From positions 1 through 64,000 of the forward strand of contig CAMAZF010000005.1 in assembly GCA_945862985.1 (NCBI GenBank): 64,000 bases of DNA. The letters run 5' to 3'. The translations under genes were made by a program, and so were the position numbers. Of this stretch, positions 1-64,000 are shown piece by piece (the stretch's first letter is position 1; each line of letters opens with the position of its first letter). The notes beneath the pieces were generated by a model. The model worked only from the letters and a program-made list of their open reading frames with translations. It did no database searches and was not told the DNA's origin. This DNA comes from Bordetella parapertussis (lineage in GTDB: Bacteria > Pseudomonadota > Gammaproteobacteria > Burkholderiales > Burkholderiaceae_A).

Positions 1-662
1 GCAATGCCATCCGCATGGCTGCACTCATGCGCCAGCGTGTCATTCATGTCTTCACCCACGACTCGATCGGCCTGGGTGAGGACGGTCCTACCCACCAACC
101 CGTTGAGCATCCAGCCAGCCTCCGTTTGATTCCCTTTCTCGATGTCTGGCGTCCCGCAGATGCCGTGGAGACTGCGGTGGCTTGGCAGGTGGCACTCGAG
201 TCCACCGATCGACCGAGCGCTCTGCTGCTCTCCCGCCAAGGGCTCGCCCCTCAAATCACGAAGCCCTCTGTCGCAGCCTTGGCCAAGCGCGGGGGCTATG
301 TGTTGATGACCGATGCACGCCCTCAGGTGGTGCTCATGGCTACGGGCTCAGAGGTCGAGGTGGTGATGAAGGCTGCCAAGGCTCTCCAGGCCTCGAAGAT
401 CCGAGTGCGCGTGGTGTCTATGCCCTCCACCACGGTCTTCGATCGCCAATCGGCGGCCTACAAGGCCGAGGTGCTTCCCGCTGGCGTACCTCGTATCGTC
501 ATTGAGGCGGGGGTCACCGATGGCTGGTGGAAATATCAGCCTGCTGCCGTATTGGGCCTGGATCGCTTTGGCGAATCTGCACCGGCCGGCGAACTCTTCA
601 CCCTCTTCGAGCTCACCCCTGAGGCGGTTGAAAAGACTGCCCGCATCATCCTCAAAAAATAA
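1..662 (+). CDS. tkt: Transketolase, C-terminal part (5' end outside window)
   Basis: Transketolase moves two-carbon ketol units between sugar phosphates in the pentose phosphate and Calvin-type pathways, using thiamine diphosphate. The reading frame is open from the first complete codon at base 3, so the gene begins before the window. About 220 residues remain. They include the pyrimidine-domain segment [20 protein letters not shown], which contributes to the substrate site, and the C-terminal domain ([11 protein letters not shown], then the conserved RIVIEAG and [10 protein letters not shown] stretches). It lies 17 bases before gap and heads the glycolytic run, an arrangement common in Burkholderiales where the gene may be named cbbT or tktA. 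Family identity is certain; which paralogue it is cannot be told. Confidence 0.95.
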
Positions 663-679
663 TTCAAAGGAGATCCATC

Positions 680-1696
680 ATGACCATTCGAGTTGCAATC
701 AACGGCTATGGCCGAATCGGACGCAATGTGCTGCGTGCTCACTATGAGGGCGGCAAGCGCCACGACATCGAGATCGTGGCCATCAATGACCTCGGCAAAC
801 CCGAAACCAACGCGCATCTGACACAGTACGACACGGCACACGGTCGCTTCCCGGGCCAGGTCTCGGTCGATGGCGACTACATGGTCGTCAATGGCGACCG
901 CATTCGCGTGCTGGCCAATCGCAATCCAGCCGACCTCCCCTGGGGTGAGTTGGGCGTGGACGTGGTGCTCGAGTGCACGGGCTTTTTCACTTCCAAAGAA
1001 AAGGCTTCGGCCCATCTCGCTGGGGGCGCAAAAAAGGTCGTGATCTCTGCTCCTGGAGGAAAGGATGTTGATGCCACGGTGGTCTACGGCGTGAACCACT
1101 CCGTGCTCAAGTCCACAGACACCGTGATCTCAAATGCCTCTTGCACCACCAACTGCTTGGCACCGGTCGCAAAGGTTCTGGATGCTGCCTTGGGTATGGA
1201 GTCGGGCCTTATGACGACCATTCACTCCTACACCAACGATCAGGTCCTCACCGATGTGTATCACGAGGACCTGCGCCGTGCGCGCTCCGCCACCATGTCC
1301 ATGATTCCCACCAAGACTGGCGCTGCTGCCGCTGTGGGGCTTGTCCTGCCCAGTCTCAATGGCAAGTTGGACGGCTTTGCCATGCGCGTGCCGACCATCA
1401 ACGTGTCTGTGGTCGATCTCACCTTTTCCTCAAAGAAGGCCACCTCGGTGGATGAGGTGAACGCACTGCTCAAGGCGGCCAGCGAAGGCGAGCTCAAGGG
1501 CGTCCTGGGCTACAACACGGCGCCTTTGGTCTCAATCGACTTTAACCACGACGCACATTCCAGCGTGTTCGATGCCACCCAGACCCGTGTCTCGCCCGAC
1601 GGCAAGCTCGTGAAGATCCTGTCTTGGTATGACAACGAGTGGGGCTTCTCAAACCGCATGCTCGACACCACCGTGGCACTGATGTCTGCAAAGTGA
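680..1696 (+). CDS. gap: Glyceraldehyde-3-phosphate dehydrogenase, type I
   Basis: Cytoplasmic NAD(P)-dependent enzyme that oxidises and phosphorylates glyceraldehyde 3-phosphate to 1,3-bisphosphoglycerate. The 338-residue length is normal. The N-terminal Rossmann motif [10 protein letters not shown] lies at residues 8-17, and the catalytic motif SCTTNC at residues 154-159 places the active cysteine at 155. The C-terminal [13 protein letters not shown] segment is intact. A strong ribosome site (AAAGGAG, bases 666-672) sits 7 bases before the ATG. The gene lies between tkt and pgk with very short gaps, so it is almost surely cotranscribed. The residues deciding NAD versus NADP preference were not analysed. 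Confidence 0.97.
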
Positions 1697-1703
1697 GGTC
1701 AAG

Positions 1704-2882
1704 ATGAAGTTCAAGCGTATGACCGATCTGGACCTCGCGGGTCAGCGAGTGTTTATTCGTGCGGACCTGAATGTCCCTCAGGACGACACCGGTGCCATCA
1801 CCGACGACACCCGCATTCGCGCGTCGGTCCCTGCCATTCAGGCCGCTCTGAAGGCTGGGGCTGCCGTGATGGTGACGTCTCATCTGGGACGTCCCACCGA
1901 GGGCGAACTCAGGGCTGAAGACTCGCTCGCCCCAGTGGCCGAGCGGATGGAGGCCCTTCTGGGTCAGCCTGTGCGTTTGGTGGCCCATTGGATCGATGGT
2001 GGGTTTGAGTTGAAGCCCGGTGAGGTCATCCTGCTGGAGAACTGCCGCGTGAACAAAGGCGAGAAGAAGGACGATGACGCACTGGCCCAGAAAATGGCCC
2101 TGCTCTGTGACGTCTATGTCAATGATGCCTTTGGAACAGCCCATCGGGCAGAAGCCACCACTCACGGCATCGCTCGTTATGCCAAGGTGGCTTGTGCCGG
2201 CCCGCTGATGGCCGCAGAGCTCGACGCTCTGGGCAAGGCCCTCTCCGCACCCAAACGCCCCCTGGTGGCGATTGTGGCCGGGTCGAAAGTCTCGACCAAG
2301 CTCACCATCCTGAAGTCGCTGTCGGCTAAGGTGGACCAGTTGATTGTGGGTGGAGGCATTGCCAACACTTTCATGGCTGCGATGGGCCTGCCCATCGGAA
2401 AGTCACTCTCGGAGCCTGATCTGCTGGGTGAGGCCAAGGCCATCATCGACTCCATGCAGGCTCGCGGAGCAGCCGTGCCCATTCCAGTCGATGTGGTCAC
2501 CGCGAAGCAGTTTGCAGCCGATGCGCCTGCCGAGACGAAACCGGCCCATGAGGTGGCCTCAGACGACATGATTCTCGATATTGGCCCGCAGACGGCCGAG
2601 CAGCTGGCTGAGATGATTGCAAAGGCGGGAACCGTCGTCTGGAATGGTCCTGTTGGTGTGTTCGAGTTTGACGCGTTTGCTGGTGGCACCGAGCGCCTGG
2701 CCCGTGCCATCGCAGCCTCGCCGGCCTTCTCGATCGCAGGCGGTGGAGATACCCTTGCAGCCATTTCGAAATACAAGATCACCGATGATGTGGGCTACAT
2801 CTCCACCGGTGGTGGCGCCTTCTTGGAGTTCCTCGAGGGCAAGACGCTGCCGGCTGTGGCCATCTTGGAGTCACGCGCCTAG
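1704..2882 (+). CDS. pgk: Phosphoglycerate kinase
   Basis: Transfers phosphate from 1,3-bisphosphoglycerate to ADP, giving ATP and 3-phosphoglycerate. The protein has 392 residues, a normal bacterial length. The substrate-binding segments [10 protein letters not shown] (19-28) and SHLGRP (59-64) are intact, the nucleotide segment VAGSKVSTK begins the C-terminal half, and the closing GGGDTLAA loop is present near the end. It begins 7 bases after gap, and its GAGGT ribosome site overlaps the gap stop codon, so the two are probably translationally coupled. It is followed after 30 bases by pyruvate kinase. Confidence 0.97.
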
Positions 2883-2912
2883 CGCCAACGCCATTCAATA
2901 AGGGAGTACTGC

Positions 2913-4373
2913 ATGACTGCTGTGAGTCGCGCCACCAAGATCGTGGCCACCATTGGGCCCGCCTCCAGCAGTCCTGAGCGCATCCACGAGCTGGTGGCCG
3001 CCGGTGTCGATGTGTTCCGCCTGAACTTTTCACACGGCAGCGCTGACGAACATCGCGAGCGCGCGCGTCTCATTCGTGCAGAGGCCGTTGCTCAGCATCG
3101 CTCTGTTGCGGTGCTGGTCGATCTCCAAGGCCCCAAGATTCGAGTCGGTAAGTTTGCGCAAGGCAAGGTCACCCTTGATTCGGGCGCAAAGTTTCGGTTT
3201 GACACCGATACCGCTCCGGGCGATGAGACTCGCGTGGGACTGGACTACCCAGAGCTCATTGGAGACGTCGGTCCAGGTGACACGCTGCTGCTCAATGATG
3301 GCCTCATCTCGATGACCGTCGAGGCGGTGGGCAAAGCACACATCGACTGTGTGGTGCTCGAGGGGGGCGTGCTCTCCGACCGAAAGGGCATCAATCGTTT
3401 GGGTGGCGGCCTCTCAGCCCCTGCGCTCACCGACAAAGACAAGGCCGATATCCTCGTCGCAGCAGAGATCGAGGCGGACTATCTGGCCGTCTCTTTCCCC
3501 AAGAGTGCAGAGGACATGCACGAAGCTCGGGCATTGCTGAAGGCCGCGGGTGGACATGCCTGGCTGATTGCCAAGATTGAACGTGTCGAGGCCATCGACA
3601 ACCTCGCGGAGATCATTGAGGCCTCGAATGGCCTGATGGTGGCCCGCGGAGATTTGGCCGTGGAAGTGGGCGATGCGGCGGTTCCTGCACTGCAAAAGCG
3701 CATGATTCGCATGGCTCGGGAGGCGAACCGCCTCACCATCACCGCCACCCAGATGATGGAGTCCATGATCCATTCTCCCGTCCCCACTCGCGCTGAGGTG
3801 AGTGATGTGGCCAATGCGGTGCTCGACGGAACAGATGCGGTCATGCTCAGTGCAGAGACTGCTGCAGGGCAGTTCCCCGTGCGTACGGTGCAGACGATGG
3901 TGCGGGTCTGTGTGGAGGCTGAGAAGTTCCACCAGCCCACCCTTGAGACGGATTTTCTGAATCGCACCTTTACCCGCATTGATCAGTCTGTGGCCATGGC
4001 TGCGCTGTTTACAGCGCGGCACCTCCAGGTCAATGCCATTGCGGCGCTGACCGAGTCTGGGGCCACAGCACTCTGGATCTCCCGCCTCAACGCTGGGGTT
4101 CCGGTCTACGCCCTGACCCCCAGCGAACGCAGCCGTCGTCGGATGGCCCTGTATCGAGACGTGATGCCATTGGCGATGGACCGGGTTCATGAGGACCGCG
4201 ATGTACTGCTGGCCATGGCTGAGCAGAGTCTGGTGGATGCGGGTGCGGTCAACAAGGGCGATCTCATCGTCCTCACCGTAGGCGAGCCTGTGGGCCAACC
4301 TGGCGGGACCAACACCATGAAAATTGTCCGGGTCACGGCCGTCGCAGGCCAGGGTTTTGCGTCAGGCGCCTAG
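2913..4373 (+). CDS. pyk: Pyruvate kinase
   Basis: Converts phosphoenolpyruvate and ADP to pyruvate and ATP, the last step of glycolysis. The protein has 486 residues. It begins with the family segment ATKIVATIGPASS; RLNFSHG lies at 36-42, the catalytic-lysine region reads IAKIERVEAIDN, and MVARGDLAVE and TATQMMESM follow in the barrel. The C-terminal allosteric domain is present (ALTESGATALWISRL). AAGGGAG precedes the ATG. The gene lies between pgk and fba, with a 44-base gap before fba that carries two overlapping inverted repeats (separate entry). Confidence 0.96.
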   Translation: MTAVSRATKIVATIGPASSSPERIHELVAAGVDVFRLNFSHGSADEHRERARLIRAEAVAQHRSVAVLVDLQGPKIRVGKFAQGKVTLDSGAKFRFDTDTAPGDETRVGLDYPELIGDVGPGDTLLLNDGLISMTVEAVGKAHIDCVVLEGGVLSDRKGINRLGGGLSAPALTDKDKADILVAAEIEADYLAVSFPKSAEDMHEARALLKAAGGHAWLIAKIERVEAIDNLAEIIEASNGLMVARGDLAVEVGDAAVPALQKRMIRMAREANRLTITATQMMESMIHSPVPTRAEVSDVANAVLDGTDAVMLSAETAAGQFPVRTVQTMVRVCVEAEKFHQPTLETDFLNRTFTRIDQSVAMAALFTARHLQVNAIAALTESGATALWISRLNAGVPVYALTPSERSRRRMALYRDVMPLAMDRVHEDRDVLLAMAEQSLVDAGAVNKGDLIVLTVGEPVGQPGGTNTMKIVRVTAVAGQGFASGA

Positions 4374-4396
4374 ACGCGCGAAAATACGCGTTTCGC
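4374..4396 (+). repeat. Overlapping inverted repeats between pyk and fba
   Basis: Two short inverted repeats share a base and exclude each other. One pairs ACGCG (4374-4378) with CGCGT (4387-4391). The other pairs GCGAAA (4378-4383) with TTTCGC (4391-4396). They lie just after the pyk stop and about 20 bases before the fba start. No run of T follows, so this is not a clear terminator. It could be an mRNA-processing site or chance. Confidence 0.35.
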
Positions 4397-4417
4397 TTGA
4401 AATAAAGGGGGTACCCG

Positions 4418-5482
4418 ATGGCTCTGGTCTCATTGCGCCAAATGCTCGATCACGCGGCGGAGCACGGCTATGGCATTCCGGCATTTAATGTGAACAACCT
4501 CGAGCAGGTGCAGGCCATCATGTCTGCGGCTGCTGAAATTGACGCGCCCGTCATCATGCAGGCCAGTGCGGGTGCGCGCAAATATGCAGGAGAGCAGTTT
4601 CTTCGGCATCTCATTGAGGCAGCCGTCGAGTCTTACCCCCACGTTCCGGTGGTGATGCACCAGGACCACGGCCAGAGCCCTGCCATTTGCGAAGGCGCCA
4701 TGAATCTGGGGTTCTCCAGCGTCATGATGGATGGTTCTCTCGAGGCCGATGGCAAGACCATTTCTAGTTATGAATACAACGTGCAGGTCACCCGCCAGGT
4801 GGTCCAAATGGCACACGCGCGGGGTATCTCTGTTGAGGGAGAGCTTGGCTGCCTGGGTAGCCTGGAGACCATGCGGGGTGACAAAGAGGATGGCCATGGG
4901 ACTGAGGCCACGATGACCCACGACCAGCTGCTCACTGATCCAGAACAGGCTGCCGATTTCGTGCGTCAGACCCAGCTGGACGCCTTGGCGATTGCCATTG
5001 GAACGAGTCATGGTGCCTATAAATTCACGCGTGAGCCCACGGGCGATATTCTCGCCATCGAACGCATCAAGGCCATCCATCGTCGCATCCCCAACACCCA
5101 TCTGGTGATGCATGGCTCCTCATCCGTTCCGCAAGACTTGTTGGCGGAGATTCGCGAGTTTGGCGGCGACATGAAGGAAACCTACGGGGTCCCGGTGCGC
5201 GAGATTCAAGAGGCCATTCAGCACGGCGTTCGCAAGATCAACATTGACACCGATATACGTCTGGCTATGACAGCTGCCATTCGTCGCTACCTGGCTGAGC
5301 AGCCCTCCAAATTCGACCCCCGTGATTACCTCAAGCCTGCCCGTGAAGCGGCCCGTCAGATCTGTCTGGCCCGCTATGAGGCGTTTGGATGCGCAGGTCA
5401 GGGCAGCAAGATCAAGCCAGTGGCTCTGCAGTCGATGGCGCAACAGTACGCAACGGGTGGCCTCGGTCAGATTGTCCAATGA
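4418..5482 (+). CDS. fba: Fructose-bisphosphate aldolase, class II
   Basis: Zinc-dependent aldolase that reversibly joins dihydroxyacetone phosphate and glyceraldehyde 3-phosphate; in autotrophs it also serves the Calvin cycle, hence cbbA in some relatives. It has 354 residues. Metal and substrate motifs are visible: MHQDHGQS after about residue 80, then [17 protein letters not shown] and KINIDTDIR, in the order typical of class IIB enzymes. The stop codon overlaps the next start as ATGA (5479-5482), so translation of the purC-purE fusion is probably coupled to it. No RuBisCO gene is in the window, so a Calvin-cycle role cannot be judged. Confidence 0.96.
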
Positions 5483-6864
5483 CCGGCCTTTATCAAACAC
5501 GTATTCGCAGCCTTCCCCTCGTGGGTCGCGGAAAGGTTCGCGATCTCTACGCAGTAGGAGACGACAAACTCCTGATGGTCGCCACCGACCGCCTCTCTGC
5601 TTTTGATGTGGTGATGGATGCCCCCATCCCCGACAAAGGGGTGGTGCTGAATCGCATGTCGGAGTTCTGGTTTGCCAAACTGGCGCACATCGTGCCCAAC
5701 CATCTCACCGGCATCGATCCCGAATCTGTTGTGAAGTCCACGGAGGTGGAACAGGTGCGGGGACGCGCGGTGGTGGCCAAGCGTCTCAAGCCCATTCCGG
5801 TGGAGGCCGTGGTGCGCGGCTACCTCATTGGTGGAGGCTGGAAGGAGTACTGCGAGACGGGCGCGGTCTGTGGCATTCCCTTGCCCAAGGGACTGAACAT
5901 GGCCAGTCGTCTCGAGGAGCCCCTCTTTACGCCGGCCTACAAGGCAGAGATGGGCGAGCATGACGAGAACATCTCGTTTGCTCAGGTCGTGGACATGATT
6001 GGACAGGCTCGTGCAGAAGAAATCCGTCGTGTCAGCCTGGCCCTGTATGCAGAGGCGGCCGACTACGCGCGAGAGCAGGGCATCATCATTGCAGACACCA
6101 AGTTTGAATTCGGCCTCGATGAGGCGGGGGTTTTGCACCTCATGGATGAGGTGCTCACGGCCGACTCCTCCCGCTACTGGCCTGTTGACGGTTACGCCGA
6201 AGGCATCAGCCCACCCAGCTTTGACAAGCAGTACGTGCGCGACTACCTCGAGACCCTTGATTGGGACAAGACGCCACCGGCCCCGGCCTTGCCCGCTCAT
6301 GTCATTGAGCGTACCGCGCAGAAGTATCGAGAGGCGCTCTTTCGCATCGCGGGTGTACGCATGCCTGTGGTGGGTGTGGTGATGGGCAGTCAGTCTGACT
6401 GGGAGGTGATGCGCCATGCCGTTGAGGTGCTTGACCGGTTTGGCATTCCGCACGAAGCGCGAGTGGTCTCGGCGCACCGAATGCCAGATCAGCTCTATGA
6501 CTACGCCAGTGCCGCCTGTGCGCGAGGTCTCAAGGGCATCATTGCCGGAGCGGGCGGTGCAGCGCACCTGCCCGGCATGCTGGCTGCAAAGACGACCGTT
6601 CCCGTATTCGGTGTGCCGGTTCCTTCTAAGTACCTTCGCGGAGAAGATTCGCTCTATTCGATTGTGCAGATGCCCAAAGGCATTCCGGTCGCAACCTTCG
6701 CGATTGGGGAGGCAGGTGCAGCAAATGCAGCTTTGCACTTCATTGCCACCCTCGCCACCGATGATGAAACCCTGCGGGATCGGCTGGCCGCATTTCGGGC
6801 TGAACAGACCGAGACTGCGGTCTCCATGAATGCCCATCTTGGCCGTGCCGCGCCTGAAGCATAA
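5479..6864 (+). CDS. purCE: Fused SAICAR synthetase / N5-CAIR mutase (PurC-PurE)
   Basis: A single open frame of 461 residues joins two purine-synthesis enzymes that are usually separate in bacteria. Residues 1 to about 290 match PurC (GKVRDLY and [10 protein letters not shown] near the N terminus, [17 protein letters not shown] in the middle), which makes SAICAR from CAIR and aspartate. From Met295 the chain is a complete class I PurE, with [39 protein letters not shown] and [15 protein letters not shown]; this moves the carboxylate of N5-CAIR. No stop codon separates the halves, and the PurC C-terminal [10 protein letters not shown] runs almost directly into PurE. The start at 5479 is chosen because it gives the usual PurC N terminus and an ATGA overlap with fba. 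purK follows after 6 bases, which fits the class I assignment. Vertebrate PAICS has the same domain order but a class II PurE. Confidence 0.93.
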
Positions 6865-6870
6865 GCGGGT

Positions 6871-7941
6871 ATGAACATCGGTCTGATGGGAGGTGGGCAA
6901 TTGGGCCGCATGATGATTCAGGCTGCACATCGCCTGGGTCATACGGTCACCGTGTTGGACCCTGACCCCCATGGACCAGCAGGCCAGATTGCGGATGCCT
7001 TGGTGGTCGGGGCCTACGATGATCCCTTGGCGTTGGCCAAGCTCGCTGAATCAGCAGACGTGTTCACGACCGAGTTTGAGAACGTGCCGGCCGAGGCCCT
7101 TCGTTTTCTGGAGCGCCACGGTCTCACCTTTCCCAATGCAGCATGTGTGGAGCGCGCACAAGACCGTCTGGTTGAAAAAGCGTTCCTGGTGGACGCGGGC
7201 GTTTCCGTTGCGCCACATGCGGCGGTTCGCGCTGAGCGAGATCTGCTCGAAGCCCCGGACACGCTCTTCCCAGGCATCTTGAAGACCGCACGGCTCGGGT
7301 ATGACGGAAAGGGGCAGGTGAGTGTCGCCACGCGAGAGGAGGCCATCCAGGCCTTCGTGAGTCTGGGTGGCGTGCCCTGCGTACTCGAGCAGCGCATGCC
7401 TCTGCTGAAAGAGATTTCCGTCATCATCGCTCGCGATCGGCAAGGGGAGGTGGTGACCTACCCCGTGGGTGAGAACGTCCATGTGCATGGCATTCTGCAC
7501 ACCACCACGGTGCCCGCATCGGTGAGTCCCGAGCTGGAGCAGGCCGCCAGGCATGCAGCGCAGCAGGTGGTGACGGCCATGGAATATGTGGGGGTCCTCT
7601 GTGTAGAGTTCTTTGTCTTGGAGGGAAATCGACTCGTCGCCAACGAAATGGCGCCGCGTCCTCACAACAGTGGGCACTATTCCATCGAGGCCTGCATGAC
7701 CAGCCAGTTTGAGCAACAGGTCCGCATCTGCACCGGTATGCCTCTGGGGTCTACGGAGCTCAAGTTTCCCGTTCGCATGACCAATGTGCTGGGCGATGCC
7801 TGGTTCACCGCCTCATCCACCCCACAAGAACCTGACTGGTCAGAGTGGACGCGCCATGGGGCAGCGGTTCATCTCTACGGTAAGAAGGAGCCGCGCAAAG
7901 GCCGCAAGATGGGGCACATCACTCAACCCCTCACCGCATGA
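6871..7941 (+). CDS. purK: N5-carboxyaminoimidazole ribonucleotide synthase
   Basis: ATP-grasp enzyme that uses ATP and bicarbonate to convert AIR into N5-CAIR, the substrate of the PurE half encoded just upstream. It has 356 residues. The N-terminal glycine-rich segment GGGQLGRMM lies at 7-15; FTTEFENVPAEAL follows, then the ATP-grasp features KTARLGYDGKGQ and the C-terminal VNEMAPRPHNSGHYSIEAC. Its stop overlaps the start of the next gene (ATGA), so the two are probably coupled in translation. Confidence 0.96.
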   Translation: MNIGLMGGGQLGRMMIQAAHRLGHTVTVLDPDPHGPAGQIADALVVGAYDDPLALAKLAESADVFTTEFENVPAEALRFLERHGLTFPNAACVERAQDRLVEKAFLVDAGVSVAPHAAVRAERDLLEAPDTLFPGILKTARLGYDGKGQVSVATREEAIQAFVSLGGVPCVLEQRMPLLKEISVIIARDRQGEVVTYPVGENVHVHGILHTTTVPASVSPELEQAARHAAQQVVTAMEYVGVLCVEFFVLEGNRLVANEMAPRPHNSGHYSIEACMTSQFEQQVRICTGMPLGSTELKFPVRMTNVLGDAWFTASSTPQEPDWSEWTRHGAAVHLYGKKEPRKGRKMGHITQPLTA

Positions 7942-8987
7942 GGCTGTTGGCGCCGACGCGCGATGTGCTCGCTGAGGCGGCGCGGGCGCTGGCCAGGGGA
8001 AAGCTGGTCGCCTTTCCCACAGAGACGGTTTATGGGCTTGGTGCAGACGCACTCAACCCAACCGCACTCAGGCGCATCTTTGAGGCCAAAGGACGGCCGA
8101 GTGATCATCCCCTCATCGTCCATGTGGCAAGTCTTCAGGCAGCCAAGCAATTCGCCGCAGACTGGCCGATCTCGGCGCAGATCCTGGCGGAGGCGTTCTG
8201 GCCCGGCCCACTGACTTTGTTGGTTCGGCGCTCAATCGTTGTGCCCGATGCGGTGACCGGAGGTCAGGCCACGGTTGGACTTCGCTGGCCTCGCCAGGAG
8301 ACCGCCCAGGGCCTTTTAGAGGCATTTGAATCCGTGGGCAGTGGTGCCATTGCAGCGCCGTCTGCCAATCGATTTGGGGGGATCAGCCCCTCCATGGCTC
8401 AGCATGTCATGCAAGCACTGGGCGACCACCTTCAACCGGGTGACCTCATCTTGGACGATGGGCCCTGCGGAGTGGGCATTGAGAGCACCATTGTGGACTG
8501 CACGGTAGACCCCGTTCGAATCCTGAGGCCAGGCGGAATTTCTCGTACGGCGATTGACGAGGTCCTCAGCAGCCTGAGGGGCCATCAACCCCCTTCAGGG
8601 TCCACCGATGGGTCGGGGCTGGTGCCCGTTCCGCGTGTCTCTGGAAGCCTTGCATCACACTACGCGCCGCGCACGCCGCTCGCTGTCCTTTCCGGTCAGG
8701 ATCTGCACCAAACGCTCCTCAATCGGCTCTCTCAACCAGGGTCTGCGACGCTGCTGTGCTGGGTTCGTCAGCTTCTGCCCACTCACGACCCTCGGGTCAC
8801 TCAGGTCCTCTTGCCCCGCAGCCCCGAGGTGCTTGCTCAGCAGCTTTACGCTCGACTGCATGAATGGGACGCACAGGGGTTTGACCAGCTTCTGGTCGAG
8901 GCATTACCGGAGGGCGCAGAGTGGGAGGCCGTCAGAGATCGGCTAGGTCGCGCCGCATCTGTCGATGGGGCATCTCACACTCCATAA
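7938..8987 (+). CDS. L-threonylcarbamoyladenylate synthase, Sua5 type
   Basis: Makes threonylcarbamoyl-AMP from threonine, bicarbonate and ATP for the t6A37 modification of ANN-decoding tRNAs. At 349 residues it is the long Sua5 form, not the short TsaC form. The YrdC domain covers roughly residues 10-200, with FPTETVYGLG (27-36), KGRPSDHPL (51-59) and a SANRFGGISP segment. The linker SGSLASHYAPRTPL leads into the C-terminal Sua5 domain. It is the last gene of the plus-strand operon and its final 56 bases overlap the convergent HIT-GNAT gene. Family assignment is firm. Confidence 0.92.
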   Translation: MRLLAPTRDVLAEAARALARGKLVAFPTETVYGLGADALNPTALRRIFEAKGRPSDHPLIVHVASLQAAKQFAADWPISAQILAEAFWPGPLTLLVRRSIVVPDAVTGGQATVGLRWPRQETAQGLLEAFESVGSGAIAAPSANRFGGISPSMAQHVMQALGDHLQPGDLILDDGPCGVGIESTIVDCTVDPVRILRPGGISRTAIDEVLSSLRGHQPPSGSTDGSGLVPVPRVSGSLASHYAPRTPLAVLSGQDLHQTLLNRLSQPGSATLLCWVRQLLPTHDPRVTQVLLPRSPEVLAQQLYARLHEWDAQGFDQLLVEALPEGAEWEAVRDRLGRAASVDGASHTP

Positions 8988-9762
8988 ACTCGGGTCCCTC
9001 TGCAGTGAAGCCGTGCTGCGCGTAGAAACCCAAGGCATGGACCTGTGCATGCAGCAGCACCTGAGACATTCCGAGACGCTTGGCCTCTCGCAGGAGGCTC
9101 TGGAGCACCCAACCTCCGAGCCCGGACTGGCGAACCTCCCGGCGAACCGCCATACGCCCAATACGACCGTCCGGCAGCAGCCTCCCCGTCGCGAGCCCCG
9201 CGAGAGAGGGGTCAGGCTCGTGGGGATCATGAATGACCACATGCTTACAGTAGCGGTCGGCGAGGTCCCATTCCTCCTCCTCAGGTACGTTCTGTTCCTT
9301 CACGAATACGTCGAAGCGAATGGGTGCGGCCATGGATTGGAGGGCCTGCCAGTCTCCGAGCTGCCCCACCCATGTCTGTCCTTTGCTCGCTCCTTTGATC
9401 TGAGGGGGCGTTGGTAAGGTTTGAAGGTCGCGCCGAGGAGCCCAGGTGGGCTGAGGCCACCATGGGTCCGTTTTCCATCTGGCCATGATGTGCCAGTGCA
9501 AGTGAGGCACGAGGTTCCCGAAGCTCGCGAGATTGATCTTGTCGGGGTTGAGCTCGTCACGGATCTGCTGCTCCGCGCGGCAGACCACTTGCATACAGTG
9601 CGATCGCTGCTCAGGAGTGAGGTCCGTGAACTCTTGGACATGCGCTTTCCAGATGACCCGGAGGCTCCCGGGGAGCTCCGCGTCAGGCACTTCGATCACG
9701 CGCAGGAGGTCATCTTCAAAGACCGAGTGACCCTCGGTGTTCATGCAGAGCGGACAGTTCAT
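8932..9762 (-). CDS. HIT-domain / GNAT acetyltransferase fusion protein
   Basis: The protein has 276 residues and two domains. Residues 1-110 resemble HIT-family nucleotide hydrolases: a CPLC pair at 3-6, KINLASFGNLVPHLHWH, and the histidine triad HLHWH at 87-91. Residues from about 145 to 270 resemble an ElaA-like GNAT acetyltransferase, with FVKEQNVPEEEEWD, an acetyl-CoA loop RQSGLGG (211-217) and a C-terminal YAQHGFTAEG. The start at 9762 follows a GGAGA ribosome site and forms an ATGA overlap with the upstream permease gene, so it is the last member of that operon. The substrates of both domains are unknown. It could hydrolyse a nucleotide conjugate and acetylate an amine, but nothing here shows they share a pathway. 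Confidence 0.85.
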   Translation of the reverse strand: MNCPLCMNTEGHSVFEDDLLRVIEVPDAELPGSLRVIWKAHVQEFTDLTPEQRSHCMQVVCRAEQQIRDELNPDKINLASFGNLVPHLHWHIMARWKTDPWWPQPTWAPRRDLQTLPTPPQIKGASKGQTWVGQLGDWQALQSMAAPIRFDVFVKEQNVPEEEEWDLADRYCKHVVIHDPHEPDPSLAGLATGRLLPDGRIGRMAVRREVRQSGLGGWVLQSLLREAKRLGMSQVLLHAQVHALGFYAQHGFTAEGPEFMECEMPHRQMRRDLADL

Positions 9763-10574
9763 GGGAGAGGTCTCCGTGCGATGAAAATCATGATGAGGCC
9801 CAGTCCTGCAGCCCAGTGCCGGGCCCACTCTCCCCAAAGGGCATGACTCGCCAGGAGTTCGTGAAGGAGGACGACCGCGAGGGCACCGAGCCAGGGCGAG
9901 TAGAAGCGTCGCTGGCCACCCAGAAGCACCATCAGCAGTGCCATGCCCGAGACCTGCCAGGAGAAAAGTGCGGGACTGACAAATCCGAATCGAAGTGCGT
10001 GCATGGCCCCCGAGGCACCCGCGAGGCTTGCGGACAAAATGTAGGCCAGGAGTTGAATCCGAAAGACAGAATAGCCAAGCGAGGTCAGCCGGTCTTCGTG
10101 TTGATGGGCGGCAGCCATTAAAACCCCAAAGGGCGAACGACCGAGGCGGCCCATCAGTGCTGCTCCCGCTGCAGCGACGAAGGTCATGGACAGAACCTTT
10201 TGCAAAGGGCTCATGGATGCAAGGCCATCGACATAGAGACCATCTGCCCCGCCAAAGTAAGACGTGTCTTGGGTGAGGACCAGCAGCATCTGCGCGAAGG
10301 CCAGGGTCGCCATGAGAAAGGCGAGTCCACGGGATCGCAGAACAAACCAGCCGGTGACTGCAGCGAAGACTGCAGCAGCCAACACGCCCAGCAAGAAGGA
10401 TCCTACGGCTGAACCGGTATGCGGGGCGGAGAGTGCCAACACATAACCTGCAAGACCATAAAAGGCTGCATGCCCGAGGCTCACCAGACCCAGGTGCTGG
10501 ATGAGCAGCCAGAGGCTTGCCGCCAAAAGGCCCATCTCAAGAGATTGAAAGGCGAGGTCGAGGAGGTAGTCCAT
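9759..10574 (-). CDS. Branched-chain amino acid-type ABC permease (LivM family)
   Basis: Inner-membrane permease of the LivM family, 271 residues, almost wholly hydrophobic with about eight likely membrane segments. The family segment LGLVSLGHAAFYGLAGYVLAL is near residues 29-49, and a cytoplasmic loop with GRLGRSPFGVLMAAAHQHEDR fits the ATPase-contact region. It is shorter than the other LivM in this window (362 residues), which lies in a separate cluster. It follows a LivH-type permease by 17 bases and overlaps the HIT-GNAT gene by 4. No ATPase gene is in this operon. The substrate cannot be inferred, since Liv-type systems carry amino acids, amides, urea and aromatic acids. Confidence 0.85.
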   Translation of the reverse strand: MDYLLDLAFQSLEMGLLAASLWLLIQHLGLVSLGHAAFYGLAGYVLALSAPHTGSAVGSFLLGVLAAAVFAAVTGWFVLRSRGLAFLMATLAFAQMLLVLTQDTSYFGGADGLYVDGLASMSPLQKVLSMTFVAAAGAALMGRLGRSPFGVLMAAAHQHEDRLTSLGYSVFRIQLLAYILSASLAGASGAMHALRFGFVSPALFSWQVSGMALLMVLLGGQRRFYSPWLGALAVVLLHELLASHALWGEWARHWAAGLGLIMIFIARRPLP

Positions 10575-10591
10575 TGAATGAGAGGTCGATC

Positions 10592-11455
10592 TCAGGAAAA
10601 CAGCCCGCGTGGCCGAAGGGCGAGCACGAGGGCCATGGCGATGTAGATGGCGAGTCCTGCGAAATCTCCCGCGAGCACTTGCCCGAGGGTCTGCGCAGCA
10701 CCGACCAACAGGGCGGCCAACAGTGTTCCCATGACTGATCCCATCCCACCGAGGATGACGACGACCAGACTCGCGATCAAGACCGGACCGCCCATGTGCG
10801 GACCGAGCGTCGTTAAGGGGGCAGCCAATAATCCCGCCAACATGGCAATCGCGGTTCCCAGCGCAAACGCCCCCGCCGTGAGTCGAGCCGGGTTGATGCC
10901 CATGGCCATGAGCAGGCGCGGATTCTCCGAGAGCGCACGAAGCTGAACGCCCCAGGCGGAGTAGCGCAGGATGATCAGGAGCACTGCGGCGATCACCAGG
11001 CCTGTTGCCAAAACGGCAATCTCATACGAGGGCAGCAGTAGGGTCTCGTTCAGAGGGATGCCACCGGAGAGCCAGGCTGGAGCCGATAGGGTGAGGACAT
11101 CATTGCCCCACACCATTGCTCGAATCTCCTCGGCAACCAGAACCAGCCCGAAGGTCAGCAAGACCTGGCGCAAGGGATGTCCCCCTACCGTTGCTCGAAT
11201 CAATCCGCGCTCGATGGTCCAACCCACGAGCATTCCGAGGGCGGTGAGCAGCAGGATGGCGATGGACCAGGATCCGGTGAACTGAACCAGGCTGTAGCCG
11301 AAATAGGCACCGATCATGTAAAGCGCCCCATGCGCCAGATTGATGACGCCCATGGCGCCCAGAATGAGGCTGAGACCGCTGGCCATTAAAAAAAGCAGCA
11401 CGCCTTGCTGCAGGGCATTGAGCCCATACAACAAGGCGAGACCTAGAGTGTCCAT
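10592..11455 (-). CDS. Branched-chain amino acid-type ABC permease (LivH family)
   Basis: Second permease of the same transporter: 287 residues, highly hydrophobic, with the LivH motif SLILGAMGVINLAHGALYMIG near residues 29-49 and the loop RALSENPRLLMAMGINPARL that contacts the ATPase. The C-terminal GGMGSVMGTLLAALLVG segment is also typical. It lies between the binding-protein gene (33 bases upstream) and the LivM-type permease. Partner ATPases are absent locally; the LivG/LivF pair at 27914-29414 is the only Liv-type pair in the window and may serve both systems. Confidence 0.87.
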   Translation of the reverse strand: MDTLGLALLYGLNALQQGVLLFLMASGLSLILGAMGVINLAHGALYMIGAYFGYSLVQFTGSWSIAILLLTALGMLVGWTIERGLIRATVGGHPLRQVLLTFGLVLVAEEIRAMVWGNDVLTLSAPAWLSGGIPLNETLLLPSYEIAVLATGLVIAAVLLIILRYSAWGVQLRALSENPRLLMAMGINPARLTAGAFALGTAIAMLAGLLAAPLTTLGPHMGGPVLIASLVVVILGGMGSVMGTLLAALLVGAAQTLGQVLAGDFAGLAIYIAMALVLALRPRGLFS

Positions 11456-11488
11456 CAGAGGACTCGGTGGCCGCGAGCGAGGCTGACG

Positions 11489-12664
11489 CTATACGAGTCG
11501 ACAGCCCTGGGCTGGATCTGCCAGCGCCTTGGCCGCCACGCTGAGGTACTGGTTCTGGCCCTTTCGAACCTCACGCAGGTAGATGTCCTGAATGGGGTTC
11601 TGGGCTGCAGAAAATCTCCACGCGCCGCGAGGACTGTCGATGACCAACCCCTTCAGCGCGCTTCGCAGTGCGGTTGGATTCAGGTCTCCGCGAGTTCCTG
11701 CGAGCGCTTTTTCCAGGACCAGACCCGTATCGAACCCCTGCACAGCGAAGACGTCCGGTGTGGTGTTGAACTGCTGCTGAAACGCAGATCGGAAGCGCTT
11801 GTCTGCCGCATGTGGCAGGCCATCTGCGTAGTGGAGCACGCTCACGACGCCGTCTGCTTCCCCTCTGAGCGTGTGAAGGATCCCCTCCGTGACATGTCCG
11901 GTGACATACAGCGGAATGGTCCTTCGCAGACCCGCGCGATCGTAGTCCGCCAAAAATTTCGCAGCAGCGGTGCCGGAAAAGAAGCAAGAGACTGCGTCAG
12001 GCTTGAGCGCTGCGATCTTGGTGAGCAAGGGCCCAAATTCTGCCTGCGGAAAGGGCAGGCTGAGGGAGGCCAGTACTTTGCCACCGTTGGCCTCAAAGCC
12101 TTCTGCAAAAGCACTGGCGTACTCGTCACCAGCGGTGTACTTCCACGTCAGGAAGACTGCGGTCTTGATGCCACGGTCGGTCATGACTTTGCCGAGTGGG
12201 GCAATGGTCTGCCAGTTTGAGAAGGAGGTCCGGATGATCTGCTCAGAGCAGCCCGCTCCCGTGAGTCGATTGGCGCCTGCGTTGGGGATGATGAGCATTC
12301 GGTTATGGTCCGCGGCGACCTTGGCCATGCCCAACGCCACACCCGAGTGAACGGAACCTACGAGAAGATCTGCCCGGTCGCGTGTGATGAGGCGGGTCGC
12401 GAGCTCAGCAGCCTTCGCCGGATTCGATTCGTCATCTGCCCGAATGATCTCGACTGGGCGTCCGCCCCAGCTTCCCTTGGACTGGGCCAGCGCAAGGGTC
12501 AGTCCTCGATAGATGGCGTCTCCGAGCGGTGCGTAGGTACCAGAGCTTGGCAACATGAGCCCCGCCCGAATCGGTGCAGGCTGGGCTCTTGAGAGACGGG
12601 GAAGGCCGCTGAGGCCAAGCCCCAGGGAGGATGCGATGAGGAGTGATCTGCGATGGGTGCTCAT
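11489..12664 (-). CDS. ABC transporter substrate-binding protein, Liv/amide type
   Basis: Periplasmic binding protein of type I fold, 391 residues. The N terminus MSTHRRSLLIASSLGLGLSG is a signal peptide with an RR pair resembling a Tat motif, with likely cleavage after SRA near residue 27. The mature chain begins IRAGLMLPSSGTYAPLG, the usual opening of LivK/AmiC-like proteins, and has the mid-segments LLVGSVHSGVALGMAKVAADHN and FAVQGFDTGLVLEKAL. It lies 10 bases after a sulfurtransferase gene and before the two permeases. The ligand is unknown. Confidence 0.87.
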   Translation of the reverse strand: MSTHRRSLLIASSLGLGLSGLPRLSRAQPAPIRAGLMLPSSGTYAPLGDAIYRGLTLALAQSKGSWGGRPVEIIRADDESNPAKAAELATRLITRDRADLLVGSVHSGVALGMAKVAADHNRMLIIPNAGANRLTGAGCSEQIIRTSFSNWQTIAPLGKVMTDRGIKTAVFLTWKYTAGDEYASAFAEGFEANGGKVLASLSLPFPQAEFGPLLTKIAALKPDAVSCFFSGTAAAKFLADYDRAGLRRTIPLYVTGHVTEGILHTLRGEADGVVSVLHYADGLPHAADKRFRSAFQQQFNTTPDVFAVQGFDTGLVLEKALAGTRGDLNPTALRSALKGLVIDSPRGAWRFSAAQNPIQDIYLREVRKGQNQYLSVAAKALADPAQGCRLV

Positions 12665-12674
12665 AAGAATGAGC

Positions 12675-13655
12675 TTAACCCATCACTCCCTCCCCTTTCA
12701 GCTGTCGCATGAGCACGGTGGAGCGACTCGGCTCGTTGTCCATGGGAAGACCCAGACGACTCCATCCCACCACGGATTCGGGGTACATCCTGACTTGAGA
12801 GTGGCCCAGTACCTCGGAGGTGATGAACCAGTGGGTCGCAGCCCAATGCCCCGTGTTGCAGAACATGATGGCCGGTCGGGTGGGCTCGAGTCCCTCTCGC
12901 TTGGCGATGGCTTCGAGCTGAGGCTTGCTGAGCAGTCGCCCGGTATTGGGGATGAACCATTCGCTGGAGTCGAGGTGCTTCGCGCCGGGGAGGGTGCCCC
13001 AGCGACTCGCCGCTGGGTGGCGCACCTCTCCTAAAAAGAATTCCTCGGGTCGCGCATCTACGAGCAGGGCCTGGTTCGCAGTGGACTGGACCTGGGTTGT
13101 GCCGATCAGCATGGCTGCGTCGTACTGGAGGCGGACTTGGCTGACTTTGATGACGGAGTCACCTGTGCCAAGCGGGAGCTTGGCCGCCATCCAGGCGCCG
13201 GTTCCCCCGTTGAGCACCGCCAAATGCCGAAATCCTGCAGCTTTGAGGGTCCAATAGATTCTGGCCACGCCACCGAATTCTGTCGGGTCAGAGCCCGAAC
13301 CCGACAACACGACCGCCTGATTGGGCTCAAGCCCCAGGGACTGGATCAATGCGTTGAGTTTGGAGATGGGAGTAACGGCGCCAGGGTTGTCCGTAGGGCC
13401 TCTGAAGGCCGAGTAGGGGGCGGAGCGGGCACCTGGGATGTGGCCAGCAGTGAAGTTGGGGGTCTTTCCGTCCGTCTGGAAGCGCTCGCGAGTATCGAGC
13501 ACCACCACGGCCTTGCGCTCCACCAATGGGCGGAGTTGTTCGACGGTGATGACTGGGCCGGGGAGCGGTGAGCGCGCGAGCGCGACACCAGCCAAACCAA
13601 GCCAGAGGCCAAGAGAGAGGAGCGATGCAAGCCAGCGTGATGTTGTTGTGTTCAT
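12675..13655 (-). CDS. Exported double-rhodanese sulfurtransferase
   Basis: The protein has 326 residues, with a probable signal peptide (residues 1-28, hydrophobic SLLSLGLWLGLAGVALA) and two rhodanese domains. The N-terminal domain (about 35-160) has VVLDTRERFQ and HIPGARSAPYSAF, but its loop reads VVLSGSGSD with no cysteine, so it is probably inactive. The C-terminal domain has VDARPEEFFLG and the active loop FCNTGHWAATHWF with Cys266. A periplasmic thiosulfate- or mercaptopyruvate-type sulfurtransferase is the likely class. The start was chosen at the ATG giving a clean signal peptide, without a strong ribosome site; a GTG 21 bases earlier is possible. It heads the operon with the Liv-type binding protein and permeases. 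Confidence 0.85.
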   Translation of the reverse strand: MNTTTSRWLASLLSLGLWLGLAGVALARSPLPGPVITVEQLRPLVERKAVVVLDTRERFQTDGKTPNFTAGHIPGARSAPYSAFRGPTDNPGAVTPISKLNALIQSLGLEPNQAVVLSGSGSDPTEFGGVARIYWTLKAAGFRHLAVLNGGTGAWMAAKLPLGTGDSVIKVSQVRLQYDAAMLIGTTQVQSTANQALLVDARPEEFFLGEVRHPAASRWGTLPGAKHLDSSEWFIPNTGRLLSKPQLEAIAKREGLEPTRPAIMFCNTGHWAATHWFITSEVLGHSQVRMYPESVVGWSRLGLPMDNEPSRSTVLMRQLKGEGVMG

Positions 13656-13750
13656 GGCATGAAGCGTAGAGGGCACGGCGCCGAATCCAAATTCTCTCTG
13701 GAGATTTGCATATGACTTGCCGGGTGTTTCTCGCTACGATGCTCGGCACC

Positions 13751-14545
13751 ATGCCCCGCTTGTCTGCCAATCTGAGTTTTCTCTGGCCCCATCTCCCCTT
13801 GCTCGAGCGTTTCTCGGCGGCAAGTCGTGCCGGCTTTGACGCTGTCGAGTTGCTCTTTCCCTACGACCAGAGCCTGCCCGTGTTGGCCGAGCTGTTGGAT
13901 GGGCATGGGCTCCAGATGGTCTTGATCAACGCACCCTGCGGTGAATGGTCACGTGGGGAGCGAGGCTTTGCAGCCCAGCCGGGCGAGGAGGCCGCCTTTC
14001 GAGGGTCGATCGAGCAAGCCCTCACGGCAGCGGACGCGCTGGATGTTGGGTGTATTCATGTCATGTCTGGCCACTTACGGTCTCGAACGACGGATGCGAG
14101 TGAACTTCAGATGCAGGTCCTCTTGCGAAATCTTCAGTGGGCAGGGGATCAGGCCCGCGCTGCAGGTCGTCGAATCACCATCGAGCCGCTCAATGTGGTC
14201 GATATGCCCGGCTATTTTCTGTCCAGTCTGGATCAGGTGCTCGATGTGCTGCAGACGCTCAACCATGCGGCTGTGGGCTTGCAGTTCGATCTCTACCACC
14301 AGCAACGCAGCCGAGGCGAGATTCTTCTGAGCTTAGACCGGTCCAGATCTCGGCTCTTTCACATACAGGTTGCAGGGGCTCCTGATCGGCGTGAGCCAGA
14401 TCTGGGAGAGTTGAATGTTTCGCGTGTGTTTGCTCACATCGATCAGATGGGATACCAAGGGTTCATTGGCTGTGAGTACCGGCCTCTGCTGGATACCGAC
14501 TCGGGTTTGGCCTGGGCGAAGCCTTATTTGTCAGGAGCAATGTAA
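13751..14545 (+). CDS. Hydroxypyruvate isomerase-like TIM-barrel protein
   Basis: The 264-residue xylose-isomerase-like TIM barrel resembles hydroxypyruvate isomerase (Hyi) and 2-oxo-tetronate isomerase (OtnI). Visible features are the opening RLSANLSFLW and AGFDAVELLFPYD, then LINAPCGEWSRGERGFA, the likely metal/base segment TIEPLNVVDMPGYF, QFDLYHQQ, and a closing IGCEYRP. These match the Hyi family closely. It would interconvert hydroxypyruvate and tartronate semialdehyde or a related pair, but no glyoxylate-pathway partner is adjacent. The ATG at 13751 gives the family N terminus; an earlier in-frame start at 13706 is less likely. Its stop and the next start share one base (TAATG). Confidence 0.82.
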   Translation: MPRLSANLSFLWPHLPLLERFSAASRAGFDAVELLFPYDQSLPVLAELLDGHGLQMVLINAPCGEWSRGERGFAAQPGEEAAFRGSIEQALTAADALDVGCIHVMSGHLRSRTTDASELQMQVLLRNLQWAGDQARAAGRRITIEPLNVVDMPGYFLSSLDQVLDVLQTLNHAAVGLQFDLYHQQRSRGEILLSLDRSRSRLFHIQVAGAPDRREPDLGELNVSRVFAHIDQMGYQGFIGCEYRPLLDTDSGLAWAKPYLSGAM

Positions 14546-15129
14546 TGCAAACGATTTATTTGGGCGGTGGGTGTTTCTGGTGCATTGAAGCCGTCTTTCA
14601 ACGCATTCGAGGTGTGGTGGCCCTGACCTCGGGATACATGGGAGGGCAGGTTCCACATCCCAGCTATGAACAAGTCTGTGGGAAACAGACGGGTCACGCA
14701 GAGGTGGTGCGCGTGGAATTCGACGATCAGTCGCTCAGTCTGTCCGATCTATTTGCCGTCTTCTTTGAGGTTCACGATCCCACGAGCTTGAACCGCCAGG
14801 GCGATGATGTTGGGCCGCAGTACCGGTCCGCGATTTTTGCAACCACGGATGCGCAGCTGGAGGCCGCTCGCTCTGCCATGGATCATTGGAGGCAGACGCA
14901 CGAGGGCTCGGATCCCATCGTGACGGAACTGCATCGAGTGAGTCCTGAACAAGCCGCAGGCACGACTCAGGAGGTCGACAAGACCTTCTTTCCAGCAGAG
15001 GCTTATCACCAGAACTATTTCAACCAACACCCCCATCAGGGCTATTGTGCGGTCGTCGTCGCATCCAAGGTGGCCAAATCAGAGCGGGCGTTTGTGCGCC
15101 TCCAGGTCAAGGCGCCAGGCGATCAATGA
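14545..15129 (+). CDS. msrA: Peptide methionine (S)-S-oxide reductase
   Basis: Repairs methionine S-sulfoxide in proteins. It has 194 residues with the catalytic motif GCFWC at 9-13, then [28 protein letters not shown] and [11 protein letters not shown], and the C-terminal YHQNYF segment. No signal peptide is present, so it is cytoplasmic. It is coupled to the isomerase-like gene before it. Its last 23 bases overlap the convergent pdxH. Confidence 0.95.
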
Positions 15130-15748
15130 CCCATTGGTCTGACGACTCTGCCTGTCGGTAACGAACTCGGTCGTGAAGTCTTGATGGGCGTCCCTGCCAG
15201 AACTCGAAGCGATCGGGGCTGAGCAGGTACCCGCCCCAGTGGCTCGGTCTTGGGGCCGAATGGCCATACCGGGCTGCGTACGCGCGCTCTCGATCAGCGA
15301 GCCACTCCCGGCTGGGAATGACCTGGCTTTGGGGAGAGGCCCAGGCCCCGATTCGGCTGGACGCAGGTCGGGAGTCGAAGTAGGCATCTGAGGCCTCAGC
15401 AGATATAGGACTTACCCTACCCTCTATCCTCACTTGGCGTTCCAGCTCGGGCCAGAAAAAGCTCAGGCACGCCCAGGGATGGACCGAGAGTGCCAGTCCC
15501 TTGCTGGACTGGTAGTTGGTAAAAAAACGGAGTCCTTGCGCATCGAGGCCTCGAATCAGGACCACCCGGGAACTGGGGCGGCCATTGGGCTGCACCGTGG
15601 ACAGCGTCATGGCGTTGGGCTCGAGTGCGCCGGCCTTGAGGGCTTCGTCGAGCCATTGGGCAAGCTGCTGCCAGGGCTGAGGCGCAACATCTGCGGGGTC
15701 TAGGCTGCCCTGCATGTAATCCTTGCGGAGGTCGAGCGCTTCGGTCAT
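15107..15748 (-). CDS. pdxH: Pyridoxamine/pyridoxine 5'-phosphate oxidase
   Basis: FMN enzyme that oxidises pyridoxine or pyridoxamine 5'-phosphate to pyridoxal phosphate. It has 213 residues. Family segments are intact: [32 protein letters not shown], the FMN/PLP contacts around VRIEGRV, and the C-terminal [16 protein letters not shown] with RLHDRVRY. It is transcribed towards msrA. The 138 bases upstream separate it from the divergent rubrerythrin operon and hold a tandem repeat (separate entry). Confidence 0.95.
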
Positions 15749-15757
15749 AGAGATAGC

Positions 15758-15795
15758 CTATTGACGGGTTTCGAAATATCTATTGGACGGTTGTC
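15758..15795 (+). promoter_or_regulatory. Tandem imperfect direct repeat in the pdxH / rubrerythrin divergent region
   Basis: CTATTGACGGGTTTC (from 15758) and CTATTGGACGGTTGTC (from 15780) are two near-copies about 22 bases apart, roughly two helical turns. They lie between two divergent genes, which suits a regulator-binding site. No known box (Fur, OxyR, PerR) was recognised in it. The rest of this 138-base region shows the AGGAG ribosome site at 15876-15880 and nothing else that I can identify. Confidence 0.4.
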
Positions 15796-15886
15796 ATTTT
15801 GAACCTGCAGACTCCGCTGTGTGTCTTAGACGAACTTGATGATTGTCAAGACATGTTCGTTTTCATTCAACCCACAGGAGACTGTC

Positions 15887-16309
15887 ATGCCCCAACTTAC
15901 AGGAAGCAAGACGCACCAGCATCTGAAAGATGCTTTCGCAGGCGAGAGCCAGGCGAACCGTCGTTACCTCTATTTCGCAAACAAGGCCGACGTTGAAGGC
16001 TATCCCGAAGTCGCTGCGCTGTTCCGCTCCACCGCTGAGGGTGAGACCGGCCACGCACACGGTCACCTCGACTACCTGGCTCAGGTGGGCGACCCCGCAA
16101 CCGGCATGCCCATTGGCGACTCCGCGGCCAACCTCGCCTCTGCAGTTGCAGGCGAGACGCATGAGTACACCGACATGTATCCCGGCATGGCCAAGGATGC
16201 ACGCGACGAAGGCTTCGATGAGATTGCTGACTGGTTCGAGACGCTGGCGAAAGCAGAGCGCTCGCACGCCAACAAGTTCCAAAAGGCTTTGGATACCCTG
16301 AACGCCTAA
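15887..16309 (+). CDS. Rubrerythrin-family di-iron protein (no rubredoxin domain)
   Basis: The 140-residue ferritin-like protein carries repeated E-x-x-H di-iron motifs: [10 protein letters not shown] in the first half and [11 protein letters not shown] in the second, with [20 protein letters not shown] between. Rubrerythrins act as cytoplasmic peroxide reductases. This one stops after the four-helix domain and lacks the C-terminal rubredoxin-like zinc or iron site of classical rubrerythrin, so electrons must come from a partner. The ATG at 15887 is preceded by AGGAG. The next gene encodes an iron-sulfur protein, a possible partner. A 92-base gap to that gene holds no clear terminator. Confidence 0.88.
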
Positions 16310-16401
16310 GGCTTGCGCCTGAACTGCAGGGCCTTTCACAAGAGGGCTCTGCGATGCATGCGCTACCCCGCTGCCCCTCAACATAAAAAACAGGAGAACC
16401 C

Positions 16402-17763
16402 ATGAGTGCACGTGAAGGCTCACTCGAGGCCCCGACCAGACACCCTCTCGATTGGAAGAACCCCGAGTTCTACAACGAGGAGGCTTGCTTCTCCGAGATG
16501 GAGCGCATTTTCGACATCTGTCACGGGTGTCGGCGCTGTGTGAGTCTCTGTGGCTCTTTCCCAACCTTGTTCGATCTGATCGACGAGGGCGAGACAGGAG
16601 AGATGGACGGCGTGCCCAAGGAAAAGTACTGGAGCGTGGTCGACCAGTGCTATCTCTGTGATGTCTGTTACCTCACGAAATGCCCCTACGTGCCCCCTCA
16701 TCCCTGGAATCTTGATTTTCCGCACACGATGCTTCGGGCCAAGGCGATTCAGTTCAAGAAGGGCACCGAGACGCAGTTCCGCGACAAGACGCTCTCGAAT
16801 ACCGTGGCCAACGGAAAGCTGGCATCCATTCCAGTTGTGGTTCAGGCCGTGAATGCGCTCTCTAAAAATAAGTCTGCTCGCGCCCTTGGAGAGAAGGTCC
16901 TGGGCGTGCACAAGGACGCCTGGCTTCCTGAATTCACTTCAAAAGTCTTTGAGCGTCATGCGGAAAAGGCCAAGGGCTGGCCCGTCAAGGATGGGGGTCG
17001 TTCAAAGGGGAAGGTCGCCATTTACTCCACGTGTTATGTGAACTGGAATGAGCCTGGCATTGGGCACGACCTCATCAAAGTGCTCCAGCACAACGAAATT
17101 CCCTACGTGGTGGTGGAGAAGCAGGCCTGTTGTGGCATGCCGAAGCTTGAGCTCGGCGATCTGGACTCGGTTGCCGCATTGGCTCAAGAGAATCTGCCCA
17201 AGCTGGCTCAGCTGGCCCGCGAGGGCTATTCCATCATGACGCCCATTCCTTCTTGCACCCTCATGTTCAAGCAGGAGCTACCGCTCATGTTCCCCAACGA
17301 CGCCGATGCGCAGGCGGTGAAAGCGGCCATGGTGGATCCATTTGAGTACTTCCAGCTGCGCCACAAAGATGGCCTCTTGAAGACGGACTTTAAGCAGGGT
17401 CTCGGCAACGTTTCTTATCACATCGCCTGCCACCTTCGAGTGCAGAACGTCGGGCAAAAGACCCGCGAGACGCTGGAGATGATCCCGAACACCGCCGTGA
17501 ACACGGTGGAGCGTTGCTCTGGTCATGCTGGAACCTGGGGGGTCAAGAAAGAGTTTCACGAGATGGCCATGAAGATTGGACGTCCGGTGGTACGTCAGAT
17601 GTCTGAACACTCGAAGGCGCAAGACGGAGCTGGAGGGCTTCCTGACTTCGTCGCATCGGATTGTCAATTGGCAGGCCATCACATTGAACAAGGGATGGCG
17701 GGCAAGGCCGACGGAAAGGTTGAGCATCCACTGAGCCTTTTGGCCCGAGCCTACGGTCTTTAA
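16402..17763 (+). CDS. Iron-sulfur oxidoreductase with CCG (HdrD/GlpC-like) domains
   Basis: The protein has 453 residues. Two four-cysteine clusters near the N terminus (C40, C43, C46, C50 and C83, C86, C89, C94) should hold two [4Fe-4S] centres. Two CCG-type domains follow, seen as EKQACCGMPKLELGD, a CHLRVQNVG segment and ERCSGHAGTWG, as in heterodisulfide reductase subunit D and GlpC. No membrane segment is evident. Neighbours are a rubrerythrin upstream and a DUF3501 protein 18 bases downstream. An electron-transfer role feeding the rubrerythrin is plausible but inferred; no dedicated flavoprotein partner is adjacent. Confidence 0.87.
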   Translation: MSAREGSLEAPTRHPLDWKNPEFYNEEACFSEMERIFDICHGCRRCVSLCGSFPTLFDLIDEGETGEMDGVPKEKYWSVVDQCYLCDVCYLTKCPYVPPHPWNLDFPHTMLRAKAIQFKKGTETQFRDKTLSNTVANGKLASIPVVVQAVNALSKNKSARALGEKVLGVHKDAWLPEFTSKVFERHAEKAKGWPVKDGGRSKGKVAIYSTCYVNWNEPGIGHDLIKVLQHNEIPYVVVEKQACCGMPKLELGDLDSVAALAQENLPKLAQLAREGYSIMTPIPSCTLMFKQELPLMFPNDADAQAVKAAMVDPFEYFQLRHKDGLLKTDFKQGLGNVSYHIACHLRVQNVGQKTRETLEMIPNTAVNTVERCSGHAGTWGVKKEFHEMAMKIGRPVVRQMSEHSKAQDGAGGLPDFVASDCQLAGHHIEQGMAGKADGKVEHPLSLLARAYGL

Positions 17764-17781
17764 TTTGAACGCACGAGAAGG

Positions 17782-18375
17782 ATGAACACCATGCCGCATA
17801 TTCAACGTGACGCGCTCTGGACGCTGGAGCACTACTCTCGCATTCGGAATCAGTTTCGTTCAGAGGTGATGGAGCACAAAAGAAGCCGACGTCTCGCCCT
17901 TGGTGAGCACATCACTCTGATGTTCGAAGACGAGAAAACCATTCGGTATCAGATCCAAGAGATGCTGCGCATCGAGAAGACCTTCGAAGAGGAAGGGATT
18001 CAGGATGAGCTCGATGCATACAACCCGCTCATCCCGGATGGCCGTAATTTCAAGGCGACCATGATGATTGAGTATCCCGATCCCGAGGTTCGCAAGGTCG
18101 AGCTGCGTAAGCTCAAAGGCGTGGAGGATCGCGTCTGGGTTCAAGTGGAAGGACGCGAGAAGGTGTACGCCATTGCAGATGAGGATCTCCAGCGCGAAAA
18201 CGAAGAGAAGACCTCTTCAGTTCACTTTCTGCGTTTTGAGCTCGACGAAGACATGGCGGCTGCCCTCAAATACGGCGTCGCCCTGGCTGCAGGGGTGTCG
18301 CATCCGGAGTACACCGTGGTGCTGGACCCTGTGCCAGTCGATGTGCGGACAAGCCTGGCGCAGGACCTTGCCTAA
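17782..18375 (+). CDS. DUF3501 family protein
   Basis: The 197-residue protein is of unknown function and probably soluble. Recognisable family segments are YSRIRNQFRSEVMEHKRSRR, LGEHITLMFEDEKTIRYQIQEM and ALKYGVALAAGVSHPEY. It is rich in charged residues and has no cysteine pattern or signal peptide. A GAAGGA ribosome site precedes the ATG; a second ATG 9 bases on is possible. The gene follows the CCG-domain protein closely and is followed after 3 bases by DUF2237, so its job is probably tied to the same redox operon. No catalytic motif can be named. Confidence 0.85.
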   Translation: MNTMPHIQRDALWTLEHYSRIRNQFRSEVMEHKRSRRLALGEHITLMFEDEKTIRYQIQEMLRIEKTFEEEGIQDELDAYNPLIPDGRNFKATMMIEYPDPEVRKVELRKLKGVEDRVWVQVEGREKVYAIADEDLQRENEEKTSSVHFLRFELDEDMAAALKYGVALAAGVSHPEYTVVLDPVPVDVRTSLAQDLA

Positions 18376-18378
18376 GCC

Positions 18379-18765
18379 ATGAGTCAGCGTGCTGCAGGGG
18401 GTGCGCTCAACGTCCTGGGAACCGAGCTCCAGCCTTGCAGTCTCGACCCTCTTACTGGGTTTTTTCGAGACGGGTGCTGCAACACCAGTGATGACGACTA
18501 TGGGCGCCACACGGTCTGTGCCGTCATGACCCAGCCATTTCTGCAATTTTCATTGGAGAGAGGAAATGACCTGGTGACCCCCAGACCGGAGTTCCGGTTT
18601 CCGGGCCTCAAGGCGGGGGATCACTGGTGTCTCTGTGCGGGACGTTGGAGAGAGGCTGCCGAGGCGGGAGTGGCTCCACCGGTCGTCTTGGAGGCCACTC
18701 ATCGCAGGACATTAGAAGTCGTCGCGTTAGCTGATTTGGAATATCACGCCCTACGGATTGATTAG
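18379..18765 (+). CDS. DUF2237 family protein
   Basis: The 128-residue conserved protein of unknown function has the family opening LNVLGTELQPCSLDPLTGFF, then DGCCNTSDDDYGRHTVCAVMT and LKAGDHWCLCAGRW. Conserved cysteines at 20, 33, 34 and 47 plus the WCLC pair suggest metal binding or thiol chemistry. It begins 3 bases after the DUF3501 gene, so it is almost certainly cotranscribed with it. A 74-base gap follows before the next transporter operon. Confidence 0.87.
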   Translation: MSQRAAGGALNVLGTELQPCSLDPLTGFFRDGCCNTSDDDYGRHTVCAVMTQPFLQFSLERGNDLVTPRPEFRFPGLKAGDHWCLCAGRWREAAEAGVAPPVVLEATHRRTLEVVALADLEYHALRID

Positions 18766-18839
18766 TTCAGGTATATCCCTATTTAGTCTCCCCGCCCGAG
18801 CAGATACGGTGTGTTCATTATTCTGCAAGGAGACTCCCC

Positions 18840-19817
18840 ATGAAAGCCATTCGTACCCTGGTTGCTGCAGGCGCTTTAATCGCATGCTCTGCTGCCCATG
18901 CAGCAGTCGATCTCACCGTTACCCACTTCGGAACCGGCATGTACGGAGTGCCTTTTGCGGTGGCCAAGGCCAAGGGCTGGTTCAAGTCCGAAGCGAATCT
19001 TGATGTAGGCGGTTTTATTACCTCCAAAGGAGGCGGTACGACGGTGCGTAACGCACTGGCCGCGGACCTGCCCTACGGTGAGGTTGCGCTCTCTGCTGCC
19101 ATTGTGGCGATTCAGCAGGGTGCCGAGATCACCATCATTCACTCTGGTGTGATTTCTGTGGCTGATCAGATGTGGTCGACTCGCAAAGACGACACCAGCA
19201 TCAAAACCTATGCCGATCTGAAAGGAAAGGTTCTGGGCTACTCCAGCCCGCGTTCCGTCACCGACATGATCACCACCATCATGCTCAACGACAATGGCTT
19301 GACCGACAAAGTCACGCGTAAGTCGGTGGGTGGCGTGGGCGCTGGCGTTGTGGCGTTGCGTGAGGGCGGGGTCGATATGACCTACATGACCGAGCCAGTG
19401 TGGAGCAAAGAGAAGGACAACTTCCGAGGCGTCTGGCGTTCGTCTGACATTGCGCCCAAGGTCACACAGACCGTGGGAATCGTGAAGACGAGCTTCCTGA
19501 AAGCCAACCCCAAGGTGGTTGAGGGCATCATCAACGCCCGCCGCAAGGGCGTTCAGTTCATCCGCCAGAACCCTGATGAAGCAGCCAAGATCATGGCGGT
19601 GGAGTACAAGATCACTCCCGAGAATGCGGCCTCTGCCATCAAGAACGTGCTCTCCGTGAAAAATGGTTATTGGAGCGAGGGCGGCTTTGATTATGAGGGG
19701 ATGGAGACGCTCCTGAAGGGTCTGCGTCTCGTCAAAGCCATCCCTGAGGGAGAGTTCGACTGGACGAAGGTTGTCACGGAGTCGGCCCTTCCTGCTGACC
19801 TACGCACCAAGAAGTAA
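18840..19817 (+). CDS. NitT/TauT-type ABC transporter substrate-binding protein
   Basis: Periplasmic binding protein of the NMT1/THI5/SsuA-like family, 325 residues. Residues 1-21 form a signal peptide (VAAGALIACSAAHA-A). The mature chain has the family order FGTGMYGVPFAVAKAKGWF, NALAADLPYGEVAL and YADLKGKVLGYSSPRSVTDM. An AAGGAG ribosome site precedes the ATG. It is the first gene of a seven-gene operon; the ATPase start shares one base with its stop (TAATG). The ligand is unknown; the downstream enzymes suggest an organic acid rather than nitrate or taurine. Confidence 0.88.
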   Translation: MKAIRTLVAAGALIACSAAHAAVDLTVTHFGTGMYGVPFAVAKAKGWFKSEANLDVGGFITSKGGGTTVRNALAADLPYGEVALSAAIVAIQQGAEITIIHSGVISVADQMWSTRKDDTSIKTYADLKGKVLGYSSPRSVTDMITTIMLNDNGLTDKVTRKSVGGVGAGVVALREGGVDMTYMTEPVWSKEKDNFRGVWRSSDIAPKVTQTVGIVKTSFLKANPKVVEGIINARRKGVQFIRQNPDEAAKIMAVEYKITPENAASAIKNVLSVKNGYWSEGGFDYEGMETLLKGLRLVKAIPEGEFDWTKVVTESALPADLRTKK

Positions 19818-20635
19818 TGACCACTCAAGGGTTGCACGCTGACTCGGGTCACGTTGTCTTCGATGGCGTGACCAAGCGATTTCCCGGGCGAGACGGCCGC
19901 CCGGAGGTTCATGCCCTTGGGCCGGTTTCTTTCTCTCTCAGCCAAGGAGAGTTTTTCTCCGTCGTGGGTCCGTCTGGGTGTGGGAAGTCGACCCTCCTCG
20001 ATGTCATGGCGGGTCTATCTGCGCCCTCGGAGGGCACCGCTTTTTTTGAAGGCCAACCCTTGAAGGGTTCGGTCCCAGATGGCGTGGGGGTCGTATTTCA
20101 GGAAGACTCCTCGTTCCCTTGGCTCAATGTCACGGAGAACGTCAGTTTTCACCTTCGTCAGATGGGGATGGATGAGGCAGAGATACGAGCGCGTGCTGAG
20201 CACGCCATTGGCTTTATGGGCCTCTCGGCATTCTCCAAAGCCTATCCGGCAGAGCTCTCGGGGGGCATGCGACAGCGGGTCTGCATCGCGCGGACGCTGG
20301 TCACCCGTCCTCGGCTCATTCTTCTCGACGAACCCTTTGGAGCGCTCGACCAGCAGACGCGCCTGCTGATGGGTGATGAGCTCCTGCGCTTGTGGCGTGA
20401 GACGGGCGCCACCATTCTGTTGATTACTCACGCGCTCGATGAAGCAAGCATGCTCTCCGATCGAATCGGTGTGATGAGTGCTCGACCTGGGCGGTTTATT
20501 GACTTGGTGGAGACGCACTGGCCGCAAGATCGCACCAGTGAGATCGTCTCCGATCGACGATTTGGTGAAATCACGGGCCGGATCTGGCAGCACCTCCGGG
20601 CCGAATCGATGACCGCCATGGGAGCACAGGTTTAG
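19817..20635 (+). CDS. NitT/TauT-type ABC transporter ATP-binding protein
   Basis: ATPase subunit of 272 residues with Walker A GPSGCGKST at 51-59, the signature LSGGMRQ at 147-153 and Walker B ending in DEP at 171-173, followed by FGALDQQTR and the switch region TILLITHALDEA. It resembles SsuB/TauB-type ATPases. It is coupled by one-base overlaps to the binding-protein gene before it and to the first permease after it, so the transporter subunits are made together. Confidence 0.92.
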   Translation: MTTQGLHADSGHVVFDGVTKRFPGRDGRPEVHALGPVSFSLSQGEFFSVVGPSGCGKSTLLDVMAGLSAPSEGTAFFEGQPLKGSVPDGVGVVFQEDSSFPWLNVTENVSFHLRQMGMDEAEIRARAEHAIGFMGLSAFSKAYPAELSGGMRQRVCIARTLVTRPRLILLDEPFGALDQQTRLLMGDELLRLWRETGATILLITHALDEASMLSDRIGVMSARPGRFIDLVETHWPQDRTSEIVSDRRFGEITGRIWQHLRAESMTAMGAQV

Positions 20636-21387
20636 TGGGACTGGTCGCGAGAATTCGCTGGGCCGTGGTGTTGAGTTTCTTGCTCTTTCTGGAGGTTATC
20701 TGCCGGCTCGGCTGGGTGGATGGCATTTCGCTCTCCCCTCCCACCCAGATTTTCATGACCGTGCTCTCCATCCTGGGGACTGCCGAGTTTTATCGCGATG
20801 CGGGCCTGACGTTTTCGACGGTGGCGGGGTCTATTTTGGCAGCCGTGTTTTTTGGCTTTCTCATGGGCCTGGGGCTCCACCGATTTCCACTGGTTCGTCG
20901 GTTCCTGGATCCATTTCTCGCGAGCTACTACAGCATTCCCACCTTCGTGTTTTATCCATTCTTCATCGTCTTGTTCGGACTGAATCGGTTCCCACTGATG
21001 GCGATTGGATTTATTTTTGCGGTGGTGGCCATGGCCATCAACACGCTCTCTGGCCTGCAACGGGTGCCGCGCGTGCTGTTGCGGTCGGCCCGCGTGATGC
21101 GCCTGTCTCGCTGGCAGACCATTCGGAAGGTGATCATGCCCTCCGCAGCGCCATTCCTCTTCACGGGCCTCAAGCTCTCCATCGTTTATTCATTCATTGG
21201 CGTGATCGCTGGGGAGTTCATTCTCAGTGGGGCTGGGCTCGGCTTTCAGATTGCCTTTTCATACAACGCCTTTGAGACCAGCAAGATGTACGGACTCATG
21301 GCCATTCTTCTGACGGTGGTGGGCAGCATCAACCTATATATCTACGCCATAGAACGCCGCATTTATTCCCGGCGAGGGGGACGCTGA
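20635..21387 (+). CDS. NitT/TauT-type ABC transporter permease 1
   Basis: Inner-membrane permease of the BPD_transp_1 family, 250 residues and about six membrane helices, with the EAA-like loop SARVMRLSRWQTIRKVIMPSA after residue 140. It begins with GTG, whose first base is the last base of the ATPase stop, so start choice is set by coupling. It pairs with the second permease directly downstream, giving a heterodimeric channel; many NitT/TauT systems use one permease as a homodimer. Confidence 0.9.
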   Translation: MGLVARIRWAVVLSFLLFLEVICRLGWVDGISLSPPTQIFMTVLSILGTAEFYRDAGLTFSTVAGSILAAVFFGFLMGLGLHRFPLVRRFLDPFLASYYSIPTFVFYPFFIVLFGLNRFPLMAIGFIFAVVAMAINTLSGLQRVPRVLLRSARVMRLSRWQTIRKVIMPSAAPFLFTGLKLSIVYSFIGVIAGEFILSGAGLGFQIAFSYNAFETSKMYGLMAILLTVVGSINLYIYAIERRIYSRRGGR

Positions 21388-22166
21388 TGTCTGGGTCTGG
21401 TCAGACGATTCAGACCGAGGCCTCTCTTCCGGCGTGGGCCTTTGCTCTCTTCATTCTGGCGCTTGGACTCGCATGGCTCGCGGGGTCTGCCTTGGTTGGG
21501 TCTGAGGTGCTCCCCGGCCCCATCGAGACCTTCGATCGTCTGTGGGTCATGCTCAGCACGGAGCGTTTCGAGCAGCACGCCTGGGAGACGTTTCGGGCGT
21601 TCATCATGGCCCTGGTGATTGCCGTGTTGCTGGGAGTGGTGCTGGGTGTCACTCTGGGTGCACATCGACTCTCGGGGGACGTGGCTGAGCCCATGCTGGT
21701 TGCGCTCTATTCCATTCCGAAGGTCACGCTCTATCCGATCATCTTGCTGCTCTTTGGTTTGGGCCTCTCAGCGAAGGTGGCCTTTGGCGTGATCCACGGG
21801 ATCATTCCCATCTGCATCTTCACCATGGCCGCTGTGCGGGCTGTGCCGCGTCGGTATGTCCGCGCGGCTCAAGCCATGCGTCTGAGCCCACGAGAGATGT
21901 TCTGGAAAATCTACCTCCCCGCCTGTATCCCTGAGGTGTTCAGCGGACTGCGGGTAGGATTTTCACTCACCTTGCTCGGGACCATCATTGGAGAGATGTT
22001 TGCCTCTCAACGAGGCATTGGCCACCTGTTGCACCAGGCCATGGAGAACAACAATCTCTTGGATATCACCGCCATGGTGTTGCTCTTGGTGACGCTCGCT
22101 GCATCCGTTGGTTTCGCCCTGCTCAGCATCGATCGACGGCTTGCAGCGCGAAGCCCCTCCGCCTGA
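21387..22166 (+). CDS. NitT/TauT-type ABC transporter permease 2
   Basis: Second permease, 259 residues, with a hydrophobic N-terminal segment, five to six membrane helices and the loop AAQAMRLSPREMFWKIYLPAC that contacts the ATPase. It starts one base into the stop of permease 1. The next gene, a lyase of the isocitrate lyase superfamily, begins 30 bases later with a GGGAGA ribosome site and no visible terminator between, so transport and enzyme genes probably form one transcript. Confidence 0.9.
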   Translation: MSGSGQTIQTEASLPAWAFALFILALGLAWLAGSALVGSEVLPGPIETFDRLWVMLSTERFEQHAWETFRAFIMALVIAVLLGVVLGVTLGAHRLSGDVAEPMLVALYSIPKVTLYPIILLLFGLGLSAKVAFGVIHGIIPICIFTMAAVRAVPRRYVRAAQAMRLSPREMFWKIYLPACIPEVFSGLRVGFSLTLLGTIIGEMFASQRGIGHLLHQAMENNNLLDITAMVLLLVTLAASVGFALLSIDRRLAARSPSA

Positions 22167-22196
22167 ATTTATTCATCCTATTAGGGAGACCTTTCC

Positions 22197-23057
22197 ATGA
22201 GTCAAACCCTTCGTCAGAAGCTGGAACAAGGAACACTCATCGTTGCACCGGGTGTATACGACATGTTCTCCGCACGGATTGCTGATCGAATGCCCTTCGA
22301 GGCGCTCTACATGACGGGCTACGGCATCTCCGGTAGCCACCTGGGCCTCGCAGATGCGGGCTTGGCCACCTACACGGATATGGTGTCTCGTGCTCGAGTG
22401 ATCGCAGAGGGGACGACCAAGCCACTCATGGCCGATGCCGACACGGGCTACGGCGGGCTTCTCAACGTGCAGCACACGGTTCAGGGCTACGAGAGAGCAG
22501 GCGTTCAGGCCATCCAGATTGAGGATCAAGAGAATCCCAAGAAATGCGGACACACGCCGAATCGCCGGGTGGTCTCTCGTCGAGATGCGATTCGCCGAAT
22601 TGAAGTTGCTGCTCGGGCGAAGACTCGCCCAGAGACCCTGATCATCGCTCGAACGGATTCTCGCGCGTCGATGGGCCTCGATGAGGCGATTGCGCGCGCG
22701 AAGGATTTCTTGAAAGCGGGAGCAGACATTGCTTTTGTCGAGTCTCCCGAGTCTCAGGATGAATTTGCGCGTGTGGGACAAGAGGTTGATGGCTGGTTGT
22801 TTGCCAATATGGTTCCGTCTGGCCGCTCCCCGGAAATTCCCGCCCGCGTGCTTCAGCAGATGGGCTTTGACATCGTGATCCATCCATCAGCCGGCATGGC
22901 CTATGCCTGCGGAGTGGTTCAAAAGGCCTACGAGCACCTGCTCGAGCACGGGACCTCGGGAGATGCCAACCTGCCCAAGTACAGCATGGCCGATCTGCAT
23001 GACCTCATGGGCTTTGATCGTGTTTGGGCCTTTGAGCGAGAGTGGGCAGAGGATTGA
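22197..23057 (+). CDS. Isocitrate lyase/PEP mutase superfamily carbon-carbon lyase
   Basis: The 286-residue TIM-barrel lyase has the metal-binding segment MADADTGYGG (Asp80 and Asp82), QIEDQENPKKCGH with the catalytic-cysteine motif KKCGH at 115-119, IIARTDSRA and a VESPES strand. The cysteine marks the C-C lyase branch (isocitrate, methylisocitrate, 2,3-dimethylmalate lyases) and argues against PEP phosphonomutase, which lacks it. A true methylisocitrate lyase gene (prpB) lies elsewhere in the window, so this paralogue probably cleaves a different 2-hydroxydicarboxylate. It lies directly before LeuC- and LeuD-like genes; the same pairing of activities (dimethylmaleate hydratase plus dimethylmalate lyase) is known from nicotinate fermentation in Eubacterium barkeri. 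Exact substrate: inference only. Confidence 0.85.
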   Translation: MSQTLRQKLEQGTLIVAPGVYDMFSARIADRMPFEALYMTGYGISGSHLGLADAGLATYTDMVSRARVIAEGTTKPLMADADTGYGGLLNVQHTVQGYERAGVQAIQIEDQENPKKCGHTPNRRVVSRRDAIRRIEVAARAKTRPETLIIARTDSRASMGLDEAIARAKDFLKAGADIAFVESPESQDEFARVGQEVDGWLFANMVPSGRSPEIPARVLQQMGFDIVIHPSAGMAYACGVVQKAYEHLLEHGTSGDANLPKYSMADLHDLMGFDRVWAFEREWAED

Positions 23058-24449
23058 GTGGGCCTCACCTTCTTTGAAAAGGTTTGGCAGTCTCACCTGA
23101 TCGATCGCAGCGACACGGGTGAGGACCTGGTTTTCTGCGACCGCCATTATGTGCATGACCTGAGTGGGGCAGAGGCCTTAGAGGTTCTGCACGGCCGCGG
23201 TGCTCGGCTCTCGAGACCAGATCTCACCTTCGGGTCGCCGGACCATACGGTTCCCTCGTGCCGCCCGAGGGGAGCGGGCGCCCTTTCGGCCTCCACGGTT
23301 CGACTGCGGACCTACCGAGAGGAGGTCGTGCGCCAGCAGATTCAGAGCTTCGATCTGGATCATGAGGATCAGGGCATCATTCACGTGACCATGCCTGAGC
23401 TCGGACTCACGCTTCCGGGTGCAGTCGTGGTCTGCGGAGACAGTCATACCTGCACGCACGGTGCCTTGGGGGCCGTGGCCTGGGGCATCGGCGTGTCAGA
23501 TGTCACTCAGGTTCTCGCCAGCCAATCGCTCTGGGTCAAGCGCCCCAAGACGCTCCAGATCTGGGTGGATGGGTCGTGGAAGTCGGGAGTCACCGCGAAG
23601 GATCTGGTGTTGGCTTTGCTCGCACGATTTGGAACACAGGTCGGAGTGGGTGCGGCATTGGAGTTTGCTGGTCCCATGGTGGAGGCGCTCCCCATAGAGG
23701 GCCGTTTGACCCTTTGCAACATGTCGATCGAACTTGGGGCTCGCCAGGGTTTTGTGGCTCCTGATGAACGCACGCTCGAATGGCTCAAGGGCAGGCCGTA
23801 TGCGCCCAAGGGCACCCAATGGGATGCCGCTTGTGCCTCATGGAGACAGTTGCGAACGGATACGAATGCGCATTTCGATCGTGTGGAGCGCTTTGATGCG
23901 GTGGACTTGACGCCTCAGGTGAGCTGGGGAACCAGCCCCGACCAGACGACCTCGGTCGATGGCCATGTCCCGCGTCCCACCGATCTTCCTCACGAACCGG
24001 ATCGCGAACGCCTACATAAGGCTTGCGATTACATGGGGCTTCGGCCCGGACAAACACTCATGGGCCTCCCAATCGATCGAGTGTTTATTGGAGCCTGTAC
24101 CAACAGCAGGCTCTCCGATCTTCAGGCGGCAGCGGAGGTGGTGAGAGGACAACGAGTGTCTGCCGGGGTGGAAGCGTGGGTGGTGCCGGGCTCTCGTAAG
24201 GTGGCCAATGAGGCGGAGGCGTTGGGCTTACATGAGGTGTTTCAGTCGGCAGGGTTTCAGTGGCGTGAGCCAGGATGCTCCATGTGTGTCGGTGCGAATG
24301 GAGACATCGGCCAGCCAGGCCAACGAGTGGTTTCTACGTCCAATCGCAACTTCACGGGACGCCAAGGTCCTGGCGTGCGCACTCACTTAGCCTCTCCTCG
24401 CACTGCCGCTGCCTCGGCCATTGCAGGGGCGATCCAGCATGCGGATTGA
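23058..24449 (+). CDS. LeuC-like hydro-lyase large subunit (aconitase superfamily)
   Basis: The 463-residue protein is collinear with 3-isopropylmalate dehydratase large subunit. The three [4Fe-4S] ligands are Cys347 (GACTNS), Cys407 and Cys410 (GCSMC). VVCGDSHTCTHGALGAVAWG and VSTSNRNFTGRQGPGVRTH are also intact. Differences from standard LeuC include CSMCVGANGD where LeuC has CSMCLAMN, and FGSPDHTVPSC near the N terminus, so the substrate may not be isopropylmalate. It starts with GTG immediately after the lyase stop codon and overlaps the small-subunit gene. No leuA or leuB is nearby, which also argues against leucine synthesis. Likely reaction: hydration or dehydration of a substituted malate/maleate. 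Confidence 0.85.
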   Translation: MGLTFFEKVWQSHLIDRSDTGEDLVFCDRHYVHDLSGAEALEVLHGRGARLSRPDLTFGSPDHTVPSCRPRGAGALSASTVRLRTYREEVVRQQIQSFDLDHEDQGIIHVTMPELGLTLPGAVVVCGDSHTCTHGALGAVAWGIGVSDVTQVLASQSLWVKRPKTLQIWVDGSWKSGVTAKDLVLALLARFGTQVGVGAALEFAGPMVEALPIEGRLTLCNMSIELGARQGFVAPDERTLEWLKGRPYAPKGTQWDAACASWRQLRTDTNAHFDRVERFDAVDLTPQVSWGTSPDQTTSVDGHVPRPTDLPHEPDRERLHKACDYMGLRPGQTLMGLPIDRVFIGACTNSRLSDLQAAAEVVRGQRVSAGVEAWVVPGSRKVANEAEALGLHEVFQSAGFQWREPGCSMCVGANGDIGQPGQRVVSTSNRNFTGRQGPGVRTHLASPRTAAASAIAGAIQHAD

Positions 24450-25065
24450 AGGCTCGGTGATTCCGCTGCTTCGTGACCAGGTCGATACGGACCTGATCAT
24501 TCGGATTGAGCGCCTGGCCACGCTATCGCGTGGGCAGTTCGGTCGCTGGGCCTTTGAGTCGATTCGCTATGCGGCCGATGGCTTGAGTCCCTTGAGCGAC
24601 TTCCCCATGAATTGGCCGAGCAGCCAGGGGGCAGTCGTCCTGATCGCCGGGGAGAACTTTGGCTGTGGTTCGTCTCGTGAGAACGCCGTCTGGGCGCTTC
24701 AAGAGGCAGGGCTTGAACTTCTGATTGCCCCGAGCTTCGGGGAGATCTTTCTGGCCAACTGTCGGGCCAATCGACTGGCTGCCGCCACCGTCTCACTCGG
24801 GCATTGGGCTCAGCTCCGTCAGTGGGCTGCCAACCTGGAGCCTCTGGGGCCTGCAGGACGAATCACGGCAGATTTAGAGCGGGAGTCTCTGCTTCTTCCG
24901 GGCGGGGCTGAACTGAGCCTTGTGGTGGAACCCTCGATGAGGGCGGCGCTGCTCTCGAGAGAGGATGATCTTGATCGAGCCCTCGCTCGAGTGGATGCGG
25001 TGAAGTCTCTCTCACGTGAACTCGCTGAACGCCAACCCTGGTTGGGACCGCCCACGCGAGCCTAA
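24439..25065 (+). CDS. LeuD-like hydro-lyase small subunit
   Basis: The 208-residue swivel-domain partner of the LeuC-like protein has IPLLRDQVDTDLIIRIERL, the conserved GENFGCGSSRE (71-81), and APSFGEIFLANCRANRL. LeuD usually reads GCGSSREHAPWAL; here it is GCGSSRENAVWAL. The start at 24439 gives the family N terminus and lies 11 bases inside the large-subunit gene. Together the two chains should form a heterodimeric iron-sulfur hydro-lyase. This is the last gene of the transporter-lyase operon; a metallo-hydrolase gene starts 26 bases later. Confidence 0.85.
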   Translation: MRIEGSVIPLLRDQVDTDLIIRIERLATLSRGQFGRWAFESIRYAADGLSPLSDFPMNWPSSQGAVVLIAGENFGCGSSRENAVWALQEAGLELLIAPSFGEIFLANCRANRLAAATVSLGHWAQLRQWAANLEPLGPAGRITADLERESLLLPGGAELSLVVEPSMRAALLSREDDLDRALARVDAVKSLSRELAERQPWLGPPTRA

Positions 25066-25090
25066 GCCCGGTCTCAGCGATAATGGGGTC

Positions 25091-25723
25091 ATGCAGATTG
25101 AAGTAATTCCCGTGACCCCCTTTGAGCAGAATTGCTCCCTGATCGTCTGTCCTCGCACCCAGCGGGCTGCGTTTGTCGACCCTGGGGGCGATATTGATCA
25201 CTTGGAGGCCTGCGCACGTCAGCTGGGTGTGATGGTGGAGAAAATTCTCCTGACACACGGCCATATCGACCACTGTGGCGAGGCCAAACGCTTGGCTGAC
25301 CGCCTGGGTGTCCCCATTGAGGGCCCTCATCAAGACGATGCCTTCTGGATCGACCAGCTCCCCGTGCAAGGCCAGATGTTTGGCTTTCCTCAGCTCGATC
25401 CCTTCACGCCCAACCGTTGGTTGGAAGATGGAGACACGGTCATGGTGGGCGAGCAGGCCCTTGAGGTGCTGCATTGCCCCGGGCACACCCCGGGTCATGT
25501 GGTCTTCGTGCATTTAGGGGAGCGGATGGCTTTTGTGGGGGATGTGCTGTTTGCTGGCTCCATTGGGCGAACAGATTTTCCCCGCGGAAATCACGCGCAG
25601 CTCTTGCGTTCGATCAAGGAGCGGCTGTTCCCGCTCGGGGATGATGTGCGCTTCATTCCTGGCCATGGGCCAGGCAGCAGCTTTGGGGAGGAGCGACGAA
25701 GCAATCCATTCGTCGCCGATTAA
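25091..25723 (+). CDS. Metallo-beta-lactamase-fold hydrolase (YcbL-like)
   Basis: The 210-residue single-domain MBL protein has the zinc motif THGHIDH, then CPGHTPGHVVF, FVGDVLFAGSIGRTDF and the C-terminal PGHGPGSSFGEERR. This pattern matches YcbL-type proteins, short relatives of glyoxalase II that hydrolyse thioesters such as S-lactoylglutathione. It lacks the C-terminal helical domain of classical GloB. The ATG at 25091 gives the family start MQIEVIPVTPFEQNC; an upstream GTG would add 25 unlikely residues. It may be cotranscribed with the following reductase. Confidence 0.88.
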   Translation: MQIEVIPVTPFEQNCSLIVCPRTQRAAFVDPGGDIDHLEACARQLGVMVEKILLTHGHIDHCGEAKRLADRLGVPIEGPHQDDAFWIDQLPVQGQMFGFPQLDPFTPNRWLEDGDTVMVGEQALEVLHCPGHTPGHVVFVHLGERMAFVGDVLFAGSIGRTDFPRGNHAQLLRSIKERLFPLGDDVRFIPGHGPGSSFGEERRSNPFVAD

Positions 25724-25742
25724 AGACAAAAAGGGATTCTGT

Positions 25743-26519
25743 ATGGCGAGTCATCGAAAAGAGACCGTCACCTCGGTGACACACTGGAACGACACTCTGT
25801 TTTCATTTACCACCACCCGTGACAGTACCTTTCGTTTCCGAAATGGGCACTTTGTCATGATCGGGCTTGAGGTCGAGGGAAAGCCACTCATGCGGGCCTA
25901 CAGCGTGGTGAGTCCGAACTACGAGGAGCACCTCGAGTTCCTCTCGATCAAGGTCCAGGACGGTCCACTGACGTCTCGGCTACAGCATCTGAAGGTCGGA
26001 GATGCGCTGCTGGTGGGTGAGAAAGCCACTGGCACCCTGGTGCTCGATGACCTCAAGCCGGGCAAGCATCTCTATCTCTTTTCAACTGGAACGGGGCTCG
26101 CGCCATTTATGAGCATCGTGAGAGACCCGGAGACCTACGAGCGGTTTGAGAAGGTGGTGCTGATCCACGGTGTGCGTCTGGTGAGTGAGTTGGCTTACGA
26201 GCAATACCTCAAGGAGGAGCTCCCCCAGCATGAGTTCCTGGGTGAGATGGTGAGTCAACAGCTCATTTACTATCCGACGGTCACGCGAGAGGCCTTCAAG
26301 CACACCGGCCGACTCACCACGGCCATTCAGACCGGGCAACTCTTTCAAGACATTGGGCTGCCTGCACTGGACCCTGCAGTGGACCGTGCCATGATTTGTG
26401 GAAGTCCAGCCATGCTCAAAGAGACGGCAGAGATGCTCGACTCCATGGGCTTTGTGATCTCTCCTGGTCTGGGTCAGCCCGGTGATTACCTCATTGAAAG
26501 GGCGTTTGTCGAGCGCTGA
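25743..26519 (+). CDS. fpr: Ferredoxin/flavodoxin-NADP reductase
   Basis: FAD enzyme that passes electrons between NADP(H) and ferredoxin or flavodoxin; in proteobacteria it supports oxidative-stress defence and iron-sulfur repair. It has 258 residues, the usual bacterial Fpr length. The FAD motif MRAYSVVSPNYEEHLEF, the NADP-side LYLFSTGTGLAPFMSI and the segment MICGSPAMLKE are present, with the C terminus YLIERAFVER. The ATG at 25743 is chosen because it gives the family N terminus. Its last 14 bases overlap the probable greB start. The 3' end of a second, different reductase of this family is at the end of the window. Confidence 0.92.
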   Translation: MASHRKETVTSVTHWNDTLFSFTTTRDSTFRFRNGHFVMIGLEVEGKPLMRAYSVVSPNYEEHLEFLSIKVQDGPLTSRLQHLKVGDALLVGEKATGTLVLDDLKPGKHLYLFSTGTGLAPFMSIVRDPETYERFEKVVLIHGVRLVSELAYEQYLKEELPQHEFLGEMVSQQLIYYPTVTREAFKHTGRLTTAIQTGQLFQDIGLPALDPAVDRAMICGSPAMLKETAEMLDSMGFVISPGLGQPGDYLIERAFVER

Positions 26520-27024
26520 GCAGAGCCTCTCGAAAGAGGCTCCGAACTACATCTCGCCGGTGGGATATGCCCGCCTGCGCCGAGAGCTCGAGCACCTTGT
26601 GAAGCGTGAACGCCCGGAGGTGACACAGATCGTCTCTTGGGCGGCCTCCAATGGAGACCGCTCTGAGAACGGAGACTATCTTTATGGCAAAAAGCGGCTG
26701 CGCGAGATTGATCGTCGCATCCGCTTCCTGACCAAGCGTCTCGAGCAGGCTCAAGTGGTGGATCCGATGGCACATGTGGGCGGAGATCAGGTGTTCTTCG
26801 GCGCCACAGTGAGTTTCTTGCGCAACGACAGCGAGGATGAGGAAACCATCACCATCGTGGGGCTTGACGAGGTCGACCCTCCACGACGTCGGGTGAGCTG
26901 GGTGTCTCCGGTGGCCCGAGCACTGCTCAAGGCGAGGGAGGGAGATGAGGTTCGCCTGACGACGCCCACTGGCCAGGATCGGCTCTTGATCACTGAGGTT
27001 CGCTACCAGCCACTCGACGAATGA
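26506..27024 (+). CDS. greB: Transcript cleavage factor GreB
   Basis: GreB rescues backtracked RNA polymerase by stimulating cleavage of the nascent transcript. The family core is unmistakable: YISPVGYARLRRELEHL, RPEVTQIVSWAASNGDRSEN (which carries the acidic tip of the coiled coil), KKRLREIDRRIRFLTKRLE, and the C-terminal SPVARALLKAREGDEV. The start is uncertain. TTG at 26506 (172 residues) sits just after a GAAAGGG stretch and overlaps the fpr stop; TTG at 26494 and GTG at 26482 are in frame too. The coding end overlaps the convergent SDR-like gene by 35 bases. Confidence 0.93.
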   Translation: MSSAEQSLSKEAPNYISPVGYARLRRELEHLVKRERPEVTQIVSWAASNGDRSENGDYLYGKKRLREIDRRIRFLTKRLEQAQVVDPMAHVGGDQVFFGATVSFLRNDSEDEETITIVGLDEVDPPRRRVSWVSPVARALLKAREGDEVRLTTPTGQDRLLITEVRYQPLDE

Positions 27025-27901
27025 GATCCTCGACACTCCGGTAGTGGAGTTTGATGCGAAGCTCGGGAATTCGCTCCCCCAGGACCTGTCGGGAGTCTTG
27101 CATAAAGCTCAGCATCATGGGGCTCACGGTCCCCTCTCTCACGGCCTCTTCAAGTTCGACTCGAGAGACGCGAGGGCAGCGAGCCACACCAAAGGCGTCT
27201 GCGATCTGATCGAAGTAGTCTCCCATCTTGAGATGGACTGGCATCACCGTGTTCGTCACCCGAGCATGACGTCCCCGCCAAACGGCCGCCCAGGCCAAGC
27301 GGGCCAGGTCGTTCGCGTGTATGTGGTTGGTGTAGACGTCCTCCTCGGCCCGCAGTGCAGGGCTCGATCGTCTGATCCGCTCAATCGGAAGGCGATCCTC
27401 TGCCGTGATCCCAGGCACTCGCAGGATGTGTCCGCCCAGCGATCTCCACGTGCGCTCAGCATCGATGCGTCGGAGTGAGCGAGGCTGTGTGGTTTTGAGT
27501 GGGCTGACCTCGGTGACCTGAGCGCCTGCATGGTCGCCATACACACCCGTGGTACTGATGTACACCAGGCTTTTGGCAGCCATGCGATGACCTCGACGAG
27601 GCCAGCGTAAGGCATTCGCGAGTCGCGAGCTCCTGAGGTCCGAAGTGATGTGGGCGGGGCTCTCGGCAGGAGGAACCAGAATGATCCAGCGCGTCGCGCA
27701 GCCCGCGACTCGAGAACAGATTGAACGAAGGTCGAGGTTCCAGCCGGTGCTTCTCCCAATCGGGATGAGCCTTGGCGCTTGTGGCGCATCTCCCCAGAGG
27801 TCCTTACGCTGCTTCACCAGCCTGGCCGCGACATCTCCATACCCCACGAGTGCGATGCGTGACCGTCGAAAGCGAGCGGGGAGGGCTTTGCTTTGGATCA
27901 T
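26990..27901 (-). CDS. NAD(P)-binding SDR/epimerase-like protein (YeeZ type)
   Basis: The 303-residue Rossmann-fold protein has the nucleotide motif ALVGYGDVAARL near residues 17-28 and a strand-loop VYISTTGVYGDHAG typical of extended SDR proteins such as YeeZ. The usual YxxxK catalytic pair is not obvious, so its enzymatic activity is doubtful. Arginine content is high in the N-terminal half. It lies 12 bases after livF on the same strand and is probably the last gene of that operon, though a functional link to transport is not clear. Its 3' end overlaps greB. Confidence 0.75.
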   Translation of the reverse strand: MIQSKALPARFRRSRIALVGYGDVAARLVKQRKDLWGDAPQAPRLIPIGRSTGWNLDLRSICSRVAGCATRWIILVPPAESPAHITSDLRSSRLANALRWPRRGHRMAAKSLVYISTTGVYGDHAGAQVTEVSPLKTTQPRSLRRIDAERTWRSLGGHILRVPGITAEDRLPIERIRRSSPALRAEEDVYTNHIHANDLARLAWAAVWRGRHARVTNTVMPVHLKMGDYFDQIADAFGVARCPRVSRVELEEAVREGTVSPMMLSFMQDSRQVLGERIPELRIKLHYRSVEDLIRRVAGSEPQ

Positions 27902-27913
27902 GACGGGGCGACC

Positions 27914-28633
27914 CTATTCCCCAAGATAGGCTGCGCGCACCGCAGGATTCTTCAGGAGAGACTCGGAGGGACCCGTCAGACTTAGCACACCCGAGTCCAA
28001 CACATAGCCGCGCTGGGTGATTTCGAGGGCGCGTTGCGCGTTCTGCTCGACGAGCAACAGGCTCGTGCCGTCCTCGAGCACGGCCTCAATGGCTTGAAAG
28101 ATCTTGTCGACCATGATGGGAGAGAGTCCCATGGAGGGCTCGTCCAGTAAAAGACAACGAGGCTTGGCCATGAGGGCTCTGCTCATGGCGAGCATCTGTT
28201 GTTCGCCGCCGGAGAGGGATCCTGCGAGCTGGCGTGAACGCTCTTTGAGTCTTGGGAAGCGTTGATACTCCTGCTCAAGGTCTCGACGAAGGTCGGCCGC
28301 TGAGGGCTGCCTCGCGTAGGCACCCATCAGAAGATTCTCCTCGACCGTCATGCGAGTGAAGATGCCTCGCCCCTCTGGCACCATCACGAGCCCAGCGCTC
28401 GGCCTCTGATGACCAGGCAGGTGGGTGATGTTGGTCCCACCGTAGTAGATGCTGCCGGATTGCGGTTCGAGCAGCCCAGTCATCGCCCGAAGCACGCTGG
28501 ACTTGCCCGCCCCATTCGCCCCAATGAGGGCAACGGCCTCCCCTTGCTGAACCGAGAGGCTCACGTCCTTGACGGCCTCAATACCGCCGTATCGAACCAC
28601 CAGGTTTCTGACCTCGAGCATGCACTCAGACAT
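27914..28633 (-). CDS. livF: Branched-chain amino acid-type ABC ATPase LivF
   Basis: ATPase subunit of a Liv-type importer, 239 residues from the chosen start. Walker A is GANGAGKSS at 38-46. The family-specific MVPEGRGIFTRMTVEENLLMG, the signature LSGGEQQ and Walker B LLLDEPSMGLSP are all present. Three in-frame starts exist (28645, 28633 and 28621); the middle one is chosen because it overlaps the livG stop and keeps the usual N terminus, but none has a strong ribosome site. It follows livG in an overlapping run. Confidence 0.92.
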   Translation of the reverse strand: MSECMLEVRNLVVRYGGIEAVKDVSLSVQQGEAVALIGANGAGKSSVLRAMTGLLEPQSGSIYYGGTNITHLPGHQRPSAGLVMVPEGRGIFTRMTVEENLLMGAYARQPSAADLRRDLEQEYQRFPRLKERSRQLAGSLSGGEQQMLAMSRALMAKPRCLLLDEPSMGLSPIMVDKIFQAIEAVLEDGTSLLLVEQNAQRALEITQRGYVLDSGVLSLTGPSESLLKNPAVRAAYLGE

Positions 28634-29410
28634 GGGTGTGCCCATGTCCCAAGTAGGCCTCGAGCACGGCAGGATGCCTTTGGACCTGCTGTGGGAGCCC
28701 TTGCGCGATCACCTGTCCATGGTCGAGCACGGTCACCTCGTCGCAAAGGCCCATGATGAGCTTCACGTCGTGCTCGATGATGAGGATGGTGGTTCCATCT
28801 GCTCGAATGCGAAGCAGTAGATCGCGAAGTGTGTTTTTTTCAGTGGAGTTCATGCCAGCCGCTGGTTCATCCAAGGCCAGCAGTTGGGGGTCCGTGGCCA
28901 GCGCTCTCGCAATCTCGAGTCGCCGCTGGTCGCCATAAGAAAGCGTCTTGGATGGGTGCGAGGCCAGTCGACTGATGCCTACGTAGTCCAGTAGGGATTG
29001 CGCTCGTTCTCGAATCTGCCCCTCTGTGTGACGAAACCGGCTGGTCCGAAGCACCGCTCCGAGCACGCCTGAGTGTAAGCCGTGGGTGCGAATGTGTCGG
29101 CCGACCATCACGTTCTCGAGCGCGGTCATCTCAGAGAATAGGCGGATGTTTTGAAAGGTTCGGCAGATGCCGGCCTGCGCAACGGCGTGAACTGAGGTGG
29201 GGTCATAGGGCCGTCCGTGGAGCAGAAATGCCCCTGAATCAGGTGGTATCAATCCTGTGATGAGATTAAAGAGACTGGTCTTTCCCGCCCCGTTGGGGCC
29301 AATCAGGCCGGTGATACTGCCCGGATGGACGGTGAGGGATACGGAGTCAACCGCCACCAATCCACCAAATCGCTTGCTGGCCTCGCGAACCTCTAGCAGC
29401 GGTGAGGAAT

Positions 29411-29414
<4 letters not shown>
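28626..29414 (-). CDS. livG: Branched-chain amino acid-type ABC ATPase LivG
   Basis: Partner ATPase of 262 residues with Walker A GPNGAGKTS at 39-47, ICRTFQNIRLFSEMTALENVMVG, the LivG-type signature LSYGDQRRLEIARAL and Walker B LLALDEPAAGMN. The C-terminal extension ends in an H-rich GHGHTHV tail. The ATG at 29414 makes a 4-base ATGA overlap with livM and removes 35 implausible residues of a longer frame. With LivF it forms the motor of the transporter, and may also serve the ATPase-less Liv-type permeases at 9759-11455. Confidence 0.93.
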
Positions 29415-30495
<1,081 letters not shown>

Positions 30496-30499
<4 letters not shown>

Positions 30500-31425
30500 G
30501 GACGATCTGCCACGCGTTCACCCAAGAGGCCCGAAGGCCGGAAGACGAGCACCAGGATGAGCACCGCAAAGGCAAACACGTCTTGGTAGTGACTGCCCAG
30601 GAAACCCCCGGTGAGGTCGCCAATATAACCAGCGCCAAGGCTTTCAATCATTCCGAGCAGCAATCCCCCAACCACCGCGCCCGGCAGGTTTCCAATGCCC
30701 CCGAGGACGGCTGCCGTGAATGCTTTGAGCCCTGGTATGAAGCCCATGGTGAAGTGCACGATGTTGTAGTTCATGGCCAGAGCGAGCCCAGCGACTGCAG
30801 CCAGCGCTGCTCCGATCATGAAGGTGATGGCGATGATGCGGTTGGCATCGATGCCCATGAGCAGGGCCATCCGAGGATTCTCCGAGACAGCTCGCATGGA
30901 GCGCCCCAATCGGCTGTTCTGAACCAGCAGCATGAGCCCAGCCATGAGCACCAGAGAGACGATCAGGATGACCAGCTGTTTGGGGGCTAGGTAGGCCCCA
31001 CCCAGTTCGATGGGCGCGGTGGGCAGAAGGTCGGGGAACACCATGGGATTGGGGCTAAAGAAGATCATGGCCAACGTCTGCAGGGTGATGGAGAGGCCAA
31101 TGGCGGTAATCAGAGGCGCAAGCCGAGGCGCATCTCGCAGCGGGCGGTAGGCAACCCGTTCGATTAGCAGTGAGAGCCCCATGCAGATTGGAATAGAGGC
31201 GGCCAGGGCGAACAACAGGAGCGCGACGGCCGGGAGATGCGGGAAGGCTGATTGAAGGGCGTTCACCACCAATAGACTGACCATGGCGCCCACCATGAGC
31301 ACTTCACCGTGGGTGAAGTTGATGAGCTGCAAGATGCCGTAGACCATGGTGTAGCCCAGGGCAATGAGGGCATACACGCTGCCAAGGACCAGGCCGTTGA
31401 TCAGTTGCTGAAGGAGAATGTCCAC
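30496..31425 (-). CDS. livH: Branched-chain amino acid-type ABC permease LivH
   Basis: First gene of the H-M-G-F operon. The 309-residue permease opens MDILLQQLINGLVLGSVYAL, the standard LivH N terminus, and contains YGILQLINFTHGEVLMVGAM, the loop RAVSENPRMALLMGIDANRI and the C-terminal VFRPSGLLGE. The start codon is GTG, and no ribosome site precedes it; instead the 3' arm and T-run of an apparent terminator end only 9 bases upstream (separate entry). How this gene is expressed is therefore unclear. Confidence 0.93.
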
Positions 31426-31434
31426 GATGAAAAG

Positions 31435-31467
31435 AAAAAGGCCTCCGTCAGAGACAGAGGCCTTTTT
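31435..31467 (-). terminator. Strong hairpin terminator just before livH, after the cytochrome c gene
   Basis: A perfect 11-base-pair stem, AAAAAGGCCTC paired with GAGGCCTTTTT, encloses an 11-base loop. Read on the minus strand it has a T-run (TTTTTCTTTTC) on its 3' side. It lies 55 bases after the cytochrome c stop and 9 bases before the livH start. It has the form of an intrinsic terminator for the cytochrome gene, but its placement means transcripts starting upstream must pass it to express livH. Confidence 0.85.
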
Positions 31468-31522
31468 AGCACACTCGCTTGCTACCGGTTCAGAACAGAC
31501 CCCGTAGCAGGCAGCGGATGCA

Positions 31523-31825
31523 TTACTTCAGCGCCAGGATGTACTTCGCGATTTCTTTGGCGTCAGCATCCGAGACTTGGGGGTGCGGGGGCATGGGAAC
31601 GGGGCCCCAAACGCCTTTGCCGCCGGACTTGATCTTGCCAGCCAGGTAAGCCTCAGCATCTGCCTTCGAGGCGTATTTCTTGCCCACTTCTTTGTATGCG
31701 GGACCAACCTTCTTGGCACCTTCGGCATGGCAGGCCACGCAGTTGTATTTCTTGGTGAGAGCGTTGTCAGCCTGAGCGACACCGCCGATGGCCATCAGAG
31801 CGGCCGCGAGCACGATACGACGCAT
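31523..31825 (-). CDS. Periplasmic class I cytochrome c (c5/c551-like)
   Basis: The 100-residue protein has a signal peptide (MRRIVLAAALMAIGGVAQA, cleavage near residue 19), the haem motif CVACH at 29-33 and a likely axial methionine in the PVPMPPHP segment. The small size and one haem fit a soluble periplasmic electron carrier for a respiratory chain. The ATG at 31825 follows GAGGAG, which decides the start over a longer frame. It is followed by the strong terminator and preceded by ilvD on the same strand with a 66-base gap. Confidence 0.92.
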   Translation of the reverse strand: MRRIVLAAALMAIGGVAQADNALTKKYNCVACHAEGAKKVGPAYKEVGKKYASKADAEAYLAGKIKSGGKGVWGPVPMPPHPQVSDADAKEIAKYILALK

Positions 31826-31891
31826 ATAACTCTCCTCATCGGAATAGGGTTTAACCAACTGTATTCACAACACCACATATTGTAGACCAGT

Positions 31892-33574
31892 TCAGGCTTG
31901 TGGGTCCGTGACGGCCCCTTTGCTCGCAGTAGACGCGAGGGCGGCGAATTTAGCCAGTACGCCTCGGGTGTAACGAGGTTTGGGCTGGACCCATGCCGAC
32001 TGCCTGCGACTGAACTCGGTCTCGTCGATGTTGAGCTGAATCAGCAGCTGGTGGGCGTCGATGGTTACGCTGTCGCCCTCTCGAATCAGAGCGATGGGTC
32101 CCCCAACAAAGGCCTCCGGTGCGACATGTCCCACCACCATGCCCCAGGTTCCGCCCGAGAATCGACCATCCGTGATGAGGCCAACCGATTCACCCAGGCC
32201 CTGGCCAATGAGGGCGGAGGTCGGGGAGAGCATCTCGCGCATTCCTGGCCCGCCCTTGGGGCCCTCGTATCGAATGACCACGACGTCTCCGGCTTGAATT
32301 TTTCGGGCCATGATGGCGGTCATGGCGTCATCCTCAGAGTCGAACACACGCGCAGGGCCGGTGATGACGGGATTCTTCAGCCCGCTGATTTTGGCCACAC
32401 AGCCCTCTGGTGAGAGGTTGCCCTTGAGGATGGCCAGGTGTCCCTCTGCGTAGAGTGGTTGGTCGATGGGGCGAATGATGGATTGCCCAGTGGGGGGGGT
32501 CACAGGAACCTCCGCGAGGGTCTCTGCAATGGTCTTTCCGGTGATGGTCAGACAGTCGCCGTGCAGGAGACCCGCGTGGAGCAACATCTTCATGACCTGG
32601 GGAATGCCGCCGACCTGATGGAGCTCGGTGATGACGTGCTGGCCAGAGGGCTTGAGGTCACAAAAGACAGGCGTCTTGCGGCGGATGCGCTCGAAGTCAT
32701 CGATGGTCCATTCCACTTCCGCTGCGTGGGCGATCGCCAAGAAGTGCAAGACGGCATTGGTGGAGCCCCCCGTGGCCATGATCACCGTGACGGCATTTTC
32801 AATGGATTTGCGGGTGATGATGTCGCGCGGTTTGATACCTTTCTTGATCGCCTCCACGAGCACTCGTGCACTCTCGGATGCGCTGTCTACCTTTTCGGCA
32901 TCTTCATTGGCCATGGTCGAAGAGTAGGGAAGGCTCATACCCATGGCCTCGAATGCAGAGCTCATGGTGTTGGCGGTGTACATTCCGCCGCAAGAGCCAG
33001 AGCCCGGGCAGGCCTTCTGCTCGATGGCCTTGAAGTCTTCGCTGCTGAGGCGCCCTGCAGTGAATTCACCGACGGCCTCGAACGCCGACACAATGGTGAG
33101 ATCTTTGCCTTTGTGATGCCCAGGCTTGATGGTTCCGCCGTAGACATAAATGGCGGGGACGTTCGTTCGAGCGATGGCCATCATGCCGCCAGGCATGTTC
33201 TTGTCACAGCCGCCAATCACGACGACCCCATCCATCCACTGCCCGTTTACGCAGGTCTCAATGCTGTCGGCAATGACTTCGCGGGATACGAGGGAATACT
33301 TCATCCCTTCTGTGCCCATACCAATGCCGTCTGAAATGGTGGGGGTGCCGAAGACCTGGGGGTTGGCACCGGAGGACCGAATGGCAGCGATGGCTGCATC
33401 GGCGAGCACTTGCAGGCCACTATTACAAGGCGTGATCGTGGAATGGCCGTTGGCAACGCCCACCATCGGCTTATCGAAATCCGCCTCTTGGTAGCCCATG
33501 GCGTAGTACATGGAGCGGTTGGGTGCCCGGGCCACCCCTTGGGTGACGGCTTTGGAACGATCGTTATGCGGCAT
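31892..33574 (-). CDS. ilvD: Dihydroxy-acid dehydratase
   Basis: Iron-sulfur dehydratase of valine, isoleucine and pantothenate synthesis, converting 2,3-dihydroxy-3-methylbutanoate to 2-oxoisovalerate. From the chosen start it has 560 residues, normal for the class. It shows [28 protein letters not shown], the cluster cysteines in [10 protein letters not shown] and [18 protein letters not shown], and [18 protein letters not shown] near the C terminus. The ATG at 33574 is preceded by GGAGA and gives the family N terminus; ATGs at 33592 and 33622 are in frame, the latter also with a fair GGGAG site. It is divergent from lgt with little room for a promoter. Confidence 0.95.
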
Positions 33575-33636
33575 GGGGGTCTCCGACGTCATGAAAGATT
33601 CGCAGTCTCTATTGTGACTCATGGCACACTCCCGGC

Positions 33637-34482
33637 ATGAACAGCCCGTGGGTGCATCCCGAGTTCGATCCAGTGGCATTGGCCCTTGGGCCGGTGGCCA
33701 TCCGCTGGTATGGCCTGATGTATCTCTTGGCCTTTGTGTCTTTTATGTGGCTGGGTCGAAGGCGAATTCGACAAGACCCGCAAGCCAGCGGCATGACCCT
33801 GAAAGACCTCGATGACTTCCTGATCTGGGGGGTTCTGGGTGTCGTGCTGGGTGGCCGCCTGGGCTACGCCCTTTTTTACAAACCTGAATACTACGCAGCG
33901 AATCCACTCGAGATCTTGGCCGTTTGGCAGGGCGGCATGGCGTTTCATGGCGGCCTGCTCGGAGTGATTCTGGCCATGATCTTGTTCGCCTGGCGCCGCC
34001 GGCATCTCGCCCTGGCCAGCTCAAGTCCGGCGGATCGGTTCTGGGCTTTGGCGGACTTCGTGGCGCCGCTGGTGCCCTTGGGGTTGGCCTTTGGGCGCCT
34101 TGGGAACTTTATCAACGGTGAACTCTGGGGTCGCGCGACTGACGCAGCCGTGATTCCGTGGGCCATGGTATTCCCGCAGTCCGGTACGCCCGACGCCCGC
34201 CACCCCTCACAGCTTTATCAGATGGCGCTTGAGGGGCTGCTGCTATTCCTGGTGCTGCAATGGCTGGCCCGCAGGCCCCAGCCTCGCGGATTCATTTCGG
34301 GTGTCTTCCTGTTGGGCTACGGCGGAGCACGATTTGTGGTGGAGTTTGCCCGTGAGCCAGATGGTTTCCTTGGGCTGCTAAGTCTGGGGCTCTCGATGGG
34401 CCAGTGGCTGAGCCTTCCCATGATGGGTGCAGGACTCCTATTGGTATTCTGGTCGCGACGCAGCAGGGAAACCACTGAATGA
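33637..34482 (+). CDS. lgt: Prolipoprotein diacylglyceryl transferase
   Basis: Inner-membrane enzyme that adds diacylglycerol from phosphatidylglycerol to the lipobox cysteine of prolipoproteins, the first step of lipoprotein maturation. It has 281 residues with about seven membrane segments, the [12 protein letters not shown] opening, the MAFHGGLLG motif and the Lgt signature [14 protein letters not shown]. The C-terminal [15 protein letters not shown] segment is also conserved. It is divergent from ilvD and followed after 55 bases by the crotonase-family gene. Confidence 0.96.
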
Positions 34483-34510
34483 CCTCGGGCCTGCCTGGCG
34501 ATAACCTCAA

Positions 34511-34528
34511 TATTCGTTAAAGCGAATA
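34511..34528 (+). promoter_or_regulatory. Inverted repeat before the crotonase-family gene
   Basis: TATTCG (34511-34516) and CGAATA (34523-34528) form a perfect 6-base inverted repeat around TTAAAG. It ends 9 bases before the GTG start and abuts the AAGG ribosome site, so it could be an operator or a small hairpin that affects initiation. No family of regulator can be named, and chance is possible at this length. Confidence 0.35.
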
Positions 34529-34537
34529 AGGTCTGTC

Positions 34538-35377
34538 GTGAATGCTCCGCAGTCAATCCGCCCTGGGTCTGTGAACGCCACTCCCGGCCGGGTGTGGTGC
34601 GCCCGCTCGGGCCCACAGAATACGGTTGCGACCGTCTGGCTCTCTCACCCTGGTCGTCTGAACGCGCTCTCCGTGGGCATGTGGACCGACCTCACCGCCT
34701 GTTTTCGACGGTTCGCCGCAGACCACAGCCTCCGCGCTGTGGTCATTCGAGGGGAGGGCGCTGCCTTTGCAGCGGGAGCGGACATCTCTGAGTTCGCGAA
34801 GGAGCGATCCACCCGTGAGCAGGTGGCGCACTATCACGACCGCCTGATTGGAGACGCTTTGCGCGCCATCATGCACTGCCCGACCCCCGTTCTGGCGGCC
34901 ATCGACGGACCCTGTGTGGGTGCTGGCCTCGAGATTGCCGCAGTCTGCGATCTGCGGGTGGCCAGTGAACGTTCGACCTTCGGCATTCCCATTGGCCGTC
35001 TCGGCTTCCCTCTTGCGCCTCACGAGACGGCCTGTGTGGTGAGCCTCGTGGGCAGAGCCAATGCCCTTGAGTTGTTGCTCGAGGGGAGAATCTGGTCTGC
35101 GCGGGAGGCCCTGGTCAAGGGGCTGGTGAACCGAACCAGTCCTGTCGATGACTGGGAGCCTGAGGTCGAGGCCACACTCGCGAGGCTGACAGCTGGCGCT
35201 CCCCATGCCGCCCGGCGAAATAAGTGGCTCATTCAACTGCTGTCTCGAATCGATGACCGCGCGCTCCTCACCGAGGGTCAGCGTGAAGCCTGTTGGGATT
35301 TTGTCGAGACGCGCGACTACGCGCGTGGACTAGACGCCTTTCTCAACAAGACCAAACCCGACTTCCAAAACGACTGA
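34538..35377 (+). CDS. Enoyl-CoA hydratase/isomerase family protein
   Basis: The 279-residue crotonase-fold protein has oxyanion-hole segments AAFAAGADISEF (from residue 75) and GPCVGAGLE (124-132). The first catalytic glutamate of hydratases is present as Glu132, but the second position, normally in FGQPE, reads FGIPI with Ile152. That suggests an isomerase, decarboxylase or other crotonase reaction rather than standard enoyl-CoA hydration. It starts with GTG after an AAGG site and lies 7 bases before an acyl-CoA synthetase gene, so it probably acts on that enzyme's CoA product. Confidence 0.83.
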   Translation: MNAPQSIRPGSVNATPGRVWCARSGPQNTVATVWLSHPGRLNALSVGMWTDLTACFRRFAADHSLRAVVIRGEGAAFAAGADISEFAKERSTREQVAHYHDRLIGDALRAIMHCPTPVLAAIDGPCVGAGLEIAAVCDLRVASERSTFGIPIGRLGFPLAPHETACVVSLVGRANALELLLEGRIWSAREALVKGLVNRTSPVDDWEPEVEATLARLTAGAPHAARRNKWLIQLLSRIDDRALLTEGQREACWDFVETRDYARGLDAFLNKTKPDFQND

Positions 35378-35384
35378 GTCCATC

Positions 35385-36908
35385 ATGAGCAACTTGTACA
35401 GCGCCCTCATGCGCAAGGGCCTCATGCCCTCGCGCCGCAAGCACACGGTGATTGAGACTGAGACTGGGCTGCGCTATTCCTTTCAAGACCTCGACCACGC
35501 CAGCGGTCGAATGGCGAACTGGCTGGAATCGATGCGGCTCCCCGAGGGCTCTCGGGTGGCTGTTCAGGTGGAGAAGTCGCCTGAGGCCGTGATGCTCTAC
35601 CTGGCCTGCCTGCGGGCTGGGCTCGTTTTTCTGCCCTTGAATACGGCCTATCGCGCCGGTGAAATGGAGTACTTCTTACAAGACGCGAAGCCCGCTGTGG
35701 TGGTCTGTGACCCAGATGCGCTCTCTTGGGTGAAGCCCCTGGCCAAGGCTGCGGGATGCCTGGCGGTGGAGACCCTGGGCATCGACCGAAGGGGCACGCT
35801 GCTCGAGCGTGCGGTGGGCTTTCCCGACAAGCATGCCGTGCAGTCTGTGAGCCCAGATCAGCTTGCTGCCATTCTCTACACATCGGGGACCACTGGCCGC
35901 AGCAAGGGCGCCATGCTCACCCATCGCAACCTCCAGTCGAATGCAGAGGTGTTGCACGCGGCATGGCATTGGAAGGACGGTGATGTCCTTCTCCATGCCC
36001 TCCCTATTTTCCACGTCCATGGGCTGTTTGTTGCGCTCCATGGCGCCTTGCTCAACGCGAGCCTCATGCTCTGGCACGCCAAGTTCGAGCCCGAGGCGAT
36101 CTTAGAGCGGCTTCCACGTGCAACGGTTTTGATGGGGGTGCCCACCTTTTATACGCGCCTGCTGGCCCACGCGCTGCTCACGCCAGAGCGGGTCCAAGGC
36201 ATTCGATTGTTCGTCTCCGGCTCAGCGCCGCTGCTGGCCGAGACGCACGAGGCATTCACCCAGCGCACAGGACACCAGATCCTCGAGCGCTACGGCATGT
36301 CCGAGACGGTCATGCTCACCAGCAACCCCTATCGCGGCGCGCGTAAGCCAGGTACGGTGGGTCGTCCTCTCCAGGGTGTCAGCGTGAGGCTGGTCAACGA
36401 TGCGGGACAAGTGCTGGATGCGCGTGTGGGGTTAGAGTCTGAGATTGGCGGTGTTCAGGTGCGTGGCCCGAATGTCTTTGTCGGCTACTGGAATATGCCG
36501 GAGAAGACCCGCGAGGAATTCACAGAGGACGGCTGGTTCAAGACCGGGGATATGGGGCGTTGGGACGCGGACGGCTATCTGGTTCTGGTGGGCAGAAGCA
36601 AAGATCTCATCATCACGGGGGGCTACAACGTCTACCCCAAAGAGGTGGAAATCTTATTGGACGATCAACCCGAAGTGGAGGAGTCCGCAGTGGTGGGTGT
36701 GCCTCATCCTGATTTTGGAGAAGCCGTCGCCGCTGAGGTGGTACTCAAACCTGGCGCTCAGATCGACGGCCCGGCGCTGGTTGCCCGACTCAAAACGCTC
36801 CTGGCCGGGTTCAAGGTGCCGAAGCGAATAGAGGTGGTCCCTGCACTCCCCCGAAACGTGATGGGGAAGGTTCAGAAGAATCTGATTCGAGAGCGCCTAG
36901 CCCTCTAG
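35385..36908 (+). CDS. Malonyl-CoA synthetase-like acyl-CoA ligase
   Basis: The 507-residue ANL-superfamily ligase has the P-loop ILYTSGTTGRSKGAMLTHRN, LPIFHVHGLFVALHGALL, SGSAPLL and ERYGMSETVMLTSNPYRGA, the last being the version seen in malonyl-CoA synthetase (MatB). The hinge DADGYLVLVGRSKDLIITGG and the C-terminal lysine region PRNVMGKVQKNL are intact. It would make malonyl-CoA or a methylmalonyl-type CoA ester from the free acid and ATP. It follows the crotonase-family gene closely. Its last 12 bases overlap the convergent permease gene. MatB is the best guess, but other short dicarboxylates are possible. Confidence 0.82.
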   Translation: MSNLYSALMRKGLMPSRRKHTVIETETGLRYSFQDLDHASGRMANWLESMRLPEGSRVAVQVEKSPEAVMLYLACLRAGLVFLPLNTAYRAGEMEYFLQDAKPAVVVCDPDALSWVKPLAKAAGCLAVETLGIDRRGTLLERAVGFPDKHAVQSVSPDQLAAILYTSGTTGRSKGAMLTHRNLQSNAEVLHAAWHWKDGDVLLHALPIFHVHGLFVALHGALLNASLMLWHAKFEPEAILERLPRATVLMGVPTFYTRLLAHALLTPERVQGIRLFVSGSAPLLAETHEAFTQRTGHQILERYGMSETVMLTSNPYRGARKPGTVGRPLQGVSVRLVNDAGQVLDARVGLESEIGGVQVRGPNVFVGYWNMPEKTREEFTEDGWFKTGDMGRWDADGYLVLVGRSKDLIITGGYNVYPKEVEILLDDQPEVEESAVVGVPHPDFGEAVAAEVVLKPGAQIDGPALVARLKTLLAGFKVPKRIEVVPALPRNVMGKVQKNLIRERLAL

Positions 36909-37703
36909 TGCTTTGGTGAGCATGTATCCGGCAAGGCTCAGCAGCAGAAGCGCAAAAATCTTTTTCAGTCGGCCGACTTCCATGGCGTGTGCTGTCTTGG
37001 CTCCCCAGGGTGCCATCAACACGGACGCGCCGGCCAGAATGGCGAGCGCAGGCAGGTAGATGTAGCCCAGTGTGCCGCTTGGTAAGCCGGAGGCGTCGAG
37101 TCCAGCCACGAGGTACCCAATCAAGCCGCCAAGCGCAATCGGAAAGCCCATGCCAGCGGAGGTCGCCACGGCCTGATGCATGGCGACGTTGCACCAGGTC
37201 AGATAGGGGACCGTCAGAAAACCTCCGCCTGCTCCCACGAGACTCGAGATGAAACCAATCAAGCCACCCACTCCGGTCATGGCACGCTGACTGGGCGTGG
37301 CGCGCCCTGGGCTGGGCTTTTTATTGCGAAGCATTTGAAGGGCGCTGTAGCCGACAAAAACGGCGAAAAAACCCGCGAGCCAGGTGCCCTTGAGGGCTCC
37401 CGCAAACTGCGCGCCAATAAAGGTTCCCATGAAAGCGCCAAGCCCCATCCACTTCAACAGATCCATGCGAACGGCACCCCGCTTGAAGTGGGCTCGCACG
37501 CTGGAGGCCGAGGTGAACAAGATGGTGGAGAGGGACGTGGCAAGGGCCACTTTGATGATCTCTCCGGTCGGGAATCCCTGAGCGGTGAGGAGCATGGTGA
37601 GGAACGGCACCATGGTCATTCCACCGCCAATCCCCAGCAGACCCGCAAGAAATCCTGTGGCAGCGCCGAGAACGAGCAGCGCGATGAGCAGTGAGAGATC
37701 CAT
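36897..37703 (-). CDS. TauE/SafE family membrane permease
   Basis: The 268-residue protein has about eight membrane segments and two related halves. GFLAGLLGIGGGMTMVPFL in the first half and GFISSLVGAGGGFLTVPYL in the second are the hallmark repeats of the TauE/SafE (DUF81) family. Members export sulfite, sulfoacetate or other organic anions, but many have no known substrate. It begins immediately after the zapA stop codon, so it is probably coupled to zapA despite the unrelated role. Confidence 0.9.
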   Translation of the reverse strand: MDLSLLIALLVLGAATGFLAGLLGIGGGMTMVPFLTMLLTAQGFPTGEIIKVALATSLSTILFTSASSVRAHFKRGAVRMDLLKWMGLGAFMGTFIGAQFAGALKGTWLAGFFAVFVGYSALQMLRNKKPSPGRATPSQRAMTGVGGLIGFISSLVGAGGGFLTVPYLTWCNVAMHQAVATSAGMGFPIALGGLIGYLVAGLDASGLPSGTLGYIYLPALAILAGASVLMAPWGAKTAHAMEVGRLKKIFALLLLSLAGYMLTKALEG

Positions 37704-38030
37704 TCAGTCGAAGAGCTTTTCTTGCGGAATGAGCGCTTCGTCTGCCAAGGCTGTCAGTTTCTTGAGGGTCTCACGCAATGCGGGATCAGAGGGGGTATGC
37801 CCCTCGCCCGAGGGAGCGAGCAGGTCTCGAGCGAGCGTGAGCGCTGCCATGACGGCAATCCGGTCTGCACTCTGGAGTTTGCTGCCTTGTTTGGCCTGTC
37901 GCATGCGTCGGTCGACGAGCGACACGCAGTCAAGGAGCAGAGCCTGTTCGGCAGGGGGACATGAGAGCTTGTAGGGGCGATCGAGGATCTGGACCTCGAG
38001 CTGGACGGGCGCGTTGCTGGGTTCAGCCAT
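37704..38030 (-). CDS. zapA: Cell division protein ZapA
   Basis: ZapA binds FtsZ filaments and bundles them at the division site. The 108-residue protein has the family N terminus VQLEVQILDRPYKLSCPPAEQ, followed by LVDRRMRQAK and ADRIAVMAALTLARDLL, and a C-terminal helix. The start at 38030 gives this standard opening and overlaps the end of the short coiled-coil gene before it. In many proteobacteria the 6S RNA gene follows zapA; here the next gene starts with no gap, so it is not in that place. Confidence 0.9.
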   Translation of the reverse strand: MAEPSNAPVQLEVQILDRPYKLSCPPAEQALLLDCVSLVDRRMRQAKQGSKLQSADRIAVMAALTLARDLLAPSGEGHTPSDPALRETLKKLTALADEALIPQEKLFD

Positions 38031-38205
38031 GGGTTGCTTCTTGTTGCTGGATGAGGGCTTCGAGCCGAGCACTCGCCTCTTCAATTCGGGTCTCAGCCGA
38101 GAGCACGCGCGCGCGCAGAGACTGGTTCTCCGCTCGAAGTCCGGCGATCAATTCTTTCATGGCCAGGATGCGCTCCTCAAGGGCCTGCAGCTCGTCAGTG
38201 ATCAT
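38023..38205 (-). CDS. Short coiled-coil protein upstream of zapA (TIGR02449-like)
   Basis: The 60-residue protein is predicted to be one long coiled coil: ELQALEERILAMKELIAG followed by LRAENQSLRARVLSAETRIEE, with leucines and other hydrophobics at heptad positions. A small protein of this kind commonly precedes zapA in beta- and gammaproteobacteria and resembles ZapB in character, though not proven homologous. Its stop overlaps the zapA start by 8 bases, so the two are coupled. A cell-division role is inferred from position. Confidence 0.8.
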   Translation of the reverse strand: MITDELQALEERILAMKELIAGLRAENQSLRARVLSAETRIEEASARLEALIQQQEATHG

Positions 38206-38241
38206 GCTGGGATGGTATCAAGTCAGGGTCATAATGGCAGG

Positions 38242-40488
38242 ATGCTGAGTACCTGGATCGAACATTTTCTTTTCCGCTTCCTGGGGGGGCTCCTGGCGGT
38301 CGCCGCCACTTGGGCCTCTCCCGCATCGGCTCAGGGCCTGCTGAATCGTCTCGCCGGTGATCAGCAAAGGGTTGATCAAGTCCAGGTGCGCCTGCTCACT
38401 TCGCATGAGGCTGTGAGCCCGGGCGGAACCATTCTTGCCGGACTCCAGATTGAACACGATCCCGAATGGCACACCTATTGGCGAAATCCCGGCGACTCGG
38501 GATTGGCCACCAGTCTGACCTGGTCCATTGAACCTCAGACTGCGGGGGTCGTCTCGCTCCAAGGAGAGACCCTCTGGCCGGCCCCTCGACGCATGCCTGT
38601 CGGACCTTTGGCGAATTACGGGTACGAGGGGACGATGGTCTTGGGCCAGCGTCTGACGCTTCCGCAGGCGCTCCCGGCTGGTCAGCCCATTCGATTGCGG
38701 CTGGAGGCTCGTTGGCTGGTCTGTAAAGACGTTTGTATTCCCGGCGAAGCGGTCCTGGAGAGAACCCTTCAGGTGCAAAGCGAGATGTCCGCGCCGGGGC
38801 CAGATGAGGCTGCCCTCAATCGCATGCTGGCCTCGCTTCCACTGCCCGGTTCATCGGGTCAGGGTTACCTTCTCGACGAATCAGCCCAGCGTCTCTGGGT
38901 GTGGGGGGCGTCTCCTTTGCCCACTGAGGGCAGTCTCTTTCCCGAGCTCGAAGCCCTCGTCAATCCAGCGGCTGCGCAAGCTCGATACGAAGGCAACGGC
39001 CTTTGGATGCTCGAGCTGGTTCTTGCGGAGAGTCGCTCAGAGGCGGTCAAACGACTGGCTCAATCTGGGGTCCTTCATGGGGTCTATAGGCCCTTGCAAG
39101 GCCCAGGGTCGCAGACCGGCTGGCGGCTTGAGTTCAGGGCTGCAGATCAGCGTCCTCCAGGGCTCCAAAGGGTGGGAGAGGGGCTGACGGCTCAGCAGGA
39201 GTACGACCGCCTCCATTCCAGCGGGAGCTCCAACACGACCGCATCTGGATCGCTAGGGCTGGCCGCTGCGTTGTTGTTCGCCTTTGTGGGCGGTTTGATT
39301 CTGAACCTGATGCCCTGCGTCTTTCCCGTTCTCGGACTCAAAGTCCTCTCATTTGGTGCCCATGCGCATGCGCCCGCTCAGGCCCGACAGCACGCGCTCT
39401 TGTTCGCAGTGGGCGCCGTGCTCAGCATGCTCGCGCTGGCCGCGTTGCTGCTCATTTTGCGAGCTGCTGGGGAGGCGATCGGCTGGGGTTTTCAGCTTCA
39501 GAACCCCTGGGTGATTGCCGGCCTCGCCCTTCTGTTCGTGGCGATTGCGGTGAATTTATTCGGGGCGTTTGAGTTCGGGACCTCACTCTCACGGTTCGGT
39601 GATCTCGACCGTGGTGAGGGGCCGTGGGGAGCGCTTGGCTCGGGCGCTTTGGCTGTGGTGGTGGCCTCGCCTTGCACGGCTCCATTCATGGGAAGTGCCA
39701 TTGGGTTCACCGCTACCGCCGGGGTCCTCGAGACCACCCTGGTTTTTGCTGTCTTGGCCTTGGGCCTCGCCGCACCCGTGTCGCTGTTGATGGTCTGGCC
39801 AGCCGCGCTGCGTTGGATTCCAAAGCCAGGTCCTTGGATGATTCAATTTAAACAGCTGCTTGCCTTCCCCATGCTTGCAACATCCGCTTGGCTCGTTTGG
39901 GTGCTCGCGGAGCTCAGTGGTCTTCACGCAGTGCTCCAGGTCTTGATGGCGATGGTGCTCCTCGGATTGGCCCTCTGGTCTTATGGGCTTGGCGGACGCT
40001 GGCGGTTGGTCAGCCTGATGGCATTGGCTGCGGTGTTGGCGTTGTTTTTGTTGCGCCCCTTGGCGGTGAGCGCCCCCCAGATTCCAGCCTCCCCAGTCAA
40101 CACGTCGGCGCCTGCATCCAACGCCTCGAGTGAGGTTCAGTGGAAGTCTTGGTCTCCAGGGCTCCCCCAGTCCCTGGCACAGTCGGGGCAGGCTGTTTTT
40201 GTCGACTTCACCGCGGCCTGGTGCATCAGTTGCCAGGCAAACAAGGCGCGCGTGCTTCGCACGGAACCGGTCGCCACCGCGCTGGCTGCACCTGATGTGG
40301 TGGCCTTGGTGGCCGACTGGACTCGCCAGGACCCGGCGATCACCGAGGCCTTGCGCGAACAAGGCAGGAATGGGGTACCGATGTATTTGGTCTATCCCAA
40401 AGGCGGAGGCGCTCCGCAGGTGCTCTCTGAGTGGCTCTCCTCTGATGAGGTCATGACGGCCCTGAAGAAAGCCGGCGCCGGGCAGTAG
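38242..40488 (+). CDS. DsbD/ScsB-family thiol:disulfide interchange protein
   Basis: Inner-membrane protein of 748 residues that carries reducing power from cytoplasmic thioredoxin to the periplasm. A signal peptide (to about residue 30) is followed by an N-terminal periplasmic domain with EWHTYWRNPGDSG and cysteines 161 and 165 (CKDVC). The central membrane domain has paired cysteines at 359 (NLMPCVFPVLGLK) and 478 (SPCTAPFMG), and the C-terminal thioredoxin-like domain has CISC at 661-664. The long N-terminal region is like ScsB rather than E. coli DsbD. The ATG at 38242 gives a clean signal peptide; the frame extends further upstream. It is convergent with fur, with 28 bases between. Confidence 0.9.
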   Translation: MLSTWIEHFLFRFLGGLLAVAATWASPASAQGLLNRLAGDQQRVDQVQVRLLTSHEAVSPGGTILAGLQIEHDPEWHTYWRNPGDSGLATSLTWSIEPQTAGVVSLQGETLWPAPRRMPVGPLANYGYEGTMVLGQRLTLPQALPAGQPIRLRLEARWLVCKDVCIPGEAVLERTLQVQSEMSAPGPDEAALNRMLASLPLPGSSGQGYLLDESAQRLWVWGASPLPTEGSLFPELEALVNPAAAQARYEGNGLWMLELVLAESRSEAVKRLAQSGVLHGVYRPLQGPGSQTGWRLEFRAADQRPPGLQRVGEGLTAQQEYDRLHSSGSSNTTASGSLGLAAALLFAFVGGLILNLMPCVFPVLGLKVLSFGAHAHAPAQARQHALLFAVGAVLSMLALAALLLILRAAGEAIGWGFQLQNPWVIAGLALLFVAIAVNLFGAFEFGTSLSRFGDLDRGEGPWGALGSGALAVVVASPCTAPFMGSAIGFTATAGVLETTLVFAVLALGLAAPVSLLMVWPAALRWIPKPGPWMIQFKQLLAFPMLATSAWLVWVLAELSGLHAVLQVLMAMVLLGLALWSYGLGGRWRLVSLMALAAVLALFLLRPLAVSAPQIPASPVNTSAPASNASSEVQWKSWSPGLPQSLAQSGQAVFVDFTAAWCISCQANKARVLRTEPVATALAAPDVVALVADWTRQDPAITEALREQGRNGVPMYLVYPKGGGAPQVLSEWLSSDEVMTALKKAGAGQ

Positions 40489-40516
40489 CGGCGGCCAGAG
40501 CGACGGACGTCGGGAC

Positions 40517-40993
40517 CTAGGCCTCGGTGCCTGAGGTCAGAACACCTCGCTCCCTGGGGCGCTTATGAGGACAGGCCTCCTTGGCGCAATGTCCATAGAG
40601 CGACAGGGCATGCTCTTGAAGCCGAAATCCCTTCGCAGCGGCGATCTGGTGCTGCCGTTCTTCGATGCCTTCGTCGAAGAATTCCTCCACACGCCCACAG
40701 TCGAGGCAGACGAGGTGGTCGTGATGGCTGCCCTCGTTGAGTTCAAACACCGACTTGCCTGACTCAAAGTTGGACCGCAGCAGAATGCCGGCTTGCTCGA
40801 ACTGGGTCAGAACCCGATAGACCGTGGCGAGGCCAATGTCCAGACCATCGGTCAAGAGCATCCGGTAGACATCTTCTGCGCTCAGGTGACGCATCTTGGA
40901 CTGCTCAAAGAGCGCCAGCACTTTTAGGCGCGGCACGGTGACTTTCAGGCCCGTGCTCTTAATGTCTGCGGCCAAGGTGTCATCAATCTTCAT
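40517..40993 (-). CDS. fur: Ferric uptake regulator Fur
   Basis: Iron-responsive repressor of 158 residues. The winged-helix DNA-binding domain spans about residues 1-85 with [16 protein letters not shown] and [16 protein letters not shown]. The metal sites include HHDH (90-93), the CxxC pair Cys96/Cys99, and a second cysteine pair at 136 and 141. The gene is divergent from bamE, the usual betaproteobacterial order. The 56-base intergenic space has no obvious Fur box, so self-regulation cannot be shown from it. Confidence 0.95.
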
Positions 40994-41049
40994 GCCGTCT
41001 ATCATACGGGTCTATCGAACCACTCTCACTCTTCATGTCGATTGGCCAT

Positions 41050-41463
41050 ATGAACCTGCGTCCCCACCTTTTTGTTCTCTCATGCCTGGCTCTGGCCGTG
41101 ATTCCAGGCTGCTCCACGCTCCCCACGATGGGACAGGGATTCTGGAAAGAGCCGCCAAACTGGCTGAGCCCCTTTCGTCCGGAAGTGAGTCAGGGCAATG
41201 TCGTCACGGCTGAGCAGGCGAATCGCCTGGCGGTTGGGATGAGTAAAGAGCAGGTACGAGCACTGCTGGGTACCCCGCTGCTCGTCGATCCATTCCGTGA
41301 CCACCGTTGGGACTATGTGTTTGACCTGCGCAGGACCGATGGAAGTCGTGAGCGCAGACGGTTTCAGGTCGAGTTCGAGGCAAACAAGTTGGCTCGATGG
41401 TCAGGTGACCCCCTTCCGCAAACGCCCGTGGAGCTTCTCACCAAAAAGGGTGCAGTGCAGTGA
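41050..41463 (+). CDS. bamE: Outer membrane assembly lipoprotein BamE
   Basis: Lipoprotein subunit of the BAM complex that inserts beta-barrel proteins into the outer membrane. It has 137 residues from the chosen start. A lipoprotein signal ends at VIPGC (Cys21), and the SmpA/OmlA core follows with NVVTAEQANRLAVGMSKEQVRALLGTPLL and DHRWDYVFDLRRTDG. An earlier in-frame ATG at 41035 would add five residues. dapB overlaps its stop codon. Cytoplasmic export and lipidation would use the Lgt encoded earlier in the window. Confidence 0.92.
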   Translation: MNLRPHLFVLSCLALAVIPGCSTLPTMGQGFWKEPPNWLSPFRPEVSQGNVVTAEQANRLAVGMSKEQVRALLGTPLLVDPFRDHRWDYVFDLRRTDGSRERRRFQVEFEANKLARWSGDPLPQTPVELLTKKGAVQ

Positions 41464-42281
41464 GTGCGGCATTGCGCATTGCGATTGCCGGCGCCTCTGG
41501 AAAGATGGGGCAGCTGCTGGTCCAGGAGGTGAGTCTGCATCCTGACGTGGTGCTTGCTGCGGCGATTGATCAGGAGGGCTCAGCGTTGGTTGGGCAGGAC
41601 GCTGGGATTCGTCTGGGTCTTCAGACCGGCGTGGTGGTCTCCAGTGATCTTCACGCACTGGCCCAGGCCCAGGTGCTGATCGATTTCACTCGCCCCGAGG
41701 CCACCGAGGCGCACCTCAAGGCGTGTAGAGACTACGGGCTCTCCCTCGTGCTCGGCACCACGGGTCACGATGCCACTGCCATGGCGGAGCTTCATGCATT
41801 TGCCCAGACCCACAGACTGGTCTTTGCCCCGAACATGAGTGTGGGTGTCAACATCGTGCTCAAGCTTCTCGAGGTGGCGGGTGCTGCCCTGGCCGAGGGC
41901 TATGACATTGAGGTGATCGAGGCTCACCATCGTCAGAAAGTGGATGCGCCCTCCGGAACCGCGCTCAAGATGGGTGAAGTGGTGGCTCACGCCGCCGGTC
42001 GTCGGTGGCCGCAGGATGCAGTGTTTGCCCGGGAGGGGCAGACCGGAGCCCGCTCGGACCAAGAGATTGGCTTCTCCGTGATTCGGGGCGGCGACATCGT
42101 GGGCGACCACACCGTTCTGTTTGCCGGCATGGGCGAGCGCATTGAGATCACGCATCGGTCGTCATCTCGCGCAACCTATGCTCAAGGCGCCATCCGTGCC
42201 GCCCTCTTTTTACAGACGGCAGAGCCAGGCTGCTATGACATGGCTCAGGTATTGAGGCTCAACAACTCTCTGGCCAGCTGA
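41460..42281 (+). CDS. dapB: 4-hydroxy-tetrahydrodipicolinate reductase
   Basis: NAD(P)H-dependent reductase of lysine and diaminopimelate synthesis. It has 273 residues with the nucleotide motif IAGASGKMGQLL, LGTTGHD, the active-site stretch IEAHHRQKVDAPSGTALKMGE and the C-terminal ITHRSSSRATYAQGAIRAA. It begins with GTG in a GTGA overlap with bamE, so it is coupled to it. Its 3' end overlaps the convergent recN by 37 bases. Confidence 0.96.
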   Translation: MSAALRIAIAGASGKMGQLLVQEVSLHPDVVLAAAIDQEGSALVGQDAGIRLGLQTGVVVSSDLHALAQAQVLIDFTRPEATEAHLKACRDYGLSLVLGTTGHDATAMAELHAFAQTHRLVFAPNMSVGVNIVLKLLEVAGAALAEGYDIEVIEAHHRQKVDAPSGTALKMGEVVAHAAGRRWPQDAVFAREGQTGARSDQEIGFSVIRGGDIVGDHTVLFAGMGERIEITHRSSSRATYAQGAIRAALFLQTAEPGCYDMAQVLRLNNSLAS

Positions 42282-43912
42282 AGGGAGGGGGCCTTGAGCC
42301 CCTCGTCCCCCAGCATTCGCGCAATCTCGGCGACCCGAGCCTCGGGATCCAGAAAACGCACATCACTGACTGCCGGCTGCACGTCGGTGTGCTTGGTGAC
42401 GCGTGCATGTTGGTGAGCGCGTGCGGCGACCTGTGGAAGGTGCGTGACTGCGAGCACTTGATGAGAGCCCCCCAAGGTGCGCAGCAGTCGACCCACCACA
42501 TGACCTGTGTTTCCGCCAATGCCTGCATCGACTTCGTCAAAGAGCAGGGTGGGACACTCCGTTCCTGCTGCGGCGACGGCGGCAATGGCCAAGCCAATTC
42601 TGGAGAGCTCTCCGCCGGATGCAATGCGCGAGAGGGGTTGTGGATCGGCCTGGCCGGCGTGCTGTAGCAGGAACACCACGTCCTCGAAGCCGGTCGCGCT
42701 GGGCTGGTCCTTCGGCAGGAGGCTCACTTGAAACTGGCTGCCTTTCATAGAGAGGTCAGTCAGCCATTGGGTGACTGCTGCGCTCAAACTGGCTGCTGCT
42801 TCTAGCCGCTTTTGTGTCAACTGTGCACCGATCTGCCGAGCATGCTGCTCTGCTGCTTCGAGTGCTCGGTGGAGCGATCGGATGTCTGCCGCCTCGTCGA
42901 GTGCATGAATTTCTGCTTCCAGGGACTCACGGAGGTTCACCAGGCCTTCTGGCGAAGTCTTGAGACGGCGCCCCAGTCCGTGGAGCTCAGAGATGCGAGC
43001 CTCGACAGCCTGAAGGCGCTCTGGGTCGAGATCGACCCGATCGGTATAGCGTTGTAGGCTACCGACCGCCTCCTCCAGTTCGATCACTGCAGACTGGAGC
43101 CCCTTACAGGAGGGGCCAAGACGATCATCTTTGTCGACCAACCCTTCCAGACGCGTCTGGATGCGAGTGAGGCGCGAAAGAATGGGATCCTCTGATTCTT
43201 CAAGGACGCTCAGAGCCTCTTGAGCTGCTTCAATCAGTTCGGCCCCATGAGAGAGCGTCCTCTGCTCTTGCTCTAGGGCTTCCCACTCCCCAGGCTGGGG
43301 GTTTGCAGTCCGAATCAGGTCAAGCTGCCATTGCAGCTCGTCGCGCCGTTGCTGCTGCTGGTCAGCAGTCGCCTGTGCGTGGCCAAGCGCCTCTTTGCAA
43401 GACAGCCAGTGTTGATGGGCCTGCGACATGTGGTCGAGTAAGTCAGAGAGCCCTGCCTGGCGATCGAGCAGTGCCCTCTGGGCCCCGGTGCGGAGCAGAT
43501 CGTGATGCGCGTGCTGCCCATGCACACTGACCAGCCGCTCTCCTAGACTCTTGAGTTGCGCGGCGCTGGCAGGCTGACCATTCACCCAGGCCCGAGAGCG
43601 GCCGCTGGCCTCCAGGCTCCTTTTGAGCAGGAGGATAGGCTCATCAAGCGTGAGTCCCAGGTCGTCTGCGTCTCGTTCTAATGCAGCGAACTGATGGTCC
43701 TTGAGCTCAAACTCAGCGGTGACCTCGGCTCTTTGGGCTCCTGCACGGATGGCACTGGATTCGGCGCGGTCGCCCAGAATGAGCCCAAGCGCATCGAACA
43801 AAATAGATTTCCCGGCGCCCGTTTCTCCCGTCAGCGCGGAGAAACCGGCACGGAGATCGAGGGTGAGTTGGTCAACCGTAACGAAGTCTTTAATGGTGAG
43901 GGTGCGAAGCAT
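42245..43912 (-). CDS. recN: DNA repair protein RecN
   Basis: SMC-like ATPase that helps double-strand break repair. From the chosen ATG it has 555 residues, the usual length. Walker A GETGAGKS lies near the N terminus after MLRTLTIKDFV, a long coiled-coil region with many E, Q and L residues fills the middle, and the C-terminal RIASGGELSRIGLAIAA and LLFDEVDAGIGG complete the ATPase. A 57-residue upstream extension of the frame is not family-like and was dropped. nadK lies 13 bases upstream on the same strand. No LexA box was recognised in the short upstream region. Confidence 0.95.
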   Translation of the reverse strand: MLRTLTIKDFVTVDQLTLDLRAGFSALTGETGAGKSILFDALGLILGDRAESSAIRAGAQRAEVTAEFELKDHQFAALERDADDLGLTLDEPILLLKRSLEASGRSRAWVNGQPASAAQLKSLGERLVSVHGQHAHHDLLRTGAQRALLDRQAGLSDLLDHMSQAHQHWLSCKEALGHAQATADQQQQRRDELQWQLDLIRTANPQPGEWEALEQEQRTLSHGAELIEAAQEALSVLEESEDPILSRLTRIQTRLEGLVDKDDRLGPSCKGLQSAVIELEEAVGSLQRYTDRVDLDPERLQAVEARISELHGLGRRLKTSPEGLVNLRESLEAEIHALDEAADIRSLHRALEAAEQHARQIGAQLTQKRLEAAASLSAAVTQWLTDLSMKGSQFQVSLLPKDQPSATGFEDVVFLLQHAGQADPQPLSRIASGGELSRIGLAIAAVAAAGTECPTLLFDEVDAGIGGNTGHVVGRLLRTLGGSHQVLAVTHLPQVAARAHQHARVTKHTDVQPAVSDVRFLDPEARVAEIARMLGDEGLKAPSLQLARELLSLNT

Positions 43913-43925
43913 GGTCTTTCGTTTC

Positions 43926-44885
43926 TCAGGACGGGTCGCCTCCACGCGTGGGGAAGTGTGGATCCGGTCGTCCGAGATGGACGGGATTGGCGCTCCAATG
44001 GAGCTTACGTCTGAGGACTGAGAAGTAGTCGTGCCCTTTTGGGTGAAGCAACAGGACAGGGTCCGGAGCGGCTTGAATGACAATCTGGTCCCCGTCCTCT
44101 AATGCTGTCATGGCTTGCATGTCGCAGTGGAGTTCTGTGCCGGCTCCGTCGTTCACCAGCACGGTCACGATGGCCTCTTGAGGCAGAACCACAGGACGAC
44201 TGGCCAGAGCCTGTGGCGCCACGGGAACCAGAATCGTGCCTTTGAGGCTGGGGTGAAGGATGGATCCAGAGGCCGAGAGCGCGTAGGCGGTCGACCCAGT
44301 GGGGGTTGAGACGATCAGGCCGTCGGCTCGCAGGGTCTGCATGTACCGTCCGTCCACAAATACTTCGAGCTCTGCCATGCGACTGATAGGCCCTCGACTG
44401 ATGACCGAGTCATTCAGGGCGACCGCCGAGAAGACCGCTGACCAGGGGTCCGCGGCCGAGGAGCGTCGCATGACCGTGACATGCAGCATCGAGCGGATTT
44501 CGAGGTCGCCGTCGCCTTTGAGCAGGGGGGGAAGCTCGGTGTCGAGTGCCTGAATGTCGAGGTCTGTCATGAACCCCAGGCGCCCCATGTTGATGCCGAT
44601 GACGGGCACCTTGAACGGCGCCAACTGGCGGGCCACTCCGATCAGGGTCCCGTCTCCGCCAAGCACCAGGGCGAGGCTGGCCCGTTCGGCCAAAACAAGC
44701 AGGGGAGCACATGTGAGGCCCGGGCTCTCCTCCAGGCCAGCACCTCGGGCTGCCTCGGCTTCTATGCCAATCTCCGCCTCTGGGCGGGTCGCACGAATGC
44801 ATGCAACGACCGCCTCAAATGGGGCTTTGAGCCCCGGTGTCTGGGGCCGACCGAAGACCGCGATCAGGGGGCGTGCACCGCTCAT
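43926..44885 (-). CDS. nadK: NAD kinase
   Basis: Phosphorylates NAD to NADP. It has 319 residues with the catalytic GGDGT at 76-80, [12 protein letters not shown], the [10 protein letters not shown] segment and [15 protein letters not shown]-like residues (here [20 protein letters not shown]), and ends with [13 protein letters not shown]. It is divergent from hrcA across 39 bases and is followed by recN, a conserved betaproteobacterial arrangement. Confidence 0.96.
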
Positions 44886-44924
44886 GCGGGGATTAGATCA
44901 CAGCAAACGCTCAGGAACCCTAAA

Positions 44925-45956
44925 ATGACGAACATGGACGAACGTTCTTCCCGACTTCTCAAAACGCTGATCGAGCGATACATCGCAGAGGGGCAGCCTG
45001 TAGGCTCTCGGGCACTCTCCAAGTTCTCAGGGCTAGACCTCTCGCCGGCCACGATACGTAATGTGATGTCCGATCTGGAAGAGTTGGGCCTGGTGGCCAG
45101 TCCACATACGTCTGCAGGACGCATTCCCACCCCAAAGGGTTATCGGTTGTTTGTGGATTCGCTGCTCACGGTTCAGCCCCTCGAACCTGAGGCTGCTCGG
45201 CTCATGGAGGGGGCCCTCCCCGTCGATGCTCCAAGCCGGGTGATTTCTGCCGCTGCCGCTTTACTCTCCAGCCTCTCTCAGTTCGCTGGTGTCGTCAGCG
45301 CCCCCCGTCGAGAAGGCTCCTTTCGACACGCAGAGTTCCTCAGACTTGGAGAACGTCGACTCCTTTTGATTTTGGTGACATCTGAAGGTGAGGTGATCAA
45401 TAAGATCATTCAGGTGGAGCAAGAGCTTGCCCCCGAGAGATTGATCGAGGCCGGGAACATGCTCACTGCGCTCTACAGTGGTCTGACACTGGACGAAGTC
45501 CGTCTTCGACTGACTCAGGAGCTGCGGAGCCTGCGAGAAGACGTTGCCAGCCTGATGCGCAAGGCAGTTGAAGAGGGCTCCGCAGCCCTGTCTGATCCGC
45601 AAGGAGACATTGTGATCTCCGGCGAGCGACGCCTCATGAATGTGTCCGAGTGGTCAGCAGACGTCCACCGGCTCCGACACCTCTTTGATATGTTCGAGCA
45701 GAAGACCCTCATTTCTCGGCTCCTTGAGCGGGCCGTGATGGCCCATGGCGTTCAGATTTTCATCGGTGGAGATTCAGAGTTGGTCCCTGCAGAGGAACTC
45801 TCCATTGTGACCGCCCCCTATGAAGTCAATGGGCGGGTGGTGGGGACCTTGGGCGTCATCGGTCCCACACGAATGGCTTATGATCGGGTCATTCCCATTG
45901 TCGACATCACGGCTCGACTCGTGTCTACCGTGTTGTCCTCTCCTCGCGGCCTATGA
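44925..45956 (+). CDS. hrcA: Heat-inducible transcription repressor HrcA
   Basis: Repressor that binds CIRCE operators of chaperone genes, classically groESL and dnaK. It has 343 residues. The N-terminal helix-turn-helix region reads [39 protein letters not shown] and [19 protein letters not shown]; the C-terminal domain has FIGGDSELV and a YGRVIP-like ending (here [15 protein letters not shown]). The start is either this ATG or one 9 bases on; the first has AGGA at a fair distance. No CIRCE element was found anywhere in the window, so its targets here are probably elsewhere (for example groE). Confidence 0.94.
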
Positions 45957-47071
45957 CTCTTCCCTTGCCTGCTTCTGCTGTTCTGGATGAACGCCCCTTT
46001 CAACACGGCAGTCGCCTTCGGGTGGGTGTGCTGTTGGTGAACCTGGGGACGCCGGAGGCGCCCACAGCGCCCGCGCTTCGTCGATACCTCAAGGAGTTCC
46101 TCTCGGATCCCCGAGTGGTGGAGATCCCAAAGCTGGTCTGGTGGCCGCTCTTGAACTTCATCATTCTCAACACGCGCCCGAAGAAGTCCGCGGCAAAGTA
46201 TGCCTCGGTCTGGCTCGAAGAGGGCTCCCCTCTCAGGGTCTACTCAGAGCGCCAGTTGCGCAGAACCTCAGATGCGCTGCGGGCCGCAGGTTACGACATT
46301 GAGCTGGAGCTGGCGATGCGCTATGGAGAGCCCTCCATCGCGCAGGGGCTGGATGCATTAAAGGCGAAGAGGGTGAACCGCGTTTTGGTGTTGCCGCTCT
46401 ATCCCCAGTTTTCTGCAAGCACCACTGCCACCGTGTTTGACAAGGTCTACGACGCTCTCTCGGCCATGAGGAGCCCGCCTGCCATTCGCACGGTCCGCCA
46501 TTTCCATGATCACCCCGCCTATATCGAATCAGTTGCTCAGCGCATTCGGGCCCATTGGGACCAGCATGGCCGAGGAGATCTCCTGCTCATGAGTTTCCAT
46601 GGTGTGCCCAAGCGCAGCCTGCTCAAGGGCGATCCCTATCACTGTGAGTGCCATAAGACAGGGCGCCTCATTGCCCAGTCATTGGGTCTAAACGCTTCCG
46701 AGTGGCGGGTTTCCTTTCAGTCGCGTTTTGGCCCGGCGGAGTGGCTCAAGCCCTACACGGCTGAGCTCTTTGAACAGCTTCCCTTAGCAGGGGTCAAGCG
46801 CCTGGATGTGGTCTGCCCCGGATTCATTTCCGACTGTCTGGAGACCCTCGAGGAGATCGCCATGGAGGGCAAGGAAGAGTTTCTGATGGCAGGGGGTGAG
46901 CGCTATCAGTTCATTCCATGCTTGAACGATAGCGATGAGGCCGTCACTCTGTTGCAAGCCATCATTGAGCAAGAGACCCTGGGCTGGCCGGTGCGGCCTG
47001 AGACCGAATTGGCCGCTGCCGATCGGGCCGTTGCACGTGCGCGGGCGCTGGAGCTAGGCGCCGCAGACTAG
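45953..47071 (+). CDS. hemH: Ferrochelatase
   Basis: Inserts ferrous iron into protoporphyrin IX, the last step of haem synthesis. It has 372 residues: [15 protein letters not shown] opens the fold, [12 protein letters not shown] and [15 protein letters not shown] follow, and the catalytic segment is [13 protein letters not shown] with YHCECHKTG. The C-terminal [17 protein letters not shown] is intact. It overlaps hrcA by an ATGA and the convergent glycosyltransferase gene by 4 bases. Confidence 0.96.
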
Positions 47072-48102
47072 CGCGACTGGGTCTGGATGCGTTCCCAGCG
47101 AATCCGATGCGTCTCATGCGCCGCGAGGAATTCCTGGGTGGCTTTTTCCCAGCTGAACTGCGCAGCACGCTCCAGGGCGCGCGCCTTCGGAATGTGGAGG
47201 GCCTGAAGACAGGCTTCGCGCAGATCTTCAGCCAGGACACCAGCATCACTGGTCCCAATCACATCGATGGGCCCCTCCACTGGGTAAGCTGCCACGGGTA
47301 GACCACAGGCCATCGCCTCGACCATCACCAAGCCAAACGTGTCCGTTCGGCTCGGAAAGACAAATACATCCGCGGCACTGTAGAGCCTGGCCAGCTCGGG
47401 TTGGGTCATCACGCCGAAGAATCGAACGGCGGGGTAACGTTTTCGAAGACCCTCCAGCGAGGGCCCTTCACCCGCAACCCACTTTTCGCCCGGCAGGTCG
47501 AGATCGAGAAACGCTTGAATGTTTTTTTCGACCGCCACTCGCCCCACGAAAAGAAAGATGGGCGGCGTCTTGGTCCCCACATCGGTGGGCTCCGATGGCT
47601 TGAACACCGCATGATTCACGCCGCGAGACCAGAACTGAACTTGGCGAAACCCCCGAGCCTCAAGGTCGCGAATGATGGCGGGTGTAGGGGCCAGCACCGC
47701 CGCGGCGGCGTTGTGAAAGAAGCGAAAGAGCCCATAGCTCAGTGCGAGGGGGATCTTGGAACGCGCATAGACATACTCGGGAAAGCGAGTGTGATAGGCC
47801 GTCACGAATGGGAGCCCCAGTCTCCGACAGAGCCCTCGGGCGGCCCAGCCTAAAGGACCCTCCGTGGCGATGTGTATGGCATCGGGCCGGGTACTCAGGA
47901 TGCGATCACGAATGCTCGCACCGGGAAACAATGCGAGACGGATCTCAGGATAGGTTGGACAAGGAACGGTCTTAAAGTCGAGGGGTGTGATGAGGCTGGT
48001 CTGGTGTCCCCAGGCTTCGAGCACCCGATTGGTCGCCTGAATGGTTCGAACCACCCCGTTGACTTGGGGCTCCCAGGCGTCGGTGACCGTTAGGATATGC
48101 AC
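47068..48102 (-). CDS. Glycosyltransferase family 4 (MgtA-like)
   Basis: The 344-residue GT-B glycosyltransferase has the N-terminal donor/acceptor motif VTDAWEPQVNGVVRTI, TEGPLGWAARGLCRRLGLPFVTAYHT and WSRGVNHAVFKP. The C-terminal nucleotide-sugar half has LFVGRVAVEKNI and FPSRTDTFGLVMVEAMACGLPVAAYPVEGP. This resembles GDP-mannose- or UDP-sugar-dependent enzymes that glycosylate diacylglycerol lipids (MgtA, SqdX relatives). No signal peptide. The sugar and acceptor are not known. It is divergent from grpE. Confidence 0.85.
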   Translation of the reverse strand: MHILTVTDAWEPQVNGVVRTIQATNRVLEAWGHQTSLITPLDFKTVPCPTYPEIRLALFPGASIRDRILSTRPDAIHIATEGPLGWAARGLCRRLGLPFVTAYHTRFPEYVYARSKIPLALSYGLFRFFHNAAAAVLAPTPAIIRDLEARGFRQVQFWSRGVNHAVFKPSEPTDVGTKTPPIFLFVGRVAVEKNIQAFLDLDLPGEKWVAGEGPSLEGLRKRYPAVRFFGVMTQPELARLYSAADVFVFPSRTDTFGLVMVEAMACGLPVAAYPVEGPIDVIGTSDAGVLAEDLREACLQALHIPKARALERAAQFSWEKATQEFLAAHETHRIRWERIQTQSR

Positions 48103-48182
48103 CGGCGCACAGTAGGGGTCTACTGAGACAGAGCGGTTACACCTGCGTGAAGAAATGGTGACAAGGGCATCGGGCTGGGGGG

Positions 48183-48210
48183 CTTGAAATTCCAGATGAC
48201 GCCCCCATGT
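48183..48210 (+). promoter_or_regulatory. Sigma-32 heat-shock promoter of grpE
   Basis: CTTGAAA (48183-48189) and CCCCATGT (48203-48210) are separated by 13 bases, an essentially exact match to the sigma-32 consensus (CTTGAAA, 11-16 bases, CCCCATNT). It ends 44 bases before the grpE ATG. The rest of the 152-base region between the glycosyltransferase and grpE shows a TTGGAGG ribosome site at 48241-48247 and nothing else recognisable. Confidence 0.88.
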
Positions 48211-48254
48211 TCATCCCAATCCCCCTTTTTCATTTGTACTTTTGGAGGTCTTGA

Positions 48255-48836
48255 ATGTCTCAGACGCCCGCTGATCAAACCCCCACCGCTGCTGAGGTGC
48301 TTGCCGCACAGGCTGCCGCCCATCCTGACTCGGCAGCTTCTGCGACAGAGGCTGCGCCCAGCCCGGAGCCTGCCGTGGCGCAGGAGGATCCCAGCGCCAT
48401 GTCTGCCAAGCTGGCCGAGCGTGAGGATCAACTGATGCGTCTGGCGGCAGAGATTGAAAACATGCGCCGTCGGCATGCGACCGAACTCTCCAATGCCAAC
48501 AAGTTCGCGATTGAGACCTTCGCGGAGGCGATGCTTCCCGTGGCCGACAGCCTTGAGATGGCCCTCAGCCTGCCTGACCAGTCCTTGGAGGGGCTACGAG
48601 GGGGTGTTGAGCTGACGCTCCGTCAGCTTCAGCAGGCGTTTGAGCGCGGCCGGCTCAAGGTGACGAATCCTGTGGGCGAGAAGTTCAACCCCAATCACCA
48701 TCAGGCGGTTTCGATGGTGGACGGCAGCACTTCTGAGCCCGCCGTCTCAAGCGGCCATGTGGTGGCCGTGATGCAAAAGGGCTACCTCATTGGCGAGCGG
48801 GTCTTGCGTCCCGCCCTCGTGGTCGTTGCCCAATGA
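48255..48836 (+). CDS. grpE: Nucleotide exchange factor GrpE
   Basis: GrpE releases ADP from DnaK to reset the chaperone cycle. It has 193 residues. An alanine/proline/glutamate-rich N-terminal tail is followed by the long helix (DQLMRLAAEIENMRRRHATE), then FAIETFAEAMLPVADSLEMAL and the C-terminal beta domain with GEKFNPNHHQAVSMV and VAVMQKGYLIGERVLRPALVVV. It is driven by its own sigma-32 promoter and followed by dnaK after 74 bases. Confidence 0.95.
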   Translation: MSQTPADQTPTAAEVLAAQAAAHPDSAASATEAAPSPEPAVAQEDPSAMSAKLAEREDQLMRLAAEIENMRRRHATELSNANKFAIETFAEAMLPVADSLEMALSLPDQSLEGLRGGVELTLRQLQQAFERGRLKVTNPVGEKFNPNHHQAVSMVDGSTSEPAVSSGHVVAVMQKGYLIGERVLRPALVVVAQ

Positions 48837-48845
48837 CCCTTTGGG

Positions 48846-48874
48846 CTTGAATTTTTCTGAAGCCGCCCCCACGT
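48846..48874 (+). promoter_or_regulatory. Sigma-32-like promoter of dnaK
   Basis: CTTGAAT (48846-48852) and CCCCACGT (48867-48874), 14 bases apart, differ from the sigma-32 consensus at one position in each box. It lies in the grpE-dnaK gap, 36 bases before the dnaK ATG, so dnaK can be induced independently of grpE. An AGAGGAG ribosome site (48898-48904) follows. Confidence 0.72.
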
Positions 48875-48910
48875 TTTACATAACACTAACTTTTTGTAGA
48901 GGAGCCAGCG

Positions 48911-50842
48911 ATGGCAAAGATGATTGGAATTGACCTCGGGACGACGAACTCTTGCGTGGCCATCATGGAGGCCGGCCAGCCGAAGGTGATTGAGAACAGT
49001 GAGGGGGCACGGACCACACCTTCCATCATTGCCTACATGGAAGACGGCGAAATCCTGGTTGGAGCGCCCGCCAAACGGCAGGCTGTGACCAATCCGAGAA
49101 ACACGCTGTATGCCGTCAAGCGTTTGATCGGCCGTAAGTTCACTGACAAAGAGGTTCAGAAGGACATTGACCTCATGCCATTCGAGATTGTGAAGGCCGA
49201 GAATGGGGACGCTTGGGTTGGCGTGCGTGACAAGAAGTTAGCCCCCCCACAGGTCTCCGCGGAGGTGCTGCGCAAGATGAAAAAGACGGCTGAGGATTAC
49301 CTCGGTCAGGAAGTGACCGAGGCGGTGATCACCGTCCCGGCTTACTTCAACGATGCTCAGCGCCAGGCGACGAAAGATGCGGGCCGCATTGCTGGCCTGG
49401 ATGTGAAGCGCATCATCAATGAGCCCACTGCGGCTGCGCTCGCTTTCGGATTGGATAAGGCCGATGGACGCGATCGAAAGGTTGCCGTCTACGACCTCGG
49501 CGGCGGCACGTTCGACGTTTCGATCATTGAAATTGCGGATGTAGACGGTGAGAAGCAGTTTGAAGTGCTCTCCACCAATGGCGACACTTTCTTGGGCGGC
49601 GAGGATTTCGATCAGCGCATCATCGATCACATCATTGATGAGTTTAAGAAAATCAACGGTGTCGATCTCTCCAAGGACCCCATCGCCCTGCAACGCATTA
49701 AGGCTGCAGCAGAGCGCGCCAAGATTGAGCTGTCGTCCAGTCAACAGACGGAGCTCAACGAGCCCTATATCGCGATGGCCAACGGTGCACCCGTGCACCT
49801 GACTTTCAAGCTCACGCGAGCCAAGCTGGAGAGCCTGGTGGACGACCTCATCAGTCGCACCATTGACCCCTGCAAGGTGGCCCTGAAAGACGCAGGCCTC
49901 TCGGCCAGCCAGATCGACGACATCATCCTGGTCGGCGGGATGACCCGTATGCCCAAGGTTCAGGATGCGGTAAAGGCATTCTTCGGAAAAGAGCCCCGAA
50001 AGGATGTGAACCCTGATGAGGCAGTGGCTGTGGGTGCCGCCATCCAAGGTTCGGTGCTTTCGGGTGATCGCAAGGATGTGCTGCTGCTCGATGTGACTCC
50101 GCTCTCACTTGGGATTGAGACGCTGGGCGGCGTCATGACCAAGATGATCCAGAAGAACACCACCATTCCCACCAAGTTCTCGCAGGTCTTCTCCACTGCC
50201 GATGACAACCAGCCGGCGGTCACCATTAAGGTCTATCAGGGTGAACGTGAGCTGGCCAACGCCAACAAGATGCTGGGTGAGTTCAACCTTGAAGGCATTC
50301 CCCCGTCTCCAAGGGGTACGCCGCAGATCGAGGTGACCTTCGATATCGACGCGAACGGCATCCTCCACGTCTCGGCCAAGGACAAGGCGACCGGCAAGGA
50401 GAACAAGATCACCATCAAGGCGAACTCTGGCTTGTCTGACGACGAGATTCAGAAGATGGTCGCCGATGCGGAAGCCAATGCAGAGTCCGACAAGCAAAGG
50501 GTTGAGCTGGTTCAGGCTCGCAATGCTGGAGAGGCCATGGTGCATTCGGTCAAGAAATCTCTGGACGAGCATGGCAGTAAGCTCAGCGGCGACGAGAAGA
50601 CGAAGATTGAAGAGGCCATCAAGGAGCTCGAGGCGGTCCTGTCTGGTGAGGACAAGGACGCGATTGAGACCAAGACCGACCACCTCATGAAGGCCTCGCA
50701 GACCCTGGGTGAGAAGGTCTACGCGGACGCGCAGGCGGCCGCAGCTCCGGCTGGTGGTGCTGCGGGTCCTGGTGCGGGCGGCGGAGCCCAGGGCGCAGAG
50801 GACGTTGTCGATGCGGAGTTCAAGGAAGTGAAGCGCGATTAA
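48911..50842 (+). CDS. dnaK: Chaperone DnaK (Hsp70)
   Basis: ATP-dependent chaperone of 643 residues. The ATPase domain has [48 protein letters not shown] and [11 protein letters not shown]. The substrate-binding domain follows from about residue 390 ([20 protein letters not shown]), then a helical lid and a glycine/alanine-rich tail ending in [11 protein letters not shown], the conserved DnaK C terminus. dnaJ begins directly after the stop codon. Confidence 0.98.
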
Positions 50843-51976
50843 ATGTCCAAGCGTGACTATTACGAGGTCTTAGGGGTCGCCAAAAACGCCTCTGAGGAAG
50901 AACTCAAGAAGGCCTATCGCAAGCTCGCCATGAAGTATCACCCGGACCGAAATCCGGGTGATGCTGCTTCGGAAGAGAAGTTCAAGGAGGCCAAAGAGGC
51001 CTACGAGATGCTCACCGACGCGGACAAGCGTGCGGCCTACGACAGGTTCGGCCATGCAGGCGTCGATCCCAATGCGGGCGGTGGCCCAGGCGGCCAGGGT
51101 TTCGGCAATTTCTCAGATGCCTTTGGCGACATCTTTGGTGACATCTTCGGTGCCGCTGGTGGTCGTGGAGGTGGTGGCGGGCGCAGCAATGTCTATCGTG
51201 GGAGCGACCTTCGCTACTCCATGGAGATCACGCTGGAGCAGGCTGCCGCTGGATTTACCACTGAGATCAAGGTCCCGAGCTGGGAGACCTGTGACACCTG
51301 TGACGGAACAGGCGCCAAGCCGGGCACGAAAGCAGAAACCTGCAAGACCTGTGGTGGTCAAGGGCAGGTTCGCATGCAGCAGGGGTTCTTTAGCATTCAG
51401 CAGACCTGCCCATCCTGTCGCGGAACCGGCAAGACCATCCCCAATCCCTGCACTGCTTGTGATGGCGTCGGACGCATTCGCAAGCAGAAGACCCTCGAGG
51501 TCAAGATACCGGCTGGTATCGATGACGGCATGCGCATTCGTTCGAGTGGTAACGGAGAGCCGGGGCTGAACGGTGGTCCTTCAGGTGACCTCTACGTCGA
51601 AGTCTCGATCAAGCCGCATCGCGTCTTTCAGCGTGAGGCGGACGATCTGCATTGCGAGGTACCGGTGAGTTTTGCTCGAGCCGCGCTTGGCGGCTCCATC
51701 GATGTGCCGACCCTCAACGGTAAGGCGAGTTTCGACCTTCCAGAAGGAACCCAGACGGGTAAGACCTTCCGCTTACGCGGCAAAGGCATCCGAAATGTTC
51801 GATCGAGTGTGGCGGGCGACCTCTACTGCCATGTGGTGGTTGAGACGCCCGTCAAACTCAACGATCGGCAGAGGAAGATCCTGGAGGATTTCGAGGCCTC
51901 GCTTGAGGAAGGTGGCGATCGCCACAGTCCTCAGAGCAAGAGCTGGATGGAGAAGGTTCGAGATTTCTTCAACTGA
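50843..51976 (+). CDS. dnaJ: Co-chaperone DnaJ (Hsp40)
   Basis: Type I J-protein of 377 residues that delivers clients to DnaK and stimulates its ATPase. The J domain covers residues 1-70 with the HPD motif in [13 protein letters not shown]-rich linker follows ([20 protein letters not shown]), then four zinc-binding CxxCxGxG repeats (starting [12 protein letters not shown]) and the C-terminal substrate-binding domains. It is convergent with prpE, with only 6 bases between, so no separate terminator fits in the gap. Confidence 0.97.
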
Positions 51977-51982
51977 ACCGAG

Positions 51983-53893
51983 TTAACTGAGCGCTTTTTT
52001 GATCTGATCAAGGGCGCTCGGATCCTCCAGTGTGGTCATATCGCCAGGGTCTCTCCCTTCGGCCATGGCCTGCATGGCCCGTCGCAGCAGCTTTCCAGAA
52101 CGAGTCTTGGGTAGCAGGGTGACAAAGTGAATTCGAGAGGGGCGCGCAATGGCGCCAATCTCTCGGTCGACGGTGGCCATGATGGCCTTCTCTTCCGCCT
52201 TCTCCCCTTCCGGAGTCGAGAGTACGGATGAGTCTTTGAGCACCGCGAAAGCCATGGGCATCTGCCCCTTGAGGGCGTCTGCCACGCCCACGACGGCAAC
52301 CTCCGCCACATTCTTGTGGGCTTGAATCGCCTCTTCAATCTCGCGGGTACCCAGGCGGTGTCCCGCTACATTAATCACATCATCGGTGCGACCCAGAATG
52401 AAGTAATAGCCATCCTCGTCTCGCGTGGCGTAGTCGAAGGTGGAGTAGAGCTGCTGACCCGGAACACTCGAGAAATAAGTCTTGATAAAGCGCTCATCGT
52501 CGCCCCAGACCGTCTGAAGGCAGCCGGGTGGAAGCGGCGGCATGATGCAGAGCATGCCCTTCTCGTTGGCCCCCACCTCCTCGAAGGTGGATTCATGGAC
52601 CAGTCGAACGTCATACCCATAGGCGGGAAAGCTTGGACTTCCAAACTTCGTTTCCGTGACCTCAACGCCGTGTTGGGCAGAGAGAATGGGCCAACCGGTC
52701 TCCGTCTGCCAGTAGTTGTCGATGATGCGTGCGCCACCCAGGGCGTCTGAGATCCAGCGGGCAGTCGGCTCATCGAGAGGCTCCCCCGCAAGGAAGAGGC
52801 GGCGCAGACTCTTGGTGTTGTGCTGCGTCATGAACGCAGGGTCTTGCTTCTTGAGTACCCGCGCAGCAGTGGGCGAGGAGAACATGGTCGTGACACCATA
52901 GTCCTCGACGATCTTCCACCAGATGGCAGGATCGGGCCGCAGGGGGAGGCCCTCGTAGACAATCGTGGTCGAGCCGTTGATCAGCGGGGCATAGACAATG
53001 TAGGAATGTCCCACCACCCAGCCAATATCGGAGGTACAGAAGAAGACCTCTCCCGGCTTACAGTCATAGATCAGGCGCATGGAGGCACCCAATGCCACCG
53101 CATAGCCCCCGGTGTCACGCTGAACTCCTTTGGGTTTTCCAGTGGTACCCGAGGTGTAGAGGATGTAGCTCGGGTCGGTGGCATCGAGCTCGGCACAGGC
53201 TACGGCTGCACCCTGGACCTGTGCTCGAAGGGGTGCGTACTCCACGTCCCGGCCCGCAACCAGCCCAAGGGGAGCGAGACCTCGGTTCACCAAGAGAACC
53301 TTCTCAGGAGGGGTCTGTGCGAGGCTGCAGGCCTCATCGACGAGATGTTTGTAAGGAACCTCTTTTCCGTTACGCATGCCAGCGTCAGCGGAAATCATGA
53401 GCTTGGGCCGGGCGTCGTCGATACGGGCGGCGAGGGAAGGGCCGGCGAATCCACCAAACACGACTGAATGAATCGCCCCAATTCGGACACACGCCAGCAT
53501 GGCAAACACCGCTTCAGCAACCATGGGCATGTAAATCAAGACCCGATCGCCCTTCTGAACACCCAGCGACTGCATGATGGCGGCCATCGCTTGAACCTCT
53601 TCGTGCAGCTGCGCGTAGGTGTAGCGCTTCTCCTCGTTGGTTTCGGTGGAGATATAGACCAGAGCGAGCTGGTCAGAACGCGTGGCGAGGTGACGATCAA
53701 CGGCGTTGTAGCAGAGGTTGATCTTGCCGCCTTCGAACCAGCGTGCAAAAGGGGGGCGGTCAAAGTTGAGTGCGCGCTGTGGGGGTTGGAACCAGTGCAA
53801 AAACCCGGCTTGTTCAGACCAGAAGGCCTCTTTGTCTTGAATTGACCTCGCATGAACCTTTGCCAGCGCTGTCTCTGAGTACTTTGTAGCCAT
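51983..53893 (-). CDS. prpE: Propionyl-CoA synthetase
   Basis: Activates propionate to propionyl-CoA with ATP. The 636-residue ANL-superfamily enzyme is close in type to acetyl-CoA synthetase, with IPMVAEAVFAMLACVRIGAIHSVVFGGF, the P-loop ILYTSGTTGKPKGVQRDTGG, NYWQTETGWPI, and the C-terminal acetylatable lysine region PKTRSGKLLRR. PrpE-specific identity rests on the VQRDTGGYAVAL segment and position after prpF. The ATG at 53893 follows a GAGGAG ribosome site. It is the last gene of the prp operon. Confidence 0.93.
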   Translation of the reverse strand: MATKYSETALAKVHARSIQDKEAFWSEQAGFLHWFQPPQRALNFDRPPFARWFEGGKINLCYNAVDRHLATRSDQLALVYISTETNEEKRYTYAQLHEEVQAMAAIMQSLGVQKGDRVLIYMPMVAEAVFAMLACVRIGAIHSVVFGGFAGPSLAARIDDARPKLMISADAGMRNGKEVPYKHLVDEACSLAQTPPEKVLLVNRGLAPLGLVAGRDVEYAPLRAQVQGAAVACAELDATDPSYILYTSGTTGKPKGVQRDTGGYAVALGASMRLIYDCKPGEVFFCTSDIGWVVGHSYIVYAPLINGSTTIVYEGLPLRPDPAIWWKIVEDYGVTTMFSSPTAARVLKKQDPAFMTQHNTKSLRRLFLAGEPLDEPTARWISDALGGARIIDNYWQTETGWPILSAQHGVEVTETKFGSPSFPAYGYDVRLVHESTFEEVGANEKGMLCIMPPLPPGCLQTVWGDDERFIKTYFSSVPGQQLYSTFDYATRDEDGYYFILGRTDDVINVAGHRLGTREIEEAIQAHKNVAEVAVVGVADALKGQMPMAFAVLKDSSVLSTPEGEKAEEKAIMATVDREIGAIARPSRIHFVTLLPKTRSGKLLRRAMQAMAEGRDPGDMTTLEDPSALDQIKKALS

Positions 53894-53913
53894 GGTGTTG
53901 TCTCCTCGCCGAT

Positions 53914-55101
53914 TTATTTTTCTTGGGGGATGTGTACCCATCCCTCCATCAGAATACGCGCGCTGCGGCTCATTTCAACCTGTTTGACGACCCATTCGCC
54001 GTTCTCTTGATGTGCCTCAGCGCCCACCCTCAGCGTCCCGGACGGATGGCCGAAACGAGTGGCTTGTCGAGCGCCTCCGCCGGCAGCCAGATTCACCAGC
54101 GTGCCTGGGATGGCTGCAGCGGTCCCAATCGCGACGGAGGCGGTACCCATCATGGCGTGATGAAGCTTCCCCATCGACATGGCGCGGACCAGTAGGTCGA
54201 TTCCATCCGCGGGGATGACCTTCCCGCTCGACGCGGTGTAGCCCATGGCTGGGGCTACGAAGGCCACCTTAGGGGTGTGCTGCCGGCTGGCTGCCTCAGA
54301 GAGATCTTGAATGAGCCCCATCTTCAGTGCGCCGTGGGCTCGGATGCGCTCGAATGTCTCGAGTGCGACGGCATCGCCGTTGATGGCCTCTTGTAGTTCG
54401 GTTCCGGTGTAACCGATGTCGGCAGCATTGACAAAGACAGTGGGGATACCTGCATTGATCATGGTGGCCGAGAGGCTCCCAACACCCGGCACATCGAGTG
54501 TGTCGACCAGGTTTCCAGTGGGAAACATGGCACCTCCGGCGCCCTCTTCCTCTGCGGCGGGGTCCATAAATGCGATCTGAATCTCAGCGGCGGGGAATGT
54601 CACGCCGTCGAGCTCGAAGTCTCCGGTCTCCTGGACCTGACCATCCGTGATCGGGACACGCGCAATGATGGTCTTGGCGATGTTGGCCTGCCAGATACGG
54701 ACCACTGCATGGCCGTTCTGGGGAATCCGGCTGGAGTCGATCAGCCCGTTCCGAATGGCGAATGGCCCGACAGCCGCCGTGAGGTTTCCACAGTTACCGC
54801 TCCAGTCCACCAAGGCTTTGTCGATGGAGACCTGCCCAAAAAGGTAGTCGACGTCATGATCGGGGCGGGCGCTCTTGGAGAGAATGACGGTTTTGCTGGT
54901 GCTCGACGTTGCGCCTCCCATGCCATCGATTTGTTTGCCATACGGGTCTGGGCTGCCGATGACCCGCATCAGCAGAGCATCTCGAGCCGGTCCAGGCGTC
55001 TGGGCATTGAGCGGGAGGTCTGTGAGCTTGAAGAAGACCCCCTTGCTGGTGCCCCCACGCATGTAGGTGGCAGGGATACGGACCTGAGGAAGGTGACTCA
55101 T
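53914..55101 (-). CDS. prpF: 2-methylaconitate cis-trans isomerase PrpF
   Basis: The 395-residue protein is of the PrpF fold (related to diaminopimelate epimerase). It isomerises the trans-2-methylaconitate made by AcnD to the cis form. It opens VRIPATYMRGGTSKGVFF, has the GNCGNLTAAVGPFAI segment and ends with SARILMEGWVHIP. The ATG at 55101 gives the family start and a 4-base overlap with acnD; a longer frame upstream is acnD sequence. prpE follows after 20 bases. Confidence 0.94.
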   Translation of the reverse strand: MSHLPQVRIPATYMRGGTSKGVFFKLTDLPLNAQTPGPARDALLMRVIGSPDPYGKQIDGMGGATSSTSKTVILSKSARPDHDVDYLFGQVSIDKALVDWSGNCGNLTAAVGPFAIRNGLIDSSRIPQNGHAVVRIWQANIAKTIIARVPITDGQVQETGDFELDGVTFPAAEIQIAFMDPAAEEEGAGGAMFPTGNLVDTLDVPGVGSLSATMINAGIPTVFVNAADIGYTGTELQEAINGDAVALETFERIRAHGALKMGLIQDLSEAASRQHTPKVAFVAPAMGYTASSGKVIPADGIDLLVRAMSMGKLHHAMMGTASVAIGTAAAIPGTLVNLAAGGGARQATRFGHPSGTLRVGAEAHQENGEWVVKQVEMSRSARILMEGWVHIPQEK

Positions 55102-57707
55102 GCTGACTCCTTGGCATCGAGAAAATCTTGTGCAAACCGTTGGAGGACCCCGCCAGCCTCGTAGATAGAGACCTCCTCGGCTGTATCCAGCCGGCACTGA
55201 ACCGGCACTTCCACACGCTCACCGGAGCGCCGGTGAACCACCAGCGTGAGCTGAGCGCGGGGGGTGCGGGTGCCGATGACATCGAAGGTCTCCGTGCCAT
55301 CAAGGGCTAGCGTCTTGCGATTGACGCCCGGGAGAAACTCAAGTGGAAGGACGCCCATGCCCACGAGGTTGGTTCGGTGGATACGCTCGAACCCCTCCGC
55401 CACAATGACTTCAACCCCTGCGAGCCGAACCCCTTTTGCTGCCCAGTCTCGAGAGGACCCTTGTCCGTAGTCGGCGCCCGCAATGATGATGAGCGGCTGT
55501 GCTCGGTTCATGTAGGTCTCAATGGCTTCCCACATGCGCATCACCTGACCTTCAGGCTCAACGCGCGCCAGCGAACCCTTTTGAATGCTGCCATTCACGA
55601 TGGCCATTTCATTGATGAGTTGAGGGTTGGCAAACGTCGCTCGTTGAGCGGTGAGGTGGTCCCCACGGTGGGTCGCGTAGGAGTTGAAGTCTTCCTCCGG
55701 TAGGCCCATCTTGGCGAGGTACTCTCCCGCTGCGCTGTCGGCGAGAATCGCATTGGAAGGGGAGAGGTGGTCGGTGGTGATGTTGTCGCCCAGCAAAGCG
55801 AGCGGGCGCATGCCGGAGAGCGTCCGCGCACCAGCAAGGGCGCCTTCCCAGTATGGTGGCCGCCGAATGTAAGTGCTCTGAGGGCGCCAATCATAGAGCG
55901 GACTCGCGGAGCGGGCCTGCCCCTCTTGAATAGCGAACATCGGCTCATAGACCTTGCGGAACTGTTCAGGCTTGACGCTGGCGGCGACGACTGCATCAAT
56001 TTCTTCGTCGCTGGGCCAGAGGTCTTTGAGTCGGATCTCGGCGCCCGTGGCGGTGACACCCAGTACATCCTGCTCGATGTCGAATCGCACGGTTCCAGCA
56101 ATCGCATAGGCCACCACCAAAGGCGGAGAGGCAAGAAACGCCTGCTTCGCGTAGGGGTGAATGCGCCCATCGAAATTTCGGTTTCCAGAGAGCACGGCCG
56201 TGGCGTAGAGGTCACGATCGATGATCTCTTGCTGAATCTTCGGATCGAGTGCGCCGCTCATGCCATTGCAGGTGGTGCAGGCGAAGGCCACAATGCCAAA
56301 GCCCAAAGCCTCTAGGTCTCCCAATAGCCCAGCCTCTTTGAGATAGAGCTCGACGACTTTAGACCCCGGAGCCAGAGAGGACTTCACCCAAGGCTTACGC
56401 GCCAGGCCGGCTCGCCGAGCATTTCGAGCCAACAACGCAGCAGCAATCACATTGCGTGGGTTGGACGTGTTGGTGCAACTGGTGATGGCGGCGATGATGA
56501 CGGCGCCATCGGGCATGAGACCTTGTGCTTCCTGCTCACGGGCCTGTGCCAGATTCTGGGCAATGCCTCGCGCTTGGAGCTCGCTCACTGGCAGGCGCTT
56601 GTGGGGGTTCGAGGGGCCTGCGAGACTCCGGGTGACTGAGGACAAGTCGAACCTGAGGGTGCGTTCATACTCCGCGGCCTTGAGCGAATCAGACCAGAGC
56701 CCGGCGGTCTTGGCATAGGTCTCTACCAGCCTGACCTGCTCTGGGCTGCGGCCGGTGAGTCGGAGGTAGTCGAGCGTCTGGTCATCGATGGAGAAGAGCG
56801 CCGCTGTCGCGCCATACTCTGGAGCCATGTTCGAGATGGTGGCGCGGTCACCGATGCTCAGCGTGGCCGCTCCCTCCCCATGGAACTCGAGATAGGCTCC
56901 AACCACCTTCTGTTGGCGCAGGAACTCCGTGAGCGCGAGCACCATGTCTGTTGCCGTGATCCCGGGCTGCCGCCTACCGACGAGTTCCACCCCAATCATC
57001 TCGGGCAGTCGCATCCAGGAGGCTCGTCCAAGCATCACGTTTTCAGCCTCAAGGCCGCCGACCCCGACGGCAATCACGCCCAGTGCATCGACATGCGGTG
57101 TGTGAGAGTCGGTACCCACGCAGGTGTCCGGATAGGCCAGACCATGGTCGTTGTGAATGACCGGAGACATCTTTTCAAGATTGATCTGGTGCATGATCCC
57201 ATTGCCTGCCGGGATGACATCCACGTTATCGAAGGCCGTTTTGGTCCAATTGATGAAATGGAATCGGTCCTCGTTTCTTCTGTCCTCAATGTCTCGGTTC
57301 TTTTGAAAAGCGTCAGGGTCGAAGCCACCGCATTCGACCGCAAGTGAGTGGTCCACAATCAGTTGCACAGGGACGACAGGATTGACTTGGGCTGGGTCCC
57401 CTCCCATGTCTGCAATAGCGTCCCGTAGTCCCGCAAGGTCTACCAAGGCCGTCTGACCGAGAATGTCGTGGCAGACCACTCGGGCTGGAAACCAGGGGAA
57501 GTCAAGGTCTCTGCGTCGTTCGATGAGTTGTACCAGGCAGTCGCGGATGATGGCGGGTTCCGCCCGGCGCAGAATATTCTCCGCATGGATTCGAGCGGTG
57601 TAGGGCAGTCGGTTCCATGCGCCGGGTTGAAGGTCATCAACCGCAGCCTGCGCATTGAAGTACTCAAGGCCCGTCTGGCCAAGCGGGATTCGGTATTGCT
57701 GATTCAT
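55098..57707 (-). CDS. acnD: 2-methylcitrate dehydratase, iron-sulfur type (AcnD)
   Basis: The 869-residue aconitase-family enzyme dehydrates 2-methylcitrate to 2-methyl-trans-aconitate; it needs PrpF, which follows it. Cluster ligands are visible in ITSCTNTSNPRNV and ACTTCNGMSG. Other landmarks are CVGTDSHTPHVDALGV, NRNFDGRIHPY and the C-terminal domain with GADYGQGSSRDWAAKG. Length and context separate it from AcnA. prpC is 17 bases upstream. Confidence 0.95.
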   Translation of the reverse strand: MNQQYRIPLGQTGLEYFNAQAAVDDLQPGAWNRLPYTARIHAENILRRAEPAIIRDCLVQLIERRRDLDFPWFPARVVCHDILGQTALVDLAGLRDAIADMGGDPAQVNPVVPVQLIVDHSLAVECGGFDPDAFQKNRDIEDRRNEDRFHFINWTKTAFDNVDVIPAGNGIMHQINLEKMSPVIHNDHGLAYPDTCVGTDSHTPHVDALGVIAVGVGGLEAENVMLGRASWMRLPEMIGVELVGRRQPGITATDMVLALTEFLRQQKVVGAYLEFHGEGAATLSIGDRATISNMAPEYGATAALFSIDDQTLDYLRLTGRSPEQVRLVETYAKTAGLWSDSLKAAEYERTLRFDLSSVTRSLAGPSNPHKRLPVSELQARGIAQNLAQAREQEAQGLMPDGAVIIAAITSCTNTSNPRNVIAAALLARNARRAGLARKPWVKSSLAPGSKVVELYLKEAGLLGDLEALGFGIVAFACTTCNGMSGALDPKIQQEIIDRDLYATAVLSGNRNFDGRIHPYAKQAFLASPPLVVAYAIAGTVRFDIEQDVLGVTATGAEIRLKDLWPSDEEIDAVVAASVKPEQFRKVYEPMFAIQEGQARSASPLYDWRPQSTYIRRPPYWEGALAGARTLSGMRPLALLGDNITTDHLSPSNAILADSAAGEYLAKMGLPEEDFNSYATHRGDHLTAQRATFANPQLINEMAIVNGSIQKGSLARVEPEGQVMRMWEAIETYMNRAQPLIIIAGADYGQGSSRDWAAKGVRLAGVEVIVAEGFERIHRTNLVGMGVLPLEFLPGVNRKTLALDGTETFDVIGTRTPRAQLTLVVHRRSGERVEVPVQCRLDTAEEVSIYEAGGVLQRFAQDFLDAKESA

Positions 57708-57724
57708 GGAAGTCCTGTCGCGGC

Positions 57725-58885
57725 TTATGGGCGCTGATGAATGGGCACGAAGGCTTGGTCGTCGGGCCCGATGTAATTGGCACTGGGGCGAATGATCTTG
57801 CCGTCAATCCGCTGTTCAATGATGTGAGCGGACCATCCAGAGGTTCTGGAGATGACAAAGATCGGCGTGAACATCGCGGTGGGAACGCCCATCATGTGAT
57901 AGCTCACTGCGCTGAACCAGTCGAGGTTCGGGAACATTTTCTTGATGTCCCACATCACGGACTCCAGACGCTCGGCGATCTGGAACATCTTCATGTCGTT
58001 GGCTTGCGCCGAGAGGTTGCGTGCCACTTCCTTGATCACTTTGTTTCTGGGGTCGCTCACGGTGTAGACCGGGTGTCCAAATCCAATCACCACCTCCTTG
58101 TTTTCAACGCGACGGCGGATATCCGCTTCCGCCTCGTCCGGTGTCTCGTAGCGCTTCTGCACCTCAAATGCCACCTCGTTAGCACCTCCGTGTTTGGGCC
58201 CACGTAGCGCACCGATGGCTCCGGCTACTGAGGAATAGATGTCGGAACCCGTGCCTGCAATGACGCGTCCAGTGAAAGTGGACGCATTGAACTCATGCTC
58301 GGCATAGAGGTTGAGCGAGATGTGCATCGCCTTGACCCACTCCTCGGAGGGCGGAACGCCATGAAGCAGGTGCAGGAAGTGACCACCGATGGAATCGTCA
58401 TCGGTTTGGACATCGATGGCTCGACCGTTATGGCTGTAGTGATACCAGTAGAGCAGCATGCTTCCCAGGGAGGCCATGAGGCGGTCTGCAATGTCCCGTG
58501 CCCCGGGTGTGTTGTGATCGTCCTTCTCGGGGAGTACACAGCCCAAGGCGGATACGCCAGTTCGCATCACATCCATGGGGTGTGCGGAGGCAGGAATTGA
58601 CTCGAGCACGGCCATGACGGCAGAAGGGAGGCCGCGCAGGGCCTTGAGCTTCTTTTTATACCCCGCCAGTTCGGCCACATTGGGGAGTTTGCCGTGAACC
58701 AGTAGGTGAGCAATCTCCTCAAACTCGCAGACGGCGGCAAGGTCGAGGATGTCATAGCCACGATAGGCCAAGTCGTTTCCAGTGCGACCCACGGTGCACA
58801 GGGCCGTGTTGCCTGCAGTGACCCCCGAGAGGGCAACCGACTTCTTCACTTTCGGGGTGGCGGGCGTTGCGGTCTCTGCGGACAT
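57725..58885 (-). CDS. prpC: 2-methylcitrate synthase
   Basis: Joins propionyl-CoA and oxaloacetate to 2-methylcitrate. The 386-residue citrate-synthase fold has the PrpC-like opening [27 protein letters not shown] in part, [13 protein letters not shown] with the catalytic histidine, [13 protein letters not shown] and the C-terminal [15 protein letters not shown]. Its stop is 17 bases before acnD, and prpB ends 2 bases before its start. Confidence 0.95.
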
Positions 58886-58887
58886 CT

Positions 58888-59787
58888 TTAGGATCCTTTC
58901 TGTTGGGTTTGATTGAAGAGGGCGTCGAGCTTGTTCTCGTAGTCCCAGTAACCAATGGCGTCGTACAACTCCTGCCGGGTCTGCATCATGGGGACCACTT
59001 GCTTTTGCGTGCCGTCACGGCGTATCGCCTCATAGACTGCTTGGGCGGCCTTGTTCATGGCTCTGAACGCGGAGAGCGGGTAGAGCACCATGGCAACGCC
59101 CACGCTGCGGAGTTCATCGGTGGTGTAGAGCGGAGTGGCCCCAAATTCGGTGATGTTGGCCAGCACGGGTACCTTCACTGCCTGAACGAATCGCTCGTAC
59201 ATGGGGAGCTCGGTCATGGCCTCGGGAAAGATGGCATCTGCACCGGCCTCGACACAGGCACAAGCACGGTCAATCGCTGCCTGAAGGCCCTCAACAGCGA
59301 GGGCGTCGGTTCTGGCCATGATGACAAAGCCATCATCGGTGCGTGCATCGACGGCCGCCTTCACGCGATCGACCATCTCTTGCTGGGTCACGATGGCCTT
59401 TCCGGGGCGGTGACCACAGCGCTTGGCACCGACCTGGTCTTCAATGTGCATGGCTGCCCCCCCAGCCTTGATGAGGCTCTTGGTGGTGCGGGCAATATTG
59501 AACGCGGAGGCCCCGAAGCCTGTATCGACATCGACGAGCAGCGGCAGGTCGCAGACGTCGGTGATACGGCGCACATCCGTGAGCACATCGTCGAGTCCAG
59601 AAATGCCGAGGTCAGGAAGGCCCAGACTTCCCGCAGCCACCCCGCCACCTGAGAGGTAAATGGCTCTGTAGCCGGCCCGCTTGGCCATGAGTGCGTGGTT
59701 CGCGTTGATGGCGCCAATGACCTGCAAGGGGGATTCCTCTGCGAGGGCCTGGCGAAAGCGTTGGCCTGCGGATGAGGGTGTCGACAT
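58888..59787 (-). CDS. prpB: 2-methylisocitrate lyase
   Basis: Splits 2-methylisocitrate into succinate and pyruvate, the last step of the methylcitrate cycle. The 299-residue ICL/PEP-mutase-fold protein has the metal site [13 protein letters not shown] and the catalytic motif KRCGH at 122-126. It is the first gene of the operon and has a near-ideal AGGAGGT ribosome site 6 bases before the ATG (minus strand, at 59794-59800). The upstream space carries a palindrome that may be an operator. Confidence 0.96.
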
Positions 59788-59843
59788 GGTGAGACCTCCT
59801 GTGCCTCATTGAGATGAAGACACTCTAGGAGGCTTTCCGGCCT

Positions 59844-59857
59844 TTGGGAATTCCCAA
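59844..59857 (-). promoter_or_regulatory. Perfect 14-base palindrome upstream of prpB
   Basis: TTGGGAATTCCCAA is perfectly self-complementary and contains the T-N11-A spacing of LysR-type binding sites. It lies 57 bases before the prpB start and just after a LysR-family gene on the same strand. It is a sensible operator for control of the prp operon, but binding is inferred. Confidence 0.5.
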
Positions 59858-59869
59858 TTTTAAGAGCAG

Positions 59870-59888
59870 CCTTCGCCAATCGCGAAGG
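59870..59888 (-). terminator. Hairpin after the LysR gene (possible weak terminator)
   Basis: CCTTCGC and GCGAAGG form a perfect 7-base-pair stem with a 5-base loop, 2 bases past the LysR-family stop codon. The sequence after it on the minus strand is CTGCTCTTAAAATT, without a clean T-run, so termination may be partial and some transcripts could run into prpB. Confidence 0.5.
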
Positions 59889-59890
59889 GT

Positions 59891-60790
59891 CTAGGGGTGC
59901 CGATCCCGCAGAAAGTCATAAAGGGTTCGAGCCGCGGGGAGCAGGGGGCCTCCTTGGAGCGCACAGAGCGACACCGTTCGATGATCTTGAACCCCCTCCA
60001 GGGGGAGCAGACGAATGGGTAAGAGCTGGCTGAAGCGATGCGCAATGCGGGATGGAAGCACCGTGATGCCCAGGCCAGCCGCGACGAGTTCTGCCAATGC
60101 GTCAAATCCTTTGGCTCGGACGCGAACGCGCAGGTTTCGGCCCTCTGAGCGGGCTATGTCTCCCAGCCATTCCGCAATGGCGCCGCCCTCCTGAAGGAGG
60201 ATGAGGTCCTGCTCCAGAAGCCGGTCTCGATTCAGGTGTCGGATTCTTCTCCAGGGATCCTGTGCCGGCACGGCAGCAAGCAGCTGGTCTTGGTAGTAAG
60301 GCTCGGATCTGAGTTCAGACCGGATCGAGTCGCTCGAGAGCACACCGATGTCTGCCTGTCCCTCGGCAACCAGGCTCTGAATTTCCCGACTGTGATGCTC
60401 GGAAAGATCTACGCGAATACCTGGATGGCTTTGGAGAAAAGCCGCCAGATCCGCTGGCAAGACCGCGGCAATAGAGCTCATATTGGCCACCACGCGGACG
60501 TGACCAGTGACCCCCCGGAGGTGGTCTTCGAGCTCGACGCCCATCTGGGAGAGCTCCTGCTCGATGGCTCTGGCGCGAAGCGCGACCAGTCGACCCGCCT
60601 CCGTGAGCTGCGTGCCGCGCGCCTGCCGCTCGAGCAAGGTCACGCCCAGCACCTCCTCGAGCTGACGAAGTCTCGCGCTGGCGGCGCCCAGGGCGAGATG
60701 GCACTGATTTGCAGCCTGAGTGATGGATCCGGTCTGGGCGACCGCCAACAGGAGCCGAAGGCTGGCTAGATCAATGCGATGGTTATTCAT
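59891..60790 (-). CDS. LysR-family transcriptional regulator
   Basis: The 299-residue regulator has an N-terminal winged helix (LASLRLLLAVAQTGSITQAA, then LALGAASARLRQLEEVLGVTLLER) and a C-terminal effector-binding domain. It lies upstream of prpB on the same strand, with a palindrome between, so it may control the prp operon; PrpR (sigma-54) or GntR-type regulators are the more usual partners. However, its start overlaps the DUF1841 gene (ATGA), tying its expression to the upstream nth genes. Effector unknown. Confidence 0.88.
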   Translation of the reverse strand: MNNHRIDLASLRLLLAVAQTGSITQAANQCHLALGAASARLRQLEEVLGVTLLERQARGTQLTEAGRLVALRARAIEQELSQMGVELEDHLRGVTGHVRVVANMSSIAAVLPADLAAFLQSHPGIRVDLSEHHSREIQSLVAEGQADIGVLSSDSIRSELRSEPYYQDQLLAAVPAQDPWRRIRHLNRDRLLEQDLILLQEGGAIAEWLGDIARSEGRNLRVRVRAKGFDALAELVAAGLGITVLPSRIAHRFSQLLPIRLLPLEGVQDHRTVSLCALQGGPLLPAARTLYDFLRDRHP

Positions 60791-61221
60791 CGCCCGTCCC
60801 GGGCCCAGCGCTGCAGCTGCTCGACATAACGCATCGCATCAGGAGCAGCGCCATTGCGCTGGGACTCCCAGAGCATCTCACCGAGGGCCTCCATGGCCAG
60901 GTGCATGGCCTCATGCAGGCCTCCTCGGCGAGAGGCGAGCGCTTCAAGCGCTGCACGTACGCCGGGTGGCTGGTCAATGCTCATCTGTTCGCTGAGCGAG
61001 AGGTGCATAGAGAGGTGGAGGAAGGGATTGGATTGGCCCTGCTCCACGGGAAAGTCCAGTGAGCAGGCTTCGGGGTGTTCGAGCACCGAATGGTATTCAG
61101 GATGCTCTCGAATCCAATCAGAGGCCATGAGTTCAAGTGCCTCTAACGGTTGGCCAGCCCGTGCTTTTGCCCAGGCTGAGACAAAGAACTGACGTACTTC
61201 TTCTCGGCTGGGGTTAAACAT
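60787..61221 (-). CDS. DUF1841 family protein
   Basis: The 144-residue conserved protein of unknown function has the family opening MFNPSREEVRQFFVSAWAKA, HPEYHSVLE, NPFLHLSMHLSLSEQMSIDQPPG in part and HEAMHLAMEALGEMLWESQR. Several conserved histidines (HLSMHLS, HEAMH) could bind metal. The ATG at 61221 is chosen over a TTG one codon earlier. It overlaps nth by 8 bases and the LysR gene by 4; DUF1841 next to nth is common in betaproteobacteria as I recall. Confidence 0.87.
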   Translation of the reverse strand: MFNPSREEVRQFFVSAWAKARAGQPLEALELMASDWIREHPEYHSVLEHPEACSLDFPVEQGQSNPFLHLSMHLSLSEQMSIDQPPGVRAALEALASRRGGLHEAMHLAMEALGEMLWESQRNGAAPDAMRYVEQLQRWARDGR

Positions 61222-61858
61222 CAAGGGCCTTGGTCTTTTGCTTAAACTCGCAGAGGTCTCGGATGCCGCAGCTTGGGCACTGAGGTTTGCGGGCCTTGCA
61301 GGTGTAGCGTCCGTGCAGGATCAGCCAATGATGGGCGTTCAATCGAAAGCCCTCGGGGACGAGTCGTTCGAGTCGTCGCTCGACCTCCAAAACAGTCTTT
61401 CCCGGGGCAATGCCCGTTCGGTTGGAGACGCGAAAGATATGGGTATCGACCGCAAAGGTTTCCCAGCCGAACGCGGTGTTGAGCACCACATTCGCGGTCT
61501 TACGCCCCACGCCAGGGAGGGCCTCAAGCGCATCTCGGTCCTCGGGAACTTCGCCCCGATGCTGCTCGATGAGCTGTGTGCAGGTTTGGATGAGATTCGC
61601 TGCCTTGTTCCGGTAGAGCCCAATGGACGAGATTTCCTGCCGAACCCGTGACTCCCCGAGGGCGAGGAGGGCTTCCGGGGTATTGGCAAGGGCGAATAGG
61701 CGGCGCGTGACCTTGTTGACAGAGACATCCGTGGCCTGCGCAGAAAGGAGCACCGCCACCAGAAGCTCAAAGGGCGAGCGATACTCGAGCTCGGTCTTGG
61801 GCTCTGGGTTCTTTGCCTGGAGCCTGCGAAAAATCTCCCGCCTTTTCTCGAGGTTCAT
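61214..61858 (-). CDS. nth: Endonuclease III
   Basis: Base-excision repair glycosylase/AP lyase for oxidised pyrimidines. It has 214 residues. The helix-hairpin-helix LPGVGRKTANVVL gives the catalytic Lys120, VDTHIFRVSNR gives Asp138, and the [4Fe-4S] ligands are Cys187, Cys194, Cys197 and Cys203 (C-x6-C-x2-C-x5-C). It overlaps rsxB-like and DUF1841 genes by a few bases each, so these are one operon. Confidence 0.96.
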   Translation of the reverse strand: MNLEKRREIFRRLQAKNPEPKTELEYRSPFELLVAVLLSAQATDVSVNKVTRRLFALANTPEALLALGESRVRQEISSIGLYRNKAANLIQTCTQLIEQHRGEVPEDRDALEALPGVGRKTANVVLNTAFGWETFAVDTHIFRVSNRTGIAPGKTVLEVERRLERLVPEGFRLNAHHWLILHGRYTCKARKPQCPSCGIRDLCEFKQKTKALDV

Positions 61859-62511
61859 GGCGCTTGGCGTCGACGAGCCGCTCTGGCCATGGCTGCAGCG
61901 AGAATGGCTTTCTTCTTGTCACCCAGGCTTGAAGCTGGGCCGTCCTGGCTGATGGGCCTGGCCTGCCGGGATTGACGCCGTTCGAAGCTGGCTCGCGCGC
62001 GTTCTGCTGCCTGGGCGTCCCAGAGGATGGGGCGCGTTGGCGTCACCATCTCAATGCAATCAACGGGGCAGACCGGGATGCAGAGAGCGCAGCCTGTGCA
62101 GTCCTCTTCGATCACGGCATGCATACGCTTGAAGGCGCCTGCAATGGCGTCGACGGGGCAGGCCTCCAGGCAGAGCACGCAGCCGATGCAATCCTCTTCT
62201 CGAATTCGAGCCAGTTGGATGGGGCCCTCTACGCCACAGGAAGGGTCGAGCGGGACCTCAGGCAGACCGGTGATGGCCGCCAGGGCCTTGATGCCCGTGT
62301 GCCCCCCCGGGGGGCAGCGGTTGATGTTCGCCAATCCCGTGGCCACAGCCTGCGCATAGGGCCGGCAGGCGTCATAACCGCAACGCCTGCACTGGGTCTG
62401 TGGAAGGATCTGATCGATCGCATCCACCAGGTCGCTTCGGCAGGAAGCGCCGGGGATGGGACTAAGACTTGGCGTTGCGCTTTCGGCTGCTGACGTCGGT
62501 GCTGGGTTCAT
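61855..62511 (-). CDS. RnfB/RsxB-like electron-transport iron-sulfur protein
   Basis: The 218-residue protein has a 4Fe-S domain at 41-66 (Cys41, 44, 49, 66; QCRRCGYDACRPYA) and two ferredoxin-type motifs, CIGCVLCLEACPVDA and CTGCALCIPVCPVDC. Classical RnfB begins with a membrane anchor; here the N terminus (MNPAPTSAAESATPS) is polar, so it is probably soluble. No other rnf/rsx gene is nearby. The start lies 50 bases inside the upstream phaZ and has no clear ribosome site, so it is somewhat uncertain. It is coupled to nth, whose protein needs an iron-sulfur cluster. Confidence 0.87.
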   Translation of the reverse strand: MNPAPTSAAESATPSLSPIPGASCRSDLVDAIDQILPQTQCRRCGYDACRPYAQAVATGLANINRCPPGGHTGIKALAAITGLPEVPLDPSCGVEGPIQLARIREEDCIGCVLCLEACPVDAIAGAFKRMHAVIEEDCTGCALCIPVCPVDCIEMVTPTRPILWDAQAAERARASFERRQSRQARPISQDGPASSLGDKKKAILAAAMARAARRRQAP

Positions 62512-63736
62512 GTTGAGCAATGAAGGCCGCAATCTTGGGGGCCACAATGGTTCGCCACCGCCGACCGCTGAAAATCCCGTAGTGACCCGCACCTTCGATG
62601 GTCTCATGCCGCTTGTGCTCGCTCGGGATGCCCGTGCAGAGCGCATGGGCAGCTTGCGTTTGGCCAGGCCCAGAGATGTCGTCGAGTTCTCCCTCGATTG
62701 TGAGCAGCGCCGTTCGGCGAATGTCCTGGGGCTTGACCCGCTCTCCAGACACATCCCACTCGCCTTTGGGCAGAAGGTGATCTTGGAACACCACCCGGAT
62801 GGTGTCGAGATAGAACTCGGCGTCGAGATCGAGCACGGCGTTGTATTCGTCGTAGAACTCGCGGTGGGCCTCTACACTGGCGTCGTCATCACCCTTGACC
62901 AGATGTTGAAAATAATCCCAGTGGGAATTGGCATGACGTCCGGGGTTCATGGAGATAAAGCCAGCATGCTGAAGGAAGCCCGGGTAGACCCGACGCATGA
63001 ACCCAGGAAAGTTGCTCGGCACCAGGTGCACCACGTTTCTTTGAAACCATCCCAGATCGTGCTGTTTGGCCAAGTCATTGACACCCGTCTCGCCCACCCG
63101 GGTGTCGATGGGGCCACCCATCATGGTCATGGTGAGCGGCGCGGCCGGCTCATTCCGGCTGGCCATGAGCGCAACCGCAGCCAAGACAGGCACGGTGGGC
63201 TGACAGACTGAGACCAGGTGGAGATTCGGGCTGAGCATGCGGATGAATTCCTGCACGTACTCCACATAGTTGCTCAGTGAGAAGTTCCCGTCTTCGAGGG
63301 GCACCATGCGTGCGTCTACCCAGTCGGTGATGTAGACGTCATGGTGCTCGAGCATGACGCGCACGGTGTCACGCAAGAGCGTGGCGTGGTGGCCTGAGAG
63401 CGGAGCCACGATCAACAGCTTTGGGCCTGGGGATTGTGCGCTGGAGGCGTAATCCTTCTGGAAATGAATGAGGTTACAGAAGGGTTTGTCGGCGACGACA
63501 ACGGGTGTGACCCGAGCGGAGCCCGCCGGCGTGTCGACTTGGTGGATTCGCCAATCGGGCTTTTCGTAATCTTTCCCGATCCTGTGGGTGAGCTCGAGCG
63601 TAGCGGCGATGCGCCGTGCGCCTGGTGAATAACTCAGCGGAGAGTACGGGTTGGTGTAGAGCTGCGATGCAGATTTTGCCCAGGCCGAGAGCGGGCTGAG
63701 AAACGAGCGCTGCATTTCGTGAAACTGATAGAGCAC
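62462..63736 (-). CDS. phaZ: Intracellular poly(3-hydroxybutyrate) depolymerase
   Basis: Breaks down stored polyhydroxybutyrate granules. The 424-residue alpha/beta hydrolase carries the PhaZ-type nucleophile box SVCQPTVPVLAAVAL, in which cysteine replaces the usual serine, plus LLIVAPLSGHHATLLRDTV and the C-terminal histidine region IEGAGHYGIFSGRRWR. Its presence implies that the organism makes PHB. A 54-base gap separates it from the reductase gene upstream. Its 3' end overlaps the rsxB-like start. Confidence 0.92.
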   Translation of the reverse strand: MLYQFHEMQRSFLSPLSAWAKSASQLYTNPYSPLSYSPGARRIAATLELTHRIGKDYEKPDWRIHQVDTPAGSARVTPVVVADKPFCNLIHFQKDYASSAQSPGPKLLIVAPLSGHHATLLRDTVRVMLEHHDVYITDWVDARMVPLEDGNFSLSNYVEYVQEFIRMLSPNLHLVSVCQPTVPVLAAVALMASRNEPAAPLTMTMMGGPIDTRVGETGVNDLAKQHDLGWFQRNVVHLVPSNFPGFMRRVYPGFLQHAGFISMNPGRHANSHWDYFQHLVKGDDDASVEAHREFYDEYNAVLDLDAEFYLDTIRVVFQDHLLPKGEWDVSGERVKPQDIRRTALLTIEGELDDISGPGQTQAAHALCTGIPSEHKRHETIEGAGHYGIFSGRRWRTIVAPKIAAFIAQHEPSTDVSSRKRNAKS

Positions 63737-63790
63737 GAAGACATCCTCCCGAATGCGTAATGACTGAGGGTAACTTGGGTTGCGCTGTTT

Positions 63791-64000
63791 TTACCAGTAA
63801 TTCTCGGTCGCGATCTGTCCAGGACGAGAGGGGCGATCGGTGTTAAATCCTTGTTTTTTTAGGGATTCTTTGCAGTCTTTGACCATCTCTGGGTTTCCAC
63901 AAATCATGAACCGTGAATGGTCTAGTGACAGCTCGGCGCAGAGCCTCTGGGTGAGCGCGCCCGATTCAATCAGGCTGGGGATGCGGGTGGTGGGAAAGCT
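63791..64000 (-). CDS. Ferredoxin-NADP reductase family protein, C-terminal end (partial)
   Basis: The last 69 codons of a gene whose start lies beyond the window. The visible chain contains RFMICGNPEMVKDCKESLKK, the NADP-binding-domain segment of ferredoxin-NADP reductases, and ends GQIATENYW, an aromatic C terminus typical of the family. It differs from the complete Fpr at 25743-26519, which ends in FVER, so the genome encodes at least two such enzymes. The stop (TAA) is followed by a 54-base gap to phaZ. Confidence 0.85.
   Translation of the reverse strand, partial: SFPTTRIPSLIESGALTQRLCAELSLDHSRFMICGNPEMVKDCKESLKKQGFNTDRPSRPGQIATENYW

Follow-up and report, generated by a model that had tools for sequence, protein, structure and literature searches.

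The first three of four consecutive genes in the window (the 64-kb stretch of DNA analyzed here) are the aerobic-type rubrerythrin module RBR-RFO-DUF3501 already published by Cardenas et al. 2016 (PMC5114695). With a probability of about 0.7, the locus as a whole represents this three-part operon followed by a lineage-specific passenger, DUF2237, and is a peroxide-removing system that is probably activated by OxyR. The relevant features are the following:

14545..15129, plus strand: msrA, a neighbour kept in synteny within the window's family
15107..15748, minus strand: pdxH, the divergent neighbour, which adjoins DUF2237 in relatives without the trio
15747..15783, no strand: OxyR-type site ATAG-N7-CTAT-N7-tttc-N7-CTAT, located before RBR, where it touches the start of pdxH
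15783..15788, plus strand: -35-like TTGGAC with a weak matching -10, read by eye in the family upstream alignment and unreported by the promoter scan
15887..16309, plus strand: RBR (aerobic-type rubrerythrin), 140 aa; Pfam Rubrerythrin 2.9e-29
16402..17763, plus strand: RFO, 453 aa; Pfam CCG 7.9e-12 and cysteine pattern
17782..18375, plus strand: DUF3501, 197 aa; Pfam DUF3501 1.7e-73, PDB 3fjv E 3.4e-62
18379..18765, plus strand: DUF2237, 128 aa; Pfam DUF2237 2.1e-55, probable passenger

The array of rubrerythrin, CCG protein, DUF3501 and DUF2237 reported in the preliminary description is real, as all four ORFs were verified on the plus strand and in the same order in the ORF list of the window, and the Pfam families agree. 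The matches to DUF3501 (PF12007, 247.1 bits) and DUF2237 (PF09996, 186.1 bits) both exceeded the Pfam gathering threshold of 25. DUF2237 starts 3 bases past the DUF3501 stop, while the gap of 92 bases between RBR and RFO is not tight. A consensus scan of positions 15600-18900 reported no sigma-70-like promoter, including none before RBR, and only two terminator-like matches, both located within genes and fewer than expected by chance (shuffle mean 2.6), so that a single transcript for the four genes is predicted and plausible. From its position, we infer that DUF2237 may be co-transcribed with the trio.

The rubrerythrin module

The cluster of Cardenas et al. and the window share the same three families, a one-domain RBR, the adjacency of the genes and a proteobacterial host, and differ in that DUF2237 follows the trio in the window (PMC5114695). 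The terms regulat, promoter, OxyR and DUF2237 were all absent from the main text of that paper in a term scan. Two suggestions made earlier from the sequence of the window, a link between rubrerythrin and DUF3501 and a likely role of the CCG protein in donating electrons, are both supported and were already in print (PMC5114695, PMC7050145, PMC7852563, PMC7760498). All three genes were present in 68 of the 80 named loci. Of the other 12, eight are truncated by a contig end; RFO is absent from L176, L193 and L215, and RBR from L220.

The Pfam scan of RBR matched Rubrerythrin and Ferritin only, which bears out the original observation of a rubrerythrin without its rubredoxin domain. Structure matches included PDB 4di0/9onm (E ~7e-71) and sulerythrin 1j30 (1e-53). 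The di-iron-type residues E20, E53, H56, E90, E93, E124 and H127, which we take to be the di-iron ligands, were kept in 70 of 70 rows. With these residues, no rubredoxin-like domain and co-located DUF3501 and RFO genes, RBR has the features of an aerobic-type rubrerythrin. Its di-iron site would reduce hydrogen peroxide to water, organic peroxides being possible further substrates, and bacteria probably use the trio for the destruction of hydrogen peroxide. Since RBR has no rubredoxin domain of its own, the electrons must come from outside the protein.

Another one-domain rubrerythrin like that of the window is Fpx of Hydrogenobacter thermophilus, a peroxidase required for aerobic growth (PMC3317640). 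Unlike the proposed RBR-RFO pair, Fpx has been demonstrated to draw its electrons from NADPH via FNR, without RFO (PMC3317640), and RFO is therefore not necessarily the donor. The RFO of H. thermophilus is located apart from the rubrerythrin gene (PMC5114695), whereas that of the window is adjacent to RBR. The presence of RBR and DUF3501 in Thermoproteales in which RFO is absent (PMC5114695) also counts against RFO as donor.

Cysteine pattern of RFO and the probable role of DUF3501

Electrons probably reach RBR through RFO, which has two ferredoxin-type motifs and two reduced CCG sites. The characterization of RFO as a two-cluster CCG protein in the preliminary description was correct with respect to its pair of ferredoxin-type motifs with four cysteines each (C40/43/46/50 and C83/86/89/94, all eight being kept in 114/114) and is refined here by the addition of two CCG-type domains, only the first of which is scored by Pfam. 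The first CCG domain contains C211, C243, C244 and C285 with M288 at the fifth-Cys position, the second just C343, C372 and C421. In both, the last cysteine of the CxxC pair is replaced (by Met288 in 114/114 and by Ala, Gly or Ser at position 424); in the second domain, one cysteine of the CC pair is replaced as well (Ser/Ala 373), and His 375 is invariant (114/114). The HdrB/HdrD-type set of five cysteines per CCG domain is thus not present in RFO.

The best named NCBIfam match of RFO was GlpC of the anaerobic glycerol-3-phosphate dehydrogenase, although RFO stayed under both GlpC cut-offs (217.3 of 278 and 148.1 of 279.9 bits). The order of domains is common to the two proteins, and each is without the fifth cysteine in its first CCG domain. 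E. coli GlpC, however, has Cys, Cys and Ile where RFO has Ser/Ala 373, Ala/Gly/Ser 424 and His 375; the absence of two cysteines that GlpC keeps, together with the invariant histidine, is a new observation for the second CCG domain of RFO. Neither glpA nor glpB was found among the neighbour genes scanned at the RFO locus of the window. The second domain may hold a cluster or metal via C343, C372, C421 and H375. The portions of the literature covered by our search contained no description of a three-Cys-one-His ligand set for CCG proteins and no enzyme assay of RFO or DUF3501.

That RFO is instead a heterodisulfide-reductase-like thiol enzyme, with RBR merely protecting it, appears very improbable: the RFO part of a predicted fusion model does match LutA, EtfD and HdrB structures, but the last CxxC cysteine is missing in both CCG domains and one CC-pair cysteine in the second. 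This last cysteine of the CCG pattern is presumably equivalent to the displaceable bridging cysteine of HdrB. In HdrB, the bridging cysteine coordinates the catalytic iron (PMC13083937).

The DUF3501 protein of the window has zero cysteines, and none is conserved across 27 rows. RFO and DUF3501 are fused in four Nitrosomonas loci, and such fusions have been reported previously (PMC5114695). Being without a conserved redox residue and fused to RFO in some species, DUF3501 is most likely a non-redox partner involved in assembly or docking with RFO and RBR. The model of a natural RFO-DUF3501 fusion reached a pLDDT of 80 and a pTM of 0.64, with the linker (445-467) below 50, and the modelled DUF3501 part matched 3fjv alone among fold search hits with E < 0.001.

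Predicted regulation of the module

The best OxyR-type site of the window sits upstream of RBR, which is likewise a new observation. This predicted site agrees with the OxyR-regulon pattern ATAGnTnnnAnCTAT-N7-ATAGnTnnnAnCTAT in 14 of 20 consensus letters, the top score of the 64 kb (runner-up 12), and is without one of the four quarter-sites. Relatives carry a related palindrome ahead of RBR: of the 10 family genomes tested, 7 have ATTGAT-N7-ATCAAT as a single copy, located at RBR. The exact form is absent from the genome of the window and from G020, and the lone exact copy of G025 lies elsewhere. GATAG-N5-CTATC showed no excess as a motif. An OxyR homologue was present in all 17 family genomes tested, and OxyR is predicted, as the most likely mode of control, to activate the operon in the window's family via the site at 15747-15783.

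Outside this family, 33 of 68 loci carry a TTAGA-N5-TCTAA operator upstream of RBR; of the remaining 35, 12 have OxyR-type sites. This Irr-box-like operator, newly observed here, is associated with an Irr-like Fur-family gene, which was present in 19 of 25 genomes with the operator vs 1 of 25 without; a descent-aware test of this association had just 4 supported pairs (mean 3.0 concordant and 0.2 discordant; median p 0.25). With one mismatch allowed, 24 sites were detected in 14 genomes vs 8 with the pattern reversed, which puts isolated additional sites close to noise. The Irr-like protein of G607 contains HHH (HxH motif) and had NCBIfam IrrA and Irr as its best families, both under the cut-off (120.6 of 150 and 111 of 170 bits). 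No strong Irr-like orthologue was found in the four tested genomes of the window's family. In Alphaproteobacteria, the Irr-box (ICE) control of mbfA likewise combines an HxH Fur-family regulator with an operator over a rubrerythrin-like gene (PMC3413700, PMC7762939). Unlike alphaproteobacterial mbfA, the operator described here belongs to Beta- and Gammaproteobacteria and to the RBR-RFO-DUF3501 operon.

This operator and its association with an Irr-like gene could also indicate that the trio handles iron or haem and not peroxide, with RBR as a ferroxidase or iron sink that RFO reduces for iron release. RBR is ferritin-like by Pfam, and in rhizobia Irr acts as a repressor of iron storage (bfr) when iron is limiting (PMC7762939). 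We nevertheless consider this explanation unlikely, as OxyR-type sites are present in some of the loci without the Irr-type operator as well as in the window, the Rhodobacter Irr-box genes mbfA and ccpA have been assigned to oxidative stress defence (PMC3413700), and Fpx is a peroxidase (PMC3317640).

Within the peroxide-removing interpretation, we give even odds to a broader proposal in which the trio would be under two unrelated sensors in Beta- and Gammaproteobacteria and the second CCG domain of RFO would bind its cluster or metal through three cysteines and one histidine. OxyR-type activation, as in the window's family, would be one switch; in relatives, a self-regulated Irr-like, haem-type Fur-family protein would repress the trio through the TTAGAYTNARTCTAA operator. 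If so, the Irr-rubrerythrin circuit extends beyond Alphaproteobacteria, and control of a shared set of peroxide enzymes has been swapped between the sensing of peroxide and the sensing of iron or haem, a clean case for the study of regulatory turnover. The named operators, the named candidate repressor and the candidate cluster ligands provide testable handles beyond the published comparative work consulted here.

Linkage of DUF2237 to the module in one lineage

The preliminary description had regarded all four genes as one redox or repair module. Their conserved association holds inside the window's family (f1) and not beyond it, while the three-gene set is widespread. In all 17 family genomes with DUF3501, which span three genera and include cases of a block inverted or relocated with respect to msrA, DUF2237 follows directly; no DUF3501 genome of the family is without DUF2237, which counts against a passenger. 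The 3-base spacing and five cysteines (20, 34, 47, 84 and 86) invariant in 23 rows further favour a working part. Outside the family, however, DUF2237 and DUF3501 were adjacent in 0 of 45 other order-sample genomes carrying both, although a few of the matches were located at contig ends, and the one adjacency among the 80 named loci belongs itself to f1; the samples searched thus revealed no linkage to the RBR module outside one lineage. Co-occurrence in the order sample was weak (both genes in 50 of 200, Fisher p 0.06, uncorrected for descent). Two relatives retain DUF2237 beside pdxH with no trio in between, and the 1.5-kb flanks of 52 other DUF2237 loci contained no trio gene. In 21 of the 80 named loci, the fourth slot is occupied by a member of a CNP1-like gene cluster, one member of which was checked by Pfam, so the slot is not specific to DUF2237.

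A four-gene module is therefore unlikely, and these data do not support a role of DUF2237 as a fourth working part. DUF2237 is most likely a lineage-specific passenger separable from the trio, and drops off the list of likely peroxide-defence parts, on which DUF3501 and RFO stay. As a conserved partner it was rejected, the linkage being confined to one family in the samples searched and separable in two relatives. The fold search matched DUF2237 to its own three solved structures alone at E < 0.001, so the fold gave no function.

No common partner of DUF2237 was apparent among the 25 largest neighbour clusters of the 52 loci (L066-L117, 1.5 kb each side). Apart from DUF2237 itself, the largest cluster seemed to consist of overlapping reading frames; a trpB-like gene, recognized by eye, recurs near DUF2237 in 6 of the 52 loci.

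Gene content of the locus

The positions that the preliminary description assigned to four open reading frames were exact, and each product scored far above its Pfam cut-off. These genes, together with the adjoining features discussed below, are as follows:

15747-15783, putative OxyR-type site
15887-16309, + strand, one-domain rubrerythrin (RBR)
16402-17763, + strand, CCG/ferredoxin-type protein (RFO)
17782-18375, + strand, DUF3501 protein
18379-18765, + strand, DUF2237 protein
18840-22166, ABC transporter set (Pfam and by eye), beginning 75 bases after DUF2237

The genome comprises 2.17 Mb in 60 contigs, with the window on contig 5. The RBR-RFO-DUF3501 trio has been known since 2016 as the aerobic-type rubrerythrin cluster (PMC5114695), was seen again in Andalucia mitochondria (PMC7050145), is also present in Acidihalobacter (PMC7760498) and adjoins oxyR in Sideroxydans according to a metagenome study (PMC7852563). 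Of the 80 top-ranking named DUF3501 loci, out of at least 576, 68 contain all three genes. The window holds this already described, ordinary module, probably for peroxide removal, and behind it a likely passenger, DUF2237; what is new here is the putative ligand pattern of RFO and the predicted control by two different switches.

DUF2237 as a separable fourth gene

The family of relatives of the window (f1) was represented by 26 genomes of 1.1-2.3 Mb, many of them incomplete. DUF3501 was present in 17 and DUF2237 in 19 of these, and by the listed coordinates DUF2237 lies directly behind DUF3501 in all 17 genomes that encode the latter. The 200 genomes sampled from the same order included 100 with DUF3501, 86 with DUF2237 and 50 with both, but the two genes were adjacent in only five of the 50, all belonging to f1. 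Among the remaining 45, the genes were located more than 0.5 Mb apart on the same contig in five and on different contigs in 40, a few of which lie at contig ends where adjacency across the gap is possible. In the phylum sample (397 genomes; DUF2237 in 68, DUF3501 in 34, 33 of these over the cut-off), DUF2237 and an over-cut-off DUF3501 occurred together in ten genomes and were adjacent only in that of the window. Only one of the 80 top-ranking named DUF3501 loci (of at least 576) has an adjacent DUF2237, namely the uncultured beta proteobacterium AH-287-N17 MAG locus (L148), which itself belongs to f1; in another of these 80 (L181) DUF2237 is found 6.7 kb away on the opposite strand. In 21 of the same 80, a CNP1-like cluster gene starting within 150 bases occupies the fourth slot (Pfam was run on one cluster member).

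Two genomes of the window's genus, G002 and G007, carry the divergent neighbour pdxH and DUF2237 in a head-to-head arrangement, separated by 66 and 61 bases, respectively, without the trio in between, and a DUF3501 match was not found anywhere in either (completeness 84 and 83). Loss of the trio is the simpler reading for both, since it is present in three f1 genera. The earlier proposal of a four-gene module including DUF2237 is not supported by these comparisons: outside f1 adjacency was seen in none of the 45 order-sample genomes, and G002 and G007 keep DUF2237 without the trio. DUF2237 is thus probably a passenger.

Several further arrangements were observed. In three genomes (loci L233-L235 of G003, G006 and G005, respectively) the operon plus DUF2237 differs from that of the window in its orientation relative to the syntenic neighbour msrA, as would result from inversion or relocation of the block; RBR of L234 lies past the contig end. 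A tandem pair of DUF2237 genes is present at L102 (G558:C11). DUF2237 relatives are also carried by IMG/VR contigs (L247-L264), some very large (L253-L255, 274-291 kb), and four of 11 viral proteins read (L250, L253, L256 and L258) are extended C-terminally by a stretch bearing an EKCW.GYTQKGMKTMFGK.YPNCVK-type tail. The downstream ABC set consists of an NMT1/SsuA-like binding protein (Pfam) as well as an ATPase and two permeases recognised by eye. The binding protein had no match in the loci of five relatives, nor in two or more of 21 f1 loci compared, other genes being found there.

Two predicted types of upstream control

Upstream of RBR, f1 loci share a conserved palindrome followed by TTGGAC. 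Seven of the 12 f1 upstream regions analysed contain exact ATTGAT-N7-ATCAAT (0.0 in shuffles), and with genomic positions compared with loci by hand its sole exact copy lies at RBR in seven of ten f1 genomes tested; G025 has its sole copy elsewhere, while the window's genome and G020 have none. The E. coli OxyR consensus (taken from PMC10580950) scored 14/20 at 15747-15783, with no other score above 12 in the window, 11 to 13 in 11 other f1 upstream regions, and 7 and 8 in two trio-less regions that span only 66 and 61 bases. All 17 f1 genomes tested, including trio-less ones, encode an E. coli OxyR homologue (38-42 percent identity). From these sequence features we predict OxyR control of the operon in f1.

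Outside f1, de novo analysis revealed exact TTAGA-N5-TCTAA upstream of RBR at 26 of 68 loci (shuffles 0.0) and at 33 of 68 with at least nine of ten letters; this operator was absent from L148, the f1 locus forming the 69th row of the alignment set. In the 29 aligned rows the operator is preceded by a TATACTT-like heptamer whose end lies about 11 bases away, a placement expected of a repressor site. OxyR-type sites (at least 14/20) occurred at 12 of the 35 operator-less loci (expected 0.25) versus none of the 33 with the operator (expected 0.35), and 23 of the 68 had neither. The strict pattern TTAGAYTNARTCTAA was present as a single copy, at the RBR locus, in six of ten genomes and absent from four (positions matched by hand). 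Allowing one mismatch in 14 genomes, an extra site appeared 22 bases ahead of a Fur-family gene in G607, others in the ftsH-rlmE interval of four genomes with Thiobacillus loci (G605, G606, G598 and G604) and ahead of folE2 in G605 and G606 (L290-L295 for both kinds of site; a single copy of each gene was examined with Pfam, the remainder by eye).

The G607 Fur-family protein has an HHH motif, and its best NCBIfam matches, both under cut-off, are IrrA and Irr. Strong orthologues (>100 bits) were detected in 19 of 25 operator genomes searched (of 33), including G607 itself and with some matches spanning a stop codon, versus one of 25 operator-less genomes (of 35), and in none of four f1 genomes. 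The association is significant with kinship ignored (Fisher p 1.9e-7), the paired test having too few pairs; on the RFO tree the operator, labelled on 31 rows, requires nine changes, at least four of these forced by supported branches. At least eight of ten operator letters lie within 200 bases upstream of 13 of 20 strong Irr-like genes, four of these 13 with a plain letter-shuffle chance of 0.04 to 0.09, and seven lack them. Irr is known together with mbfA in Alphaproteobacteria (PMC3413700, PMC7762939); no report of Irr-type control of RBR-RFO-DUF3501 was found in the open-licence literature searched.

Conserved residues and proposed roles

RBR is close to sulerythrin and to the solved rubrerythrin 4di0, which derives from B. 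pseudomallei (PMC5114695), and its di-iron-type residues are kept in 70 of 70 rows. The two ferredoxin-type motifs of RFO are kept in all 114 distinct rows. Its first CCG domain contains C211, C243, C244 and C285, with Met288 where a fifth Cys is expected; E. coli GlpC (L246) likewise lacks the fifth Cys in this domain. The second has Cys only at C343, C372 and C421; across the 114 rows Ser (100) or Ala (14) occupies position 373 and Ala (105), Gly (8) or Ser (1) position 424, with no variation at His344 and His375. In contrast, the second domain of GlpC keeps five Cys, and its residue corresponding to His375 is Ile. In EtfD, a Thr substituting for one such Cys accompanies a linear [3Fe-4S] cluster, and the other, non-catalytic cluster is completed by a His (PMC13083937). 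RFO would act as an electron carrier rather than a disulfide reductase. Hydrogenobacter ferriperoxin, also a one-domain RBR, receives electrons via NADPH and FNR (PMC3317640), and RFO is therefore not the sole possible donor.

No conserved Cys was found in DUF3501, and the protein of the window has none at all. RFO-DUF3501 fusions of 656-665 aa, a kind previously noted (PMC5114695), are encoded at four Nitrosomonas MAG loci (L206, L211, L218 and L219), with low model confidence for the linker. DUF3501 may serve in docking or assembly.
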